NCBI GenBank assembly: GCA_016280635.1
Contig: JAEEHC010000039.1
Span: forward strand, 1 to 64,000
Length of the DNA stretch: 64,000 nucleotides
Origin: Erysipelotrichaceae bacterium
Lineage (GTDB): Bacteria > Bacillota_I > Bacilli_A > Erysipelotrichales > Erysipelotrichaceae
Direction: 5' to 3'
The position numbers were made by a program, and so were the translations under genes. Position 1 is the first letter of the stretch; each line of letters starts with the position of its first letter. The notes beneath the pieces were generated by a model. It worked only from the letters and a program-made list of their open reading frames with translations. It was not told where the DNA came from and made no database searches. Shown here in pieces: positions 1-64,000 of the stretch.

Positions 1-837
1 AACCCCTCTCCCTTCATTATCCATGAAGGAAAGGCCTTTCTGCCTGACTATACCGTCAGCGAGATCCACGGCAAGCGGATCGAGAAAGCCGAATACGAAG
101 CGAAGGTTGGTGACAGCTTCTTCATGATGTCCGACGGTGTAATAAATGCCGGAGCCGGGGAAATCCTCAATTATGGCTGGACCTTGCCGCAGATCATGAA
201 TTTTGCGGAAGAAACCATGACTGACCAGCTTTGCGCCAAGGTGCTGGCAACGACACTGATCGACCGCTGTAACGCCTTATATGAAGGAAAGCCGACCGAT
301 GATGTAACGGTTGCCTGCGTCCGGATCAGAGAAAGACAGCAGATATCCCTGATGGTAGGTCCTTCAACCGCACCGGAAGATGACGACCGGATGGTCTCTC
401 TCTTCCTTTCCAAGAAGGGGAAGCACATCGTTTCCGGAGGAACGACTGCTTCAATCGTCGCCCGCTGCCTGAACAGAGAAATAAGGGCTGTCCCAAACGA
501 AATGGAAACTGACATTCCTCCTATTTCCGCCATTGAAGGCATTGATCTGGTCACCGAAGGAATGGTCACCCTGAACAGGGTATTGGAATACGGCCGTGAT
601 TTCTCGGCCGGCAACCAGGATTATTTCAACTGGAACTACAAGACTGACGGGGCTTCCCGACTGGCTTCCCTGCTGTTTGAGGATGCCAGCGACATCATCA
701 TCTTCTCCGGCTGTGCCGTCAATCCGGCTCACCAGCATAACAAGGATCTTTCCATCTCCCTGAAGATGAAGCTCATTGATGAACTCTGTGAGATCCTAAG
801 AAAACTGGATAAGACCGTCAAGGTCAGTTATTTCTGA
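1..837 (+). CDS. SpoIIE-family serine/threonine phosphatase, 3' part
   Basis: The frame is already open at base 1, so the gene begins upstream of the window and only its last 278 codons are seen. The early residues GDSFFMMSDGV match the metal-binding aspartate motif of PP2C/SpoIIE phosphatases, and DDVTVACVRI closes that domain near base 330. SpoIIE-type enzymes dephosphorylate serine residues on partner-switch proteins. About 170 further residues follow (SGGTTASIVARCLNREI and on) that I do not recognise; similar tails occur on stand-alone SpoIIE-like proteins of anaerobic Firmicutes, but I cannot name the domain. No sporulation gene is adjacent, so a sporulation role should not be assumed. 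A two-way terminator separates it from the convergent GMP synthase gene. Confidence 0.8.
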   Translation, partial: NPSPFIIHEGKAFLPDYTVSEIHGKRIEKAEYEAKVGDSFFMMSDGVINAGAGEILNYGWTLPQIMNFAEETMTDQLCAKVLATTLIDRCNALYEGKPTDDVTVACVRIRERQQISLMVGPSTAPEDDDRMVSLFLSKKGKHIVSGGTTASIVARCLNREIRAVPNEMETDIPPISAIEGIDLVTEGMVTLNRVLEYGRDFSAGNQDYFNWNYKTDGASRLASLLFEDASDIIIFSGCAVNPAHQHNKDLSISLKMKLIDELCEILRKLDKTVKVSYF

Positions 838-869
838 TCTCTTCCCGTCGATTGTTTGTTCATCACGAT

Positions 870-910
870 AAAGCCCTCCCATACTTTGTTGTACAGGAGG
901 GCTTTTCTTT
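870..910. terminator. Bidirectional intrinsic terminator
   Basis: AAAGCCCTCC (870-879) pairs perfectly with GGAGGGCTTT (896-905). TTTTCTTTT follows on the plus strand. It sits between the convergent phosphatase and GMP synthase genes and could serve both. Confidence 0.8.
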
Positions 911-923
911 TAATCGGTTCAGC

Positions 924-1898
924 CTATTCCCACTCAATCGTGCTTACCGGCTTATCGGTATAATCCCACAGGACTCGGTTAACGCCCTTCACTTCCGCAA
1001 TTATTCGGTCACGAATCGTCAGCAGAGTCTCCATAGGCAGGATGACGCTCTTGGCAGTAACAGCGTCAACCGTGGTGATTGCTCTGATGATGACCGGCCA
1101 GCCCATGTAGCGGCTGCCATCCTTGATACCGGTTGACTGAATATCGGGAATGACCGCGAAATACTGCCATGGCTTGGTTTCCAGTTTTCCGATTTCTTCT
1201 CTGACAATGGCGTCTGCTTCTCTTAAGGCATTCAGGCGGTCCCTGGTGATTGCGCCGGTGCATCTGACCCCTAAGCCTGGGCCCGGGAAAGGCTGACGGT
1301 AAACCATGCTGTAAGGCAGGCCTAAGGCCTCGCCGACGACTCTTACTTCGTCCTTGTAAAGCAGCTTTACCGGTTCAACCAGTTCAAATTTCAGGTCTTC
1401 CGGCAAACCGCCGACATTGTGGTGGGCTTTGACGCCCTTGGATTCCAGAATGTCAGGATAAATGGTTCCCTGAGCCAGGAATTCAATGTTGTCTAGCTTG
1501 CGGGCCTCTTCTTCAAAGACCCGGATGAATTCCGCGCCGATGATCTTTCTCTTGGTTTCCGGATCTGAGACCCCAGCCAGCTTATCCAGGAAGCGGTCAA
1601 CGGCATCAACATAGATCAAGTTAGCCTTCATCTGATTGCGGAAGACTTCAATGACCTGCTCCGGCTCACCCTTCCTCAGTAATCCGTGATTGACATGAAC
1701 ACAGGTCAGCTGATCGCCAACTGCTCTGATCAGAAGAGCGGCAACAACTGATGAGTCCACCCCACCGCTTAAGGCCAGCAGGACTTTCTTGCCGTCGATC
1801 TGTGCACGCAGGGCTTCAGTCTGCTCCGCAATGAACCTTTCCGCCAGTTCTCTGGTTGTGATTCTTTCCATCGTTTCCGGTCGCTTGTTACTATCCAT
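924..1898 (-). CDS. guaA: GMP synthase, ATP-pyrophosphatase subunit without glutaminase domain
   Basis: Encodes 324 aa with the PP-loop SGGVDSS near residue 45, the GMP synthase signature RQPFPGPGLGVR and the canonical carboxyl end KPVSTIEWE. It would adenylate XMP and aminate it to GMP, the last step of guanine nucleotide synthesis. Ordinary bacterial GuaA is about 510 aa with an amino-terminal class I glutamine amidotransferase domain; that domain is absent here, and no room for it exists before copA. The ATG at 1898 was chosen because AAGGAG lies seven bases upstream; a start at 1925 has no ribosome site. The protein must use free ammonia or a separately encoded glutaminase, as in the two-subunit archaeal enzyme. 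It lies 51 bp after copA on the same strand. Confidence 0.9.
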   Translation of the reverse strand: MDSNKRPETMERITTRELAERFIAEQTEALRAQIDGKKVLLALSGGVDSSVVAALLIRAVGDQLTCVHVNHGLLRKGEPEQVIEVFRNQMKANLIYVDAVDRFLDKLAGVSDPETKRKIIGAEFIRVFEEEARKLDNIEFLAQGTIYPDILESKGVKAHHNVGGLPEDLKFELVEPVKLLYKDEVRVVGEALGLPYSMVYRQPFPGPGLGVRCTGAITRDRLNALREADAIVREEIGKLETKPWQYFAVIPDIQSTGIKDGSRYMGWPVIIRAITTVDAVTAKSVILPMETLLTIRDRIIAEVKGVNRVLWDYTDKPVSTIEWE

Positions 1899-1949
1899 GG
1901 TACTTCTCCTTATTCCGCCGATCACAATCGGCTTATTTACTCGTCTTAC

Positions 1950-4511
1950 TTAATCAACAGCGATTACCTTGTACTCCTTATCCTCAACGGCCTTGGTGAG
2001 AACGGCGTTCTCAACTTCATGGCTTAAGGTAACTACGGCAGTACCCTGCTCGTGGCTGACCTGAGCGCTTTCAACGCCGTCAACAGCTTCCAGAGCCTTC
2101 TTTACCGTCGCTTCGCAATGCGGGCACATCATGCCTTCAATCTTCATGGTTCTTGTCATAAAATATACCTCATTTTCCTTTCTCTGTGTCAGTAATTTGC
2201 CTTCTTCATTCAGTTTTACAGCTTTTTTACCGGGACGGTCATGGCTGCCATCATGGATCTTCAGCAGGTTCAGCCGCAGGGCGTTGCTGACGACGCAGAA
2301 GCTGGAAAGGCTCATCGCCGCCGCGCCCAGCATCGGATTCATGGTAATGCCCAATCCTGTATAGAGACCGGCCGCTGCCGGTATCAGCAATGTATTGTAG
2401 ATCAGGGCCCAGAACAGGTTCTCAATGATGTTGCGGTAGGTTGCTCTCGACAGCCGGATGGCCGCCGCCGCATCTCGCAGGCTGCTCTTCATCAACACGA
2501 CATCAGCTGCGTCAATGGCTACATCAGTACCGGCGCCGATGGCAATGCCGATGTCCGCTCTGGTCAGTGCCGGGGCATCATTGATGCCGTCACCGATCAT
2601 CGCTACCTTGCCATGAGCCTGGAGCTGTCTGATGACTTCTTCCTTGCCTTCCGGCAAAACTGAAGCGATCACTTCGCTGACTCCCGCCTGGACGCCGATG
2701 GCCTGGGCGGTCTTTTCGTTGTCACCGGTCAGCATGACTACGTGAATGCCCATTCTCTTCATTTCCGCGATGGCCTGCGGGCTGTCCGGTTTGATGGCAT
2801 CAGCAACCGCGATGATGCCCAACAGTTTTCCTTCTTCGGCGAAGTAGAGCGGCGTCTGACCGGCTTCAGCCAGCAGCTCGCCGGTTTTTCTTACTTCCTC
2901 GCTTATTTCCGCGTGCTGGGAAATGAAGCGGAAGTTGCCGCCAAACAGGTCCTTACCCTGATAACGGCCGGTCAGGCCGTTACCCGAGAGCGCACGGAAG
3001 TTTTCCGGTTCTCCGACCTCAATGCCCTTCTCCCTGCCGTAATTCACGACGGCAATGGCCAGCGGGTGTTCGCTGCGCTGTTCCAGGATCAGCGCCTTTT
3101 CCAGCAGTTTTTCTTCAGTAGTTTCCGCTGCCGGACGGATGGCGGTAAGAATCGGCTGGCCGGAAGTTATCGTTCCGGTCTTGTCCAATACGGCGATCTG
3201 AATGTTTCCGGTCTCCTGCAGGGCCTCGGCATTCTTGAACAGGATGCCGTTCTTGGCACCGACACCGTTACCGACCATGATGGCTACCGGAGTAGCCAGG
3301 CCAAGAGCACAGGGGCAGGAAACTACCAGCACGGTAATGGCCCGGGCCAGACAGTAACCGATCTCCTTTCCCAATAACAGCCAGATCACAAAGGTGATCA
3401 GAGAAACGCCAATGACGGCGGGAACAAAGTAGCCGGAAATCGTGTCAGCCAGTTTGGCAACCGGCGCCTTGGTAGCCGCGGCATCAGAGACCATCTGGAT
3501 GATCTGTGCCAGAGTAGTGTCTTCTCCCACCCGGGTAGCCTGACAGGTCAGGAAACCGGACTGGTTCAGCGTGGCGCTGGTAACACTGTCACCAACCACC
3601 TTATCAACGGGAATGCTTTCACCGGTAATGGCGGCCTCATTGACGGCGCTCTCGCCATCAACGATGATGCCGTCGACCGGGATGTTTTCCCCGGGGCGGA
3701 CGACAAAGATGTCGCCCTTGTTTACTTCATCAATGCTGACGGAAACTTCCTGACCGTTGCGCAAAAGCGTAGCGGTCTTGGGAGCCAGCTTCATAAGACT
3801 CTTCAAGGCATTTGTCGTCTTTCCCTTGGAAGAGGCTTCCAGCATCTTACCCACGGTAATCAGAGCCAGGATCATGGCTGACGATTCAAAGTAGAATTCA
3901 TCCATATAGCGCATTACCGCTTCATGCTTGCCGTCAACAACCGCCCGGCTCATCAAAAGCAGTATCACAACGGAATATACGAACCCGGCCATGGAGCCCA
4001 GAGCGATCAGGGAATCCATGTTGGGGGAACGGTGCCACAGACTCTTAAAACCGGAAATGAAGAACTTCTGGTTTATGACCATGACGATCGCGCATAAGAC
4101 CAGCTGCACGATTCCCATGGCAACGTGGTTGTTTTCAAAGAAGACCGGCAAAGGCAGACCAAGCATCATGTGGCCCATCGAGAAATACATCAGGATCAAA
4201 AGGAAAAGCAGCGAAGCTATCAGTCGCCTTTTCAGTTTAGGTGTTTCCCTGTCCTTCAGCATGTCTTCTTCCGCGGCCAGTTTGGCCGAGATGGACTTTC
4301 TCTCATTATCCGCGCCTTTCAGAGCTGCCCCATAGCCGGCATCCTCAACCGCCTTAATGATCTGCTGGCTGCTGGCTGTTCCTTCAACGGCCAGGCTGTT
4401 GGTCAGAAGGCTGACGGTCGCTGAGGTAACTCCTTCAACCGCACTGACGGCCTTTTCTACCCGCACCTGGCAGGCAGCGCAGCTCATGCCGGTAACGTTA
4501 TACTGTTCCAT
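1950..4511 (-). CDS. copA: Copper-exporting P1B-type ATPase with C-terminal CopZ-like domain
   Basis: 853 aa. Order of parts: an amino-terminal HMA domain with MSCAAC, membrane helices, the actuator motif TGES, the intramembrane metal site SCPCALGLATP, the phosphorylation site DKTGT, the hinge MIGDGIND, final helices, then a second HMA domain with MMCPHC in the last 69 residues. CPC plus the HMA motifs indicate Cu(I) export across the cytoplasmic membrane. The tail looks like a fused CopZ chaperone, and a GAGG ribosome site eight bases before the in-frame ATG at 2159 could also release it as a separate 69-aa protein. The gene follows a small cysteine-free HMA-like gene by 48 bp and starts with its own GGGAG site. 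No CopY or CsoR gene is in view. Confidence 0.95.
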   Translation of the reverse strand: MEQYNVTGMSCAACQVRVEKAVSAVEGVTSATVSLLTNSLAVEGTASSQQIIKAVEDAGYGAALKGADNERKSISAKLAAEEDMLKDRETPKLKRRLIASLLFLLILMYFSMGHMMLGLPLPVFFENNHVAMGIVQLVLCAIVMVINQKFFISGFKSLWHRSPNMDSLIALGSMAGFVYSVVILLLMSRAVVDGKHEAVMRYMDEFYFESSAMILALITVGKMLEASSKGKTTNALKSLMKLAPKTATLLRNGQEVSVSIDEVNKGDIFVVRPGENIPVDGIIVDGESAVNEAAITGESIPVDKVVGDSVTSATLNQSGFLTCQATRVGEDTTLAQIIQMVSDAAATKAPVAKLADTISGYFVPAVIGVSLITFVIWLLLGKEIGYCLARAITVLVVSCPCALGLATPVAIMVGNGVGAKNGILFKNAEALQETGNIQIAVLDKTGTITSGQPILTAIRPAAETTEEKLLEKALILEQRSEHPLAIAVVNYGREKGIEVGEPENFRALSGNGLTGRYQGKDLFGGNFRFISQHAEISEEVRKTGELLAEAGQTPLYFAEEGKLLGIIAVADAIKPDSPQAIAEMKRMGIHVVMLTGDNEKTAQAIGVQAGVSEVIASVLPEGKEEVIRQLQAHGKVAMIGDGINDAPALTRADIGIAIGAGTDVAIDAADVVLMKSSLRDAAAAIRLSRATYRNIIENLFWALIYNTLLIPAAAGLYTGLGITMNPMLGAAAMSLSSFCVVSNALRLNLLKIHDGSHDRPGKKAVKLNEEGKLLTQRKENEVYFMTRTMKIEGMMCPHCEATVKKALEAVDGVESAQVSHEQGTAVVTLSHEVENAVLTKAVEDKEYKVIAVD

Positions 4512-4559
4512 TCTTCATTCTCCCTGTTTGCCCATTTCTTCAGAATCCTGAAATGTCTT

Positions 4560-4769
4560 TTATACCAATTCCAGATCGGTCGGCGTAAAGCCGGCTTCCT
4601 CAATGATGTCATAAATTTCTTCAACAGCCAGATCAGAATCAATGACGATTTCCTTCCTGGCGGCGTTAACGCTGACGTTATCGGCGCCGGCATCATAAAG
4701 AGCTTCCCGGATGATCCTTCCTTCACTCTGATTCTTCAGATCTTCAACTTTGATTTTATAACTCAGCAT
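4560..4769 (-). CDS. Small HMA-fold-like protein lacking all cysteines
   Basis: 69 aa, GGAGG eight bases before the ATG. Length, the pattern ALYDAGADNVSVNAARKEI and the ending DIIEEAGFTP match the beta-alpha-beta heavy-metal-associated fold of CopZ. The loop that should carry CxxC reads NQSEGRI, and the protein contains no cysteine at all, so it cannot bind Cu(I) the usual way. It is the first gene of the copA unit. It may be a structural or regulatory partner of CopA, or a decayed chaperone; the intact ribosome site and frame argue for a working gene. Fold assignment is by pattern only. Confidence 0.7.
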   Translation of the reverse strand: MLSYKIKVEDLKNQSEGRIIREALYDAGADNVSVNAARKEIVIDSDLAVEEIYDIIEEAGFTPTDLELV

Positions 4770-4800
4770 GCAGTCATCCTCCGTTCTTTTTATCTACTAT

Positions 4801-4842
4801 ATTATAATGGAACGGAAAACCAATGGGAAAAATTGATATAAT
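4801..4842. promoter_or_regulatory. Divergent promoters of the copper unit and alpha-galactosidase
   Basis: On the plus strand TGATATAAT (extended -10, hexamer 4837-4842) precedes the galactosidase gene. On the minus strand TATAAT is read from 4806 to 4801, ahead of the HMA-like gene. Neither has a convincing -35. No CopY-type operator (TACAnnTGTA) is visible. Confidence 0.5.
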
Positions 4843-4875
4843 TAATTCAGCAAATATCGGCCTCAGGGGGTAAAC

Positions 4876-7158
4876 ATGAGTAATAATAACTGCATCATTT
4901 TCCGCAATAACACCTTCCTGCTCAACACCAGGAACACTTCCTATATGTTCAAGGTAAACGAGCACGACCATCTTGAACATGTTCATTATGGCCGGACGGT
5001 ACTGATCGATGACTGCCAGGCGCTTTCCGACCGGCGGACTGCCTGCTATGGCGACAGCATCCTCTACAGTCAGGACGACCCGCTTTACTGCCTCAACCGC
5101 ATCCCCCAGCAGTATGGTACCCAGGGCCGCGGCGATTACCGGGAACCGGCTGTCATTCTGGTCGACAGCGAAGGCAACAGTTCTCTGGATCTGACTTACC
5201 GTTCTCACGAGATCAACTTTGACAATGCTGACTATCCAACCGATCTTCCGGTCAGCCGGAAAGCGGATGGTCTGCTTACGGTACGCCTGTGCGACTTCTT
5301 CCGTCAGGTTGAAGTTCAGTTATTCTATAAAGTCTTCTTTGAGGAAGATGTCATTGTCCGTTCCGCCCGGATCATCAACCACTCGGATAGAACGCAGTTC
5401 ATCCGGAAACTGATGAGCTGCGCACTTGACCTGCGCCAGCCGGATCTGGTGGAAATGAGCTTCCATGGTGAATGGGCCAGCGAAATGCACCTGCATGAGC
5501 AGCCGGTAACTTCCAGCACCATCACCAATTCATCCCGCGTTGGCTTCTCCTCAGCCGCCTGCAACCCCGGCTATCTGCTGCGGCAAAGCGGAACCGATGA
5601 GGATTCCGGCAAGGTCTGGGGTTTTAATTTGATCTACAGCGGCAACCACTACAACTCAACCGCCTTTAATCATGTCGGACAATGCCGGACAATGATTGGA
5701 ATTCAGCCGGAAGGTCTGAACTGGGCTTTGAAACCGGAGGAAGCCTTCAGTGCACCGGAAGCCGTCCTCAGTTTCTCTGATCAGGGTCTCAACGGACTTT
5801 CCCGGCATTTCCATGATTTCATTAACCGTCACATCGTTCCCGATTTCTGGCAGTATCGCTGCCGTCCCGTGCTCGTCAACAGCTGGGAAGGCTTTGGCTT
5901 TGACTTCAATGAAGAGAGACTGTTGAAACTGGCTGAAGAAGCCGGAAAACTGGGGTGTGAGCTCTTTGTCCTTGACGATGGCTGGTTCAGGGAAAGAAAC
6001 AACGACCTGGCCGGTCTGGGCAATTACGAGACCGACCTTGCCAAGCTTCCCAATGGCCTGTCCTCTCTGGCGGAAGGCATCCGGAAAAAGGGTCTTGATT
6101 TCGGTATCTGGGTCGAACCGGAATCCGTCAGTGAAGAAAGCAATCTCTACCGTCGGCACCCGGAATGGGCCGTTCATGATGGTGTTCATAATGACATTTA
6201 TGGCCGCAATCAGCTGCTGCTGGATCTTACCAGAAAGGACGTTCAGGATTTCATTGTTGAAAATGTCGGTAAGGTCATCGAGGAAACTCAGGCTGCCTAC
6301 ATCAAGTGGGACATGAACAGGCAGTTGGCCGGAGTTGACCAGAACTATACTCACCGCTACATTATCGGACTGTACAGCGTGCTGAACCGGATCTTTTCAA
6401 AGAGGCCTCAGCTGTTGTTGGAAAGCTGTTCTTCCGGAGGCAACCGGTTTGATCTGGGCATGGCCTGCTTCTCGCCGCAGATCTGGACGTCTGACGATAC
6501 CGATCCGCTGGAAAGAATGCGGATCCAGAAGAACGCCAGCTACCTCTACCCGCTCTCCATGATGGGCGCTCATGTTGCCGCTGAAGTTTCTGCCCAGTCC
6601 CTGCGCCGGACTTCGCTGCCTCTTCGCTTCAATGTTGCCGCCTTCGGCATTCTTGGCTATGAATTTGATCTCGGACGGTTAAACGAACAGGAAAAACAGG
6701 AAATAAGGAGTCAGATCGCCTTCTACAAAGAACACCGCCAGACCTTCCAATATGGCAGTTTCTGCCGTCTGGATACCGATTCTCAGCACGAACAGTTCTG
6801 CGTCACAGGCAAGGATGAAACTCTTGCGGCCATCTACCGCCGGCTGCTTACCGTTGCTCCGAAACCGGAGCGGTTGACCATCCGCAATCTGACTCAGGGG
6901 ACTTACAATATTACAGCCGTTGAGCAGACCTACCTGGCCGAACACTTCAACCATCTGCTAGATCAGAGTAAGGAAACTCAGACTTCCGGACTCTACCGCA
7001 ATCCGGCGGAAAGCTGTCAGGCCAGTTCTCTGGCGCTGGCTGAAGGCATCAGTCTAACCAATGTCTATACGGCCGCCGGTTATAATCCTGATGTCCGCAT
7101 TCCTCTGGACTACGGCTCAGAAATGTATCTTATTACCCAAAGAAAAGAAGAGGAATGA
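4876..7158 (+). CDS. aga: GH36 alpha-galactosidase
   Basis: 760 aa, the usual size for family GH36. The amino-terminal third is the beta-supersandwich part. The (beta/alpha)8 barrel holds LDDGWFRERNND, WVEPESVSEES, YIKWDMNRQL with the nucleophile aspartate, LLESCSSGGNRFD, and IWTSDDTDPLERM with the acid/base aspartate. It hydrolyses terminal alpha-1,6-galactosides such as melibiose and raffinose. No signal peptide is present, so it acts in the cytoplasm on imported sugars. An SD (GGGGG) lies just before the ATG. No sugar transporter is adjacent, so uptake depends on genes elsewhere. The reading ends in a hairpin that overlaps its stop codon. Confidence 0.93.
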   Translation: MSNNNCIIFRNNTFLLNTRNTSYMFKVNEHDHLEHVHYGRTVLIDDCQALSDRRTACYGDSILYSQDDPLYCLNRIPQQYGTQGRGDYREPAVILVDSEGNSSLDLTYRSHEINFDNADYPTDLPVSRKADGLLTVRLCDFFRQVEVQLFYKVFFEEDVIVRSARIINHSDRTQFIRKLMSCALDLRQPDLVEMSFHGEWASEMHLHEQPVTSSTITNSSRVGFSSAACNPGYLLRQSGTDEDSGKVWGFNLIYSGNHYNSTAFNHVGQCRTMIGIQPEGLNWALKPEEAFSAPEAVLSFSDQGLNGLSRHFHDFINRHIVPDFWQYRCRPVLVNSWEGFGFDFNEERLLKLAEEAGKLGCELFVLDDGWFRERNNDLAGLGNYETDLAKLPNGLSSLAEGIRKKGLDFGIWVEPESVSEESNLYRRHPEWAVHDGVHNDIYGRNQLLLDLTRKDVQDFIVENVGKVIEETQAAYIKWDMNRQLAGVDQNYTHRYIIGLYSVLNRIFSKRPQLLLESCSSGGNRFDLGMACFSPQIWTSDDTDPLERMRIQKNASYLYPLSMMGAHVAAEVSAQSLRRTSLPLRFNVAAFGILGYEFDLGRLNEQEKQEIRSQIAFYKEHRQTFQYGSFCRLDTDSQHEQFCVTGKDETLAAIYRRLLTVAPKPERLTIRNLTQGTYNITAVEQTYLAEHFNHLLDQSKETQTSGLYRNPAESCQASSLALAEGISLTNVYTAAGYNPDVRIPLDYGSEMYLITQRKEEE

Positions 7159-7172
7159 TCCTCTTCTTGTTT
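7145..7172. terminator. Two-way terminator between aga and ispF
   Basis: AAGAAGAGGA (7145-7154) pairs perfectly with TCCTCTTCTT (7159-7168) around ATGA. The hairpin overlaps the aga stop codon. T-rich flanks are modest on the plus side and better on the minus side. Confidence 0.6.
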
Positions 7173-7191
7173 GGTCAGAAACGGTCTCGCC

Positions 7192-7665
7192 TTATTTTTC
7201 CATCAGCAGACAGACACTGAAAGCCTGGACGCCTTCGCCCCGGCCCACAAAGCCCAGTCCTTCCCCTCTTGTCGCCTTGACATTGATCCTGGAAGGTTCG
7301 CAATGCAGTACGGCAGCCAGATTCTCTTCCATCTGGCTTTTATGCGGAGCAAGTTTCGGTCTTTCAATCATGACCGTAGCATCAATGTTGCCCACCTTAT
7401 AGCCCATTTCATCCATCATTTCATACACCTTTTCCAACAATAACAAAGAGGAAATCCCCTCATATGCTGGATCGGTGTCCGGGAAGTGCCGGCCAAGGTC
7501 CCCCTGACCGAGGGCACCGATGATGCTTTCCGCGACGGCATGGGTAAGGACATCAGCATCCGAATGGCCCAGAAGGCCCTTCTCGAATTCTATCCTGACT
7601 CCGCCAAGGATCAGCGGCCGGTTTTCTACCAGTTTATGAATGTCTACAGCCTGTCCGATTTTCAT
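7192..7665 (-). CDS. ispF: 2-C-methyl-D-erythritol 2,4-cyclodiphosphate synthase
   Basis: 157 aa, full length. Zinc ligands are seen in VDIHKL (Asp, His) and LGHSDADVL; DLGRHFPDTDP and GLGFVGRGEG are family signatures. It converts 4-diphosphocytidyl-methylerythritol 2-phosphate to the cyclodiphosphate in the MEP isoprenoid pathway. The usual KATTTE segment reads KATRGE, keeping the glutamate. GAGGTG precedes the ATG. No other MEP gene is nearby. It is read away from the PfkB-like gene, whose promoter region overlaps its own 5' end. Confidence 0.93.
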   Translation of the reverse strand: MKIGQAVDIHKLVENRPLILGGVRIEFEKGLLGHSDADVLTHAVAESIIGALGQGDLGRHFPDTDPAYEGISSLLLLEKVYEMMDEMGYKVGNIDATVMIERPKLAPHKSQMEENLAAVLHCEPSRINVKATRGEGLGFVGRGEGVQAFSVCLLMEK

Positions 7666-7699
7666 ATTCCACCTCGGTACTATTTTATCATGAATTTTG

Positions 7700-7714
7700 T
7701 GCTAGAATAGACAT
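7700..7714 (+). promoter_or_regulatory. Extended -10 promoter directly abutting a start codon
   Basis: TGCTAGAAT (7700-7708) is followed by AGACAT and the ATG at 7715. Six bases separate the -10 box from the start codon and no SD is present, so the transcript is probably leaderless. Confidence 0.55.
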
Positions 7715-8557
7715 ATGAACAGAGTCATTGTCATCGGAAACAGCTACCGCACCGAAGTAATTCATCTGAAGGATTCCCTGTCTGCCAACAAGGCTCTTTC
7801 CGCCGGCATTGATGACAACCGCTTCGGCGGCGCCTACAGCATCGCCCACAATCTGGCCGTTCTGGACACCGACGTCTATCTGCTTACCCGGTTATCCTAT
7901 GACAGCACCTCAGCGGAAATGATTCTGAATCTCGACAAGCTCAACGGCATGGTCTATGCCAATAATTCTGCCCTTGCCAAGACCCCTTCCAAGGTCTATC
8001 TGATTGACAAGTTCAACAAGTCCATCGCTCTGGACGACTTTAATTTCTCCGTCTATCCGGGCGTTGAAGACGGTTTCCCCATCCTTTCCTTTGAAGAGGA
8101 TGATTACGGGCTGATAAAATACATCAACACCAACTACTTCCTCAAGGCCGTTGCCAATTATCCCAATGTCAAGTGGGTCTGCTACAACAGCATCCCGGAG
8201 ACCCGGGTCCTCAACCTTGTGGAAGGCGTTGTCTTTGAATATGACTATCTCATCCGGACGATCAGTGAACGGGATGTTTCTTCCCTGTGTACCGATCTGA
8301 TAAAGCAGGGCCTCAAGTGGATCCTCATCGTTGAGGACGGCCAGTTTGTCAGTCACTATGATTATGCCGGTTTCCACCAGTACAAGAAGGAGGAACAGGG
8401 ACCGCATGTCATCGGTTGCTTCGAAGCCTTCCTGGCCATGCTCATGGCCTGTCTGTCCAACAACTACGACCTTGTTTCTGCGATAAATCACGGTCTTAAT
8501 CTGGCTAATGATTTGTCATATCAGGAGAGCATCGTTCTGAAAAAAGAGTTCTTCTGA
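7715..8557 (+). CDS. PfkB/ribokinase-fold protein lacking the catalytic Asp
   Basis: 280 aa. FGGAYSIAHNLAVLDTDVYL (about residue 37 on) matches the substrate-binding GG region of PfkB sugar kinases, and the carboxyl region VIGCFEAFLAML aligns with the GAGDAFxAG active site. Here G234-C-F-E replaces GAGD, so the catalytic base aspartate and the anion-hole glycines are gone. Kinase activity is therefore doubtful; a sugar-sensing or scaffold role is possible. The gene is probably translated from a leaderless message. Downstream at 24 bp lies a flavin-reductase-like gene. The fold call rests on these two motifs. Confidence 0.65.
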   Translation: MNRVIVIGNSYRTEVIHLKDSLSANKALSAGIDDNRFGGAYSIAHNLAVLDTDVYLLTRLSYDSTSAEMILNLDKLNGMVYANNSALAKTPSKVYLIDKFNKSIALDDFNFSVYPGVEDGFPILSFEEDDYGLIKYINTNYFLKAVANYPNVKWVCYNSIPETRVLNLVEGVVFEYDYLIRTISERDVSSLCTDLIKQGLKWILIVEDGQFVSHYDYAGFHQYKKEEQGPHVIGCFEAFLAMLMACLSNNYDLVSAINHGLNLANDLSYQESIVLKKEFF

Positions 8558-8581
8558 AGATAGAGAACAGGAGATATTATT

Positions 8582-9523
8582 ATGAGTTCATTCAAGGATC
8601 TACGCATAGTCGATAATTTTTATCAGACTTCTTCATTCTTCCCGATGCCGACGGTCTGCATCAGCACCATAAACCCGGACGGAAGTCTGAACATCGGGTC
8701 CTATTCCCTCTGCTTCCCCTACTACATCGCCGGCAAGAATCGCTACGCAATGCTTCTGGAATGCCGCAACACTTCCAATACCTGTCAGAATCTGCTGCGT
8801 ACCCATAAGTGTGCCATCAACTTCATCCCCGATGACCGCAAGACCTTCCGGGAAGCGGTACGTCTCGGTTTCCCCGGTCCTTCAGCGGAAAAGATGAAGG
8901 ATCTGAAATTCGAAATGGAAAAAGGCCAGGCTGATCCGGATGACCCACAGCGTCCCCCGGTCATCTCCAGCGCTTACCAGGTCTTTGAATGTACCTGGGC
9001 GGCTGAACTGGAGGGAGCTGACAGATTCAGGGTTGAAGACATCGACGACGGCCACCCCGGCCCCTACAACGACTTCAACGGCATTACTTCCAAATACGGC
9101 GCTCACTTCATCCTCTATGTCGACAAGATCCTGATGAAGGAAAAGTACTACGACGCCATCGTTAACGGCGTCAATAAGAACAGCTTCCCGCCGGTTCCGG
9201 TTGATTACGGTTACCGCGATTCCACCAATTTCTGGTATACCCCGTTCCCGCGGCTGCGTAAACCGGTCGCTGAGCCGATCCCGGCTCCCAAGGAAGTCGA
9301 CCTGGCTTCCATCCGCTTTGCGGCCGACCGCGTTGATGATACCGTCAAGTTTACTGACGACGCCCTGAAGAACTTCGTCAAGGTCCCTCGGCCCTTCCTG
9401 AAGACCGTTCTCAACGGCTGCGTCGCCTGGGCCAAGGAAAACGACGTCACCCTGATCACCGACAAGGAAGTCAAGATCATCAACGACAAGCGCAATGCGG
9501 AAAAACAGGCCCGCAGGAAATGA
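8582..9523 (+). CDS. Flavin reductase-like split-barrel protein with PCP-reductase-like tail
   Basis: 313 aa. The first 200 residues resemble the FMN-binding split barrel of flavin reductase-like proteins (PMPTVCISTINPDGSLNIG, then SNTCQNLLRTHKCAINF). After a proline-rich linker, the final 60 residues (DDALKNFVKVPRPFLKTVL... VTLITDKEVKII) look like the small domain found on light-independent protochlorophyllide reductase subunits and on assorted redox proteins. Function unknown; an FMN-dependent oxidoreductase or flavin carrier is the best guess. SD AGGAG is ahead of the ATG. A strong terminator follows. Confidence 0.65.
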   Translation: MSSFKDLRIVDNFYQTSSFFPMPTVCISTINPDGSLNIGSYSLCFPYYIAGKNRYAMLLECRNTSNTCQNLLRTHKCAINFIPDDRKTFREAVRLGFPGPSAEKMKDLKFEMEKGQADPDDPQRPPVISSAYQVFECTWAAELEGADRFRVEDIDDGHPGPYNDFNGITSKYGAHFILYVDKILMKEKYYDAIVNGVNKNSFPPVPVDYGYRDSTNFWYTPFPRLRKPVAEPIPAPKEVDLASIRFAADRVDDTVKFTDDALKNFVKVPRPFLKTVLNGCVAWAKENDVTLITDKEVKIINDKRNAEKQARRK

Positions 9524-9530
9524 TCCCAAG

Positions 9531-9557
9531 GTGCTGCCTCAGGCAGCACTTTTCCTT
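9531..9557 (+). terminator. Intrinsic terminator
   Basis: GTGCTGCC (9531-9538), loop TCA, GGCAGCAC (9542-9549), then TTTTCCTTT. Confidence 0.85.
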
Positions 9558-9562
9558 TGCCG

Positions 9563-9571
9563 TGTTATAAT
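9563..9571 (+). promoter_or_regulatory. Extended -10 promoter of esterase gene
   Basis: TGTTATAAT with the hexamer at 9566-9571, about 36 bases before the esterase ATG. There is no clear -35. Confidence 0.55.
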
Positions 9572-9607
9572 GTTGTCAGAACCAACGACATATGAAGGAG
9601 CCCAATC

Positions 9608-10507
9608 ATGTATAATTACTTTCACACCTATGATGACATGCCCAAATGGACCGATACCGCTGAAGGCGCCGAGACTATTGAGATTGATCAGAACGCTCTC
9701 TATCCCTGTGCCTATCCGCTGGTAAGATACGCCTTTAAAGATAATTACGAGCTGTTCGTCCGCTTCCTCTTTCCGGAAGGCCGGGATGAAAACCGGAAAT
9801 ACCCGCTGATCATTCATGTCAAGGGCTCCGGCTGGGAAGAGCAGCATCTGGAAGCAGCCATCGCCAACTTCGTTCCCTACCTGAGAGCCGGCTACGGCTG
9901 CGCCATCGTGCAGTACCGCCCCTGGCAGGTTGCCAAATACCCGGCTCAGGTCCTGGATCTGAAGACCGCTGCCCGCTTCATCCTCAGCCACGCCGCTGAA
10001 TACCCGATCGATACCAATAACATTTTCCTGGCCGGCGATTCCAGCGGCGGCCATACCGCCATCATGGGCTTTCTGACCTGGGGAGAACCGGTCCTGGACA
10101 ATCCTGAAGAAAGCGGACCGCTGCCCAAACTCAACGGTCTGATCGACTACTATGGTGTTACCAACATTCAGAAGCTGGCCTTCACCGAGACCGGGCTGCT
10201 GCAGCCGGACAACGAGCTGTTGCTGGACATGCTGTTTGAAAGAAGAGATGAAGAAGAATATGCTCAGGCCAACTTCGCCTGTTACAGTGAACTGCTGGAA
10301 GAACTGCCGCCGGTACTGATCCTGCACGGAAACAAGGACCGCCTGGTGTCTCTGGACCAGAGCGTTGATTTGTATAATGCCCTGAAAGCCCGCGGCGCGG
10401 ATTGCCAGCTGTGCATCATCAACAACGCTGACCATGGCCGATTCAGTTTCTGGCAGAAGCCGGTCACCGACCGGGTCCTGGTCTTCCTGAAGCAGCATAC
10501 TGTCTGA
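9608..10507 (+). CDS. Alpha/beta hydrolase, esterase/lipase family
   Basis: 299 aa. The nucleophile elbow is GDSSGGH (about residue 142), the acid is in LHGNKDRLVSLD, and the histidine is in NADHGRFSFW, giving a complete catalytic triad. VKGSGWEEQHLE near residue 80 is the oxyanion region seen in BD-FAE/carboxylesterase-like enzymes. It is cytoplasmic, with no signal peptide. The substrate is unknown; short acyl or feruloyl-type esters are possible. AAGGAG lies seven bases ahead of the ATG. It is a single-gene unit closed by a two-way terminator. Confidence 0.85.
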   Translation: MYNYFHTYDDMPKWTDTAEGAETIEIDQNALYPCAYPLVRYAFKDNYELFVRFLFPEGRDENRKYPLIIHVKGSGWEEQHLEAAIANFVPYLRAGYGCAIVQYRPWQVAKYPAQVLDLKTAARFILSHAAEYPIDTNNIFLAGDSSGGHTAIMGFLTWGEPVLDNPEESGPLPKLNGLIDYYGVTNIQKLAFTETGLLQPDNELLLDMLFERRDEEEYAQANFACYSELLEELPPVLILHGNKDRLVSLDQSVDLYNALKARGADCQLCIINNADHGRFSFWQKPVTDRVLVFLKQHTV

Positions 10508-10514
10508 GCCCATT

Positions 10515-10547
10515 AAACAAGCACCTATGAGGTGCCTGTTTTCTTTT
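10515..10547. terminator. Bidirectional terminator
   Basis: AAACAaGCACCT pairs with AGGTGCcTGTTT, followed by a T-rich tract on plus. It lies between the convergent esterase and XRE genes. Confidence 0.75.
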
Positions 10548-10549
10548 GC

Positions 10550-11125
10550 CTAAATGAGCCGGTAGGTCGACTTGCGATAAACGTGGTTGCCGACGATAAA
10601 CTTCCGGGGATCGACTTTCGCCGCCAGTTCGGTCGTACAGATGAATTCGCTGGAAACGCTGACCAGATACTGCCGGCCTTTTCTTTCTACCAGGTAGTAG
10701 GCGCTGCCGTCTTCCAGATAATCCGCAATCTGCATGATGCCGGGCTGAACGATGAAGTCCACCGCCGCTTCCAGAAAGGTCATCTTCTTTCTTCTGATCA
10801 GCGGGTAAATGGCCTCGGCATCCTGATTGCGGCCGTAGCAGGCGGCATCCCGGCGGTCACGGCATTTCCCCGTTTTCGGATATTCATCCAGATTGATCGG
10901 TTCCCTGATAGTCTGGAAATTGATGGTTTCGTCTTCCTCCAGCAGATAGTCGACGCTGACGCTCAGTAACTGAGAGATGGCTTTCAGATTATCAACATCC
11001 GGCATGCCCAGGTCCACCTCCCACTTGGCGATCGCTGAACGGGAAACCCCGAGCTTCTCAGCGCACTGTTGCTGCGACAGTCCGGCCTGTTTTCTGGCGG
11101 AACTGAATTTCTCTCCAAATGTCAT
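10550..11125 (-). CDS. XRE-family transcriptional regulator
   Basis: 191 aa. Residues 5-60 form a Cro/CI helix-turn-helix: LSQQQCAEKLGVSRSAIAKW, then MPDVDNLKAISQLLSVSVDYLL. The remaining 130 residues (KMTFLEAAVDFIVQPGIMQI, ERKGRQYLVSVSSEF) are not recognised and probably form a sensing or dimerisation domain. The SD is GGAGG. A palindrome CCGGTA-TCCG-TACCGG 16 bp upstream of the start may be its own operator. It follows dut on the same strand after 120 bp. Confidence 0.85.
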   Translation of the reverse strand: MTFGEKFSSARKQAGLSQQQCAEKLGVSRSAIAKWEVDLGMPDVDNLKAISQLLSVSVDYLLEEDETINFQTIREPINLDEYPKTGKCRDRRDAACYGRNQDAEAIYPLIRRKKMTFLEAAVDFIVQPGIMQIADYLEDGSAYYLVERKGRQYLVSVSSEFICTTELAAKVDPRKFIVGNHVYRKSTYRLI

Positions 11126-11140
11126 TTGAATCCTCCTTTC

Positions 11141-11156
11141 CCGGTATCCGTACCGG
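11141..11156 (-). promoter_or_regulatory. Candidate autoregulatory operator of the XRE gene
   Basis: CCGGTATCCGTACCGG is a perfect 6-bp inverted repeat with a 4-bp spacer, just upstream of the ribosome site of the XRE gene. Role inferred from position. Confidence 0.4.
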
Positions 11157-11245
11157 TATTCACAGCCACATCATAGGGCTGCAACCGGATGGGTACAAGG
11201 GACGGGACGTAGCAGGGATGTTACTATCTGTAACATTCTCCTTTT

Positions 11246-11674
11246 TTATTTTCCCGTTGAGCCAAAACCGCCTGCCTGTCTCTGGGTTTCGCTCAGTTCT
11301 TCAACTTCTTCGAATTCGGTGCTCAGGTACGGCATAATGACCAGCTGGGCGATTCTTTCGCCCTTTTCCACCATTCTCATGTGCCCCGAATCGTTATACA
11401 GAGCAACGATGATCTCGCCGCGATAGTCGCTGTCAATGACCCCGACACAGTTTGCCGGCCTCAGGCCGGCCTTGGTGGCCAGACCGCTGCGGGCAAAGAT
11501 GCCGCCGAAATAGCCTTCAGGTATTTCCACCGCGATGTCAGTCTTGACCATCGTAGTCCTGCCCGGCATGATCATTACTTCTTCGCAGCTGTACAGATCG
11601 GCCCCGGCACTGCAGGGTGATCCGCAGGTCGGTATGGTCGCCTTTTCACTCAGTTTCTTGATCTTAATCTTCAT
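11246..11674 (-). CDS. dut: dUTP diphosphatase
   Basis: 142 aa, trimeric dUTPase family. Motifs in order: SAGADLYS, ARSGLATKAGL, GVIDSDYRGEI, RIAQLVI and the carboxyl P-loop-like GGFGSTGK. It hydrolyses dUTP to dUMP, keeping uracil out of DNA. The ATG at 11674 is chosen because GGGAGG is nine bases upstream and the family starts there; upstream codons overlap the preceding gene. Its start overlaps the 3' end of the MazG-like gene by 11 bp, so the two nucleotide-pool cleaners are translationally coupled. Confidence 0.95.
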   Translation of the reverse strand: MKIKIKKLSEKATIPTCGSPCSAGADLYSCEEVMIMPGRTTMVKTDIAVEIPEGYFGGIFARSGLATKAGLRPANCVGVIDSDYRGEIIVALYNDSGHMRMVEKGERIAQLVIMPYLSTEFEEVEELSETQRQAGGFGSTGK

Positions 11675-12005
11675 TATTCTCAGCCTCCCGGTGAATTGAT
11701 CTCTCTTCGCTGAAGCCATCGGGATACCGCTTGGCCAGCTTGGCGATGTTATAGTCGAGGATGTCGGAGAAGTCGATCTGCAGATAAGTCGCCAGTTCGG
11801 CGATGTACCAGCAGACATCCCCCAGTTCCTCAATGATCTTTTCCTTATTGAACTGGTGACCCTGGTGCAGATACTTCTTGACCAGGTCGATGGTCTCCCC
11901 GGCTTCTCCGCACAGGCCCATGACCCCGTTTATCAGCATCTCTTCGCCATGCAGGCGCTTGCTCCAGGTCTTCATTGCCAGTTTCTGATATTCATTTACT
12001 TCCAT
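11664..12005 (-). CDS. MazG-like nucleotide pyrophosphohydrolase
   Basis: 113 aa, a single MazG-like domain. GLCGEAGETIDLVKK and IIEELGDVCWY carry the acidic ExxE and ExxD metal-binding residues. Such proteins hydrolyse non-canonical or excess nucleoside triphosphates. It overlaps dut by 11 bp, which fits a nucleotide-sanitation pair. It begins 4 bp after the stop of the upstream esterase gene, so three genes form one unit. Confidence 0.85.
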   Translation of the reverse strand: MEVNEYQKLAMKTWSKRLHGEEMLINGVMGLCGEAGETIDLVKKYLHQGHQFNKEKIIEELGDVCWYIAELATYLQIDFSDILDYNIAKLAKRYPDGFSEERSIHREAENNED

Positions 12006-12008
12006 GTT

Positions 12009-12617
12009 CTATTCCTCCAGAAGCCACCTGATGCCCTTCAGCATCCGCAATCCTGGCTCATTGAAATGTCCGCCCGGATTCATTTCCAGAATGCAGTCAT
12101 TGCCGTTAGCCCGCAGCCAGCCGTACAGTTCTCTGGTCTTATCTCCGACTGTAGCCATCAGCGGGTTGCGGCTGTTTTCTTCCCTGTCTCCCAGAGACAG
12201 GTAAACCTTTTTGTTTCTGTCTATTCCTGAGCCTTCAAACCACTCGTTGAACCCGGTAAACCAGAGCGATGACGAGCAGCCGGCAATACCGTCAAAATGC
12301 CGGTGAGCGTACAGGGCAAACAGCCCGGCCAGCGAGTAGCCGACGATGTGGCTGGTTTTTACTTCGTATTTTCTTTCCGTTTCCTTTCGAATCTCCAAAA
12401 GCTGCTTCAGCGTTTCCTCTGCCTTACCGGCAAAGCTCATCTTCCCCGCCTGCAGAGGCCAGGGAGACAGTTCGCTGTTCCAATCTTCGGCTTCCAGAAG
12501 CAGGAAGTTGGCTTTGATCTGGCCCAGCTGCTGGAAGAATTCCGCATCACCGTCTTCGCCAAACAGATAGATCATCCGGTCATAGCCCGGATCATTGATT
12601 AACTTGCGGTATTTCAT
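12009..12617 (-). CDS. Alpha/beta hydrolase (esterase-like)
   Basis: 202 aa. GYSLAGLFALY holds the nucleophile serine, FTGFNEWFEG is cap-like, and NPGGHFNEPG supplies the histidine; an aspartate in LGDREENS may complete the triad. The family resembles small esterases of the IroE/EstD type, but the substrate is unknown. The start at 12617 is set by a TATAAT box ending six bases upstream and by the lack of any ribosome site, suggesting a leaderless message. The same frame stays open further upstream, but that stretch lies antisense to the next gene and is not used. First gene of the esterase-mazG-dut unit. Confidence 0.75.
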   Translation of the reverse strand: MKYRKLINDPGYDRMIYLFGEDGDAEFFQQLGQIKANFLLLEAEDWNSELSPWPLQAGKMSFAGKAEETLKQLLEIRKETERKYEVKTSHIVGYSLAGLFALYAHRHFDGIAGCSSSLWFTGFNEWFEGSGIDRNKKVYLSLGDREENSRNPLMATVGDKTRELYGWLRANGNDCILEMNPGGHFNEPGLRMLKGIRWLLEE

Positions 12618-12623
12618 GGCTCT

Positions 12624-12629
12624 ATTATA
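12624..12629 (-). promoter_or_regulatory. -10 box six bases before an SD-less start
   Basis: TATAAT on the minus strand, then AGAGCC and the ATG at 12617. Likely leaderless transcript. Confidence 0.55.
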
Positions 12630-12710
12630 AACCAATTCCGGTTTTACTACGGGTGAGAGCAGTATTTTGTTGTATGATAAATATATAAAAAACGGAAGGA
12701 AAACCAGATC

Positions 12711-14399
12711 ATGAGCAAGGAAAACAAGCTGATCGTCTTCATAACCGGCCTGCCTGGTACCGGCAAGAGCTATGCCTGCAATCTCATCTGCCAGCGCTTC
12801 CCGCAGTTTGTTCCGGTCTCCTATGACCGCATCAAGGAACTTTTCTGGGATACCTATGGCTTTGACAGCCATGAGGAAAAGGTCGCCATCAATGACCGCT
12901 CCCTGGAATTCTACTACCGCTATCTGGATGAGCAGATGAAGCATCACAATGTCCTTTTGGCCGAATACCCCTTCTGCCAGCGCCAGAGAGATGAACTGGC
13001 CCGGCTGGTCAGCAAGAACGGCTTCAACGCCATCACAGTATGCCTGGAGGGTGATCTTGATGTCATCTATGACCGCCAGAAGAACCGCGATGAACACGAT
13101 CCCCGCCATCCCGGTCATCTGGGGGACGTCTATCACATCGAGGAATACGAAAAATACGTCAACGGACCGCACTATGACTATACCAAGGAACAGTACTGGC
13201 AGCTGCACAGCCACAAGGACTATCACCTGCACATTGGCAGGGAATTTGACATGGACGTAACCGACTTCAGCAAGATCAGTTACGATGATGTAATAAAGGA
13301 AATCGAACGCATTCTGGAGGACAACCCCATGAACAAACTGATTGAAATGAGCGAAAAATTCCCGCAGACCGTCTTATGGACGGATTCCTTCGCCGTTGAA
13401 GACCATCGCATCGGCCTGGAAAACGGCATGAGAGGGGTCACTACCAGCCCAACCTGGGTAAGCAAGATGATGTGTCTGGAGCCGCTGGAAAACCACCGTG
13501 ATCTGATCCTGATGCTGCATCATGAGCATCCGGAATACAACGAAGCCGAACTGACCTGGGCCTGGACTCTGCAGATGGGCCGTCAGCGCAGCCGGATCAT
13601 GCTGCCGCTGTGGGAAAAGGGCAACCCCCATGAAGGCCGCTTCTCCATTCAGACTTCCATCTATGAGTACAATAATTATGAAAGGATCCTGCAGATGGCC
13701 CGGGAAGTCAACGGCTGTGGACCGAACATGCAGGTCAAGATCCCCTGTACGGAAAACGGCATCAAGGCCATTGAACAGGCTACCTATGAAGGCATCAGCT
13801 GCATGGGTACCCAGTGCTACAGCGTCGATCAGGCTCTGGCCGCTGCCGAAGCCGTGGAAAGAGCTCTCAACCGGAGGGAAAAGGAAGGGCTGGCAAACGA
13901 CCGGCTCAACCCGATGATTGCCTTATTGCCGGGCATGCAGGATGACTCCGTAAAGGCCAATGCCGAAAAGAACGGACTGACAATTCATCCTGACGCCCTT
14001 AACTGGGCCGGCATAGCCGTAGCCAGGAAGACCATGAAGCTTCTGCAGGAAAGAAACTATCGCATCAGACCGCTGATCGCCTACTACCGCAGCATGCTGC
14101 ACTGGACCCAGTTCATCGGCGCTGATGTTGCCCTGAGCATTCCGATGCGCTGGCAGAAGCGCTTCGTCTTCAGCGATGCTGAAATCAGAGACTACTATCA
14201 CGACGAAATAGAGCCATGGAAGATCGAAGAACTGAAGAAGATCCCGCTGTTCGTTCAGGCCTATGAGGAAGGCTCACTGCGGCCGGCTGACTTTGTTCAT
14301 CTGGATCAGGTCGTCAGTACCTTCCGCTACTTCACTACCGAGTATCAGAAGGCAGTGGAAAAGGTGCGCGACATCTGCCTGGCTGATCCAACCAAATAG
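12711..14399 (+). CDS. P-loop kinase fused to transaldolase-family protein
   Basis: 562 aa in two parts. Residues 1-205: a P-loop ATPase with Walker A GLPGTGKS, resembling small AAA_33/zeta-type kinases. Residues 207-562: a transaldolase-like barrel with GVTTSPTWVSK, the Schiff-base lysine in MQVKIPCTENGIKA, and HPDALNWAGIA. Transaldolases move dihydroxyacetone units between sugar phosphates. At the junction, GGAGG (13316-13320) stands eight bases ahead of the in-frame ATG at 13329, so the barrel may also be made alone. deoC, another lysine aldolase, follows by 70 bp. The kinase substrate is unknown; a sugar feeding the aldolase is an inference. Confidence 0.8.
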   Translation: MSKENKLIVFITGLPGTGKSYACNLICQRFPQFVPVSYDRIKELFWDTYGFDSHEEKVAINDRSLEFYYRYLDEQMKHHNVLLAEYPFCQRQRDELARLVSKNGFNAITVCLEGDLDVIYDRQKNRDEHDPRHPGHLGDVYHIEEYEKYVNGPHYDYTKEQYWQLHSHKDYHLHIGREFDMDVTDFSKISYDDVIKEIERILEDNPMNKLIEMSEKFPQTVLWTDSFAVEDHRIGLENGMRGVTTSPTWVSKMMCLEPLENHRDLILMLHHEHPEYNEAELTWAWTLQMGRQRSRIMLPLWEKGNPHEGRFSIQTSIYEYNNYERILQMAREVNGCGPNMQVKIPCTENGIKAIEQATYEGISCMGTQCYSVDQALAAAEAVERALNRREKEGLANDRLNPMIALLPGMQDDSVKANAEKNGLTIHPDALNWAGIAVARKTMKLLQERNYRIRPLIAYYRSMLHWTQFIGADVALSIPMRWQKRFVFSDAEIRDYYHDEIEPWKIEELKKIPLFVQAYEEGSLRPADFVHLDQVVSTFRYFTTEYQKAVEKVRDICLADPTK

Positions 14400-14469
14400 G
14401 AAGCGAACCGGAAACCGGTTCCTCAGATGTTTGTGTTATCATATTACTGGTAAACCCGGGAGGTATCAT

Positions 14470-15147
14470 ATGTTAAGCGTTCAGCAATTAGCCAAGATGA
14501 TCGATCACACCCTGCTCAAGCCCTATGCCACGGATGATGATCTTAAGGAACTGTGCCGGCAGGCCCGGAAGTACAACTTCAAGACCGTTGCCATCAACAA
14601 CTGCCACATTCCCCTGTGTAATAAGGAACTGGAAGGAACGGACATTCTGACCGACGCGGCCGTCGGCTTCCCCTTAGGAGCCGCGACCATTGAAACCAAG
14701 GTCTTTGAGGCTGAAGACGCCATTGCCAAGGGAGCCGGTGAGATCGACTATGTGGTCAACATCGGCAAGGTAAAGACCGGAAACTGGGACTACGTCAGCG
14801 AGGAAATGCGCCGTATCGTCGCTGTCTGCCACAGCCACAACATCATCTGCAAGGTCATCTTTGAAAACTGCTATCTGGAAGATGCGGAAAAGCGCAGGCT
14901 CTGTCAGATTGCCGTGGAAAACGGCATCGACTTCGTCAAGACCTCGACCGGCTTTGGGACCGGTAAGGCCACGCTGGAAGACATCAAGCTGATGAAGGAA
15001 TGCGTCGGTGACAAGGTCGGCGTCAAGGCCGCCGGAGGGATCCGCCACGTCGAAGATGCCCTGCGGTTCATTGAAGCCGGCGCCACCCGGCTGGGGACTT
15101 CTGTCGGCATCACCGTCATTGAAGAATACATGCAGATGTGCAAGTAA
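14470..15147 (+). CDS. deoC: Deoxyribose-phosphate aldolase
   Basis: 225 aa. IDHTLLKPYAT opens the protein, EIDYVVNIGKVK and FVKTSTGFG (Schiff-base lysine) are the active-site strands, and VGVKAAGGIRHVEDAL carries the second catalytic lysine. It splits 2-deoxyribose 5-phosphate to glyceraldehyde 3-phosphate and acetaldehyde in nucleoside catabolism. GGGAGG is seven bases ahead of the ATG. Nearby nucleoside hydrolase genes fit nucleoside salvage, though they are in a separate unit. A GAACCGG/CCGGTTC hairpin (14405-14422) lies just upstream without a T-tract. Confidence 0.95.
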   Translation: MLSVQQLAKMIDHTLLKPYATDDDLKELCRQARKYNFKTVAINNCHIPLCNKELEGTDILTDAAVGFPLGAATIETKVFEAEDAIAKGAGEIDYVVNIGKVKTGNWDYVSEEMRRIVAVCHSHNIICKVIFENCYLEDAEKRRLCQIAVENGIDFVKTSTGFGTGKATLEDIKLMKECVGDKVGVKAAGGIRHVEDALRFIEAGATRLGTSVGITVIEEYMQMCK

Positions 15148-15174
15148 ACTGCTGCCGTTAATCGAAAGGAAATG

Positions 15175-15197
15175 AACTCTCCCTGTGAGAGTTTTTT
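15175..15197 (+). terminator. Terminator of deoC
   Basis: AACTCTC (15175-15181), loop CCTGT, GAGAGTT (15187-15193), then T-rich sequence. Confidence 0.85.
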
Positions 15198-15198
15198 C

Positions 15199-15226
15199 TT
15201 GCACAAGGCAAAGGGGGTGCTATAAT
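15199..15226 (+). promoter_or_regulatory. Promoter of ECF S component-coaX
   Basis: TTGCAC (15199-15204), 16-bp spacer, TATAAT (15221-15226) with the extended TGC. It leaves a 5' leader of about 70 nt before 15302, with only a short CTGC/GCAG hairpin and no riboswitch I recognise. Confidence 0.75.
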
Positions 15227-15301
15227 ACACATGGTTTTGTACTCATATCCCTATCAGGACTGCGAGGAGCAGATCACGGGAATGAAAACGGAGGTATTTA
15301 T

Positions 15302-15889
15302 ATGAAAAACGCAAATCTCAGAAAACTGACCGGAACAGCTCTGCTGACTGCCATCATCGTCGTCTTACAGACGGTTGCCAGCGGCATCAAGATCGGCCCC
15401 TTTACGCCGACGCTTTCCCTGATTCCCATCATCGTCGGTGCTCTGTTATACGGACCGCTGTCCGGAGCCTTTCTGGGCCTGGTATTCGGCGTCATCGTTG
15501 TCATCGGCGTCTTAAGCGGCAATGAGCCGATGAGCACGCTGATGTTTCAGACCAACCCGGTAATGACCGTGTTCCTCTGCCTGTTCAAGGGCGTCATGGC
15601 CGGTCTGATTCCCGCTCTTCTCTATAAGCTGCTCAATAAAGCTAACGATCTGGTGGCTACGGTCGTTTCCACCATCAGCTCCCCGATCGTCAACACCGGC
15701 ATCTTCTGTTTGGCCATCATGACGATCTTCCTGCCGATCACCCAGCAATTTGCTGATCTGCTTGGCTTCGCTGATGCCGGTAAATTCGTTCTGCTGGGCA
15801 TCGTCGGTACCAACTTCCTGTTTGAACTGGGCTTAAACGCCGTTCTGGTACCGATCATCATCCGCATCATCAGATTCGTAAAGAAATAG
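15302..15889 (+). CDS. ECF transporter S component, probable pantothenate type
   Basis: 195 aa, about six hydrophobic helices: TALLTAIIVVLQTVASG, LSLIPIIVGALLYGPLSGAF, LVFGVIVVIGVL and later segments, closing with the basic RIIRFVKK. This is the pattern of the membrane substrate-binding subunit of energy-coupling factor vitamin importers, which share a common EcfA/A'/T module encoded elsewhere. Ten bases downstream is coaX, pantothenate kinase, so pantothenate (PanT-like) is the likely substrate; that is inference from context. GGAGGT precedes the ATG. Confidence 0.8.
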   Translation: MKNANLRKLTGTALLTAIIVVLQTVASGIKIGPFTPTLSLIPIIVGALLYGPLSGAFLGLVFGVIVVIGVLSGNEPMSTLMFQTNPVMTVFLCLFKGVMAGLIPALLYKLLNKANDLVATVVSTISSPIVNTGIFCLAIMTIFLPITQQFADLLGFADAGKFVLLGIVGTNFLFELGLNAVLVPIIIRIIRFVKK

Positions 15890-15899
15890 GAGACTGTTT

Positions 15900-16664
15900 A
15901 TGTTACTTGCCATTGACATGGGAAACACCAACATTGAATTCGGCCTGCTGAATAACGGCAAGACCGTCTTCAGCGAACGGGTCAAGACCGATCTGGAAAA
16001 GACCGCTACCGAATATGCCGTCCTGCTGCATACCATTCTGGAGATCCGCGGCATCGACGCTTCTCTGATCGACGGCGCCATCATTTCCAGCGTCGTACCG
16101 CCGCTGACCACTCCGCTGAAAAATGCCGTTAAGACCGCTACCGGCATCACCCCGCTGATCGTCGGTCCGGGCATCAAGACCGGACTTAAGGTCAAGGTCG
16201 GCGATCCCAAGGAAGTCGGCGCCGACCTGGTCGTCGGCTCGGTTGCCGGCATGCAGATCTACGGAGCCCCGCTGATCGTCATCGACATGGGAACGGCAAC
16301 TACAGCCGTCGTCGTCGACAAGGATAACTGCTTCCTGGGCGGAGCCGTCATTCCGGGAGCCGTCGTCAGCCTCAATGCTTTGAGCAACAGCGCCTCCAAG
16401 CTGCCGATGATCGACATTGCCGCCCCCAAAAAGGTCATTAACGGCGGAACCGTTGAAGCCATGCAGAGCGGGCTGGTCTATGGACAGGCCTCGCTGCTGG
16501 ACGGCATGATCAGAAAGATGAACCGGGAGATGGGCTATGAGATGAAAGTCGTCGCTACCGGCGGGCTGGCCAGGCTTATCGTTCCCTATTGCGAAAGCGA
16601 CATCATCCTCGATAATGACCTGATGCTGAAGGGTCTGGACATTATCTATAAGATGAATAATTAA
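15900..16664 (+). CDS. coaX: Type III pantothenate kinase
   Basis: 254 aa. The ASKHA-fold phosphate motif LLAIDMGNTNIEFG is at the amino end, SVVPPLT follows, GADLVVGSVAG and VIDMGTATTAVVVD form the pantothenate and phosphate sites, and GGAVIPGAVVSLNAL is typical. It phosphorylates pantothenate, the first step of coenzyme A synthesis. AGGAGA lies before the ATG. Cotranscribed with the ECF S component, giving an uptake-and-trap pair. Confidence 0.95.
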   Translation: MLLAIDMGNTNIEFGLLNNGKTVFSERVKTDLEKTATEYAVLLHTILEIRGIDASLIDGAIISSVVPPLTTPLKNAVKTATGITPLIVGPGIKTGLKVKVGDPKEVGADLVVGSVAGMQIYGAPLIVIDMGTATTAVVVDKDNCFLGGAVIPGAVVSLNALSNSASKLPMIDIAAPKKVINGGTVEAMQSGLVYGQASLLDGMIRKMNREMGYEMKVVATGGLARLIVPYCESDIILDNDLMLKGLDIIYKMNN

Positions 16665-16667
16665 CGC

Positions 16668-16696
16668 TTGAAATGACCTTTCAGGTGTGATACTAT
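16668..16696 (+). promoter_or_regulatory. rpmE promoter
   Basis: TTGAAA (16668-16673), 17-bp spacer, TACTAT (16691-16696) preceded by TGA. Confidence 0.65.
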
Positions 16697-16749
16697 TTAT
16701 AAGCACTTACTTTGGATTGACAGGATATCCAAGGCGGAAGGAGAAAAGT

Positions 16750-16962
16750 ATGAAGGCAAAGATTCATCCCGTAATGTATGAAACAAAGGTCATCTGCGCT
16801 TCCTGCGGCAACGAGTTCATGACTCATTCAACCCGCAAGGAGATCAAGGTTGATACCTGCTCAAACTGCCACCCGTTCTACACCGGCAGACAGAGATTCC
16901 AGCAGGCAGCCGGCCGTATTGACCAGTTCAACAAGAAATACGGATTCGATCAGAAGAAGTAA
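16750..16962 (+). CDS. rpmE: Ribosomal protein bL31, zinc-binding form
   Basis: 70 aa. [15 protein letters not shown] and [14 protein letters not shown] are bL31 signatures; two CxxC pairs mark the zinc-binding (C+) form. It sits in the central protuberance of the 50S subunit. GGAAGGAG is ahead of the ATG. It is monocistronic, with its own promoter and a strong terminator. Confidence 0.97.
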
Positions 16963-16977
16963 AAGCGATGAGAAATG

Positions 16978-17003
16978 GCTCTGCTCAGGCAGAGCTTTTT
17001 TCT
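16978..17003 (+). terminator. rpmE terminator
   Basis: GCTCTGC (16978-16984), TCAG, GCAGAGC (16989-16995), then TTTTTTCT. Confidence 0.9.
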
Positions 17004-17041
17004 GCCCTGAAGGAAATACCGGAAACCCCAGCGTGTATTTT

Positions 17042-17050
17042 TGTTATAAT
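17042..17050 (+). promoter_or_regulatory. Extended -10 promoter of nucleoside hydrolase
   Basis: TGTTATAAT with the hexamer at 17045-17050; no good -35. Confidence 0.55.
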
Positions 17051-17073
17051 TTAGGTGCAAGTGAGGAAACAAG

Positions 17074-18018
17074 ATGAATAAACCAATACCTGTGATACTT
17101 GATGCTGACCCCGGGCATGATGACGCGATTGCCTGGGTCGTTGCCAATGCTTCAAAGGACCTGAAGATCCTGGCCTGCACGGCGGTCAACGGCAACTGCA
17201 ATGTCTACAAGGCGGCCTATAATTCCCAGCGCATCATGGCGCTGATCGGACTGGACGTACCGGTAGCCAGAGGCAGAAACTGCCCGCTTTACCGCCAGAG
17301 ACTGCAGGCGCCGACCAATGTCCACGGCGAAAGCGGCCTGGATGGCCCACCGCTGCCGGAACCGAAACGTGAACTGGACAGCCGCTCAGCGGCTCAATTG
17401 ATGGCTGATGTCCTGAAAGAATCTGATGAGAAGGTAACAATCGTCGCTACCGGACCTTTGACCAATGTGGCCACATTGCTGCTGGGCTATCCGGAATTGA
17501 AGGAAAAGATTCAGACCATCTCCATCATGGGCGGCGGCATCAAATACGGCAACTGGACCCCGGCTGCCGAATTCAACATCCTGGTTGATCCCGAAGCCGC
17601 TGACATCGTCTTCAGAAGCGGCATCCCGGTCATCATGGCCGGCCTGGATGTTACCGAAAAGGCCCTGGTCTATCCTGAAGATGTCGAAGCCATCAGGCAG
17701 ATCGGCAATCCGGTCAGCGAGATCGTCTGGCGCTGGCTGGAATTCTTCTATAAGTTCCACCTCAACCTCGGTTACCCGGGAGCCCCGATGCACGACCTCT
17801 GTGCCGTCATGGCCCTCATCCACCCGGAAGTCTTCCGCATCGAGGAAATGTATGTCGAAGTAGAGACCGAAGGCTACTACAGCGTCGGTCAGACTGTCGG
17901 CGACATCAACCACATCACGGACCATCAGCCCAATACCAGAGCATTAATGGATGTTGACCGGCGCCGTTTCATCGATCTGATGATCGACTACATCAGAAGC
18001 TACAGCGAGGTGAAGTAA
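17074..18018 (+). CDS. Inosine/uridine-preferring nucleoside hydrolase
   Basis: 314 aa. The calcium-binding signature DADPGHDDAIAW is near residue 10, ATGPLTNVATLL and MGGGIKYGNW follow, then EFNILVDPEAAD and MHDLCAV near the end. These are the IunH family active-site elements. It cleaves the N-glycosidic bond of nucleosides to ribose and free base. SD GTGAGG. It is followed one base later by a shorter, degenerate relative. Confidence 0.92.
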   Translation: MNKPIPVILDADPGHDDAIAWVVANASKDLKILACTAVNGNCNVYKAAYNSQRIMALIGLDVPVARGRNCPLYRQRLQAPTNVHGESGLDGPPLPEPKRELDSRSAAQLMADVLKESDEKVTIVATGPLTNVATLLLGYPELKEKIQTISIMGGGIKYGNWTPAAEFNILVDPEAADIVFRSGIPVIMAGLDVTEKALVYPEDVEAIRQIGNPVSEIVWRWLEFFYKFHLNLGYPGAPMHDLCAVMALIHPEVFRIEEMYVEVETEGYYSVGQTVGDINHITDHQPNTRALMDVDRRRFIDLMIDYIRSYSEVK

Positions 18019-18019
18019 G

Positions 18020-18577
18020 ATGAAGTTATCATTAAGTCTGGAATACTCCGAAGAAAACAACCTGCTGCTGCAGGTAGTCAAGAAGCGGGAAGACATTGAG
18101 CTTTCCGATCTGGCAGAAATGAGTGAAGGCACTACCGTCATTACCAACGGACCGCTGAGCGAACTGGCAGAGCTGCTGCTGAAGGACTTCACCCTCAAGC
18201 AGAAGATCGAAAAGATCCTGCTGGTCGGCGGCACCGATGCCTATGGCGATGTTACCGTACGGGCGGAGCGAAACATTTATGCTGACCCCAACAGCGCTCA
18301 GCACGTCTTTCTTTCCGGCATTCCCATCGTCATGTTCGGCCTAAACGTTACTGAGCAGCTCGATAACCGGGCTCTGGCTCCGCTGGTCTATCTGCTGAAG
18401 CCGGAGATCTTCGATACAGAAGAATGCGGTGTCTTTGTCGAGACCCAGGGAAAGATAACCAGAGGCGCTACCGTAACCGACCTTTATTCCGACAAGCAGT
18501 TTGCTGACCACTATGTTCAGCTGGTCAAAAACATCAACATGGCGGAATATGAAAAAGTGCTTGAAGAGATCCTTTAA
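18020..18577 (+). CDS. Degenerate nucleoside hydrolase-like protein
   Basis: 185 aa. VITNGPLSELAELL, LLVGGTDAYGDVT and RNIYADPNSAQHVFLSG align with the middle and carboxyl half of the preceding enzyme, but the amino-terminal DxDPGxDD calcium loop is missing and ATGPLTN has lost its asparagine. It therefore should not hydrolyse nucleosides by itself. Its start lies one base after the previous stop and the ribosome site GAGGTG lies inside that gene, so the two are coupled. It may be a partner subunit or a duplicate in decay; an open frame of this length and tight coupling favour retention. Confidence 0.75.
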   Translation: MKLSLSLEYSEENNLLLQVVKKREDIELSDLAEMSEGTTVITNGPLSELAELLLKDFTLKQKIEKILLVGGTDAYGDVTVRAERNIYADPNSAQHVFLSGIPIVMFGLNVTEQLDNRALAPLVYLLKPEIFDTEECGVFVETQGKITRGATVTDLYSDKQFADHYVQLVKNINMAEYEKVLEEIL

Positions 18578-18603
18578 GCACTGGCTGTCCTAATGTCATA
18601 ACT

Positions 18604-18628
18604 GAGAGGCTCAGGTCTCTCTTTTTTT
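18604..18628 (+). terminator. Terminator after the nucleoside hydrolase pair
   Basis: GAGAG, loop GCTCAGGT, CTCTC and then TTTTTTT. The stem is short. It overlaps the 3' end of the convergent phosphoesterase gene. Confidence 0.6.
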
Positions 18629-19414
18629 CAGGTCGATCACCACGATTTCCGGGAAGTTGTTCAACCGGAAGGGAAACAGTGAATTTCCCAATCCCCGGGA
18701 AAGGACCATCGCCGTGCCGTTGTCGTAGTGCAGACCGGAGTCATACTTGGGAAACAGGCCCTGCTGAGGCCCGTAGATGCCGCCGATAAAGGGCAGGCGG
18801 AACTGGCCGCCGTGGACATGACCGCACAGCACCAGATCAATCTCGTGCTCACCATAGGAGTCGAGATGCTGGGGCTGGTGGGAAAGCAGGATGGTATAGG
18901 CGTTTTTTTCTTCTGCCAGTCTGTCCAGCTGCCGGTCAATGAAAGCCTTCTGGCTTTGATAGTCACGGCTGCCGCAGACGGAAGCGTCGTCAAGACCGAT
19001 CAGAGTCATTCCCATTATCTCCGTCTTTTCATTTTCCAGATATACCGCTCCGGTTTTGCCGACGTCCTCCAGATATTGGCGGTCATTAAGGTGTACTTCA
19101 TGGTTTCCCCGGACATAATAGATCGGGCAGATGGCCGCCAGCTGCCTGAGCAGGCTGAGCGACTTGGCACGGTTGGGAATGCGCTTGTCCAGCAGATCGC
19201 CGGTAATGACGATGATGTCCGGCTTCTGCTGAGCGACCAGGGCAACCAGTCGGCAGTTATCGCGGCCAAAAAGCGCCCAGTGCAGATCAGAAAGCTGCAC
19301 GATCCTCGCGTCCGTTATTCCGGGAAGTTCGTACCGGCTGACGGTCAGATGGTGGTTGTTATAGATGAGCAGGGCGACAAAGACCGCTGCCAGAGGAATA
19401 AGCCAGTATTTCAT
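18611..19414 (-). CDS. Membrane-anchored metallophosphoesterase (YkuE-like)
   Basis: 267 aa. One amino-terminal membrane segment (LIPLAAVFVALLIY), then the calcineurin-like metal motifs in order: QLSDLHW, ITGDLLDKR, YYVRGNHEVH, ILLSHQPQH, CGHVHGGQF. Two metals are thus bound as in YkuE-type phosphoesterases; the natural substrate is unknown. The start at 19414 follows TATAAT by six bases with no ribosome site, suggesting a leaderless transcript. Divergent from the DUF4349 lipoprotein. Confidence 0.88.
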   Translation of the reverse strand: MKYWLIPLAAVFVALLIYNNHHLTVSRYELPGITDARIVQLSDLHWALFGRDNCRLVALVAQQKPDIIVITGDLLDKRIPNRAKSLSLLRQLAAICPIYYVRGNHEVHLNDRQYLEDVGKTGAVYLENEKTEIMGMTLIGLDDASVCGSRDYQSQKAFIDRQLDRLAEEKNAYTILLSHQPQHLDSYGEHEIDLVLCGHVHGGQFRLPFIGGIYGPQQGLFPKYDSGLHYDNGTAMVLSRGLGNSLFPFRLNNFPEIVVIDLKKRET

Positions 19415-19420
19415 GACTCT

Positions 19421-19426
19421 ATTATA
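19421..19426 (-). promoter_or_regulatory. -10 box six bases before an SD-less start
   Basis: TATAAT on minus, then AGAGTC and the ATG at 19414. Same arrangement as at 7703 and 12624. Confidence 0.55.
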
Positions 19427-19512
19427 ATGGCTGGACGGCGGTTTGGAAAATCGCCTTTTTTCGGACAATCCGGACTGCTGCCTCGTTATTAAGGTAGAAG
19501 AGGTACGAAACA

Positions 19513-20451
19513 ATGAAGAGAATCAAGAAAATACTGGTTATCCTGCTGGTGCTGCTGATGTGCGGATGCGCTGCTCAGAAATCTGACGGCGGCCGCAAGA
19601 ACAGCGCCGAACACGAAGGCTATTACATTCCCGGCAATAACATCGCCGCTGATGCCCCGATCAACGATGATGCCTCAAGTCCATCCGCTCCGGCGGATAC
19701 CGAGCCCATGCCGGCATTGCCATCAAAGATCATCGTTACCAGCGAGATGGAAATGGAAAGCAACGATCTGACCAAGACCATTGAACAGATTCAGACCGCT
19801 GTCCTTAAGGCCGGCGGGTACATTCAGACTTCCCGAATCTACAACAACGATTACGATTACTACCGGGAAAAGAACGCCTACATCGTCGTCCGTGTCCCGG
19901 CTGACCGCTATGAAGAATTCCTGGCTGCCAGCAAGGAATACGGTAATGTCCTTTCCGTCAGCACGTCAGCTGATGACATCACTACGCAATACTATGATCT
20001 TTCCGCCCGTCTGAGTTCCCTGCAGCAGCAGAGGGAGCGGGTCATGGAATTCTATAAGCAGGCCAAGACGATCGATGAACTGATCATCATTGAAAAACGG
20101 CTTTCCGAAATCGACAGTGAGATCGCTGCCAAACAGATCACCATGAAGAACTACGACCTGCTGACTAATTTCAGCACGGTTACCTTCAACCTCAGGGAAG
20201 TAAGCAAGTTCACGGATACCGAAGACAGCTTCCTGACCCGTCTGAAGAACACTCTTTCCAACTCCTTTACCGGATTCATGGAGTTTCTGGAAGACGCCCT
20301 GTTCTTTGTGATCAACAGCTTCTGGTATGTCCTGCTGATCATTGGCGCCATCCTGCTGATCAGCCGTCTTAACCGTAAACACAACTTCCTCAGAATGCCC
20401 TCTCTGGGCCGAAAGAAAGAGAAGAAAGAGGAAAAGGAAAGCCTTTCCTGA
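19513..20451 (+). CDS. DUF4349-type lipoprotein
   Basis: 312 aa. The signal peptide ends in the lipobox LMCGC, so it is a lipid-anchored outer-surface protein. An acidic, proline-rich linker is followed by about 190 residues with the DUF4349 pattern: SEMEMESNDLTKTIEQIQ, VRVPADRYEEFL, TQYYDLSARLSSLQQQRERV, IEKRLSEIDSEI (coiled coil). A carboxyl-terminal membrane helix (FWYVLLIIGAILLI) ends in a strongly charged tail. Function of the family is unknown; an envelope role is likely. It has its own terminator. Confidence 0.82.
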   Translation: MKRIKKILVILLVLLMCGCAAQKSDGGRKNSAEHEGYYIPGNNIAADAPINDDASSPSAPADTEPMPALPSKIIVTSEMEMESNDLTKTIEQIQTAVLKAGGYIQTSRIYNNDYDYYREKNAYIVVRVPADRYEEFLAASKEYGNVLSVSTSADDITTQYYDLSARLSSLQQQRERVMEFYKQAKTIDELIIIEKRLSEIDSEIAAKQITMKNYDLLTNFSTVTFNLREVSKFTDTEDSFLTRLKNTLSNSFTGFMEFLEDALFFVINSFWYVLLIIGAILLISRLNRKHNFLRMPSLGRKKEKKEEKESLS

Positions 20452-20469
20452 TAATCGCATCAGCCTGGT

Positions 20470-20497
20470 AAGGCGGGGTCGCAACCCCGCCTTTTTT
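20470..20497 (+). terminator. Strong intrinsic terminator
   Basis: AAGGCGGGGT, CGCA, ACCCCGCCTT, then a T-run. Confidence 0.9.
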
Positions 20498-20502
20498 CCC
20501 TT

Positions 20503-20530
20503 TTGCATAATTTTGCTGGTAAGGTATAAT
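20503..20530 (+). promoter_or_regulatory. prfA-prmC promoter
   Basis: TTGCAT (20503-20508), 16-bp spacer, TATAAT (20525-20530). Confidence 0.65.
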
Positions 20531-20550
20531 TTTATGGTGAGGTGGATATT

Positions 20551-21621
20551 ATGGACAAGATGCTAGCGAGACTTAAAACCATGGCGGAAAGGTATGATGA
20601 GATCAATGACATCCTCATCAACACCCCGTCTTTCGGCGATGCCAGAGAATATGCCAAATTAAGCAAGGAGCAGTCAACCCTGCAGGCTCCCGTGGAAGCC
20701 TATCATGAGCTGCTGGAAGTAATGCAGCAGATCGAGGATGCCAAAGAACTCCTGCATGATCATGAACTTCATGACATGGCCGAAATGGAACTTGCCGAAC
20801 TGGAGCCCAAGCAGCAGGAACTGCTCGACCGGCTGGAAGTTCTGCTCATCGAAAAGGACCCCAACGACGAGTGCAACGCCATCTTTGAGATCCGCGGTGC
20901 TGCCGGCGGTGACGAAGGCAACATCTTTGCCGGTGATCTTTACCGCATGTATGTCCGCTACGCTGAAAGCAAGGGCTGGAAAGTGGAGACCTACTACGCT
21001 GAAGAAAGCGAAGCCGGCGGTTTCTCCAACATTTCCTTCATTGTCAAGGGCAAGGAAGTTTACCGGGAAATGAAGTTTGAATCCGGCGCTCACCGGGTCC
21101 AGAGAGTCCCGAAGACCGAATCTGCCGGACGCATCCATACCTCCACCGCTACCGTTCTGGTCTTACCGGAAGTTGATACCGTTGATTACCAGATCAATGA
21201 GGAGGACCTCATCTTTGAGACTCACCGCGCTTCCGGAGCCGGCGGCCAGCACATTAACAAGACCGACTCTGCCGTCCGCATCACCCACATTCCTACCGGC
21301 ATTTCCGTCAACTGCCAGGACGGCCGCAGCCAGATCCAGAACCGCGAGCAGGCTCTCAAGATCATTACCGCCCGCGTCTTTGACGAGTACCGGCGCAAGG
21401 AAGAAGCCGAAAAGGGCGAAGTGCGCCGCAGTAAGATCGGTACCGGCGACCGCAGCGAAAAGATCCGGACGTATAACTATCCGCAGAACCGGGTCACCGA
21501 CCACCGCATCAACTTTACCATTCAGCAGCTTGACCGCGTCATGGAAGGCAAGCTGGACGATATCATCAACGCTCTTCTGGAAGCTGACCAGAAGGCCAGG
21601 ATCGCGGGAGAGAGCATGTAA
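20551..21621 (+). CDS. prfA: Peptide chain release factor 1
   Basis: 356 aa. The GGQ loop is in ASGAGGQHINKTDSAVR, with PKTESAGRIHTSTATV ahead of it and the RF1-type carboxyl part behind. RF1 reads UAA and UAG and releases the finished peptide. The ATG at 20551 follows GAGGTG at the right spacing; a GTG at 20542 would start inside that ribosome site and is less likely. prmC, which methylates the GGQ glutamine, overlaps the last base. Confidence 0.97.
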   Translation: MDKMLARLKTMAERYDEINDILINTPSFGDAREYAKLSKEQSTLQAPVEAYHELLEVMQQIEDAKELLHDHELHDMAEMELAELEPKQQELLDRLEVLLIEKDPNDECNAIFEIRGAAGGDEGNIFAGDLYRMYVRYAESKGWKVETYYAEESEAGGFSNISFIVKGKEVYREMKFESGAHRVQRVPKTESAGRIHTSTATVLVLPEVDTVDYQINEEDLIFETHRASGAGGQHINKTDSAVRITHIPTGISVNCQDGRSQIQNREQALKIITARVFDEYRRKEEAEKGEVRRSKIGTGDRSEKIRTYNYPQNRVTDHRINFTIQQLDRVMEGKLDDIINALLEADQKARIAGESM

Positions 21622-22475
21622 TGAGTTCCTACCGCCAAGTCCTTAAGAGCGCCATTGAGCGCATTGAGCAGAACGACCTTTCCGGAGAAACGGCACAGAT
21701 CCTGTTATTGGAACTGTGCAACATCTCCAACACCGATCTGTATCTGAAATACGATGAAGAAATCGATGAGGAGATCTGCCGTACTTTTAATGACGGCATT
21801 GAAAGACTGCTCAGAAATGAGCCGCTGCAGTACATCCTGGGATTTCAGCGCTTTTACGGTTATGAGATCAAGGTCAACGAAAACTGCCTGATCCCCCGCT
21901 ACGAGACCGAGGAACTGGTCGCCAATGTTCTGGCTGACAGCGACTTCTTCTTTCCTGACCGTCAAAGCATCGACATCGCCGATGTCGGTACCGGATCCGG
22001 AGCCATCGCCATTGCCCTGAAGAAGGAGGAAGAGCGCTTCAACATGACCGCGACCGACATCTCCCGCAATGCCCTTGATCTGGCTGAGGAAAACAGCCGG
22101 CTCAACGGCTGCGCCATTACCTTCCTGCAGGGAGACATGCTGCAGCCGCTGATCGATGCCGGCATCAGGCTCGACATCCTCGTCAGCAACCCTCCCTACA
22201 TCCCCGCGGCTCAGAGAATGCAGGAAAGCGTCGTTGACTATGAACCCCATGTCGCCCTGTTTGGCGGTGATGACGGCCTGTACTTCTACCGGCGGATCTT
22301 CGCTGATGCCTACAAGGTCCTTAAGGAACGCGGCTTCATGGCCTTTGAAATCGGCTTTGACGAAAAGCACGCCCTGCTGGCTCTGTGCAAGGAATACTTC
22401 CCGGATGACAAGTACGAAGTACTGAAGGACATCAACGGCAAGGACCGCATGCTGTTTGTATACCACAACCTGTAA
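21621..22475 (+). CDS. prmC: Release factor glutamine N5-methyltransferase
   Basis: 284 aa. The helical amino-terminal domain is followed by the SAM motif DVGTGSGAIAIAL and the NPPY catalytic motif in LVSNPPYIP. LIPRYETEELV is the family signature. It methylates the GGQ glutamine of release factors. Start and stop overlap as TAATG with prfA, the usual coupled pair. Confidence 0.96.
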   Translation: MSSYRQVLKSAIERIEQNDLSGETAQILLLELCNISNTDLYLKYDEEIDEEICRTFNDGIERLLRNEPLQYILGFQRFYGYEIKVNENCLIPRYETEELVANVLADSDFFFPDRQSIDIADVGTGSGAIAIALKKEEERFNMTATDISRNALDLAEENSRLNGCAITFLQGDMLQPLIDAGIRLDILVSNPPYIPAAQRMQESVVDYEPHVALFGGDDGLYFYRRIFADAYKVLKERGFMAFEIGFDEKHALLALCKEYFPDDKYEVLKDINGKDRMLFVYHNL

Positions 22476-22490
22476 AGACGAGGTGATTTC

Positions 22491-23588
22491 ATGGGTTTAA
22501 GATTCCGTAAGAGCATCAAACTGATGAAGGGCGTCCGCCTGAACCTTTCTTCTCATGGCGTTTCCCTTTCTCTGGGCCAAAGCCCGCTTACGCTCAGCGT
22601 TGGCAACAAGGGAGTCTATGCTACTTCCTCGCTGCCCAAGACCGGATTAAGCTACCGGCAGAAGCTCTTCGGCGGCACTTCGATGAAGAGTTTGAATCCG
22701 CAGCTTTCCAGCAGTCAGATCGCTGAAAACAAGGCCATCGTCGAGGATTATGAAAAGAGACAGGATTATACCCTGAACATTCATAAGTATTCCCCCAATG
22801 TCGCTACCCAGTCGCAGTTTGACGTCCATCTGCTGGATGTTGCCGATCCCGGCATGCATGACATGCTGGAAAAAGCCATTCAGGGTGATACGCAGACCCT
22901 GGATACGATGATCGAGGGTTACCTGACCTCCCTGCAGTTTCCTTATGACGCTTCCATTAACTATGAACTGGAAGGCGATACCGTCTACGCTGATCTGGAT
23001 CTGCCGGAAATCGAGAACCTGGAGACCCGTTATCCCTCACTATCCCTTTCCAGTGAGGTGATGACCAAGAAGAAGACGCTGACAACTGTCCGTCAGGAAT
23101 ATGCCCGCATCGTCATGTCCCTGCCCATCTACGTGGCAGCTCAGCTCTTCAACCTTTCCCCGGCCATCAGGACCATCGTCCTGTCTGCCCGTACCCAAAA
23201 GCGCAATAAGGACGGCGATCCGGTAGATGCCTATCTGCTTTCCGTCAAATTCACCAGAGACATCTTCGAGTCCGCTGATCTTCAGCAGATCACCAATCCC
23301 TATGATTTCATTACCCGGTTTGTCAACCGCATCAATGTGACCAACGGCTACAGTTTCAAGCCCATCACCCCCTACCAGAAGGATGATCAGCCTCTGACTC
23401 TGCAGCAGGCCATCAGCGCCTCACAGCCGGATACCCCCTTCATTCAGGATACCGTCGGCGCATTGAAGTCACTGGGATACAAGAGTGCGGAAATCAACCG
23501 CATCCTGCCTCAGCTCAGGCAGCAGCAGTTAGAGAGCGTTGACGAGTGCCTTAAGGCCGCGCTTAAACTGCTGGCCGGCACCAATTAA
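22491..23588 (+). CDS. DUF4236 protein with RuvA-C-like tail
   Basis: 365 aa. The first 55 residues (MGLRFRKSIKLMKGVRLNLS ... GLSYR) match DUF4236, a short glycine-rich beta domain found at the start of many uncharacterised proteins. The middle 230 residues are unassigned. The last 45 residues (VGALKSLGYKSAEINRILPQL ... VDECLKAALKLL) resemble the three-helix domain III of RuvA or a UBA-like bundle. GAGGTG precedes the ATG. It may be cotranscribed with prfA-prmC, 15 bp downstream. Function unknown. Confidence 0.7.
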   Translation: MGLRFRKSIKLMKGVRLNLSSHGVSLSLGQSPLTLSVGNKGVYATSSLPKTGLSYRQKLFGGTSMKSLNPQLSSSQIAENKAIVEDYEKRQDYTLNIHKYSPNVATQSQFDVHLLDVADPGMHDMLEKAIQGDTQTLDTMIEGYLTSLQFPYDASINYELEGDTVYADLDLPEIENLETRYPSLSLSSEVMTKKKTLTTVRQEYARIVMSLPIYVAAQLFNLSPAIRTIVLSARTQKRNKDGDPVDAYLLSVKFTRDIFESADLQQITNPYDFITRFVNRINVTNGYSFKPITPYQKDDQPLTLQQAISASQPDTPFIQDTVGALKSLGYKSAEINRILPQLRQQQLESVDECLKAALKLLAGTN

Positions 23589-23599
23589 CAAAGACAAAG

Positions 23600-23634
23600 A
23601 AAAATGGCTTCAGGCACTGCCTGAGGCCATTTTT
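23600..23634. terminator. Bidirectional terminator
   Basis: AAAAATGGC-TTCAGGCA pairs with TGCCTGA-GGCCATTTTT with runs of A and T on either side. It lies between the convergent DUF4236 gene and metI. Confidence 0.85.
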
Positions 23635-23636
23635 GT

Positions 23637-24329
23637 TTACTTCTTCAGCCGGTGATCCAGCGCTGAGGCCAGATGGGTTCCGGTCGTCTGAATGATCTGG
23701 ACCAGAACGATCAGCAGGACTACCGCGAAGATCATGATCAGATACTTGTAGCGGTAGTACCCATAGGTTATCGCTATCTTTCCCAAACCGCCGCCGCCAA
23801 TGGCGCCGGATGTCGCCGTATAGCCCAGAATGGTGGTCAGGGCAATGGTGATGTTGGCGACCAGGGAGGGGACGCTTTCCGGGATCATTACCTTGGTGAT
23901 GATCTGCCAGCTGTCCGCTCCGGCGCTCTGCGCCATTTCGATGACATTGGGATCAACTTCCCTGAGGCTGCTCTCCACCAGACGGGCGATGAACGGGAAG
24001 GCCGCTACGGTCAGCGGGACGATGGAAGCGGCTGTTCCGACCGCCGTTCCCATGATCAGCCGGGTCAGGGGGAAGACGACAATGATGATGATCAGGAAGG
24101 GGACCGACCTCAGCAGGTTGATGATCACATTGATGATCTTCATCAGCCAGCCGGGCAGCGGTTTGATTCCGCCCTTATCTCCAATCACCAGCAGCACTCC
24201 CAGCGGCAATCCGATGATCACCGCAAACAGAGTAGCCAGAACGGTAACATATACCGTTTCCCAGATGGCCAGGGGGAATTGGGTTTTGACGATTTCCCAG
24301 GCTTCCTGTAAAGCTGTTGGCTCAGTCAT
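23637..24329 (-). CDS. metI: Methionine ABC transporter permease
   Basis: 230 aa, five to six membrane helices. The coupling segment EMAQSAGADSWQIITKVMIPE is the EAA-type loop that contacts MetN, and GYTATSGAIGGGGLGKIA is typical of MetI. The ATG at 24329 has AGGAGGT eight bases upstream; the GTG at 24335 is less likely. It overlaps metN by 8 bp (ATGACTGA). Last gene of the metQ-metN-metI unit. Confidence 0.95.
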   Translation of the reverse strand: MTEPTALQEAWEIVKTQFPLAIWETVYVTVLATLFAVIIGLPLGVLLVIGDKGGIKPLPGWLMKIINVIINLLRSVPFLIIIIVVFPLTRLIMGTAVGTAASIVPLTVAAFPFIARLVESSLREVDPNVIEMAQSAGADSWQIITKVMIPESVPSLVANITIALTTILGYTATSGAIGGGGLGKIAITYGYYRYKYLIMIFAVVLLIVLVQIIQTTGTHLASALDHRLKK

Positions 24330-25326
24330 TTTCACTTACCTCCTGAACCGTGATGCCTCTGCTGCCGGTCAGATATTTCTTGGCTCTTTCTACCTGTTTT
24401 TCTTCTATTCCCAGCAGCATGGATCCGTATACTCTATCGTTGATGGTTCTTGTTGACGCAAAGGCTATGTTAGCGAGAATGCCTTCTTTGGAAGCCATGG
24501 TCGCTATCATCGGTTCCCTTGCTGTTTCAGCACCGTTAAAGACCACTCTGATAAGTTTCTGGCCTTCAACCGAGATGGCGCTTTCCTGAGAACTCTCCGG
24601 ATAGACCAGAGCCCGGGCAGCCCGGCTCTTCGGCTGGGCAAATACTTCTCCGACCGCACCCTGTTCCGCCACCTCTCCGTTATCCAGAATGGCGACGTTC
24701 TTGCAGATGCTTTCAACAACGCTCATCTGGTGTGTAATGACAATTACCGTAATGTGCAGTTTTTCGTTGATGTCCCGGATCAGGTCCAGAATCGAGTTGG
24801 TCGTATTGGGATCCAGGGCACTGGTTGGCTCGTCGCACAGCAGTACCTTCGGGTCAGTGGCCAGAGCCCGGGCGATGGCAACGCGCTGCTGCTGTCCGCC
24901 GGAAAGCTGAGCCGGATAGGCGTTTTCCTTATCTTCCAGCCCGACCAGCTTAAGCAGCTCCCTGGCCTTGGCTTCAGCAGCTTCCGGTTTGACATTGGCA
25001 ATGTCCAGCGGGAAGCAGACATTCTGCAGGGCCGTCTTCTGCATCAGCAGATTGAAGTTCTGGAAGACCATGGCAACCTTGCCTCTGACTTTCCGTAGTT
25101 CCCGGCGGTTCAGCCTGGAGAGGTCGATGTCATCGATGTATACCGTGCCTTCCGTCGGTCTTTCCAGCATGTTGATGCAGCGGATCAGGGTGCTCTTGCC
25201 GGCTCCGGACATGCCGATGATGCCGAAGATGTCCCCGTCTTCAATGGTTATGTTGATGTTCTTCAGCGCTTCAACGGTGCCCTGAGAACTGGTGAAGGTT
25301 TTCGATAATCCAACCAGTCTGATCAT
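24322..25326 (-). CDS. metN: Methionine ABC transporter ATP-binding protein
   Basis: 334 aa. Walker A GMSGAGKST, signature LSGGQQQRVAIARAL, Walker B LLCDEPTSALD, H-loop VITHQMSVV. The last 75 residues form the NIL domain (KLIRVVFNGAETAREPMIAT), which in the E. coli transporter binds methionine and inhibits uptake when it is plentiful. It drives import of D/L-methionine with MetI and MetQ. Starts 3 bp after metQ. Confidence 0.96.
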   Translation of the reverse strand: MIRLVGLSKTFTSSQGTVEALKNINITIEDGDIFGIIGMSGAGKSTLIRCINMLERPTEGTVYIDDIDLSRLNRRELRKVRGKVAMVFQNFNLLMQKTALQNVCFPLDIANVKPEAAEAKARELLKLVGLEDKENAYPAQLSGGQQQRVAIARALATDPKVLLCDEPTSALDPNTTNSILDLIRDINEKLHITVIVITHQMSVVESICKNVAILDNGEVAEQGAVGEVFAQPKSRAARALVYPESSQESAISVEGQKLIRVVFNGAETAREPMIATMASKEGILANIAFASTRTINDRVYGSMLLGIEEKQVERAKKYLTGSRGITVQEVSEND

Positions 25327-25329
25327 GGC

Positions 25330-26178
25330 TTAACCTTTGATGGCATCCAGTGAGCTCTGCTTGCCGCCGTAGACTCCCAGAGGTTCTACATGAATGGCGG
25401 AGACAGAGACCAGGTGCGTTCCGTTTTCCTTATTGAAGTCATCCAGATACGGTACATGCTGGAAGTAGTTGGCATCAAGCGTTCCGTCTTCAACGACATT
25501 ATTGGGGATGACGTAATCAGTGTATTCCTGAACGACCAGCGTGATGTCCTTGGCGGCCAGGATCTCCTTGACCACAGCCAGAATCTCGGCGTGCGGAGTC
25601 GGGGAAGCGGCAACGGTAACGGTCTTACCGGCTAAGGCAGCATAGTCGAGAGCGGCGTTGTAACCGTCAGTCGGCTTTTCCACGGTTGAAACGACAGAAT
25701 TGTTGTAGGTCTTGGTGATGTAGTCAGCTACCTGCTGGCTTTCCAGAGCGGCGACCAGCGCCAGGATCAGGGGGTCATTTTCCCGGCCTTCCTTGACGGC
25801 CAGAATGTTGGCATAGGCAGAACCGGCACCTTCCATGGTCAGGGCATCCTTTGCCGGATTCAGACCTGCAGCGATGGCATAGTTGGTGTTGATGATGGCA
25901 TAGTCAACGTCCTTAAGGATGTTGGGGATCTGTGCGGCCTCAACTTCATTGAACTTGATGTTATAGGGGTTGGAAGTAATGTCGGCAACGGTCGCCTTGA
26001 TTCCGGCCTCGTCTTTTACCTCAATGAAGCCGTTGGCTTCCAGAAGCAGCAGAGCTCTGGCTTCGTTGGTGGTGTCATTGGGAATGGCGATAGTGATCTG
26101 CTTTTCCTTGCTGCCGCAGCCGGCCAGGGTCAGGATGACAAATAATGTTACAAGTAATAAACTGATGGTCTTTTTCAT
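25330..26178 (-). CDS. metQ: Methionine-binding lipoprotein
   Basis: 282 aa. A signal peptide with lipobox LTLAGCG gives a lipid-anchored binding protein. NlpA/MetQ features: ITIAIPNDTTNEARALLLLE, DYAIINTNYAIAAGL, ENDPLILALVAAL. Some residues near the carboxyl end (TLDANYFQHVPYLDDFN) occur earlier in most relatives, so the order of segments looks permuted or the similarity is internal; this needs an alignment. AGAGGA lies ahead of the ATG. It is first in the operon and is preceded by a 300-nt leader with a Met-rich peptide and an attenuator-like terminator. Confidence 0.93.
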   Translation of the reverse strand: MKKTISLLLVTLFVILTLAGCGSKEKQITIAIPNDTTNEARALLLLEANGFIEVKDEAGIKATVADITSNPYNIKFNEVEAAQIPNILKDVDYAIINTNYAIAAGLNPAKDALTMEGAGSAYANILAVKEGRENDPLILALVAALESQQVADYITKTYNNSVVSTVEKPTDGYNAALDYAALAGKTVTVAASPTPHAEILAVVKEILAAKDITLVVQEYTDYVIPNNVVEDGTLDANYFQHVPYLDDFNKENGTHLVSVSAIHVEPLGVYGGKQSSLDAIKG

Positions 26179-26205
26179 TTCTGTTTCCTCTTTCTTTCTA
26201 TCTGT

Positions 26206-26295
26206 TTATCTGAATTGTTCTGCTTTCTGATTTCTCTTTTCCTGGCGGCACATTCGCTTGCCGTGATAGTTGGCCTTGATGAGTCTGCTCAACAT
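26206..26295 (-). CDS. Small basic peptide ORF in the met leader
   Basis: 29 codons beginning MLSRLIKANYHGKRM, with the strong ribosome site AAGGGGGAATAAGC before the ATG at 26295. It starts right after the T-tract of the leader terminator and ends 27 nt before metQ. It has many Arg, Lys and Gln residues and no known domain. It would be translated only from read-through transcripts, so it could set up coupling to metQ or be a regulatory peptide. It may also be chance; coding evidence is the ribosome site only. Confidence 0.45.
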   Translation of the reverse strand: MLSRLIKANYHGKRMCRQEKRNQKAEQFR

Positions 26296-26313
26296 GCTTA
26301 TTCCCCCTTCATC

Positions 26314-26340
26314 AAAATAAAACCGGGATATGTTCCCGGC
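26314..26340 (-). terminator. Intrinsic terminator (attenuator) in the met leader
   Basis: On the minus strand CCGGGA, loop ACATA, TCCCGG (plus 26323-26339) and then TTTTATTTT. It lies between the leader peptide and metQ, so transcripts ending here would not reach metQNI. Confidence 0.8.
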
Positions 26341-26376
26341 TGTTTGCTTTGTCAATGCTTACCAAGAGAACATATC
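26327..26376 (-). promoter_or_regulatory. Antiterminator pairing of the met leader
   Basis: Minus-strand GATATGTTCTC (plus 26366-26376) pairs over 11 bp, with one G-U, with GGGAACATATC (plus 26327-26337). The second arm covers the loop and part of both strands of the terminator stem, so the two structures exclude each other. The first arm shares two bases with the leader peptide stop codon, where a terminating ribosome would hide it. Confidence 0.7.
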
Positions 26377-26452
26377 AGTCATGCTTAAATGACATGCACA
26401 TGCGCATGTCCATAGCCATAGCCATCATCATAACAGACTGCTGTTTCTTCAT
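26375..26452 (-). CDS. Methionine-rich leader peptide of the metQNI operon
   Basis: 25 codons from ATG 26452 to TGA 26375. Met codons are at positions 1, 8, 9, 10, 12, 14, 16, 18 and 20: nine in all, eight within thirteen codons. AGGAGA stands at proper spacing before the start, and a promoter lies just upstream. Codons 15-21 also form a GACATGC/GCATGTC hairpin (plus 26391-26410) that could pause polymerase. Stalling at Met codons for lack of charged Met-tRNA would leave the antiterminator arm free and allow metQNI expression; completing translation would cover it and permit termination. The mechanism is inferred; the frame, codons and pairings are seen. Confidence 0.8.
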   Translation of the reverse strand: MKKQQSVMMMAMAMDMRMCMSFKHD

Positions 26453-26475
26453 GCTGATTCTCTCCTGTTATTTCT

Positions 26476-26504
26476 ACTTTAACACCTCGTAAGTCTGCAG
26501 GCAA
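26476..26504 (-). promoter_or_regulatory. met leader promoter
   Basis: On minus: TTGCCT (plus 26499-26504), 17-bp spacer, TAAAGT (plus 26476-26481) with TGT before it. The start of transcription would fall about 20 nt ahead of the leader peptide ATG. Confidence 0.65.
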
Positions 26505-26603
26505 GAAAAAATTTCATAAGTTTTGAAAACCATGTCACTTCTGTTTGAAAAATCTCCGGATGCCGGAAGGCTCAGGGCTGTGTTCGCTTTTCCCCTTATA
26601 CAA

Positions 26604-26612
26604 TGTTATAAT
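26604..26612 (+). promoter_or_regulatory. pgmB promoter
   Basis: TGTTATAAT, extended -10, hexamer 26607-26612; divergent from the met promoter. The 120 bp between the two hold nothing else I recognise. Confidence 0.55.
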
Positions 26613-26633
26613 GCAGAAGTGAGGGCAATGAAA

Positions 26634-27272
26634 ATGAAATACAAGGGAATTATCTTTGATCTTGACGGTGTCATCTGTTTCACTGATGAATACCATTACC
26701 TGGCCTGGAAGGCTCTGGCTGACCGGCTTGGCATTTACTTTGACCGGCAGATAAACAACCGGCTGCGCGGGGTATCGCGGATGGCTTCTCTGGAGATCAT
26801 TCTGGAAAACAGCCCCATCAGCTACAGCCAGCAGGAGAAGGAAGCTTTTGCCGCCGAAAAGAATGAGATGTACCGCAAGATGCTGCTGAACATGAGCGAA
26901 GACGATCTCAGCCAGGAAGTAAGAGATACGCTGGTTGAACTGCGTAAGCGGGGCTATCTGCTGGCCATCGGTTCCAGTTCGCGCAACACCAGGACCATTC
27001 TCGGCCAGATAGGGCTGGGCGATTTCTTTGATGCCATCAGCGATGGCACCAACATCACTCATTCCAAACCGGACCCGGAGGTCTTCCTGAAAGCGGCTGA
27101 ATTCATTGATCAGAAGCCCCAGGACTGTCTGGTCGTGGAGGATGCCAGTTCCGGCGCTGAAGCAGCTTTCAGAGGTGGGTTCGACTGTGCCGGTATCGGC
27201 GAAGCATCCCACGACATTCACACCACCTATCCTCTGGAGCATTTCAGCGATCTGCTCACCATTCTTGAATAG
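26634..27272 (+). CDS. pgmB: Beta-phosphoglucomutase (HAD superfamily)
   Basis: 212 aa. Motif I FDLDGVICFTDEYHYLAW carries the nucleophile and acid/base aspartates, RGVSRMASLEIIL is the cap signature of beta-phosphoglucomutase, SSSRN is motif II, and VVEDASSGAEAA is motif IV. It interconverts beta-glucose 1-phosphate and glucose 6-phosphate, usually after maltose, trehalose or similar phosphorylases. The ATG at 26634 fits the GAGG site better than the ATG at 26628. No phosphorylase gene is adjacent, so related disaccharide phosphate substrates cannot be excluded. Confidence 0.88.
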   Translation: MKYKGIIFDLDGVICFTDEYHYLAWKALADRLGIYFDRQINNRLRGVSRMASLEIILENSPISYSQQEKEAFAAEKNEMYRKMLLNMSEDDLSQEVRDTLVELRKRGYLLAIGSSSRNTRTILGQIGLGDFFDAISDGTNITHSKPDPEVFLKAAEFIDQKPQDCLVVEDASSGAEAAFRGGFDCAGIGEASHDIHTTYPLEHFSDLLTILE

Positions 27273-27279
27273 CGAAACC

Positions 27280-27306
27280 AAGGCGGGTTATCCGCCTTTT
27301 CTTTTT
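27280..27306 (+). terminator. pgmB terminator
   Basis: AAGGCGG, GTTAT, CCGCCTT, then TTCTTTTT. Confidence 0.85.
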
Positions 27307-27353
27307 GCCTGATTCTGCTGATAAACATTTTTCTAATTTTTATTCAAAAACTG

Positions 27354-27382
27354 TTGACATGATGAAAGCGCTTCATTATACT
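27354..27382 (+). promoter_or_regulatory. Promoter of the sugar ABC/GH3/ROK operon
   Basis: TTGACA (27354-27359), 17 bp, TATACT (27377-27382), close to consensus and the strongest promoter seen here. The spacer is occupied by ATGAAAGCGCTTCAT (27362-27376), a near-palindrome resembling a CcpA/LacI-family site but one base shorter than the cre consensus. Confidence 0.8.
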
Positions 27383-27392
27383 ATAGTTAACT

Positions 27393-27406
27393 ACTTTAAT
27401 AAAAGT
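27393..27406 (+). promoter_or_regulatory. Candidate ROK-regulator operator, copy 1
   Basis: ACTTTAATAAAAGT, partly palindromic, just downstream of the predicted transcription start. The identical 14-mer recurs at 32716 before the ROK gene. Confidence 0.6.
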
Positions 27407-27434
27407 GTTTAATTAAAGAGAAGGAGATACTGTA

Positions 27435-28424
27435 ATGAAGAAACTGTTAACTGTATTACTGGCTGTCCTGTTAGTTGTCGGCTTAGCCGGCTGCTCAAAC
27501 GAAGGCGGCAAGAAGCCGGAAGACGAAAAGGTCGTCATCGGCTATTCCCTGAACTCCATGGATGCCACCATGAAGACCATGGCTGACTACTTCGAGCAGG
27601 AAGCCCGCGCCAGAGGCTGGGAACCCGTCCTGTTAAACGCCAACGGCGACGTTGCTACTGAGCTCAATAACATGGAATCCTTAATGAACATGGGTGCCAA
27701 GGCTGTCGTCATCATGGGATGCGATACCGAAGGTTCCGCTGCTGCCATCGATCTGCTGGGCAATGCCGGTGTTCCGGTTATCATCGCCGGCCGTGGCATC
27801 AACGCTACCAATTACTACACCTACGTTGCCGGTGACCACCATGAAGCCGGCAAGGCTCAGGCTGCTTACCTGAACGGTTTACTGGAAGCTGATCCGAATC
27901 TGGTTCTGAACGTTGCATTCATCTATGGCCAGTCCGGCTCATCATCAGTTGCTCAGAGATATGAAGGCTTCGAAGCTGATGGCTTAAATGGCCCGAACAA
28001 GGATCGCATGAAGCTCGTTGCTTCTCAGTATGCTGAATTTGATGCTCAGAAGGCTTACGACATCACTTCCGACATGCTGGTCACTTATCCGGAAATCAAC
28101 TGCTTCGTAACTCAGTCTGACGAGCAGGCCGGCGGCATCATCAACGCCATCAAGGCCAAGGGCGAAAAGGTTGAAGACTACATCATCGTTTCCATCGACT
28201 GCTCCGCTACCGGTCAGTCCTACCTGGCTACCGGTGAACTGGATGCCACTGTCTTAATGGCCATGAAGCAGCTCGCTGTCTCATCCGCTGACTATGTCGT
28301 CAAGGCTTTAGCTGGCGAGCAGGTTGAAAAGAAGAACCAGGTTGTTGGTTACTACCAGCTCGTTACCCCGGAAAACTATGTCGAGACTCTGAAGAAGAAC
28401 GGCATGGAACCGGCCAATCAGTAA
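27435..28424 (+). CDS. Sugar ABC transporter substrate-binding lipoprotein
   Basis: 329 aa. A signal peptide with lipobox VGLAGCS is followed by the type I periplasmic-binding fold of the ribose/galactose class (Peripla_BP_4): VVIGYSLNSMDATMKTMADY, AVVIMGCDTEGSAAAID, VAGDHHEAGKAQAAYL. It captures a sugar outside the membrane for the RbsA/RbsC-type transporter that follows. The exact sugar is unknown; an amino sugar is hinted at by the GH3 enzyme, ROK regulator and nearby nanE. AAGGAG precedes the ATG. It has codon use typical of a highly expressed gene, and a terminator after it would raise its level above the rest of the operon. Confidence 0.9.
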   Translation: MKKLLTVLLAVLLVVGLAGCSNEGGKKPEDEKVVIGYSLNSMDATMKTMADYFEQEARARGWEPVLLNANGDVATELNNMESLMNMGAKAVVIMGCDTEGSAAAIDLLGNAGVPVIIAGRGINATNYYTYVAGDHHEAGKAQAAYLNGLLEADPNLVLNVAFIYGQSGSSSVAQRYEGFEADGLNGPNKDRMKLVASQYAEFDAQKAYDITSDMLVTYPEINCFVTQSDEQAGGIINAIKAKGEKVEDYIIVSIDCSATGQSYLATGELDATVLMAMKQLAVSSADYVVKALAGEQVEKKNQVVGYYQLVTPENYVETLKKNGMEPANQ

Positions 28425-28444
28425 TAGAATTTCGACGGAATTGA

Positions 28445-28476
28445 CTGCCGGGAGTTCACTTCCCGGCAGCTTTTTT
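28445..28476 (+). terminator. Intra-operon terminator after the binding-protein gene
   Basis: CTGCCGGGA (28445-28453), GTTCACT, TCCCGGCAG (28461-28469), c, TTTTTT. The SD of the next gene begins two bases later, so partial read-through feeds the ATPase and permease genes. Confidence 0.85.
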
Positions 28477-28490
28477 AAAGGAGAAGCATA

Positions 28491-29999
28491 ATGAAAATAC
28501 TGGAAGTCAATCATATCAGCAAGAACTTCTACTCCACTCATGCTCTTAGTGACGTGTCCTTTGACCTGATGGAAGGTGAAGTGCTGGCTCTGGCCGGTGA
28601 GAACGGTGCTGGTAAGTCGACGATGATGAATATCCTTCTGGGTTCCTTCCCGCCGACCAAGGGAAACATGAGCCTGAACGGCGAGCCCTATGAACCAAAG
28701 AATCCCAGCGATGCCCTTGGAAAGGGAATCTCCATGATCCATCAGGAACTGTGTCTGGTTCCCTCCATGACGGTCGCTGAAAACGTCTGGATTGGCCGGG
28801 TAAAGAACTTCATGAAGCACGGATTATACGACTACAGGCAGTGCGAAGCCGCTACTCAGAAGCTTTTTGACAGCTACGGCATCGATGTAAATCCGCATGA
28901 AACCGTCAAGAATCTCTCCACTGCTCAGATGCAGATGGTCGAGATCGCCCGGGCGATTTCCTACGATTCCCGCATCGTCATCATGGATGAACCGACCAGC
29001 GCCCTTTCCGACAAGGAAGTTCAGGTGCTCTATCAGATCATCCGCCGGCTGACCGCGGAAAACCGCTCTGTTCTGTTCATTTCCCACAAGCTGGAAGAAG
29101 TGTTCGAACTGGCTGACCGCGTCGTCGTCTTCCGCGACGGCCACATGATCGTTCAGAGGGATGTTAAAGGACTGACCATGAACGAACTGATCAATTACAT
29201 TGCCGGCCGCAAGGTCGACAACATCTATCCCAAGCAGGATCTGGAAAAGGGCGAGGTCGTCCTGAGCGTCCGCAATCTGAGCAAGACCGGTGTTTACCAG
29301 GACATCAATTTCGATGTCCGGGCCGGTGAGATCGTCGGCTTTGCCGGACTGGTCGGAGCCGGACGTACGGAAATCATGCAGGGCATTTACGGCATCGTCG
29401 TTCCCGACAGCGGTGAAGTTCTGGTCGACGGCAAGGCTGTCCGCAACCGTTCTCCCAGAGAAGCGCTGGATAACGGCATTGCCATGGTTACTGAAGACCG
29501 CCTGCGTCAGGGCGTCGTCAAGAAGATGAATGTCGAAAAGAACATGACCCTGGCCTATTTCTACAAGGTCTGCAACAAACTCGGCTTCATATCCCAGAAA
29601 GATGAAGACCACGATACTGAAGACATGATCGGCAGACTTTCCGTCAAGACTGCCGGCAAGGACGCCCCGATCTGGTCGCTGTCCGGCGGCAATCAGCAGA
29701 AGGTCATGATCGGCCGGGCGCTGATGACCCAGCCCAAGGTCCTCATCATGGATGAGCCGACCAGAGGCGTCGATGTCGGTGCCAAGAGCGAGATCTACGA
29801 ATACTGCAACATGATGGCAAAACAGGGCGTTGCCATTGTCCTGATCTCTTCCGACTTACCGGAAGTAATGGGCATGTCTGACCGCCTGAATGTCATCCGC
29901 GAAGGCAAAATCGTTGCCAGACACGACAGAAATGAAGCGTCTGCAGAACAGATCATGGCCGAAATGTTCGGCTTGAGAGGAGAAAACCATGTCAACTAA
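28491..29999 (+). CDS. Sugar ABC transporter ATP-binding protein (RbsA/MglA type)
   Basis: 502 aa with two ABC domains. First: GENGAGKST, LSTAQMQMVEIARAI, VIMDEPTSALS. Second: AGLVGAGRTE (degenerate Walker A), LSGGNQQKVMIGRAL, LIMDEPTRGVDVG. This tandem, with an altered second Walker A, is normal for RbsA/MglA. It powers import with the permease next door; the two genes overlap by 11 bp. Confidence 0.94.
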   Translation: MKILEVNHISKNFYSTHALSDVSFDLMEGEVLALAGENGAGKSTMMNILLGSFPPTKGNMSLNGEPYEPKNPSDALGKGISMIHQELCLVPSMTVAENVWIGRVKNFMKHGLYDYRQCEAATQKLFDSYGIDVNPHETVKNLSTAQMQMVEIARAISYDSRIVIMDEPTSALSDKEVQVLYQIIRRLTAENRSVLFISHKLEEVFELADRVVVFRDGHMIVQRDVKGLTMNELINYIAGRKVDNIYPKQDLEKGEVVLSVRNLSKTGVYQDINFDVRAGEIVGFAGLVGAGRTEIMQGIYGIVVPDSGEVLVDGKAVRNRSPREALDNGIAMVTEDRLRQGVVKKMNVEKNMTLAYFYKVCNKLGFISQKDEDHDTEDMIGRLSVKTAGKDAPIWSLSGGNQQKVMIGRALMTQPKVLIMDEPTRGVDVGAKSEIYEYCNMMAKQGVAIVLISSDLPEVMGMSDRLNVIREGKIVARHDRNEASAEQIMAEMFGLRGENHVN

Positions 30000-30978
30000 A
30001 CCTGAAAAAAAGAAAATGTCCAAGGATCAGATCCTGATCTTCTTCCTGCAGAACCGCGCCTTTCTGCTGGTTCTGATCTTTGTTACCCTGCTGACCATCT
30101 TTACCAACACCTTCTTTACCAAGGGTAACCTGATCTCGCTGGCCAGGCAGATTTCCGCCAACGGCATCATCGGCGTAGGCTACACCTTCCTGCTGGCCTC
30201 CAACTCCGTTGACCTTTCCGCCGGCTACATGATGTGCATGATCGGCATCATCTCCGGCTTGCTGAGCCAGAGCGCGATCAGCTTCCCCATCATCCTGGCA
30301 GTCTGCTGCATCGTCGGCATTGTCTGTTCCTCCTGGAACGCCGCTGTTGAAAACAAGTTCAATCTGCCGCCTTTCCTGGTTACCTTAGCCATGCAGCAGA
30401 TCTTCAGAGGCACGCTGATGCTGTTATCAAACGGCTCACCGATCCCCAATCTCCATAAGGGCATCATCTTCATGGGCCAGGGATACATTGGTCCGATCCC
30501 GTTCTCCGTGCTGCTGATGCTGATCTTCATCGTCATCGGCCACATCATTTTCAGCCGTACCCAGTTTGGCCGCAACGTCATCGCTGTCGGCGGCAACCCG
30601 GAAGCGGCCCGCGTTTCCGGCATCAATGTTGAAAAGACCCGCGTTCAGGTCGCTGCTCTGTTAGGCTTCACCATTTCCATCATGGCTCTGGTATCCTGCG
30701 GCCGTGTTGCCACTGCTCAGACCAACCTGGGCGGCGATACCGTCATGGACATCATCGCGGCTGTCGTCATCGGCGGCACACCGATGGGCGGCGGTTCCGG
30801 AACCGTTGTCGGTACCCTGTTCGGCTGTCTGGTCATCGGTCTGATCTCCAACGGTCTGAACCTCTTAAAGGTCAGTTCCTACTGGCAGATGGTCTCCAAG
30901 GGTGTAATCATCCTGGTCGCTGTCATTCTCGACGTCTTCTCTGAGCGCATCTACGACCGCATGCGCAACAAGGAGTAA
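29989..30978 (+). CDS. Sugar ABC transporter permease (RbsC type)
   Basis: 329 aa, about eight to ten membrane helices (FLLVLIFVTLLTIFTNTFF, ILAVCCIVGIVCSSW, VLLMLIFIVIGHIIF). GRNVIAVGGNPEAARVSGI is the BPD_transp_2 signature loop. It forms the channel as a homodimer with the ATPase encoded just before. GAGAGGAG inside the upstream gene is its ribosome site. Confidence 0.94.
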   Translation: MSTKPEKKKMSKDQILIFFLQNRAFLLVLIFVTLLTIFTNTFFTKGNLISLARQISANGIIGVGYTFLLASNSVDLSAGYMMCMIGIISGLLSQSAISFPIILAVCCIVGIVCSSWNAAVENKFNLPPFLVTLAMQQIFRGTLMLLSNGSPIPNLHKGIIFMGQGYIGPIPFSVLLMLIFIVIGHIIFSRTQFGRNVIAVGGNPEAARVSGINVEKTRVQVAALLGFTISIMALVSCGRVATAQTNLGGDTVMDIIAAVVIGGTPMGGGSGTVVGTLFGCLVIGLISNGLNLLKVSSYWQMVSKGVIILVAVILDVFSERIYDRMRNKE

Positions 30979-30983
30979 TCCTC

Positions 30984-32678
30984 ATGGTCGATCTCAGCAA
31001 GAAACCGTTTTACCTGGATGAAGAAGCCATCGCCTGGGTTGAGGAAAAGATGGCACAGATGAGCGAGAGGGAAAAGGTCGGCCAGCTGTTCTGCGAGATC
31101 CTCTGGGACCGTCCCGGTTCCGAACCGGAATCAATCTTTAATTTCATTGAACCTGGCGGCGTCATGTACCGGCCCTTCCCGGGGAAAAAGATGCGTGAGT
31201 ATTCCAAGCGCATTCAGGCCAGGGCCAACATTCCTCTGCTGATCGCCTGCAACCTCGAAAGAGGCGGAAAAGGCGGCAACGGCGGTCTGACCGACGGCAC
31301 TTATGTCGGCTCCCCGATGGGTGTAGCAGCCTGCGATGATGAAAGACTGGCCTATGATCTGGCCAGAGTAGCTACTGAGGAAGGCGGCGCCTGCGGCGTC
31401 AATTGGACTTTTGAGCCAATCATCGACATCGACCGCAACCCGGAAAACCCGATCACCAATGTCCGGACCTTCGGATCTGACGTTGAGAAGATCCTCAAGC
31501 TCTCAAAGCCCTATCTGGATGCCTGCCGGGAAAATGAATTCGTTTCCACCATCAAGCATTTCCCCGGAGATGGTGTTGACTACCGCGACCAGCATCTGAT
31601 GAGCTCCATCAATTCACTTTCAGCTGAGCAGTGGTATCAGACTTATGGTTATCTCTATCAGAGTCTGATTGACTATGGCGCCCCCTGCGTAATGGCCTCC
31701 CACATCCGCCAGCCGGCCCTGAGCCGTCAGGTCAATCCGCAGATCGCTGACGAGGACATCATGCCGGCTTCCCTGAGCCGGGAACTGCTGACCGGTGTCT
31801 TACGGGAGAAAATGGGCTTCAATGGCGTCATCGTTACCGACGCTACCCAGATGGTCGGCTTTACCTGCTCCATGAAGCGCTCGGAGGCCGTACCGGCCTG
31901 CATTGAAAGAGGCGCTGATGTCTTCCTGTTTACCATTGACCAGAAAGAAGACGTACAGTACATGCTGGATGGCCTGCATAACGGTCTGCTTTCCCAGCAG
32001 CGCCTTGATGATGCCGTCAGAAGAATCCTGGGCTTAAAGGCCATGATCAACCTGCACAAGAAACCGGCTGTTCCCGGTGAGGAAAGCCTGGCTCTGCTCA
32101 ATAATGAAGACCATCAGAATGTAGCCCGACAAGTGGCTGACCGCTCCGTAACCCTGGTTAAAAACAAGGACAACCTGCTTCCTCTGGATCCCGAAAAGAC
32201 CAGAAAGGTCAAACTTATTCAGATCACCAACGAAAAGCTGCCGGCCAGCGGCTGGCTGCCGGAAGTTGAACTGTTCAAGAGCCTGTTGGAAAAGGAAGGC
32301 TTTGAGGTCTCCTACTTCAAGAACGGCCGCTACCCCGATGTTGGCTATTCTCTGGCTGACTTCAAAAAGGAAACCGATCTGGTCATCTATCTGGCCAACA
32401 TGAAGGTCGGTTCTAACCAGACGACCATCCGCATCACCTGGGACGATTTCCTGGGTGAAAGCTCACCGAAGTATGTCTTCGACCTTCCCTATCTGTTCAT
32501 TTCCTTCTCAAATCCATATCATCTGGTCGATGTACCGATGGTCCGCAATTACATCAACGCCTATACCTGCAACGACGATCATGTAAGAGCTGTAGTTGAG
32601 AAGCTGATGGGCCGCAGCCCCTTCAAGGGCATCAGTCCGGTAGACCCGTTTGCCGGACTCTGGGACACCAGACTGTAA
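30984..32678 (+). CDS. GH3 family glycoside hydrolase (NagZ-like)
   Basis: 564 aa. The (beta/alpha)8 barrel includes NWTFEPIIDIDRNPENPI, TIKHFPGDGVDYRDQH, VMASHIRQPAL and GVIVTDATQM with the nucleophile aspartate. KHFPGDG...DQH resembles the mobile Asp-His acid/base loop of NagZ-type beta-N-acetylglucosaminidases, though the exact GHGDTxxDSH form is altered. After residue 370 comes an alpha/beta sandwich domain (RSVTLVKNKDNLLPLD). No signal peptide: it acts inside on imported sugars, likely beta-linked N-acetylhexosaminides or muropeptide fragments (inference). Starts 5 bp after the permease gene. Confidence 0.85.
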   Translation: MVDLSKKPFYLDEEAIAWVEEKMAQMSEREKVGQLFCEILWDRPGSEPESIFNFIEPGGVMYRPFPGKKMREYSKRIQARANIPLLIACNLERGGKGGNGGLTDGTYVGSPMGVAACDDERLAYDLARVATEEGGACGVNWTFEPIIDIDRNPENPITNVRTFGSDVEKILKLSKPYLDACRENEFVSTIKHFPGDGVDYRDQHLMSSINSLSAEQWYQTYGYLYQSLIDYGAPCVMASHIRQPALSRQVNPQIADEDIMPASLSRELLTGVLREKMGFNGVIVTDATQMVGFTCSMKRSEAVPACIERGADVFLFTIDQKEDVQYMLDGLHNGLLSQQRLDDAVRRILGLKAMINLHKKPAVPGEESLALLNNEDHQNVARQVADRSVTLVKNKDNLLPLDPEKTRKVKLIQITNEKLPASGWLPEVELFKSLLEKEGFEVSYFKNGRYPDVGYSLADFKKETDLVIYLANMKVGSNQTTIRITWDDFLGESSPKYVFDLPYLFISFSNPYHLVDVPMVRNYINAYTCNDDHVRAVVEKLMGRSPFKGISPVDPFAGLWDTRL

Positions 32679-32686
32679 CAAGTCCG

Positions 32687-32722
32687 AAAGTCAGATGGCA
32701 AAACTTTGTCATCTGACTTTAA
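32687..32722 (+). terminator. Long hairpin after the GH3 gene
   Basis: AAAGTCAGATG-GCAAA (32687-32702), AC, TTTGT-CATCTGACTTT (32705-32720): 16 bp with one G-U. The T-tract after it is poor (TAATAAAAG), so termination may be partial. Its 3' arm runs into the ROK operator. Confidence 0.65.
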
Positions 32723-32747
32723 TAAAAGTCCCTTAATCTGTTAGAAT
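32716..32747 (+). promoter_or_regulatory. Candidate ROK operator copy 2 and ROK gene promoter
   Basis: ACTTTAATAAAAGT (32716-32729), identical to 27393-27406, overlaps the -35 zone of an extended -10 promoter TGTTAGAAT (hexamer 32742-32747). Suggests autoregulation plus control of the transport operon. Confidence 0.6.
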
Positions 32748-32766
32748 AAAGCGAAGGAGAACATCC

Positions 32767-33906
32767 ATGTCAGAAATTCAGAAAACGTCATTGAAGAAGA
32801 TCAACATGCAGAAGATCTTTACCCTTCTCTATGAAGAAGGGAGTCTTTCCCAGACTGACATCCGGGAAATGAGCGGCCTGAGCGGCCCGACGGTTTCCGC
32901 CTGTCTGCAGTATTTCAAGAAAAATGAAGTCTTCATTGACGGTGAAGTTCTGGCTTCTTCCGGCGGCCGCAAGCCCCGGCAGATCGCCTTCAACTATGAC
33001 CTGCGCTATGGCGTAGGCGTGGAAATCGGCATGAATCATGCTGATGTCCGCATTCTTAACATGAAGGGTAATCTGCTCAGCCGCAGCCGTTTCCGCCTGC
33101 ACTTCAGCCACAATGATGAATACTGGAACCGGCTCTCCCAGCTGGTAGAAGAAGAGATAAGCATCCACGTCGATCGCCGGCGGGTTCTCGGCGTCGGCAT
33201 CGCCTTCCCCGGCGAAGTTTCCCTGGATGGTCAGAGCATCAAGCGGGCGACGATCTTCGGCCTGCGTGACATTCCGGTCTCCGACATTCAGAAGCACTTT
33301 GACCTGCCCATCAGGGTCGAATACGGCCCTAATGCCGCCGGATTCGGCATGGCTTACCGCCATCCCGGCATCAATGGATGCGTCTATCTGGTGATCACCA
33401 ACAACGGCGTTGCCGGCTCCCTGATCCACGAGCGCCAGATCTTAAGGGGAAAAAGCGGCGAGGCGGCGGCCTTCGGCCATCTGATGCTCGATGAACCGGG
33501 CAAGCCGTGCTTTTACGGCAGCGACAGTACCTGGTCCAATTTCTGCGCCGTTTCCCAGCTGACTCAGCAGGAAGATCCGGATCTGCCGACTTTCTTCCAG
33601 GCCCTGGACAGCGGCGATGAAAGCGCCAGAAAAGCCTGGCATGACTATGTCAAGTACATGGCCAGGGGTCTGGCAGTCGTAAAGATCTGCTTTGATACCG
33701 ACATCATCATAGCCGGTCACATCGCGCCTTATCTTCAGGAGCACTATGACGAACTCAGGGAAGAGGTCAGCCGTTTCCCGGCCTTCCGCGATGAACAGGT
33801 CAATCTGATCATTGACACGACATCTTCCAGCCCGATGGCGGAAGGTGCGGCAATGCTGCTGATCGCTGATTATGTAGATAATTATATTGAGAATGTTTAT
33901 GAATGA
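32767..33906 (+). CDS. ROK-family transcriptional regulator
   Basis: 379 aa. Residues 10-60 form a winged helix-turn-helix (SLSQTDIREMSGLSGPTVSA). The rest is a ROK sugar-sensing domain: YGVGVEIGMNHADVRIL, VLGVGIAFPGEVSLDG, VEYGPNAAGFGMA. The zinc motif usual in ROK proteins (CxCGxxGCxE) reads CFYGSDSTWSNFC, so structural zinc is probably lost, and the kinase ATP loop is degenerate as expected for a regulator. It likely represses its own gene and the upstream transport/GH3 genes in response to their sugar. AAGGAG precedes the ATG. Confidence 0.88.
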   Translation: MSEIQKTSLKKINMQKIFTLLYEEGSLSQTDIREMSGLSGPTVSACLQYFKKNEVFIDGEVLASSGGRKPRQIAFNYDLRYGVGVEIGMNHADVRILNMKGNLLSRSRFRLHFSHNDEYWNRLSQLVEEEISIHVDRRRVLGVGIAFPGEVSLDGQSIKRATIFGLRDIPVSDIQKHFDLPIRVEYGPNAAGFGMAYRHPGINGCVYLVITNNGVAGSLIHERQILRGKSGEAAAFGHLMLDEPGKPCFYGSDSTWSNFCAVSQLTQQEDPDLPTFFQALDSGDESARKAWHDYVKYMARGLAVVKICFDTDIIIAGHIAPYLQEHYDELREEVSRFPAFRDEQVNLIIDTTSSSPMAEGAAMLLIADYVDNYIENVYE

Positions 33907-33939
33907 CATCCGGTCATTGAAGTCCAGGAGGTAAAAATC

Positions 33940-34362
33940 ATGGCTCTGAACGATCTGTTTACCATCAAGTCAAAAAAGCAGTCCCAACAGGAAGCGGAAC
34001 AATACGAAAGAAAGATCTTTCCCTTTGGGCAGCAGCAGAAAGAACGGATCCGCAGCTTTCTAAAGGAAAATGTTCATCCGCAGAGAATCACGGACCGGGA
34101 AGTCTTCTTCCAGTATGTCGTCATGCGGCAGCTGCTGGCAGACAACAAGCTTGATGACGGTTACAGCCGCTGGTATCATGCCGGTCTTGGCAAGCTGCTC
34201 ACGCATCAGGACAAGGCCTTCATCAGAGCTTATGCCATTTTGGACAGCCAGCTGGAAGATGCCCAGCAGCAGATCGAGCGTCAGAAACTAGATGATCTCG
34301 CCAGGCAGCTGGAAGCTGAAGCTGCTCCGGAAAAGCCGCGGCGGCGCTTCCTGCGCTTTTGA
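33940..34362 (+). CDS. Hypothetical protein, mostly helical
   Basis: 140 aa. Not recognised. It is rich in Gln, Glu and Lys, with likely helices at SQQEAEQYERKIF, QQKERIRSFL and DAQQQIERQKLDDLARQLEA (coiled-coil-like), and it ends in a basic cluster PRRRFLRF. No signal peptide or membrane segment. AGGAGG lies ahead of the ATG. It follows the ROK gene by 33 bp and shares its terminator, but nothing shows a link to sugar metabolism. Confidence 0.7.
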   Translation: MALNDLFTIKSKKQSQQEAEQYERKIFPFGQQQKERIRSFLKENVHPQRITDREVFFQYVVMRQLLADNKLDDGYSRWYHAGLGKLLTHQDKAFIRAYAILDSQLEDAQQQIERQKLDDLARQLEAEAAPEKPRRRFLRF

Positions 34363-34386
34363 CAATCAGTGAATGAGAAAGACAAT

Positions 34387-34418
34387 GGGCCCGGATCTAT
34401 GAGATCCGAGCCCTTTTT
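34387..34418 (+). terminator. Intrinsic terminator
   Basis: GGGCcCGGATCT, ATG, AGATCCGaGCCC, then seven T's. Confidence 0.88.
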
Positions 34419-34443
34419 TTCTTATCTAAGCTCACTTAACGAC

Positions 34444-35166
34444 TTATCTGTTTTTCTGCCATTTCTCACCGGCATCCACAAATCTTCTGGTTATCAGGTG
34501 TGGCCGGGTAATGGCGGAACCAATGGTCACCATGTCTGCTCCGGCTTCCAGACAGCTGACATATTCATGCGCCTCCCAGACATGCCCTTCCGCATTTACC
34601 GGCAGAGAGGTGTTCTCCTTCAGATATCTGATCATCTCGTAATCAGGGCCGATCAGCGAGGCCTTACGGGGATCAAAGGCGGACAGCGTCGTGGACAGAA
34701 TGTCAACAAGACCATCCCGGGCCAGTTTGACTCCGGTCTCCGGGGTGATCAGATCAGCCATGATCGCTACTTCCGGATACTTGTTACGGATTGAACTGAG
34801 CAATTCGGTCAGCTGTTCATAGCTGCAGAAGTCCGTTTCCACGCTTTCCACCGCTACGATGTCAGCTCCGGCATCAATTACCTCCGCTGCTGATTCCAGG
34901 CTGGGAGTGATTATCAGCCTCTTGAAGAAGGCATCATGATCCTGATCATTGAGCATGTCCTTGTTGATACCGATGATCGGCAGGTCGGTAACCGCTCTGA
35001 CCGCGGCAACATCCCGGCCCCAACAGGCCCTGATGCCCCTGGCCCCGCCCATCTGGGCGCATTGGGCAAATCTGGCCATGTAATCCGGCCCGTAAAACGG
35101 CGTGTCATCATAAGCCTGACAGCTCACGATCAGGCCACCCATCAGTCTTTCTACTGCCTGTTTCAT
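34444..35166 (-). CDS. nanE: N-acetylmannosamine-6-phosphate 2-epimerase
   Basis: 240 aa, a TIM-barrel. GGLIVSCQAYDDTPFYGPDY opens it, GGARGIRACW is the substrate strand, PIIGINKD carries the catalytic lysine, and VNAEGHVW and ADMVTIGSAITRP are phosphate-binding. It converts ManNAc-6-P to GlcNAc-6-P in sialic acid and amino sugar use. GAGGAAT is the ribosome site. No nanA, nanK or nagA is in view; the converging GH3/ROK operon also points to amino sugars. Confidence 0.93.
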   Translation of the reverse strand: MKQAVERLMGGLIVSCQAYDDTPFYGPDYMARFAQCAQMGGARGIRACWGRDVAAVRAVTDLPIIGINKDMLNDQDHDAFFKRLIITPSLESAAEVIDAGADIVAVESVETDFCSYEQLTELLSSIRNKYPEVAIMADLITPETGVKLARDGLVDILSTTLSAFDPRKASLIGPDYEMIRYLKENTSLPVNAEGHVWEAHEYVSCLEAGADMVTIGSAITRPHLITRRFVDAGEKWQKNR

Positions 35167-35185
35167 ATTTATTCCTCTTTCTCTT

Positions 35186-35210
35186 TTAAAGGACAGGCGC
35201 CTGCCTGTCC
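35186..35210 (-). terminator. Hairpin between the bactofilin gene and nanE
   Basis: GGACAGGC, loop, GCCTGTCC (35191-35210); on minus it is followed by TTTAAAAG. Weak T-tract, probably a partial terminator. Confidence 0.5.
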
Positions 35211-35220
35211 GTTATGTTCC

Positions 35221-35670
35221 TCAGATATTTACAAAGCTGTAATCAAACAGCAGGTTGCCGTCAATGGTGCCGCCCTTGTCTGCCGTCAGCGATCCACAGA
35301 TGACATCGCCGATGACCCGGCCGCCATCCATCAGACGGACATTGCTGCGGGCACGGACCTTTCCTCTTACCGTTCCGCTGATTACTACGTTTTCTGCCTT
35401 GATTTCGCCCTCCATCTGGCCTCTGATCTCGCAGTCACAGCCGGCATCGACCGTTCCCTTCATACTGCCGGTCTCAGTTACCATCAAATCGCGGGCATTG
35501 ACCATTCCTTCCACATAGCCGCTGACTCTCAGATATCTGGCGCAGTCAACATCACCAAAAAGAGAGCCGATGACTTCCATGTCGCCATAGCAGTCAATTT
35601 GGCCTTTCAGGGTCATGTTGGCATAGATACTGGTCGTTGCCGGGTTGTCATAGTCAATGAAATCAATCAT
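35221..35670 (-). CDS. Bactofilin-like polymer-forming protein
   Basis: 149 aa. Repeating beta-helix pattern: GQIDCYGDMEVIGSLFGDVD, GYVEGMVNARDLMV, GQMEGEIKAENVVISGTVRG, GGRVIGDVICGSL, a right-handed beta-helix with turns of about 17 residues as in bactofilins. These assemble into cytoskeletal filaments that guide cell-wall synthesis. The termini are short and carry no membrane segment. It starts 1 bp after darA, in the same unit. Confidence 0.85.
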   Translation of the reverse strand: MIDFIDYDNPATTSIYANMTLKGQIDCYGDMEVIGSLFGDVDCARYLRVSGYVEGMVNARDLMVTETGSMKGTVDAGCDCEIRGQMEGEIKAENVVISGTVRGKVRARSNVRLMDGGRVIGDVICGSLTADKGGTIDGNLLFDYSFVNI

Positions 35671-35671
35671 C

Positions 35672-35995
35672 TTAAGCCTTAATGAACTGTTCTACATCCA
35701 GAACGAAAATGGTGGCACCGCCAACCTGTACTTCTACCGGGTAAGCAGCGTACTGATTGATATTGAAGGTTGCCGTAGCCGGAACGATTTCCGTGCGGCG
35801 GCTGCTCTCTTCCTTGATCAGCTCGATGACCTTCTCGACGTTCTTGTCTTCCGTACCAATCAGGAAAGTTGTATTGCCGGCTCTCAGAAAGCCGCCGGTC
35901 GTAGCCAGTCTGGTAACCATGAAGCCGTTTTCGGTAAGGTTGGTGTTGACAGCGGTGCTGTCATCATTAGAAACGATCGCGATTATTAATTTCAT
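35672..35995 (-). CDS. darA: Cyclic-di-AMP-binding PII-like protein (DarA/PstA)
   Basis: 107 aa. MKLIIAIVSNDDS, LTENGFMVTRLATTGGFLRAG and NTTFLIGTEDKNVEKVIELI are the DarA (DUF970) signatures, including the TGGFLRxGNTT nucleotide-binding part. It is a trimeric receptor for cyclic di-AMP. Placed between ychF and the bactofilin gene. Confidence 0.93.
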   Translation of the reverse strand: MKLIIAIVSNDDSTAVNTNLTENGFMVTRLATTGGFLRAGNTTFLIGTEDKNVEKVIELIKEESSRRTEIVPATATFNINQYAAYPVEVQVGGATIFVLDVEQFIKA

Positions 35996-36009
35996 CTTAT
36001 TTCCTTTCC

Positions 36010-37110
36010 TCAGACATTAAATCTGATAAACATGATGTCACCGTCCTTGACGATGTAGTCTTTTCCTTCAACTCTGAGCTTGCCGTTGTTTTTCAGGGCC
36101 GTTTCCGAGCCATATTCCATGAGGTCATCATAGCTGTAGACTTCCGCTCTGATGAACCCTTTCTTGAAATCGGTATGAATGATGCCGGCACAGTCTGGAG
36201 CCTTCATGCCCTTGGTAAAAGTCCAGGCCCGCACTTCGTCAGTTCCGACGGTAAAGAAGGTGCAGAGATTAAGCAGGCTGTAAGTCTTCATGATGATCTC
36301 ATCCAATCCGCTTCTTTCCAGACCCAGATCAGCCAGGAACAGACCACGCTCATCATCGTCCAGCTGGGCAATCTCTTCTTCCATCTGGGCAGTAATGGCG
36401 ACGGTTTCCGAGCCTTCCTTTTCACCATAAGCCTTGACATCCTGATAATACCTGCAGTTGTCAAGATCCGATATGGCGCTGTCACTGACATTGGCAACAT
36501 AGATGACCGGTTTGTCCGTCAATAATTGATAGCTCTTCAGCGTTTCCTTCTCTTCATCGCTGAAGGAAAGGCTACGGGCTGAATGGCCGGCTTCCAGAGC
36601 CGCCTTCAGCTTCTTAAGCAGTTCATATTCCGCCACGGCGTCCTTTTCCTTGGTCAGTGCCTTTCTCTCGATCTTGGCGATCCGGTTAGTTACGGTCTCC
36701 AGATCGGCCAGTGCCAGCTCAACATTGACGATCTCGATGTCGCGGATCGGATCAACGCTGTTTTCCACATGGACAATGTTATTGTCGTCAAAGCACCTGA
36801 CAACATGAACGATGGCATCACAGGCTCTGATGTTACCCAAAAACTGGTTGCCCAGGCCTTCGCCCTTGGACGCGCCCTTGACCAGGCCGGCGATGTCCGT
36901 AAACTCAAAGGTCGTCCAGATGGTCTTGCGGGGATTGAACATGGCTGACAGCTTTGTTACCCGCTCATCCGGGACCTCTACGGTCTTTACATTTGGCTTA
37001 ATCGTCGCAAACGGATAGTTTGCGGCTTCAACCTGCGATTTGGTGATCGCGTTGAACAATGTGGACTTGCCGACATTGGGCAGTCCGACGATTCCTGCCG
37101 TTAATGACAT
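36010..37110 (-). CDS. ychF: Ribosome-binding ATPase YchF
   Basis: 366 aa, full length. G1 GLPNVGKSTLFNAIT, NYPFATIKPN, FTDIAGLVKGASKGEGLGNQ, the ATP-specific NVSDS in place of NKxD, and the carboxyl TGS domain (VRAWTFTKGMKAPDCAGIIH, KDYIVKDGDIMFIRFNV). It is an Obg-family ATPase that binds ribosomes and is redox-sensitive. One base separates it from the DUF951 gene upstream. Confidence 0.97.
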   Translation of the reverse strand: MSLTAGIVGLPNVGKSTLFNAITKSQVEAANYPFATIKPNVKTVEVPDERVTKLSAMFNPRKTIWTTFEFTDIAGLVKGASKGEGLGNQFLGNIRACDAIVHVVRCFDDNNIVHVENSVDPIRDIEIVNVELALADLETVTNRIAKIERKALTKEKDAVAEYELLKKLKAALEAGHSARSLSFSDEEKETLKSYQLLTDKPVIYVANVSDSAISDLDNCRYYQDVKAYGEKEGSETVAITAQMEEEIAQLDDDERGLFLADLGLERSGLDEIIMKTYSLLNLCTFFTVGTDEVRAWTFTKGMKAPDCAGIIHTDFKKGFIRAEVYSYDDLMEYGSETALKNNGKLRVEGKDYIVKDGDIMFIRFNV

Positions 37111-37111
37111 T

Positions 37112-37312
37112 CTAACTTACCTCTGCTTCCTCAGCCGGGATGATCTTTCTTACCTTCTTTTCAAATTCCGCGCGGGGAAAAAGAACGCTTGAGCCGCATC
37201 CCAGGCACTTGATCCTTATGTCAGCACCCATTCTGATGATCCGCCACTGCTTGCTCTTGTGACAGGGGTGCTCTTTTTTCATTTCAACGATATCGTCCAG
37301 CTTATATTCCAT
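37112..37312 (-). CDS. DUF951 family protein
   Basis: 66 aa. LDDIVEMKKEHPCHKSKQW and IKCLGCGSSVLFPRAEFEKK are the DUF951 pattern: a small beta-barrel-like protein with CxxC. Conserved in Firmicutes, often near ychF and the replication origin; function unknown, nucleic-acid binding has been suggested from its basic charge. It overlaps dtd by 11 bp and precedes ychF by 1 bp. Confidence 0.9.
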   Translation of the reverse strand: MEYKLDDIVEMKKEHPCHKSKQWRIIRMGADIRIKCLGCGSSVLFPRAEFEKKVRKIIPAEEAEVS

Positions 37313-37775
37313 TTTTGTCCTGTTTCTTCAATATTATATCACTGTCCAGCATGATGGTTACCGGGCCGTCATTGACCAGCCCGACTTTCATGTCGGCTCC
37401 AAATACGCCTTCCTCGACATTCAGCCCGTATTCCCTCAGGCAGCGATTGAAGAAGTCATATAGTTCTGCCGATCTTCCCGGTTCCCCGGCCTGGGTAAAC
37501 GAAGGCCGGCGGCCCTTGCGCATGTCGGCATAGAGGGTGAACTGGGAGATCGAGAGGATCTCGCCCTGAATGTCCAGCAGGCTGCGGTTCATCTTATGGT
37601 TCTCGTCTTCACAGATGCGCAGATTGACCGTCTTCTCGCTCATTTCCCTGACGGTCTTTTCATCGTCATCATTGCTGAAGCCGGTCAGCAGCAGATAGCC
37701 GTAGCCGATCTGCCCTTTCAGCTCTCCTTCAATGGTTACCGATGCTTCCCTAACTCTCTGAATCAGTACTCTCAT
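37302..37775 (-). CDS. dtd: D-aminoacyl-tRNA deacylase
   Basis: 157 aa. MRVLIQRVREASV, the catalytic SQFTLYADMRKGRRPSF, and VNDGPVTIMLDS (the Gly-cisPro-like loop, here DGPVT). It removes D-amino acids mischarged on tRNA. First gene of a dtd-DUF951-ychF-darA-bactofilin run, in which all junctions are 14 bp or less. Confidence 0.95.
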   Translation of the reverse strand: MRVLIQRVREASVTIEGELKGQIGYGYLLLTGFSNDDDEKTVREMSEKTVNLRICEDENHKMNRSLLDIQGEILSISQFTLYADMRKGRRPSFTQAGEPGRSAELYDFFNRCLREYGLNVEEGVFGADMKVGLVNDGPVTIMLDSDIILKKQDKNGI

Positions 37776-37798
37776 GTTCGCCTCTCTTTCATTCTATC

Positions 37799-37825
37799 AA
37801 AAAAAACCTGATAAAACCATCAGCC
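37799..37825 (-). terminator. Terminator of the ABC-2 transporter genes
   Basis: On minus CTGAT, GGTTTT, ATCAG, g and eight T's. Confidence 0.7.
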
Positions 37826-37854
37826 TGAACTCCCTGACCATGATGCTTTTTTCA

Positions 37855-38979
37855 TCAGATTTTCAAGAGGTTTTCCCGATATTGCCGGCCGCTGAATTCT
37901 ATCATCAGCAACAATGTCACCAGGTTGATACCCAAAGCCAATAAACCCTGGCTCAGCGATGCCTTTCCCATCAACAAAAGACCGCTCATCAGATAGATCG
38001 AAACAACCGGCAGACCGGCCAGAAGCTGAATTTCCCTGGTGGCATTAACGATCCACTGGCTGCCATAGCTAAGAAGCAGATAATAACCCACTAACAGCAG
38101 CACATAGAAGATGCCCTGAAGACTGGCTGCCTGTTCGCTGGAGGAAAGCCGGCTGCACACCAATAACATCAATGTCTGAACGATCATCAATCCGCTGACC
38201 ATGATGGCCCCGATCAGTACCAGGGTCTGCCAGCTTACCGGTAAGCTGATTACATCAGCCTTCATGATCTCGTTTGTGTTCAGAAAATTCCTCAGTCCGC
38301 TCAGCCCGTCTTCAAGCCAGCGCAGGAAAAAGGCTGCCGCGGTGAAAACCGCCGCTGCCAGCAGCTGGATGATGACCATCAGATAACCTTGAATGATCTT
38401 GGAAAGCAGGTGCTGCTGAGCAGTCAGGGCGGTAAGCTGGCTTTCCAACAGGTGATTGGTCTTTTCGTAGACGACTTCCGAAGCAATGGTGCTGCTGTAG
38501 TTCATCAACAGAAAATACACCGCTGATGCCAGTATCCACAGCCGTTCTTCCGGCTTGCTGCTGACGCTGAGGGTTATCCTGATGCTGGCATAATCATCAA
38601 CAAACGGCTTCAAAGCCGGATACTGCCGGCTGTAGGTCTCCCTGACTGCCTGCTGAATGTCCTGGCGAATGCCGTCAAGAAGGGCGGCATCAGGGGGAGC
38701 ATTGCTGATGATGGTAAAACCATCGTCATAATGGATCAGGATGTCCGTTTCACCGATCGGTCCGTTATATATCTGGTAGTTTCTTTCCCGGGAAAGAAAG
38801 GCACTCTGGAATTGCTTTGTGCTGTCGTCAACATAGAAATGCGGCGGTGACTGATCATTTCCCAGGAAATAGTCGGCATGAAAGCCAAACAGGATGGCCA
38901 GCAGGAGAACGGCGTTGATCAGCAGATTCATCCGGTTAAATAGTCTTCTCTTTAGATTGAACAGGATCAGTGCCTTCAC
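37855..38979 (-). CDS. ABC-2 type transporter permease
   Basis: 374 aa. One membrane helix at the start (LLINAVLLLAILFG), an external domain of about 120 residues, then five or so helices (LAAAVFTAAAFFLRW, LVLIGAIMVSGLMIVQTLML, LLLVGYYLLLSYG and on). This is the layout of ABC-2/NatB-like permeases. The GTG at 38979 is chosen: GAGG is seven bases upstream and GTGA overlaps the ATPase stop codon. The substrate is unknown; sodium, lipids or peptides are possible. Confidence 0.82.
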   Translation of the reverse strand: MKALILFNLKRRLFNRMNLLINAVLLLAILFGFHADYFLGNDQSPPHFYVDDSTKQFQSAFLSRERNYQIYNGPIGETDILIHYDDGFTIISNAPPDAALLDGIRQDIQQAVRETYSRQYPALKPFVDDYASIRITLSVSSKPEERLWILASAVYFLLMNYSSTIASEVVYEKTNHLLESQLTALTAQQHLLSKIIQGYLMVIIQLLAAAVFTAAAFFLRWLEDGLSGLRNFLNTNEIMKADVISLPVSWQTLVLIGAIMVSGLMIVQTLMLLVCSRLSSSEQAASLQGIFYVLLLVGYYLLLSYGSQWIVNATREIQLLAGLPVVSIYLMSGLLLMGKASLSQGLLALGINLVTLLLMIEFSGRQYRENLLKI

Positions 38980-39815
38980 TGGCAGTCCTCGATCCGGCAA
39001 TGCCGGTAAGTCACATCTTCATCCATCTCAAAAGCCTCCTTCAGCAGTTTTCTGGCCTTTTTTCTTTCCGTAAGCACATAGCGGACATTACCGCCTTCCT
39101 CATACTGCTCTTCCGAAAGCAGCTGTTCGTCTTCCGGCTCAAAGCGGCTGGAAACGATGACCATCCGCCGCTGATCCTCATGAAGCTGCTTTCTGGTCAG
39201 ATCAGCGCTGATTCTGCCCTTATCAAGCAGCAGAAAATGATCGCAGATCTCCTTGACCGGCTGGTAGATGTGCGAGGAGACCAGCACCGTCCGGCCCTGA
39301 CGGCGCAGTTCTTCCATCACCCCGATGAACAGGCTGATGTTCTCTCTGTCCAGGGCTGTAAACGGCTCATCAAGGATCACCAGCGGCGCCTCCCTGATCA
39401 AACAACTGGCCAACGCGACTTTCTGCTGATTGCCCTTGGACAGCCGACCAATCACTTCCTGCCTGATTCCGGTCAGCTTCAGTTCCTCAAGCCAGCGGTC
39501 GACCGCCGGCTGATAATGACGGATGCCGATGAGCTGAGCGCTTAGTCTGAGCTGCTCATATACCGAGCAGTCCTGATACAGGCTGCGCTGCTCGCAGAGA
39601 TAACAGACATCGCGATTCTCCACCGGCCGGCCTTCAAAGCTGATGCTTCCCTCATCGGGGTCCAGAAAGCCGAGGATCAGCCGGAAGGTCGTGGTCTTGC
39701 CGGAGCCGTTGCCGCCGATCAGCGCGGTTATCTGACCAGGGTGCAGGGAAAAACTAAGACCGCTGAGAACCGGTCTATCCCCGAATCTCTTGCTGACATC
39801 ATTTACTTCCAACAT
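38976..39815 (-). CDS. ABC transporter ATP-binding protein (ABC-2 partner)
   Basis: 279 aa. Walker A GGNGSGKTTTF, Q-loop in YLCEQRSLYQD, signature LSKGNQQKVALASCL, Walker B LVILDEPFTALD, H-loop LVSSHIYQP. After residue 215 comes an extra 65-residue tail. The first gene of a two-gene efflux-type transporter. The start is uncertain: the ATG at 39815 begins the conserved domain but has a poor ribosome site; a TTG at 39836 has AGGA nine bases upstream and would add seven residues. Confidence 0.87.
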   Translation of the reverse strand: MLEVNDVSKRFGDRPVLSGLSFSLHPGQITALIGGNGSGKTTTFRLILGFLDPDEGSISFEGRPVENRDVCYLCEQRSLYQDCSVYEQLRLSAQLIGIRHYQPAVDRWLEELKLTGIRQEVIGRLSKGNQQKVALASCLIREAPLVILDEPFTALDRENISLFIGVMEELRRQGRTVLVSSHIYQPVKEICDHFLLLDKGRISADLTRKQLHEDQRRMVIVSSRFEPEDEQLLSEEQYEEGGNVRYVLTERKKARKLLKEAFEMDEDVTYRHCRIEDCQ

Positions 39816-39940
39816 ATTCCATTCTTTGCGCCGCAAATCCGGAAATCCTAATTTCCTTTTTGTTTGCCCTTATCATAAGTGTGGAAAACGACCGCGTAAT
39901 ACTATAGAATAATAAACGGACTGCGGAAGGCAGAATTAAC

Positions 39941-41710
39941 ATGAAGAAGAAGGAAAAGAATATCAATCAGTTAAGCAGATATCTGAAAAAATACAGCCTG
40001 ATGTACATTACAGGCATTTTGATCCTGCTTGCCATTGACTATCTTGACCTCTACATTCCTCAATATACCGGGGAGATCACCGATGGTCTGGCCTCGCACG
40101 GCCTCGATCAGGAAGGTGTCAACGCCATCCTGCTTAAGATGATCCTGTGCGCTCTGGCCATTTCCGCCGGTCGCTTCGGCTTCCGCTATTTCATCATCGG
40201 AACCTCCCGCAAAATCGAACGGGCCCTGCAGAACGACATTTTCCGCAAGCTGGAGACGCTTTCCCAGCGCTTCTTCAACGAAAACAAGACCGGCGACCTG
40301 ATGGCTTACTTCACCAACGACCTGGATGCTCTGCGGGAAGCGCTGGGCTGGTCCATCGTTTCCGCCGTTGATGCCTTTGTTCTGAGCATGATGACTCTGC
40401 ACCGGATGATGACCAAGGTGTCGGTCTCCATGACTCTCTACATCATGATTCCCATGGGCGGAATCGGCATTCTGAGTTATTTTGTCATTCAGGCCTTTGA
40501 GCGCCATTATACCGCCAAGCAGGAATCCTTCGGCAAGCTTACCGACGCTGTTCAGGAAAGCATTACCGCCGAAAGAGTCATCAAGGCCTTTACCCAGGAA
40601 GAAAAGCAACTGGATTACTTCCGTACAGTCAACCGCAGCAATTTCAACGTCAACATGAAACTGGCCAAATTAAGATCGCTGGCCTGGCCGTTGCTGGAAG
40701 TCTTCATCGGCATTTCCTACCTGATCGTCATCATGGTCGGCGGCTATTATACCATTACCAACCGCATCACTCTGGGCCGGTTCATCATGTTTGCCAGTTA
40801 TCTGGGTACGCTGGTCTGGCCGATGATCGCCTTCGGCGACTGTCTGACCTACATTACCCAGGGCGCTGCCGCCATGAAGAGAATCAACCGGGTCTTCAAT
40901 GAGAAGGCCGAGATCACCGACAGCCCTGAACCGGATGATGTCAGCACTCTGGAGGGAGAAGTCTGCTTTGATCATGTTCACTTCCGCTATGGCAAAGATC
41001 TGCCGGAAGTGTTGAGTGACATAAATGTAAAGATCGAAAAGGGTGAGACCTTTGCGATCATGGGCCGTACCGGCGCCGGAAAGACCACGATGGTCAATCT
41101 GATGACCCGGCTCTTTGATGTCAGTTCGGGATCCATCAGCTTTGACGGCCACGACATCCGCAAGATCCCCCTGGCTGTGTTAAGAGAGAACATCGCCTAT
41201 GTTCCTCAGGACAACTTCCTGTTCTCCGAAACGCTGAGAAAGAACCTTTCCTTCGGCAAGCTGGACGCTACCATGGAAGAGATCGTGGAAGCCTGCCGGA
41301 TGGCCGATGTTGATGATAACATCCAGGATTTCCCGGATAAATACGAAACCATGATCGGTGAACGCGGAGTTACCCTTTCCGGCGGCCAGAAACAGCGCGT
41401 TTCCATCGCCCGGGCTCTGCTGAAGAACAGCCCGATCCTGATCATGGACGACTCCCTGAGTGCCGTTGATACCGACACTGAAGACAACATTCTGAATAAT
41501 CTGCGTTCCCTGCGCCATGGCAAGACTACCATCATCATTGCCCACCGCGTCTCCACGGTACAGAACGCCGATCACATCCTTTTCCTTGATGAAGGAAAGG
41601 TTGCTGAACTGGGCAGCTACAGCGAGCTGATGGAGCTCAACGGACAGTTTGCCCGACTGCAGCGCAAGCAGCAGCTGGAAAGACAGCTGGCGGGTTCGCA
41701 GGAGGACTGA
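39941..41710 (+). CDS. bmrC: Heterodimeric ABC exporter, degenerate-site half (BmrC-like)
   Basis: 589 aa. Six membrane helices (residues 15-300) then the ATPase domain: GRTGAGKTT, LSGGQKQRVSIARAL, Walker B LIMDDSLSAVD, H-loop IAHRVST. The residue after the Walker B aspartate is Asp504, not the catalytic Glu, as in the degenerate half of heterodimeric exporters such as BmrC (YheI, similar length). With the next gene it should export drugs or lipophilic compounds. The pair is 3 bp apart. No BmrB-type leader peptide could be recognised in the 100 bp upstream. Confidence 0.9.
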   Translation: MKKKEKNINQLSRYLKKYSLMYITGILILLAIDYLDLYIPQYTGEITDGLASHGLDQEGVNAILLKMILCALAISAGRFGFRYFIIGTSRKIERALQNDIFRKLETLSQRFFNENKTGDLMAYFTNDLDALREALGWSIVSAVDAFVLSMMTLHRMMTKVSVSMTLYIMIPMGGIGILSYFVIQAFERHYTAKQESFGKLTDAVQESITAERVIKAFTQEEKQLDYFRTVNRSNFNVNMKLAKLRSLAWPLLEVFIGISYLIVIMVGGYYTITNRITLGRFIMFASYLGTLVWPMIAFGDCLTYITQGAAAMKRINRVFNEKAEITDSPEPDDVSTLEGEVCFDHVHFRYGKDLPEVLSDINVKIEKGETFAIMGRTGAGKTTMVNLMTRLFDVSSGSISFDGHDIRKIPLAVLRENIAYVPQDNFLFSETLRKNLSFGKLDATMEEIVEACRMADVDDNIQDFPDKYETMIGERGVTLSGGQKQRVSIARALLKNSPILIMDDSLSAVDTDTEDNILNNLRSLRHGKTTIIIAHRVSTVQNADHILFLDEGKVAELGSYSELMELNGQFARLQRKQQLERQLAGSQED

Positions 41711-41713
41711 TTT

Positions 41714-43795
41714 ATGGCTAAGATTGAAAAAGAACAGGTCATAACAGCCTATAAGGGCAGGCTCTTCCGCCGGCTCTTACGCTACGGCCGCCCCTATACC
41801 TCCAACTTCATCATCGCCTTCATCCTGGTTCTGGCAGTCACTGCCCTGACGCTTTATCAACCCACGCTGGTAGCCCGGGCCATTGATGAAAACATTGAAA
41901 ACTATGGAAGACCATATGCCGTAACTGCGCAAGACCAGTCCCAGCTGAACTATCATGGCGTCTGGCTGACCAGAGACTTTGACCTTGAAACGGCAGACTA
42001 TGAAAGCTATGGCCAGATCGTCTATTATGATGAACACTATTACTATTTCGCCGGCCTTTCCCGCTCGGATGTTCAGTTCCTTCAGGACCGGCTCAGCACG
42101 CTCAATGAGGTCGTTTCGCAGAACTCTTCAGCAGACCGGCTGCAGATCAATGCCGGCGAAAACCTGTTGGAAGGAACCCTGTTAAGCCGTGAAGATCTTG
42201 AAGTCTTGAGAAAAGATGACATCAATGGCATTCTGCGCATCGGTCTGACCTACGCGCTGTCCATTCTCATCTATGCCCTGTGCAACATTACCCAGGCCTT
42301 CCTGCTGCAGAAGACCGGACAGGCAGTGGTTTACGACATCCGCAACGAACTGTTTGAGCACACTCATTCCCTGCCGCTGCGCTTCTTCGATACCCATCCG
42401 GTCGGCCAGACCGTTACCCGGATCACCAATGATGTAGAGGCACTCAGCCGATTGTTCTCCGATGTGCTGGTCAGCGTTGTCGCCAATGTTGCCAGGATCA
42501 TCGGCTATCTGGTCGTACTCTTCTGCATCAGCGTCACCATGAGCGTACGTACTCTGGTACTTATCCCGCTGGTTTTCGTCCTGACCGCTGTCTTCCAGGT
42601 CCTCTTCCGTAAGGCTTACCGGCTGATCCGTACCAAGGTCTCCGGTCTGAACACCTTCCTAAGCGAACACATTTCCGGCATGAAGCTGATCCAGCTGTTT
42701 GCCCGGGAAGATCATAAGTATGACCAGCTTAAGGACACTACCGCTGATCTGTACCGCAGCCGGATGCGGGAGCTGATGTACTATTCCATCTACCGCCCGG
42801 TCGTTTCCCTGCTCTATACCCTTTCCGTTGTGCTGGTGCTCTTCCGCGGTTCCGCAGGTGTTCTGGCCGGCGGGATCACGATCGGCATCGTCTACATCTT
42901 CATCGACTATGTTCAGGCGCTGTTTGAACCGATCCAGCAGCTGACCGAACAGTTCAGTTCGCTGCAGAATGCTCTGGCTTCCGGAGAGAAGATCTTCACC
43001 CTGCTGGACCAGAAAAACACCATTGAGGAGAAACCGGACTTCACTTCCGTGGAAAAGTTCAAAGGCAAGATCGAATTCCGCAATGTCTGGTTTGCCTATG
43101 AGGAAGATGATTATGTCCTGCGCGATGTTTCCTTTGTCATCAACCCCGGCGAAAAGGTTGCCTTTGTCGGCGCCACCGGAGCCGGCAAGTCTTCCATCCT
43201 CAACCTGATCGGCCGTTATTATGACATCCAGAAGGGTGAGATCCTGATCGATGACATTAATATCAAAGACCTGTCTCTGAAACAGCTGCGTCAGGCCATC
43301 GCCCAGGTTCAGCAGGATGTCTTCATCTTTACCGGCGACATCAAGTCCAATATCAGGCTTCTGAACCAGGAGATCAGCGATGAACAGATCGTTGAAGCTG
43401 CCCAGACCGTCAATGCCGATCACTTCATTGAATCGCTGCCGCACAAGTACGATGAACCGGTCAGCGAAAGGGGCGCAACCCTTTCAGCCGGTCAGCGCCA
43501 GCTGCTCAGCTTTGCCCGTACTCTTGCTGTCGATCCGGCCATTCTAGTCATGGATGAGGCTACCGCCAACATCGATACCGAGACCGAACAGCTGATTCAG
43601 AAAGCCCTGAAGACCCTGATGGAAGGCCGTACCACCATCATGGTCGCCCATCGCCTTTCCACTATTCAGCATGCCGACAACATCATGGTCATTCATAAGG
43701 GCAAGCTGCGGGAAAGCGGCACCCACCAGCAGCTGCTTGCCCAGAACGGCATATACAAAAAGCTGTATGAACTGCAGCTTTACTCAAATAACTGA
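41714..43795 (+). CDS. bmrD: Heterodimeric ABC exporter, consensus-site half (BmrD-like)
   Basis: 693 aa. A first helix, then an external insertion of about 110 residues (SQLNYHGVWLTRDFDLETAD and on) before the remaining helices, matching the longer BmrD/YheH partner. The ATPase domain has GATGAGKSS, LSAGQRQLLSFARTL, Walker B LVMDEATANID with the catalytic Glu, and VAHRLST. Its signature LSAGQ (not LSGGQ) is seen in such pairs. A two-way terminator follows. Confidence 0.9.
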   Translation: MAKIEKEQVITAYKGRLFRRLLRYGRPYTSNFIIAFILVLAVTALTLYQPTLVARAIDENIENYGRPYAVTAQDQSQLNYHGVWLTRDFDLETADYESYGQIVYYDEHYYYFAGLSRSDVQFLQDRLSTLNEVVSQNSSADRLQINAGENLLEGTLLSREDLEVLRKDDINGILRIGLTYALSILIYALCNITQAFLLQKTGQAVVYDIRNELFEHTHSLPLRFFDTHPVGQTVTRITNDVEALSRLFSDVLVSVVANVARIIGYLVVLFCISVTMSVRTLVLIPLVFVLTAVFQVLFRKAYRLIRTKVSGLNTFLSEHISGMKLIQLFAREDHKYDQLKDTTADLYRSRMRELMYYSIYRPVVSLLYTLSVVLVLFRGSAGVLAGGITIGIVYIFIDYVQALFEPIQQLTEQFSSLQNALASGEKIFTLLDQKNTIEEKPDFTSVEKFKGKIEFRNVWFAYEEDDYVLRDVSFVINPGEKVAFVGATGAGKSSILNLIGRYYDIQKGEILIDDINIKDLSLKQLRQAIAQVQQDVFIFTGDIKSNIRLLNQEISDEQIVEAAQTVNADHFIESLPHKYDEPVSERGATLSAGQRQLLSFARTLAVDPAILVMDEATANIDTETEQLIQKALKTLMEGRTTIMVAHRLSTIQHADNIMVIHKGKLRESGTHQQLLAQNGIYKKLYELQLYSNN

Positions 43796-43803
43796 GCCAA
43801 ATG

Positions 43804-43830
43804 AAAATGCAGGGCTTCCTGCATTTTTCT
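43804..43830. terminator. Bidirectional terminator
   Basis: AAAATGCAGG, GCTT, CCTGCATTTT, between the convergent exporter and jag genes. Confidence 0.85.
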
Positions 43831-44448
43831 TTATTCAGCTTTATCAGTGTAGATGATCTTAAGGCGTCTGTTGTTTCCTTCGCCTTCAGATTCGGTTCTG
43901 ATGTGCGGGAAGGTTGACAGATACTGGTGAACGACCTTTCTTTCATCGTTGGTCATCTGGCCCAGTCTGGCTGACACCTTGGTCTTTTCGACGGTCTTGG
44001 CAATCTTCTTAACCATGGCCTTAAGCTTTTCGTATCTTTCTTCCTTGTAGTTGTTGACGTCAATCAGCAGATTGACATGTCTTCTGAACTCCGCGCTGGC
44101 AGCCGCCTTGGTAACATTGGTAATTGACTGCAGCGTCTGGCCGGCCTTGCCGATCAGTACGGCATTGTTCTGGGCATCCAGCTTTACGAGGTAGCTGTCT
44201 TCCTCACGGCTGATCATGATATCGCACTTCATGTTGATGTTGTTGAAATACTGCTCCAGATAATGATAAATGAAATCTTCAACATCCTTCTGGGCAAAGG
44301 CTTCGATCACGGCCTTGGCTCCGATGCCAAACAGACCGCCGGCCTTTTCTTCAACAACATAGTAAACCAGTTCGCTGCTGTCAACGTTCTTTTCGCGGCA
44401 GGCAACGCTGATGGCTTCTTCTACGCTCTTTCCTTCATATCTGTTCAT
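43831..44448 (-). CDS. jag: RNA-binding protein KhpB/Jag
   Basis: 205 aa. An amino-terminal Jag_N domain (YEGKSVEEAISVACREKN, GGLFGIGAKAV), a KH domain (AVLIGKAGQTLQSITNV) and an R3H domain (SARLGQMTNDERKVVHQYLS, with its Arg-His spacing altered). Partner of KhpA; controls cell elongation in streptococci. Its ATG overlaps the yidC stop as TAATG. Confidence 0.94.
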   Translation of the reverse strand: MNRYEGKSVEEAISVACREKNVDSSELVYYVVEEKAGGLFGIGAKAVIEAFAQKDVEDFIYHYLEQYFNNINMKCDIMISREEDSYLVKLDAQNNAVLIGKAGQTLQSITNVTKAAASAEFRRHVNLLIDVNNYKEERYEKLKAMVKKIAKTVEKTKVSARLGQMTNDERKVVHQYLSTFPHIRTESEGEGNNRRLKIIYTDKAE

Positions 44449-45329
44449 TAGTCTACATACCTCTTCTGTACATATAAAGTCTTGAGTACGTTAATGACTG
44501 AGTTGATCAGCCAGTAAACACTCATGGCAATCGGCCAGCCGAATCCTAAGACGGCGACCATGCCCAGCAGCATTATTGTCATGATGTTCTGCTGAGAAGA
44601 CTGCGGATTTCCCTTGTCGGCATAAGCCTTGTACTTACGGGAACTCTTGCGCTTCTTGTCAGCCAGCCACATGGAGATCTTTGAAGAAACAAACTGGGAA
44701 ACGACCATTAAGGCGAAGATAACGACTAACGGCCAGCCCTGTGAGAAGTTTGCCACAGCTGCTCTGGGAGTAGTTGATAACGGCATACCAAAAGCGGTTC
44801 CGCTGACAACGGCGTCAGCTCTCTGAACGGCATAGTACATGGCGATCAGAATCGGGAACTGCAGCAGCGGGGTAGCAATGGCGCCCAGCGGATTCAGGTT
44901 GTACTTGTTGTAAAGAACCTGCATTTCCTGAGCCATAGCCATTTTGGAATTGTCATCCGTTTTTCCTTCATACTTGGCCTGGATTTCCTGCAGCTTGGGA
45001 TTGATCTCCTGCATCTTCTGCATCTGAACCGTTGACTTGATGGTAAACGGCAGGGTGATGAGGTTGAAGACCAGAGTAACGATGGCAACGGCCAGAATGC
45101 TGATGCCGGTCCAGGAATAGACCAGGTTAATGGCCTGAGCCAGCGGCCAGACCAGCAGGGCACTGATGAAACCTTCGTTCATCATCGCTTTCCAGGGTGT
45201 ATCAAGATAAATTACCTTTTCCGGTAGAGTGACTCCGTTTGAATCAACGTTTCTCTGACATCCGGTCAATACGGCTAATCCCAGGATGAGCAGCATGATC
45301 AATAATGCTTTCTTGTTCAACTTTTTCAT
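44448..45329 (-). CDS. yidC: Membrane protein insertase YidC/Oxa1
   Basis: 293 aa. Lipobox AVLTGCQ, then five membrane helices; LVWPLAQAINLVYSW, the charged cytoplasmic loop VQMQKMQEINPKLQEIQAKY and NPLGAIATPLLQFPILIAMYY are typical of Gram-positive YidC (SpoIIIJ). It inserts membrane proteins with or without Sec. The start follows AAGGAG. Second gene after rnpA. Confidence 0.96.
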   Translation of the reverse strand: MKKLNKKALLIMLLILGLAVLTGCQRNVDSNGVTLPEKVIYLDTPWKAMMNEGFISALLVWPLAQAINLVYSWTGISILAVAIVTLVFNLITLPFTIKSTVQMQKMQEINPKLQEIQAKYEGKTDDNSKMAMAQEMQVLYNKYNLNPLGAIATPLLQFPILIAMYYAVQRADAVVSGTAFGMPLSTTPRAAVANFSQGWPLVVIFALMVVSQFVSSKISMWLADKKRKSSRKYKAYADKGNPQSSQQNIMTIMLLGMVAVLGFGWPIAMSVYWLINSVINVLKTLYVQKRYVD

Positions 45330-45347
45330 TGATAAAGTCTCCTTAAT

Positions 45348-45689
45348 CTAGTTTGTCCGTTTATTATTATAAACTGTTTCATATAGAACTGACAAATCAT
45401 TTTTGTTGGTGGCAAAGTCGCTGTTCAGGTAGCCGGGCCGGACGATGATGATGTAGTCAAGGCCGCTGTGAAAGTCAAAGATCTCCTGAACCATCATCCT
45501 GACCTGCCTCCTGATTCTGACTCTTTCCACGGCATTTCCGAGTTTTTTACCGGCGGAAATGCCAATGCGGTCATGATCAAAAGCGGCCGGATGGTAATAC
45601 AGGACAAAGCGGCGGCTTGTCAGCCGGCTTCCGGCCGTAATGATCTTTTCAAATTCTTCGTTCTTCTTAACGCGGAATTCCTTTTTCAT
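45348..45689 (-). CDS. rnpA: Ribonuclease P protein component
   Basis: 113 aa. KKNEEFEKII, RFVLYYHP, RIGISAGKKLGNAVERVRIRR (the RNR-type basic motif is split as VRIRRQVR). It assists the RNase P RNA in maturing tRNA 5' ends. The ATG at 45689 has no ribosome site: it is preceded by ACCC and the seven-T tail of a hairpin, so initiation is unusual. No later in-frame start fits the family. Confidence 0.93.
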   Translation of the reverse strand: MKKEFRVKKNEEFEKIITAGSRLTSRRFVLYYHPAAFDHDRIGISAGKKLGNAVERVRIRRQVRMMVQEIFDFHSGLDYIIIVRPGYLNSDFATNKNDLSVLYETVYNNKRTN

Positions 45690-45693
45690 GGGT

Positions 45694-45717
45694 AAAAAAA
45701 GCCGCCTGTATGGCAGC
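45694..45717 (-). terminator. Terminator between rpmH and rnpA
   Basis: On minus GCTGCC, loop ATACA, GGCGGC, then seven T's ending four bases before the rnpA ATG. Probably a partial terminator that lowers rnpA-yidC-jag expression relative to rpmH. Confidence 0.75.
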
Positions 45718-45722
45718 TTCTC

Positions 45723-45857
45723 TTATGCAGATAAGACTTTTCTTCCCTTGGCGCGTCTGCGGGCCAATACGTTACGACCACCAACAGTTTTCATTCTAGC
45801 TCTGAAGCCGCAAACTCTTGAGTGTTTTCTTTTGCTCGGTTGATATGTTCTCTTCAT
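45723..45857 (-). CDS. rpmH: Ribosomal protein bL34
   Basis: 44 aa: [20 protein letters not shown] and on to GRKVLSA, the normal length and highly basic composition of bL34. GGGAGG is seven bases ahead of the ATG. It has its own consensus-like promoter and a terminator directly behind. Cys replaces the usual H/G in the RVHGF segment (here RVCGF). Component of the 50S subunit. Confidence 0.97.
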
Positions 45858-45899
45858 GTAGGCACCTCCCGATTTCTAAAAATGAGCAATTGCTTATAA

Positions 45900-45928
45900 A
45901 TAATACCTAATTCATTGCCATTAGTCAA
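45900..45928 (-). promoter_or_regulatory. rpmH promoter
   Basis: On minus TTGACT (45923-45928), 17 bp, TATTAT (45900-45905). Confidence 0.8.
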
Positions 45929-45951
45929 CCAGAAAATGACCTCAGCCACAT

Positions 45952-45976
45952 AAAAACCCGCCGTTAACACGGCGGG
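45952..45976 (-). terminator. Terminator of the methyltransferase gene
   Basis: On minus CCCGCCGT, GTTA, ACGGCGGG, then TTTTTA; strong stem. Confidence 0.88.
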
Positions 45977-45983
45977 CTGAATT

Positions 45984-46649
45984 CTACCTTTTTACCAAGG
46001 CAAACATGATCTTCGGATAATCCGGTTCCGAATTGGTCAGGCCGTGGGAAATGACTTCCAGCCGGTTTGCAGCCAGTTCTTCCAAAAACTGATCAAAGTT
46101 GACGACCCGGCTGGCTGCTCTCGCTACGCTCATGGCCTCACCGCTGTGGTGGATGCGGTCTTCATCCTGCCAGGCAACATCAATGCCGGTATCATAAGCT
46201 TCCTCACCGTCTCCCTTGCTCAGGATCAGGGCCATTCCCTTATCGTTAAGATGATTTCTGATATAGCTGTAGAAGCCCTTGCGGTCTTCGTCCAGCACCA
46301 TCATCTGCAAAACGGCAACGGAATAAATGAAATCGTATTTATTCTTATCGTCGTTTTCCAGTACATCCATGACCCGGTAAGCCTTCCGGTTCTTTTCATC
46401 TCTTCTGACGCAATAGCCGACCGCCTCGTCTGATACGTCCGTAGCTACCAGATCAAAACCCTTCTGAAGCAGATAACGGGCATCTCTTCCTTCGCCGCAG
46501 CCGATCTCCAGCATCTTGTCCCACTGGTTAAGGTGGTAATCGTTAATGGTCTCCAGAACCAGCGGTGTCGGGTTATCGCTGTACCAGCTGATGTTGTGAG
46601 CGTGGACCTGCTGATATCTTTTATCATAAACCTTATAGTACTTTGGCAT
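45984..46649 (-). CDS. SAM-dependent methyltransferase (class I)
   Basis: 221 aa. Motif I MLEIGCGEGRDARYL, motif II LVATDVSDEAV and YDFIYSVAVLQMMV (post-I acidic and motif IV region). It belongs to the Methyltransf_11/25 type; the substrate is not evident. FWYSDNP near the start and the late YPKIMFALVK are unremarkable. SD is weak. It stands between rpmH and htrA, an unusual place; no functional link is visible. Confidence 0.83.
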   Translation of the reverse strand: MPKYYKVYDKRYQQVHAHNISWYSDNPTPLVLETINDYHLNQWDKMLEIGCGEGRDARYLLQKGFDLVATDVSDEAVGYCVRRDEKNRKAYRVMDVLENDDKNKYDFIYSVAVLQMMVLDEDRKGFYSYIRNHLNDKGMALILSKGDGEEAYDTGIDVAWQDEDRIHHSGEAMSVARAASRVVNFDQFLEELAANRLEVISHGLTNSEPDYPKIMFALVKR

Positions 46650-46724
46650 AATCTAATTCCTCATTTCCCTAATATAGTAGCATACTCCCGCTTCAATTTC
46701 TATAAACCAGACTTTCTCCCTTTC

Positions 46725-46746
46725 AAAACAAAGGCGGCTGTCCGCC
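46725..46746 (-). terminator. htrA terminator
   Basis: On minus GGCGG, ACAG, CCGCC, then TTTGTTTT. Confidence 0.7.
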
Positions 46747-46759
46747 GCCGTCTGTTTTT

Positions 46760-47989
46760 CTATTTTTTCTGGCTCAGGGTCAGATTGATGTCGACCTGCT
46801 GGCCATTACGCAGTACCGTCAGTCTGACCTGCTGTCCGGCTTCGTAGCCGTACAGCAGCATCTGCAGTGCTGACAGGCTTTCGATCTTGTTGTTGTCAAT
46901 GGCAACTATCAAGTCGTTTTCCTGCAATCCGGCTGCCTTGGCATTTTCCTCGACCGCTTCCTGTACGAGAACACCGAAACTGGTCACATTATAGTTCCAG
47001 GCCTTCTGAACGGAATCAATACTGACGCACTTGATGCCCAGCTGGGCCCGGCCGGTCACATAACCCTGTTCGATCAGCTGCTGCGCTACCATCCTGACGA
47101 TGTCGATCGGAATGGCGAAGCCGATTCCCTCGACGTTTTCACTGACGCTCTTGGCATTGACGATGCCGATCAGCTCACCGTTGGTATTGAACAGGCCGCC
47201 GCCTGAGTTCCCCGGAGAAATGGCCACGTTGATCTGCATCAGCGTCATCGGTACATTGCCGATCGTTACCTCGCGGGACAGACCGCTGATGATGCCGGCG
47301 GTTACCGTACCGCCCAGAGTTCCCATCGGGTTGCCGATGGCGATGCAGTTCTGTCCGACGGCGATGCTGTCGCTGTTGCCCAGTATGGCCGGCTGCAGGT
47401 TTTGAGCATCGATCTTAATGATCGCCAGATCACTCTTGGCATCGCTGGCGATCAGCTCGGCAGTATACTTGTCACCGCTGGCCAGCGTAACGTAGATGCT
47501 GCTGGCCCCGTTGATGACATGATTGTTGGTAATGATGTAGCCGTCCCGGGAATAGATGACGCCGCTGCCGGCGCCCTCGGTAACGTAGTCACCAAAGTAA
47601 CTGTTATAGACGACCTTTTCGGTGTAGACTTCCACGACCGCGTTCTTTACTTCCTCAACCAGCTCAGTATAATCGCTCTGCTGGATCACCCTGGTGGTTT
47701 CTCTTTCACTGCTCTCATAAGCCACGACCCGCTCGCTTCTGCGGTTGCTGACGATAAGTGCCGTCACAACGCTGGCTGCCGTGGAAAGCAGCAGGGAAAA
47801 GACGATGGTCAGAATCAGCCAGCTGGCCCTGATGCTGCCTTTTGGCTCCGGCTTTTCCTCGGGATAGATCTCGCTTGCAAAAACCTTTTCCGCCTGCTGC
47901 GTACTGGGTTCTGTCTCTTCTTTCACTTCTTTTTTGCTGTCTTCAGTTTGCTCTTCGTTTTCTTCTTCTATGTCAAAGTGCTCATCCAT
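46760..47989 (-). CDS. htrA: HtrA/DegP-type membrane serine protease
   Basis: 409 aa. A 50-residue acidic cytoplasmic part, a membrane helix (ASWLILTIVFSLLLSTAASVV), then a trypsin-like domain with His in IITNNHVIN, Asp in AKSDLAIIKI and Ser in SPGNSGGGLF. A single PDZ domain ends the protein (FGVLVQEAVEENAKAAGLQE). It degrades misfolded proteins outside the membrane. AAGGAGAG precedes the ATG. It lies after the cohesin-like protein gene in a minus-strand envelope block. Confidence 0.94.
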   Translation of the reverse strand: MDEHFDIEEENEEQTEDSKKEVKEETEPSTQQAEKVFASEIYPEEKPEPKGSIRASWLILTIVFSLLLSTAASVVTALIVSNRRSERVVAYESSERETTRVIQQSDYTELVEEVKNAVVEVYTEKVVYNSYFGDYVTEGAGSGVIYSRDGYIITNNHVINGASSIYVTLASGDKYTAELIASDAKSDLAIIKIDAQNLQPAILGNSDSIAVGQNCIAIGNPMGTLGGTVTAGIISGLSREVTIGNVPMTLMQINVAISPGNSGGGLFNTNGELIGIVNAKSVSENVEGIGFAIPIDIVRMVAQQLIEQGYVTGRAQLGIKCVSIDSVQKAWNYNVTSFGVLVQEAVEENAKAAGLQENDLIVAIDNNKIESLSALQMLLYGYEAGQQVRLTVLRNGQQVDINLTLSQKK

Positions 47990-48060
47990 GTTATCGACTC
48001 TCCTTTGTTTATTCTTATCCTATTTCCGTTATGTGTCGTTTTTATGAAGGTGATTTGAAA

Positions 48061-49368
48061 TTATGCTGACACCCGCTTTTTTGTGGCCAGGATCAGAGCA
48101 GCGATAAAGGCCAGGATTCCGGCTGCTCCGGCGGAATAACCCAGATAAGCGGCCAGCGGGCTTTTCTCACTCTCTCTCTGCGGCAGGGTATATCTCTGCA
48201 GGGTCTTTTCGATGAGGTCATAGCTGTACAGCCTGACTTCACCCTCATCAGTCATCAGCTGAATGACGGCATACTCATTCAGAGAGGAGTTCCTGTATTT
48301 CCAACCGTCGATTCCGGTTTCCCCGATGTAGACCTTATAGGGGACAAAGAACTCATCCATATCCCGGAACTGCTGATAATCGCTGTTGATCAGCTGATAG
48401 CTGCCACCGTCAATTTCCACCGGTTCATAGCGCTTGACGATTTCCATCTTCTGCTCATCGAGAATGTAGAAATCTGCCTTGCCATCTTCATCCGCCAGAT
48501 AGACCAGGTTCATGGTTCCCTTGCTGAAAACGCTGATATCCTCGCCTTCAACGGTGATTCTTTTCTCTTCAAAGCCTTCCGGAACGGCAATGCGGCTCAG
48601 GTTCCGGACGACTCCCAGAGTGTTGTCCCGGAAATAGACGACCGGTTTTTCTTCCACATAGACATTCAGCACGTAACTCTTTTTATCACCGCTTTCGGCA
48701 ACGCAGACAACTTCGATCCGGTTCCAGCCTTCATTGAGCGCAAATTCCGTCTTTTCAATTTTGGCCTTGGCACTGCTGGCCTTGGCATTGACCTTCAATG
48801 TGACGGTATTGGCTGGCGCGTATACGGTATATTCGTGGACATCGCTCTCAAATTCGCTCTCCAGTACCAGACCCTCCAGCGACAGGGATGCCAGGCTGGC
48901 ATCCTTGGACAGATTGGGAGCGGAAGGGTTGTTGCTGGATTTGGCGATGACTTCGATCTTCTTGGTCACCGACTTGTCAGAAATGTATTCAGCATCGTAG
49001 TTATACCAGTCTTCAACCGTGATGTGAACAGAGGTATTGCCGATTTTTTTGGCGGTCAGTGTGGCCGTGATCGTGACCGTCTTGGCATCAGTCGGATCAA
49101 CGAGAATGCGGTTTTTATTGGTATTGACAGTCGCGGACGACTTTACGCTCAGGTTGCTGAGATAACTGCTGTTGTAGTCAATGTAAACCATCGCCGAACC
49201 GACACCGTCGGAACAGCTGAGCTTAATGGTCAGGGTAACCTTGTTTCCCACTACCACAGAGGAATCGCTGACGGAAACACTGGCGCTGCCGCTGGCCGCC
49301 CGCACTTCTGAAAGAGCGGATGCCATTACCAGCAGGGCTGTCAGTAAAATGATTAGTTTTCTCTTCAT
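48061..49368 (-). CDS. Membrane-anchored protein with cohesin-like and cadherin-like domains
   Basis: 435 aa. Signal peptide (KLIILLTALLVMASALSEVRA). Residues 28-135 look like a cohesin: VSDSSVVVGNKVTLTIKLSC, SAMVYIDYNSSYLSN, ITATLTAKKIGNTSVHIT. A cadherin-like beta-sandwich follows (LASLSLEGLVLESEFESDVH, YTVYAPANTVTLKV, AESGDKKSYVLNVYVEE). After an unassigned 170-residue part comes a carboxyl membrane helix (GAAGILAFIAALILATKK). It should display the cohesin outside the cell; the dockerin autolysin encoded 12 bp upstream is a natural ligand. Domain calls are by pattern. AGGAGG precedes the ATG. Confidence 0.75.
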   Translation of the reverse strand: MKRKLIILLTALLVMASALSEVRAASGSASVSVSDSSVVVGNKVTLTIKLSCSDGVGSAMVYIDYNSSYLSNLSVKSSATVNTNKNRILVDPTDAKTVTITATLTAKKIGNTSVHITVEDWYNYDAEYISDKSVTKKIEVIAKSSNNPSAPNLSKDASLASLSLEGLVLESEFESDVHEYTVYAPANTVTLKVNAKASSAKAKIEKTEFALNEGWNRIEVVCVAESGDKKSYVLNVYVEEKPVVYFRDNTLGVVRNLSRIAVPEGFEEKRITVEGEDISVFSKGTMNLVYLADEDGKADFYILDEQKMEIVKRYEPVEIDGGSYQLINSDYQQFRDMDEFFVPYKVYIGETGIDGWKYRNSSLNEYAVIQLMTDEGEVRLYSYDLIEKTLQRYTLPQRESEKSPLAAYLGYSAGAAGILAFIAALILATKKRVSA

Positions 49369-49380
49369 TTTCTTCCTCCT

Positions 49381-51141
49381 TTACTGTTTGATCTGGGAAA
49401 CTCCCAGCAGATGCTTTCTGAGCAGAAGATAGCCCTTGGTTGACGGCTTGCTGTCACCATCGAACATCGCGGCCTTCTGACCGGCGCCCCTGATCTCGGT
49501 AATGCCGAGCAGTACCTTGCGGAAGATCAGATAGTCCCTGGTGCTGATCTTCCCATCGCCATCGAGATCTCCTCTGATGACGATCGTATAGGTACTGGTG
49601 CCATCTGCTGTTGTATAAGAGAGAACCTGTCCGCTGGAAAGTGGCGTATCGTCGTCGACCTCCCGGCCTTCAGTCTCAATTTTCAAGGTGGCGGTGCTGT
49701 TGATCAATTTGATTTTATCCTGCAGCTGCCGATAGGTGGTACCCAGCTGGAAGCCGCTCAGATAACCGTCTTCATTGGACAGGTCCAGATCAACGATGAA
49801 GTCACCGGTATAGATGTCCTGTGGATCGGGATCATTTGGTGAAGGCGGATAGGAAATGGAAGTCGGCAGGGCCGTCTTTTCCGGCATTTCGAGGTAGACC
49901 GGTATGCGGAAGTTGAGCTGGAGATCCAACGCCGAGTTGTTCTTATAGGTATTGAACATGATCTTGCTCTGTGAGTAAGCGGCCATGACATTGGTCATGT
50001 ACTGATGGGAATAAGTCGAGTATGATGTGCAGTTGAATTTTTGCAGATACATCGTATCCTGTCCCCGGCTGATGTAGCCCTTGGTAATCCACTGGGCGCC
50101 GCCGCGGATGGCTTTCTGCGGGCTGGTCCACGGTCTTTCATAGGTAGTCAGAGAACCGTCTTCACCGCCATTGGCAAAAATCAATCCCTTCTTCCAGTTA
50201 TCCGCCCCTGAAGAGGCACCGATGTTAAAGAAGTTATACAGACCGGAATAGGTCTTTCCGTTATAGGTAAAAGCCTGTCCGGTCGTGGCGCTAGAGCCGT
50301 TTACTCCCGATTCCTGCTTGGCCAGAGTAGCCAGATAGATGGGAGAGGTGTCGGCTTTCTGACCGGCTTCATAGAATATCCTGGCATATTTCTTATTGTC
50401 AACGGGATCGTTCCCTGCCATGAAGGTATTGTTCAGTATCTGCTGAACCAGATTGTCTCCTTCATTATTATTAAATGAAAGCTGCAGGAACATGAAGATG
50501 TTGGTCTCATTCAGAAAGTTGCGCGGGTCCATGTAATAGGCAATGGTCTCACTGTTAGCCTGATACCAGCTGGTGCCGTCCAGCGGGATGAATTCTCCGG
50601 TAACCGGGTCGTAGGCGCCTTCCTGAGTGCTCCTAAGATAGATGTTGGATCCGGAAACAAGGTTCTTGCGCAATACGCTTTCCTTTTCGACCATCGTGTT
50701 CCATTTGATGTTGTTATGGAAGGAAATGAAGTTCCAGTCAGGATGAAGGCGGTGCAGGCTTCTGAGCAGAGTGAGATAATCGTCAGGAAATTTCTGTTCC
50801 TTCATGCTCTTCTCAAATACCATGTCCAACAGTTCGACATTAACGGAATTGATGAATACTTCCGTGTACTCCTGTTCATCGCCAAACATGACTCCATACC
50901 ATTTTTCCTGTTCACTTACATCAACGATCTGCGTTATCTCGTAAATGCCGTTGAGCAGGAAATACTGTACGGTACCGTCAATGATCAGCGGTTCACTGTC
51001 CTGGGAAGGCTGCAGATTCATGGGAACATTGGCGTTCAAAACCATCAGCTGCTGTCTTTCCTCTTCAGCTGAGGCTATCGGTATCATCGCTGAGACGATC
51101 AGGCAGATTGCCGCCATGACCGTGATTAACCGTCTGAACAT
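49381..51141 (-). CDS. Secreted N-acetylglucosaminidase-like autolysin with type I dockerin
   Basis: 586 aa. Signal peptide (LITVMAAICLIVSAMIPIASA), an SH3-like amino part, then a glucosaminidase domain (ARIFYEAGQKADTSPIYLAT, LAKQESGVNGS with a candidate catalytic Glu, YSGLYNFFNIGASSG). The last 63 residues are a dockerin: DLDGDGKISTRDYLIFRKVL with a full calcium loop, and a second copy DGDSKPSTKGYLLLRKHL whose loop has lost acidic residues at both ends. It should cut peptidoglycan glycan strands, tethered through the dockerin. GGAGG is seven bases before the ATG. Cellulosomal dockerins are on plant-polysaccharide enzymes; a wall hydrolase is a different use. Confidence 0.85.
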   Translation of the reverse strand: MFRRLITVMAAICLIVSAMIPIASAEEERQQLMVLNANVPMNLQPSQDSEPLIIDGTVQYFLLNGIYEITQIVDVSEQEKWYGVMFGDEQEYTEVFINSVNVELLDMVFEKSMKEQKFPDDYLTLLRSLHRLHPDWNFISFHNNIKWNTMVEKESVLRKNLVSGSNIYLRSTQEGAYDPVTGEFIPLDGTSWYQANSETIAYYMDPRNFLNETNIFMFLQLSFNNNEGDNLVQQILNNTFMAGNDPVDNKKYARIFYEAGQKADTSPIYLATLAKQESGVNGSSATTGQAFTYNGKTYSGLYNFFNIGASSGADNWKKGLIFANGGEDGSLTTYERPWTSPQKAIRGGAQWITKGYISRGQDTMYLQKFNCTSYSTYSHQYMTNVMAAYSQSKIMFNTYKNNSALDLQLNFRIPVYLEMPEKTALPTSISYPPSPNDPDPQDIYTGDFIVDLDLSNEDGYLSGFQLGTTYRQLQDKIKLINSTATLKIETEGREVDDDTPLSSGQVLSYTTADGTSTYTIVIRGDLDGDGKISTRDYLIFRKVLLGITEIRGAGQKAAMFDGDSKPSTKGYLLLRKHLLGVSQIKQ

Positions 51142-51163
51142 CGCTATTCCTCCATTCTACTTG

Positions 51164-51172
51164 ATTATAGCA
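51164..51172 (-). promoter_or_regulatory. Promoter of the autolysin-cohesin genes
   Basis: On minus TGCTATAAT (hexamer plus 51164-51169), 23 nt before the autolysin ATG. Confidence 0.6.
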
Positions 51173-51200
51173 CAATACGATTTTTTTGCTGTTTAGGCCT

Positions 51201-51545
51201 TCTTTCCCCAGCAATCCAATTACTTTCCGCATGGGGAAAACCCGGTTTCCAACATGTAAGGAAAACAGGTATAAATGGCTTTTTTTCTTATATATCAAGC
51301 ACTTTACGCCATTTTTTATGGGGATAACTCCTGAGGAAATGTTGATTTTTCCCCATTTTCCCCAGTTTTTCCAATGGGGAAAGAAGTTTTCCACATTTTT
51401 ATCCACATCAAATTTTGTGGAAAGTGGGGGAAAACTCCATTTTTTGCGTCATAATAATGATTTACAATATTAAGCCTGTGTTAATAACTTTTTGAAACAA
51501 ATTTTCAGGTAGATTTTCCCTATTTGCGAGATTATGATTATCTTA
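51201..51545. other. oriC: Chromosomal replication origin (oriC)
   Basis: The 345 bp before dnaA hold a cluster of DnaA-box-like 9-mers: TTATCCACA (51399-51407, consensus), TTTTCCACA (51387-51395), CTTTCCACA on minus (51416-51424), TTATCCCCA on minus (51319-51327), and TTTTCCCCA at 51347-51355 and 51356-51364 with further reversed copies near 51232 and 51375. An AT-rich stretch at 51435-51550 follows and could be the unwinding element. The 148-bp dnaA-dnaN gap is also AT-rich but has no good box. Confidence 0.85.
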
Positions 51546-51561
51546 CGAAAGAGTGATTTTT

Positions 51562-52917
51562 ATGTCTGGATTAAGTTTTATTTGGGAACAAGTATTAGAA
51601 AAAATTAATATTAGTTTAGCAGAAAATAAAAGAGAATCCCTTGCCAGTTATCTCGAAAATACCGAGCTTGTTGAATTGGACGAATCACGGGCAATCGTAA
51701 CCACGCCCTATATGATCAACCGCCTGATTCTTAACAATAAGGAGAATCTGAATGTCATTAATTCCTGCTTTCAGAGCCTGATGAAGAAACCGGTCAGTGT
51801 TACTGTGGAAACCAGCGACGAATACCAGAAGGTGGCGATCGAGGCGGAAATTGAGAAAGCCCTGAACGACAATGTCATTGAGGGACTGACCTTCGATAAC
51901 TTCATTGAGGGACCCTGTAACATTGAAGCCAAGACGGCGGCCTTATCCGTGGCCATGAACCCCGGTCTCAGCTACTTCAACCCTCTGGTAATCTACGGTT
52001 CCTCCGGTCTTGGGAAGACTCATCTGCTGTCTGCCATTGGAAATTACATCAAGGAGCACGACCAGGACAAGAAATTATTATATATTTCCTCTACCGATCT
52101 GGTTAAGGAAGTTACCACATCAATAAGAGAACAGCGCATAGATGAATATAAGAATCAGCTTAATTCGCTTGATGTTCTTCTTTTTGACGACATTCAGAAT
52201 CTGTCCAATAAGCCAAAGACCAATGATGTCTTCTTTGAAATCTACAATGAACTATACAACAACCACAAGCAGATCGTTCTGACTTCCGACCGGCCGCCCT
52301 ATGAAATCAAGGATATTGAAAACCGGCTTAAAACCAGATTCACCCAGGGTCTTTCCGTAACCATTCAGTCTCTGGAAGAACAGACTGCCTATAAGATTCT
52401 GGAAGAAAAAATCAAGCAGACCAGACTTAAGGATCAGGATCCCATCGACATTCAGCCGGAAGTTCTTACTTACATTGCCAAGAATTTTTCCTCTGATGTC
52501 CGGAATCTGGAAGGAGCTCTTAACCGTCTTATTTTCTATTCCATTAACTTTTCAAAGTCCGATACCATTGACTTGAACATGGCTCTGGAAGCCTTCAAGG
52601 ATAACAAGACCATCAGTGATAATAACAGTGACTCACTGGAAGTAAGAGACATCATCAAGACAGTTTCTGAATACTACGGCCTGACGGAAAAACAGCTTAA
52701 ATCCAAGTCAAGGACCAAGAACATTGCCAACGCCCGCCATATTTCCATGTACCTCTGCCGCAAGCACCTCGACCTCTCCTATCTGCAGATCGGCAAGGAA
52801 TTCGGAAACCGTGATCACTCAACCGTTTCTTCAGCTTTTGAGAAGATTGAAAACAATCTCAAAAACGATGAATCATATGGCCGGGCAATCAGGGAAATTG
52901 AGGCCAAACTCCACTGA
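51562..52917 (+). CDS. dnaA: Chromosomal replication initiator DnaA
   Basis: 451 aa. Domain I (FIWEQVLEKINISL), a short linker, then AAA+ domain III: Walker A YGSSGLGKTHLLSAIG, Walker B LLFDDIQNL, sensor EIKDIENRLKTRFTQGL with the arginine finger. Domain IV has the DnaA-box reading helix NARHISMYLCRK and GNRDHSTVSSAFEKI. It opens oriC in its ATP form. The ATG at 51562 is preferred over the GTG at 51553; the ribosome site (GAAAGAG) is modest. The first 90 bases are notably AT-rich and use rarer codons than the rest. Confidence 0.97.
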   Translation: MSGLSFIWEQVLEKINISLAENKRESLASYLENTELVELDESRAIVTTPYMINRLILNNKENLNVINSCFQSLMKKPVSVTVETSDEYQKVAIEAEIEKALNDNVIEGLTFDNFIEGPCNIEAKTAALSVAMNPGLSYFNPLVIYGSSGLGKTHLLSAIGNYIKEHDQDKKLLYISSTDLVKEVTTSIREQRIDEYKNQLNSLDVLLFDDIQNLSNKPKTNDVFFEIYNELYNNHKQIVLTSDRPPYEIKDIENRLKTRFTQGLSVTIQSLEEQTAYKILEEKIKQTRLKDQDPIDIQPEVLTYIAKNFSSDVRNLEGALNRLIFYSINFSKSDTIDLNMALEAFKDNKTISDNNSDSLEVRDIIKTVSEYYGLTEKQLKSKSRTKNIANARHISMYLCRKHLDLSYLQIGKEFGNRDHSTVSSAFEKIENNLKNDESYGRAIREIEAKLH

Positions 52918-53065
52918 TTTCCCCATCTCCACACCATTAACAACAAGGTCATAATCTGTTAAAATGTTGTTATGATAAGGGTTTTTGAGATTTTCCCCCA
53001 AATCCCCAGTCATAATGATAATAATAACAAACAAGAAAAAGAAAAGATAACAAGGAGGCGCGCTC

Positions 53066-54181
53066 ATGTACTTCAAAATAAACAAGAAAGACTTTCTGGA
53101 AAAAATAAACATCGTTTCCCGTGCTGTCAGTCTGACTTCACCGTTGCCGGTTCTCCATAACATCAAGCTGGCAACCAGGGAAAATGAACTTCAGCTTACC
53201 GCTTCGGATTCCGATGTTTCCATCGAGGCGACCATCATCGCCGATGATGACAACGGACTGCAGATCATTAATGAAGGAAGCATTCTGCTGGATGGCAAGT
53301 ACATCGGCGACATGATCAGAAAGATCGACAGCGACTATGTAGAAGTTGAAGTTGTCGACGGAACCTATACTTCAATCAGAGGTCTTTCCGTTAATTTTGA
53401 ACTCAACGGCATCAGGTCTGATACCTATCCTCTCATTGATTTCTCCGAACCTGAGGACAGTTTTGAAATCAATTCAGCAGCTCTTAAGAGCCTGATCTTC
53501 CAGACCTGCTTTGCGGCCAGTGACAAGGAGACTAGACCGGTCCTCACCGGACTTAACCTCAACTGCGAAGGCAATACGCTGATGTGTGTGGCTACTGACT
53601 CATACCGGCTGGCTCAGAAGAAGATCCTTCTGGATACTTCCCATCGTTTCAATGTTACCATTCCCACCAAGAGCATGAATGACATTGCCAAGATCATCGG
53701 TGATGATGAAAACATCAGGATCGCTCTTAATGACAAGAAGGCACTGTTTGTTGCCAATGATCTCATGATCCAGACCCGCCTGATCGACGGATTATATCCG
53801 GAAACCAGTAGGCTTATTCCCTCTGAGTTTGCTCATGAACTGGTTGTCGATGCCCGCGACATTCTCAATGCCCTGGACAGAGCCAGTTTCATCAAGAGTG
53901 AAGGCATCTGCTACATCAGAATGGAACTGAATGAAAATGAGGTAAATGTAACTTCCCGCTCCAATGAAGTAGTATCAGCAGAAAAAATCCTGCCGCTTTC
54001 CTACACAGGCGAGCCGCTGACTCTTTCCTTCAAGGAAAACTATGTTTATGATGCCATCCGGGTTCTCAATGCCATGCAGGTAAAGATTTCCTTCAGTGGC
54101 AACATGAAACCATTCATCATCAAATCGATGGATGATGATGACGTTCTGCAGCTGGTATTACCGGTCAAGACATACTCCTGA
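53066..54181 (+). CDS. dnaN: DNA polymerase III beta sliding clamp
   Basis: 371 aa, three repeated clamp domains. MYFKINKKDFLEKINIVSRA, FQTCFAASDKETRPVLTGLN and VATDSYRLAQKK are family signatures; the protein ends LQLVLPVKTYS. It tethers polymerase III to DNA. AAGGAGG stands before the ATG. It is followed by a terminator, so yaaA-recF-gyrB start from a separate promoter. Confidence 0.97.
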   Translation: MYFKINKKDFLEKINIVSRAVSLTSPLPVLHNIKLATRENELQLTASDSDVSIEATIIADDDNGLQIINEGSILLDGKYIGDMIRKIDSDYVEVEVVDGTYTSIRGLSVNFELNGIRSDTYPLIDFSEPEDSFEINSAALKSLIFQTCFAASDKETRPVLTGLNLNCEGNTLMCVATDSYRLAQKKILLDTSHRFNVTIPTKSMNDIAKIIGDDENIRIALNDKKALFVANDLMIQTRLIDGLYPETSRLIPSEFAHELVVDARDILNALDRASFIKSEGICYIRMELNENEVNVTSRSNEVVSAEKILPLSYTGEPLTLSFKENYVYDAIRVLNAMQVKISFSGNMKPFIIKSMDDDDVLQLVLPVKTYS

Positions 54182-54187
54182 TATTAA

Positions 54188-54211
54188 GAAGGCGAGCTGA
54201 TCGCCTTTTTT
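54188..54211 (+). terminator. dnaN terminator
   Basis: AAGGCGA, GCTGA, TCGCCTT, TTTTG. Confidence 0.85.
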
Positions 54212-54289
54212 GTATCTTCGCTTAAATGGCCTTTATTTGCCTTCTCAGCGATAAAAGCCGAAAATAATAGTTTTATACTGAAAACTGAA

Positions 54290-54333
54290 AAAACAGGCTG
54301 TAAGCCAAATAAATAAGGAAAACAGCCTGTTTT
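54290..54333. repeat. 12-bp inverted repeat upstream of yaaA
   Basis: AAAACAGGCTGT (54290-54301) and ACAGCCTGTTTT (54322-54333) with 20 bp between. It directly abuts the -10 promoter at 54335-54343; may be a terminator remnant or an operator. Confidence 0.6.
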
Positions 54334-54334
54334 A

Positions 54335-54343
54335 TGCTATACT
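54335..54343 (+). promoter_or_regulatory. yaaA-recF-gyrBA promoter
   Basis: TGCTATACT, extended -10, hexamer 54338-54343. Confidence 0.55.
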
Positions 54344-54370
54344 GTTAGTAGAATTGGAGAGTATGCGCCT

Positions 54371-54583
54371 ATGGTAATTGAAATAAACACCGAGTATATC
54401 GAATTACAGCAGCTTCTCAAGCTGACCGGCTGGATTTCCACCGGCGGAGAGGCTAAGATAGCGGTAAAAAGATATGACATAAAGCTCAATGGCGAAAAGG
54501 AAGACAGAAGAGGAAAGAAGATTTATCCCGGTGATACAGTCGAGATAAACGGAAAGAAATACGAGGTCAGGTTATGTATATAG
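54371..54583 (+). CDS. yaaA: S4-domain RNA-binding protein YaaA (RlbA)
   Basis: 70 aa. LQQLLKLTGWISTGGEAKIA, DIKLNGEKEDRRGKKIYPGD is an S4 fold, standard between dnaN and recF in Firmicutes. RNA-binding, possibly ribosome assembly. It overlaps recF by 10 bp. Ribosome site GGAG is rather far (11 bases). Confidence 0.92.
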   Translation: MVIEINTEYIELQQLLKLTGWISTGGEAKIAVKRYDIKLNGEKEDRRGKKIYPGDTVEINGKKYEVRLCI

Positions 54584-55662
54584 ACAATGTAAAATTAAAG
54601 AATTTCCGCAACTATAAGAATCAGTCAATTCACTTTACCAGTGGCATGAACATTCTTCTGGGACCCAACGGTGTCGGTAAGACCAATCTGCTGGAATCCA
54701 TCTATCTGCTGTCAACGACCAGAAGTCACCGTAATGATGATGAAAAGGAAATGATCAGCTTCAATGAGGAATTCGCTGCCGTTGAGGGAACCGTAAATAC
54801 CAAGGAAGGAAGAGACCGTCTGGACATCATCCTTCATAAAAGCGGCAAGACTTTGCTGATCAACAATGCGGTAGTAAAGAGAAATTCTGAATTTGTCGGC
54901 CGGATCAATGCCGTTCTCTTCTCACCGAGTGACATGAATCTTTTCGATGCCTCACCGAAGGACAGAAGAAAGCTCATTGACATGGAAATGGGAAAACTGT
55001 CTGCCAAATACATGTATAATCTTTCCCTTTATCTGAAGTCACTGAAACAGCGCAATGCCTTCCTGAAGAGCAGCGATGACAAGGTTCTTCTGGAGACTTA
55101 TACGGAAATGCTCTATGAACCTCAGATTGACATCATCAGGGAGAGAAATCAGTTCATTAATTCCATGAATACCTATCTCACCTATTTCTTCAATCAGATC
55201 AATGGTGACGATTCCCATCAGCTGATGATGGTCTACCGTTCCATGATCAAGGAAAAAAAGAATGAAGAGGAAATGAAGAAACAGATCAAGCAGGTCTACG
55301 ACAGCATTCTGGAAAAGGATCTCGCCTTCAAGACGACTAATAACGGCATTCACCGGGAAGATTATGAATTCTATCTTGACGGCAAGAATGTAGCCAAGTT
55401 CTGTTCGCAGGGACAGAAGCGCATGGTCATTCTGGCCATCAAGCTGTCCATCATGCAGATCATTTATCAGATCAAGAGAGAATACCCGATCCTGTTACTG
55501 GATGATGTCTTCTCTGAACTCGACAGCAATCACCGCAGCTGCCTGCTGAACCTGCTGCCAAATTCCGTCCAGAGCATCATCACGACAACCGATCTGAGAG
55601 AAATCTACTCGATAAAGAAATCAGATGCCAACATTCTCAATTTTGGAAAGGAAGTGAGATAG
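54574..55662 (+). CDS. recF: DNA replication and repair protein RecF
   Basis: 362 aa. Walker [18 protein letters not shown], signature [16 protein letters not shown], Walker [12 protein letters not shown]. It loads RecA at gapped DNA with RecO and RecR. GAGG within yaaA is the ribosome site; one base separates it from gyrB. Confidence 0.96.
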
Positions 55663-55663
55663 A

Positions 55664-57595
<1,932 letters not shown>

Positions 57596-57608
57596 GAGGT
57601 GAATTTTT

Positions 57609-60098
57609 ATGGAAGAGTATGATAACAATCGTTACGACAAGGTAAAATTCATCAATATTTCCGGGGAAATAAGAGAATCATTCCTGGAGTACGCCATGAG
57701 CGTCATCGTTCAGAGGGCGCTGCCGGATGCCCGTGACGGCATGAAGCCAGTCCAGAGAAGGATCCTCTATGGCATGAATGAATTGGGAAACTACGCCAAT
57801 ACGCCGTTCAAGAAGAGCGCCCGTATCGTCGGTGAAGTCATGGGTAAGTATCACCCTCATGGCGACAGTTCCATTTACGAAGCCATGGTCAGAATGGCTC
57901 AGCCGTTCTCCTACCGCTATCCGCTGGTAGAAGGACACGGAAACTTCGGCAACATTGACGGAGACGGCGCGGCTGCCCAGCGTTATACGGAAGCCAGAAT
58001 GGCCAAGATCTCCATGGAGATGCTCAGGGACATTCAGAAGGATACCGTCGACTTCATTGACAACTATGACGGTGAGGAAAAGGAACCGGTCGTTCTGCCG
58101 GCACACATTCCCAATCTGCTGATCAACGGTTCGACCGGCATCGCCGTCGGCATGGCCACCAACATTCCGCCACACAACATCAATGAAACCGTTGAGGCCA
58201 TCAAGGCTGTCATCGACAATCCCGACATTGAAGTCATTGAATTGATGACCAGATATCTTCAGGGACCGGACTTCCCGACGGGAGGTATCATCCTGGGAAG
58301 AGGAGGCATCAAGAAAGCCTACGAAACCGGCAAGGGTACCATCTATGTCCGGGCAAAGGCTGAAATCAATGAACTGGCAAACGGCAAGCATGAAATTGTC
58401 ATTACGGAAATTCCCTATGGCGTAAACAAGAAAGCTCTCTATACCAATATCGTCTCCTTAGCCAGAGACAAGGAAATTGAGGGTGTTACCAACATGGCTG
58501 ATGAGTCCAACATGGACGGCATCAAGATCATCATTGAGGTCAGAAAGGACATTCAGCCGGAAGTACTGCTTAACCAGCTCTACCACCGCACCCAGCTTCA
58601 GATTTCCTACGGCATCAACATGCTGGCACTTGTTAACAACACGCCGATGGTAATGCCGTTGAAGAAGATGATGCAGGTCTACATTGACCATCAGATCGAC
58701 ATCGTTACCAGAAGAACCCAGTTTGATCTGCAGAAGGCCTTGGACAGGGCTCATATCCTGGAAGGTCTGCTGATCGCGGTCGACAACATCGACGAAGTCG
58801 TAAACATCATCAGAACCTCTCAGAATGACGATGAGGCAATGAGCAGATTGATCAACAGGTTTAACCTGTCAGAGATTCAGGCCAAGGCGATTCTGGACAT
58901 GCAGCTGAGAAGGCTGACTGGTCTGAATCGGCTGAAGCTGGAAGAAGAATACAAAGCCCTGGAAGATCAGATCGCCGATTACCGGGATATCCTTGCTCAT
59001 CATGAGCGTGTCCTGGCCATCATCAAGAGCGAACTTGATGAAATGAAGGATAAGTACGGCGATGACCGCAAGACGGAGATCAACGACAATGAAGGCGACA
59101 TTGACGATGAGTCACTGATTCCGGTTGAAGACGTAACCGTCTGCATCACCACTAACGGCTACATCAAGCGGACGACCATTGATACCTATAAGGTCCAGAA
59201 CCGCGGCGGCAAGGGCATCCGGGGCATGGCCGTCAATTCGGACGACATGATCGATCAGATGATCAACATGTCGACCCATGATGACCTGCTGCTGTTCACT
59301 GACCTGGGCAAGGTCTACCGCATGAAGGGATACAAGGTTCCCAATGCCAGCCGCATTGCCAAGGGCATACCGGTAGTCAACCTGCTGAACCTCAGCAAGA
59401 ACGAGAAGGTCAAGGCGATGATTGATGTAACCGCAGATCCGCAGCTTGAGCACGAATACATGTTCTTTGTCACCACGAATGGTCTGATCAAGAGAGTTCC
59501 AATGTCGGAATTCCTCTCCATCAGGCAGTCAGGCAAGGTTGCCATCGTCTTAAGAGAAGATGACACGCTGTTTGCCACCCAGCTGACCAGCGGCAATGAT
59601 GAGATCATCATCGCCGGCGATAACGGCAAGGCCATCCGCTTTAATGAACGGGATGTCCGACCAATGGGCAGAAGCGCGGCCGGCGTCAAGGGCTTCAATA
59701 CTGATGGCGGCAAGGTCATCGGCGTAGCCACCGATAGAATGGGCGAATATGTATTGTCCATTACCGAGAAGGGCTATGGAAAGAAGACCCCGCTGAGCGA
59801 TTACCGCCTGACCCAGCGCGGCGGCAAGGGCGTAACAACCATCAACATCACCGAAAAGAAAGGCAAGCTGGTCTGCCTGAAGGCCGTCAATGGCGATGAG
59901 GATGCTCTGGTGATGACTGACGAAGGAACGATCATCAGAATCTCTCTGAGTGATGTTGCCCTTTACGGACGAAACACCCAGGGTGTCAGGTTGATCAATG
60001 TCGGTGATTCAAAGGTCGCAACGGTTACCGTTGTTGCTCATGAACAGAGCGAGGAAAACGCGGAAACCGAAAATCAGGAAAGCATAAAGGAAGAATAG
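57609..60098 (+). CDS. gyrA: DNA gyrase subunit A
   Basis: 829 aa. The quinolone-resistance region [17 protein letters not shown] with Ser and Glu at the usual sensitive positions, the active tyrosine in [11 protein letters not shown], and the carboxyl beta-pinwheel with the GyrA-box QRGGKGV. AGGAGGTG precedes the ATG. The carboxyl tail is acidic ([14 protein letters not shown]). Confidence 0.98.
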
Positions 60099-60102
60099 AA
60101 TC

Positions 60103-61305
60103 ATGAAAAAAGGACGTTATCTGATTGCTGCAGCAATAATCACAGTGCTGCTTGCGCTAGGTTTCTTTGTACTCAGTCAGGGAAAAATCGTCTTTAATCT
60201 CGAGGATAACCAGCAGTATTCCTTTGAATACGGGCAGGATGTCACTCTTCCGGAAGTAAAGGCTGAATATCAACAGGTATTCGGCCTTTTAACCAGACCG
60301 ATTGAAAACATCACCAAATCCGGCGAAATCACTGGCGAAACCGGTGAGTATGAAATAGTTTGGACAGCTGAAACGCATGGAAAGAAAAAAGACCTGCGCA
60401 TGAAGGTGTCCATAGTTGATACAACTCCTCCGGAAATAGCCGTATATGGTGCCGGCGAGTTGGAAGTCGAGCTGGGAAAGATCTATGAAGATGAAGGTTG
60501 TTATGCGCAAGACATCCATGACGGTAATATCACCGCTCAGGTAGTAGTCAGCGGAAACGTTGACTATACCAAAGAGGGAACTTATGAAATTGTCTACAGT
60601 GTTACAGATTCATCCGGAAATCAGGCCAAGGCTGTAAGGAAAATAACCGTCAAGAAGGATAAGTCTGCCAGCAATAAAAAGGGCGGAGTTGTCTACCTGA
60701 CCTTTGATGACGGCCCAAGCGCATTAACCGGTAAGTTATTAAAGATTCTTGATAAATATAATGTTAAGGTCACATTCTTTGTGACTGGCAATCGGGAGGA
60801 ATACCGCAAGTACATTAAGGAAGCATCAGAGAAGGGGCACACAATTGCCTTGCACAGTTACACGCATAACTACAGCAAGTGTTATTCATCGCTGGAGGAT
60901 TACTGGATTGACCTCAATAAACTGAATGACATGGTTTATGAACTGACCGGTAAGCGGGCTACGTTAGTCAGGCTTCCAGGCGGCAGTTCTAATACGGTCA
61001 GCAAGAAATACTGCATTGGCGTCATGAAGCAGATCTGCAGCTCACTGACAGAAAACGGCTATCGTTATACAGACTGGAATGTTTCCAGTGGAGATGCCGG
61101 CGGAACGGAAGATCCCGCTAAGATCGCGGAAAATGTCATCAGGGGAATGAAGAACCATAAAACGGCAATAGTTCTTCAGCACGATACCAAGGGCTACAGC
61201 ATTGAAGCGGTTGAAAGAATAATCGTATGGGGTCTGGCTAATGGATATACCTTCAAGGCAATGACGGACGGGTCGCCGGTTGTGCACCATTCGATCAGAA
61301 ACTAG
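60103..61305 (+). CDS. Polysaccharide deacetylase with Ig-like domain
   Basis: 400 aa. An amino-terminal membrane anchor (LIAAAIITVLLALGFFVL), two Ig-like segments (the second, VDTTPPEIAVYGAGELEVEL ... SVTDSSGNQAKAVRKI, is DUF5011-like), then a NodB deacetylase: TFDDGPS, HSYTHNY, RLPGGSSN, YTDWNVSSGD, VLQHDT. All metal and catalytic positions are kept. It probably deacetylates peptidoglycan GlcNAc (PgdA-type) outside the cell. It starts 4 bp after gyrA and is probably cotranscribed. Confidence 0.9.
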   Translation: MKKGRYLIAAAIITVLLALGFFVLSQGKIVFNLEDNQQYSFEYGQDVTLPEVKAEYQQVFGLLTRPIENITKSGEITGETGEYEIVWTAETHGKKKDLRMKVSIVDTTPPEIAVYGAGELEVELGKIYEDEGCYAQDIHDGNITAQVVVSGNVDYTKEGTYEIVYSVTDSSGNQAKAVRKITVKKDKSASNKKGGVVYLTFDDGPSALTGKLLKILDKYNVKVTFFVTGNREEYRKYIKEASEKGHTIALHSYTHNYSKCYSSLEDYWIDLNKLNDMVYELTGKRATLVRLPGGSSNTVSKKYCIGVMKQICSSLTENGYRYTDWNVSSGDAGGTEDPAKIAENVIRGMKNHKTAIVLQHDTKGYSIEAVERIIVWGLANGYTFKAMTDGSPVVHHSIRN

Positions 61306-61308
61306 CCG

Positions 61309-61337
61309 TTGAATTGTCAAAATCATTAGATTATAAT
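61309..61337 (+). promoter_or_regulatory. serS T-box promoter
   Basis: TTGAAT (61309-61314), 17 bp, TATAAT (61332-61337). Confidence 0.75.
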
Positions 61338-61344
61338 TTGTTTA

Positions 61345-61560
61345 ACAGCCGTGAAGAGACCAAGTAGGCAGAAGCGGTTTCGTTACAGAGAGGCATCGGT
61401 TGGTGCGAGATGTCAGAAAAGTTCTGCTGAATCCACCTTGGAGCTGGAAGCTTTGCTTCCCGGGTAAAACCGTTATCTAATTAAGAAACCGGAGAAATCC
61501 GGATAAAGAAGGGTGGCACCACGAGACATCGTCCCTTTACGGATGATGTCTTTATTTTTT
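61345..61560 (+). promoter_or_regulatory. T-box riboswitch, serine type
   Basis: About 215 nt upstream of serS. The T-box AGGGTGGCACCACG is at 61510-61523. The variable base is C, which matches the G discriminator of tRNA-Ser. AGTAGGCA after the first arm resembles the AGUA/loop-E region, and TCC at 61432-61434 is a candidate serine specifier codon. The terminator is GACATCGTCC/GGATGATGTC (61525-61550) followed by TTTATTTTTT. Uncharged tRNA-Ser would stabilise the antiterminator and raise serS expression. Confidence 0.9.
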
Positions 61561-61582
61561 GGAAAGAAGGAGCAGTGATAGT

Positions 61583-62866
61583 ATGCTGGACATGAATTTT
61601 ATCAGAAGCAATCCCGATAAGGTCAAGGAGAACATCAAGAAGAAGTTTCAGGATCAGAAGCTTCCGCTGGTAGATGAACTCATTGAGCTTGACCGTCAGT
61701 ACCGTCAGTTCAAAACGACTGATGATGAACTGAGAGCACAGAGAAACGCCATCTCCAAGCAGATCGGTGGATTGATGAAGGAGAAGAAGGTTGATGAAGC
61801 TAATGAAGCAAAGGCCCAGGTAGGCAAGATCAACGAGACTCTTCAGGAAAACGAAAAGAAGGAAGACGAACTCTTTGAAAAAGCCCGGAAGATCCAGATG
61901 ATGATTCCTAACATCATCGCCGATGACGTACCGATTGGCAAGGATGACAGCTTCAACGTTGAGGAACAGAGGTTTGGAGAACCGGCTCTGAAGGATTTTG
62001 AGATTCCCTATCACGCTGATATCATGGCCAGATTTAACGGACTGGATAAGGATGCTGCCGGCCGGGTAACCGGAAATGGCTTCTATTATCTGATGGGAGA
62101 TATTGCCCGCCTGCATTCAGCCGTGCTGGCCTATGCCCGCGACTTCATGATCGACAAGGGTTTCACTTACTGTATCCCGCCGTTCATGATCAGAAGCGCC
62201 GCCGTTGACGGGGTCATGTCCTTTGCTGAAAAGGAAAACATGATGTACAAGATTGAGGGCGAAGACCTCTATCTGATCGGAACATCAGAGCATTCCATGA
62301 TTGCCAAGTTCAAGGACCAGATCCTGAAGGAAAGCGATCTGCCGATTACCATGACATCCTATTCCCCCTGCTTCCGCAAGGAAGTAGGCGCTCACGGAAT
62401 TGAAGAGCGCGGCGTGTACCGCATTCACCAGTTTGAAAAGCAGGAAATGATCGTTGTCTGCAAGCCGGAAGATTCCGAAGCCTGGTATGACCGGATGTGG
62501 AATTATTCCGTAGAACTGTTCAGAAGCCTGGATATTCCGGTACGGAAGCTGGTCTGCTGCTCCGGCGATCTGGCCGATCTTAAGTACCGTTCCTGTGACA
62601 TTGAGGCCTGGAGCCCAAGACAGCAGAAGTACTTTGAAGTATGCTCCTGCTCCAACCTTACCGACGCTCAGGCCAGAAGACTTGGCATCAGGGTTCAGGG
62701 AGAAGAAGGAAAGTACTTTGCCCACACTCTGAACAACACCGTAGTTGCTCCGCCGAGAATGCTGATAGCCTTCCTGGAGAACAACCTGAATGCCGACGGT
62801 TCCGTCAGCATCCCCAAAGTCCTGCAGCCTTACATGGGCGGCAAGGAAAAGATTGAGGTCAAGTAA
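61583..62866 (+). CDS. serS: Seryl-tRNA synthetase
   Basis: 427 aa. MLDMNFIRSNPDKVKENIKK leads into the long antiparallel coiled-coil arm (about residues 25-110), then class II motif 2 SYSPCFRKEVGAHG and motif 3 VAPPRMLIAFLENN. It charges tRNA-Ser. AAGGAG is ten bases ahead of the ATG. Under T-box control. Confidence 0.97.
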   Translation: MLDMNFIRSNPDKVKENIKKKFQDQKLPLVDELIELDRQYRQFKTTDDELRAQRNAISKQIGGLMKEKKVDEANEAKAQVGKINETLQENEKKEDELFEKARKIQMMIPNIIADDVPIGKDDSFNVEEQRFGEPALKDFEIPYHADIMARFNGLDKDAAGRVTGNGFYYLMGDIARLHSAVLAYARDFMIDKGFTYCIPPFMIRSAAVDGVMSFAEKENMMYKIEGEDLYLIGTSEHSMIAKFKDQILKESDLPITMTSYSPCFRKEVGAHGIEERGVYRIHQFEKQEMIVVCKPEDSEAWYDRMWNYSVELFRSLDIPVRKLVCCSGDLADLKYRSCDIEAWSPRQQKYFEVCSCSNLTDAQARRLGIRVQGEEGKYFAHTLNNTVVAPPRMLIAFLENNLNADGSVSIPKVLQPYMGGKEKIEVK

Positions 62867-62889
62867 GCGACCTGCCGACTGACAAGCCA

Positions 62890-64000
62890 ATGAAGAGCAT
62901 CAAGATAAAGAAGATCCTGGTTATCGTTCTGGCTGTTCTGGTCCTGCTCAGCGGATCATTCATAGGCTATCGTGTCATTTCCGAGCAGCAGAGAAGGAAA
63001 CAGCTAATAGCCGCCTTCTCCAGTGAACCAGGATATGAAAGCAGTCTTAACGAACGGTATCTTGCCTATCACGACCGCAATGAAGGCGTTGACATCGCCG
63101 AACTGCTCGTACTGGTCAACGCCGGAATCGACCAGTTGGAGATTGAGTATGACCGTCGTCTGGCCGGCTTCGTAAAGGCAGAAGGGTTTAAACCGGAAGA
63201 AGTTCAGCGCTATCTGGATTACAGCAACAGGACGAAGGCAGACGAGGCTACAGTCGTTGGTCTGGTAAGCCATGGCGTTGATCAGCTGGATGTAGAATAC
63301 GGTGACAGACTGATTGCCATCATGAATGACCCCTATTTCCTCTGGAACAGGATAGGCAGATATTGCGAGTATGACAGCGAGCATGACGGCGACCAGTTGA
63401 ATGTCCGCTCTCTGGTTGAACGGGTAAACTGCAATCTTGACATGATTCCCAAAAACGGCGACTTCCATGCCGATCCGGCAAAGGGAAAGCAGATTCTGGT
63501 CAACAACTATTATGACCTCGCTGAGGAGTATGTTCCGACCAATCTGGTAGATGTCGACAAGGCTTATTCCAGTAAGGGTGCCAGGATGGATGCCGAAGCT
63601 TATGAACATCTGGTAGAATTGATCAGCGAAGCCCGTCGTGCCGGACTGAAAGTCACTATTTACGGAGACAACGGATACCGCAGCTACAGTTATCAGGCAA
63701 CCGTATATGATTATTATGTTAAGATGCTGGGGCGTGAAGACGGCGAAAAGCGGGCAGCACAGCCAGGATACAGCGAGCATCAGACCGGACTGGCTGCCGA
63801 CCTGACCGTCAGTAACATCAGTTACAAGGGTTACAACCAGGCCAAAGGATTTAAGTGGCTGGCAGATAACTGCCACAAATTCGGCTACATTGTCCGCTAC
63901 CCGGATGACAAGACTGATGTGACAGGTTACACATATGAACGCTGGCACTTCCGTTATGTCGGCGTTGAAGCCGCTTCTGTGATTCACGAGACCGGACTTA
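62890..64000 (+). CDS. VanY-family D,D-carboxypeptidase, 3' end beyond window
   Basis: 370 codons seen, no stop before the window end, though the conserved domain is essentially complete. Amino-terminal anchor (KILVIVLAVLVLLSGSFIGY). Residues 60-190 hold two related segments (AELLVLVNAGIDQLEIEYDR and VVGLVSHGVDQLDVEYGD). The peptidase domain has GYRSYSYQATVYDYY, the zinc motif SEHQTGLAADLT and YERWHFRYVG with the catalytic Glu and third ligand His. It trims D-Ala from wall stem peptides. The ribosome site is weak; it starts 23 bp after serS and may depend on read-through from it. Confidence 0.9.
   Translation, partial: MKSIKIKKILVIVLAVLVLLSGSFIGYRVISEQQRRKQLIAAFSSEPGYESSLNERYLAYHDRNEGVDIAELLVLVNAGIDQLEIEYDRRLAGFVKAEGFKPEEVQRYLDYSNRTKADEATVVGLVSHGVDQLDVEYGDRLIAIMNDPYFLWNRIGRYCEYDSEHDGDQLNVRSLVERVNCNLDMIPKNGDFHADPAKGKQILVNNYYDLAEEYVPTNLVDVDKAYSSKGARMDAEAYEHLVELISEARRAGLKVTIYGDNGYRSYSYQATVYDYYVKMLGREDGEKRAAQPGYSEHQTGLAADLTVSNISYKGYNQAKGFKWLADNCHKFGYIVRYPDDKTDVTGYTYERWHFRYVGVEAASVIHETGL

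Follow-up and report, generated by a model that had tools for sequence, protein, structure and literature searches.

A putative methionine-reading leader-peptide attenuator and a second conserved short reading frame ahead of a circularly permuted metQ in Erysipelotrichaceae

How might methionine uptake be adjusted to supply when the RNA ahead of the transporter genes resembles none of the catalogued methionine sensors? This question is raised by the metQ-metN-metI operon in the window, the whole 64,000-nucleotide stretch of Erysipelotrichaceae DNA that was analysed. Peptide attenuation by codon content is known for tryptophan and histidine. Along the minus strand of the window, a short Met-rich reading frame (ORF1) is followed by two mutually exclusive helices, an intrinsic terminator and then metQ-metN-metI, and our analysis indicates that ORF1 with the helices behind it is very probably a ribosome-mediated transcription attenuator through which the charging level of elongator tRNA-Met is read. 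The genes downstream, all on the minus strand, are metQ (26178-25330), which encodes a circularly permuted methionine-binding lipoprotein recognized by a profile match and by its structural relatives; metN (25326-24322), encoding the methionine ABC transporter ATPase with a C-terminal NIL domain (TIGR02314, 7e-98); and metI (24335-23637), encoding the permease (NF008049, 2e-57).

The leader starts with a candidate promoter on the minus strand (26504-26476) composed of TTGCCT (26504-26499), a 17-nt spacer and an extended -10 element, TG-T-TAAAGT (26484-26476). An earlier sequence-only reading had placed a promoter here; the motif is present, but it is weak, falling below the cut-off of a consensus scan, and is the weakest element of the leader. 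ORF1, MKKQQSVMMMAMAMDMRMCMSFKHD (26452-26375, minus strand), opens with an ATG at 26452 behind the Shine-Dalgarno sequence GGAGAG (26465-26460) and runs for 25 codons to a TGA at 26377-26375; nine of the 25 codons are Met, eight of them within codons 8-20. The 5' arm of the antiterminator, GATATGTTCTC (26376-26366), has the G of this stop codon as its first base, and it pairs with the 3' arm, GGGAACATATC (26337-26327), in an 11-bp helix with one G-U pair that none of 300 shuffles matched in quality. The 3' arm overlaps the 5' arm, the loop and the start of the 3' arm of the intrinsic terminator (26339-26314), which consists of CCGGGA-ACATA-TCCCGG (26339-26323) followed by TTTTATTTT (26322-26314) and is supported by sequence, terminator scan and fold. 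Because terminator and antiterminator share bases they cannot coexist, and their folding energies are -12.0 and -14.1 kcal/mol, respectively. The same reading had described the Met-rich frame with its Shine-Dalgarno sequence, and a stop-overlapping arm whose 11-bp pairing disrupts the CCGGGA/TCCCGG terminator; the frame was borne out base by base, and the arm by coordinates, shared bases and energies. A further pairing, between the arm GATATGTTCTC and the Shine-Dalgarno/start region of ORF1 (GGAGAG with its flanks), is predicted at -19.8 kcal/mol (duplex calculation, window only), stronger than the antiterminator, and according to this calculation it would act as a classical protector that hides the arm in untranslated RNA.

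We infer that ORF1 is translated, that ribosomes stall on it, that transcription ends at the terminator, and that these events change with methionine supply. When Met-tRNA is ample, the ribosome would proceed to the ORF1 stop codon and cover the arm that begins inside it; the terminator would then form at 26339-26314, and transcription would end before metQNI. Under Met-tRNA shortage, the ribosome would stall on the Met codons of ORF1 and leave the arm free to pair with the 5' arm and loop of the terminator, so that RNA polymerase would read through into metQNI. Without any translation of ORF1, the Shine-Dalgarno region would pair with the arm and the terminator would form (super-attenuation, as in trp). 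The geometry derived from the coordinates, with standard toeprint distances as the ribosome footprint, agrees with this scheme: a ribosome whose A site holds the last Met codon (26395-26393) reaches to about 26383 and leaves the arm at 26376-26366 free, and one whose A site holds the stop codon reaches to about 26365 and hides the whole arm. Methionine is the one amino acid whose shortage also strikes translation initiation, through initiator fMet-tRNA. Methionine shortage would thus lower fMet-tRNA and with it initiation on ORF1, which together with the protector favours termination and gives less read-through at severe shortage. It is possible that the switch works only at moderate methionine shortage, and this effect on initiation may also explain why such attenuators are rare.

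A metQ of this kind is present in all seven genomes of the genus, and the Met-rich ORF and the terminator are kept in all seven as well as in G139, a genome of another genus; the G124 contig begins inside the leader, so its ORF1 is partial. In each of the eight genomes, a helix of 8-11 bp joins the stretch between positions -7 and +14 of the leader stop codon to the loop and 5' portion of the genome's own terminator, with five different arm sequences among them, namely GATATGTTCTC, GTCTGATAAT(C), (A/G)CGTCTGAT, GTCCGAGTG and TCCGATGT. Taken singly, these helices lie partly within chance (shuffle p from 0.00 to 0.15 across the eight genomes); taken jointly, and with their changed sequences, the eight appear hard to explain without selection. 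The sequence-only reading had suggested comparing the metQ upstream regions of relatives, and that comparison came out in its favour, with frame and terminator kept in all of them and the stop region complementary to its own terminator despite the changed sequence. Among 316 genomes of the order, the layout of leader plus a second conserved short frame (ORF2, discussed below) is limited to the genus and G139; other pattern matches in those genomes were read as unrelated sequence, and a profile search of the genomes with the leader peptide, which is too short for a profile, recovered two of the seven genus members. The permuted metQ of G139 (L034), with leader and ORF2, sits in a genome labelled as the other genus g24, whose relatives are without these elements, and this copy would be a transfer or a misbinned contig.

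The same arrangement extends well beyond the family. Scanning the MetQ alignment against 84,980 species genomes gave at least 80 loci (L057-L136), mostly in Oscillospiraceae and other Clostridia. A Met-rich ORF led by a Shine-Dalgarno sequence precedes metQ in 29 of these 80 clostridial loci, and a terminator follows within about 110 nt in all 29, among the matches listed; the strict leader is absent from the other 51, likewise among the matches listed, and about five of the further loci have weaker leaders. The leader also occurs in a cultured bacterium, Oscillibacter sp. ER4 (L086). As a control, 954 upstream regions of other genes in the same loci yielded six Met-rich ORFs, two of them with a terminator, and both of these were antisense to metN-type genes. 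Counting non-start ATGs in 36 leaders gives 276 in the leader frame versus 14 and 2 in the other frames, and since Met-richness was the selection criterion, 276 versus 16 shows the frame and is not independent enrichment. The arm of the clostridial leaders lies mostly within the last codons of the leader rather than after it. A Met-rich leader with a terminator also occurs before metY (L187, L221, L222) and before a metN identified from its sequence (L191). When 20 leader-bearing clostridial genomes were searched for further Met-rich leaders, matches with zero to two mismatches were taken as known metQ leaders (two of them re-read), and matches with three mismatches were taken as chance.

It seems that leader and terminator have changed together in these loci. 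In a swap test on 35 loci (two near-duplicates dropped; stop region defined as -30 to +25), the stop region of a locus fitted its own terminator 5' arm better than those of other loci by 1.8 kcal/mol, and none of 20,000 permutations was as good (p = 5e-5), which indicates covariation between the arms of leader and terminator; for a control region upstream of the leader the advantage was small, 0.7 kcal/mol (p = 0.04). Because the loci are related, the p-values of this test and of the next one overstate independence. Co-transcriptional engagement was computed at the point where RNA polymerase has just made the loop. With the ribosome stalled at the last Met codon, the terminator 5' arm was paired upstream with a probability of 0.66, compared with 0.52 in shuffled RNA (p = 2e-4). 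The corresponding value with the ribosome at the stop codon was 0.29 (computed, mean of 37 loci), a contrast that is partly trivial because less RNA is then free. Equilibrium folding gave a mean terminator probability of 0.92 for a ribosome stalled at the middle Met codon and 0.97 for one at the stop codon; it is a poor test because terminators dominate, and its place was taken by the engagement and swap tests. Since equilibrium often favours the terminator, the switch at many loci depends on prior formation of the antiterminator. At some loci (e.g., L058, L071 and L134) the antiterminator is weak or not evident, and duplex shuffles and z-scores for single loci were mostly not significant.

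Sequence and comparison together establish the frame, the terminator, the exclusive helix, their covariation, their placement relative to the stop codon and the association with methionine genes. The attenuator interpretation, which the sequence-only reading had put forward, is strengthened by conservation in relatives, complementarity to the own terminator, the swap test, the ribosome geometry and the methionine-transport genes downstream. Features beyond that reading are ORF2, the protector pairing, the wide distribution and the circularly permuted MetQ.

The permutation can be read from the alignment of MetQ with Pfam NlpA, in which residues 28-163 of MetQ correspond to NlpA positions 98-233, and the N-terminal half of NlpA corresponds to MetQ residues 184-280. 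Moreover, all 22 listed relatives of solved structure match MetQ in two stretches, with the order swapped wherever the alignment is shown. By these alignments, the MetQ of the window has the NlpA/MetQ fold in a naturally occurring, circularly permuted form. The permuted form is widespread in Oscillospiraceae, as the at least 80 clostridial loci indicate; the literature searched holds no report of it, and we know of none. In the MetQ tree, the window protein falls in a supported 21-row set, in which 7 rows are from the genus group and 9 are leader-bearing clostridial sequences, which suggests joint transfer of gene and leader. Leader presence requires 17 changes on this tree versus 29 when shuffled, so the leader has often been gained, lost or moved.

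In other genera of the family, a T-box whose specifier position reads ATG stands ahead of metQ (L009, L010, L012, L013), and two permuted-metQ loci (L069, L077) likewise have a T-box with an ATG specifier in place of the leader. The occurrence of a Met-specific T-box at the same spot in other genera means that two sensors of tRNA-Met replace each other at this operon. At L077, a TwoAYGGAY RNA (RF01731; 3724-3888, minus) was observed on the opposite strand between the Met T-box and metQ. The genome of the window has twelve T-box matches, and the 11 readable ones all precede aminoacyl-tRNA synthetase genes (identities judged from protein starts), including metG (L143); the only one in the window is an ordinary T-box before serS (61342-61539, plus strand; RF00230). 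A SAM-I riboswitch precedes metK in this genome and genus, so that a single genome appears to use three methionine-related RNA sensors: the leader attenuator, the T-box and SAM-I. Another SAM-I riboswitch was seen ahead of a 300-aa protein (L151; G000 C65:26810-26900).

The alternation with T-boxes also bears on whether ORF1 might matter as a protein. Met/Cys-rich short peptides can bind metals, and MCM motifs are found in many clostridial leaders, which would suit a small protein with a function of its own, such as a Met/Cys-rich peptide that handles copper or heme and whose gene ends at the terminator. However, the peptide is hardly conserved apart from its Met spacing (29% mean column identity), whereas its place before metQ, metY or metN and the overlap of the arm with the end of ORF1 are conserved, and at other loci a T-box takes its position; we regard this explanation as very improbable and continue to favour attenuation.

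Between the terminator and metQ lies a second short frame, ORF2, MLSRLIKANYHGKRMCRQEKRNQKAEQFR (26295-26206, minus strand), with a GGGGG-type Shine-Dalgarno sequence and an in-frame CGA-ATG at 26256-26251. CGAATG is the commonest hexamer at -200 to -40 of 88 permuted-metQ genes (41 loci), and in 39 of 42 cases it lies in frame within an ORF led by a Shine-Dalgarno sequence, versus two in each other frame. A degenerate pattern, N-[FYW]-R-x-G-R-M, occurs about 98 times among 394 genomes of one clostridial order, in 88 of them, and the reversed pattern occurs once; matches in L212-L215 lie inside a protein gene and were set aside as chance. The copies read stand mostly before metY (28 of 40 in the second batch), and others precede metN, either form of metQ, and a gene for a sulfate-binding protein. 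The start lies 16 codons ahead of the CGA in most copies, and the consensus is MxxxFEKLLRxNFRFGRM followed by a stop, Cys or Trp, with N-[FY]-x-x-x-R-M as the core motif (the metY set was chosen by the peptide pattern, and the metQ set by CGAATG only). The first two codon positions are conserved and the third is variable, from which translation of ORF2 is deduced, and CGA-ATG is invariant in nucleotides. Judged by this codon pattern, ORF2 would be translated into a conserved peptide, with an arrest peptide as the likeliest kind, and would probably be a second, separate translation-based control of the metQNI operon. At six loci (L211, L217, L218, L236, L242 and L246), a long antiterminator-like hairpin has its 5' arm just behind the ORF2 CGAATG and its terminator partner further on; as a lead only, a ribosome stalled on ORF2 would mask or open this hairpin. 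No hairpin sequestering the ribosome-binding site was obvious by eye after ORF2 in the window.

At 11 metQ loci ORF2 occurs in the absence of ORF1, at 15 loci ORF1 occurs in the absence of ORF2, and by this distribution the two look like separate, combinable modules. One might hold that the real regulation occurs at ORF2 and that ORF1 with its terminator sets a basal level only, considering that the ORF2 peptide is more strictly conserved, manages without ORF1 at the former loci and stands before many metY genes; yet ORF1 at the latter loci has covarying switch helices without any ORF2 behind it, and we give this account very little credence beside a regulatory ORF1. Tentatively, and short of our favoured expectation, tandem sensors may be operating before metQNI: a Met-codon attenuator together with a new family of ORF2 arrest peptides that would sense methionine, SAM or another sulfur metabolite and control a sulfur regulon (metY, metQ, metN and sulfate transport) across Clostridia and, by transfer, Erysipelotrichia.

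Compared with Rfam, the leader has no family match even at E = 10 (the sole hit, of 6 bits, is meaningless), and it matches neither RF00230 (T-box), RF00162 (SAM-I) nor the covariance models of the Trp, His, Thr and Leu leaders. The least probable explanation, that the leader RNA is an unrecognised SAM or methionine aptamer riboswitch with ORF1 incidental to it, draws on the SAM-I riboswitches before metK in the genus, but it is opposed by this result and by the fact that relatives conserve the in-frame Met repeat and the stop-linked arm instead of any aptamer sequence.

If attenuation by ORF1 is correct, codon counting extends to methionine, whose shortage also hits initiation, and the feasibility of such a switch becomes testable. 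The methionine genes of gut Clostridia and Erysipelotrichia gain a candidate regulator in places that Rfam leaves blank, and a single operon would show T-box and peptide attenuator replacing each other as readers of the same tRNA. ORF2, in turn, suggests that sulfur genes are under a widespread form of control by peptides that is apparently unreported.

The sequence-only reading knew of no described methionine peptide attenuator, and our full-text literature search, to which subscription journals largely lie outside so that absence is not proof, also found none. A survey of Actinobacteria reports methionine operons without an RNA regulatory structure (PMC1262725), and the amino-acid leaders in a 2013 survey of cis-regulatory RNA families are only His, Trp, Thr and Leu (PMC3766115). 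According to a study of Firmicutes hisS and hisZ, histidine leader peptides replace T-boxes there (PMC2965389); the metQ leader is similar in replacing T-boxes and differs in amino acid and genes, and the passages considered name no methionine leader peptide. The Met-specific T-box (RF00230) shares with the metQNI leader the signal, tRNA-Met charging, and the place before metQ in other genera, but it binds the tRNA directly, whereas the leader would sense it through the translating ribosome. The SAM-I riboswitch (RF00162) also controls methionine-related genes; it binds SAM and is absent from the metQNI leader.

ORF2 is comparable to the arrest peptides TnaC and SpeFL in being a short uORF whose conserved peptide ends near the stop codon, with genes of one pathway downstream. 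It differs in that CGA-ATG is invariant at the nucleotide level. We know of no sequence relation of ORF2 to either peptide, and it is possibly a new kind of control, apparently unreported. ORF1 has closer counterparts. In common with the trp, his, thr and leu leaders (RF00513, RF00514, RF00506 and RF00512), it is an ORF rich in control codons with a stop-linked arm, and the metQNI leader shares with these attenuators the opposition of antiterminator and intrinsic terminator, target genes for the same amino acid and, as a prediction for the window, a possible protector. It differs from them in its amino acid, whose tRNA pool also starts translation, and in having no Rfam match. With a control-codon ORF led by a Shine-Dalgarno sequence, an intrinsic terminator, a covarying antiterminator, computed exposure of the arm and genes for the same amino acid, it shares these features with classical attenuators, and it appears to be a methionine version, which we have not found described before, of this known attenuator type.
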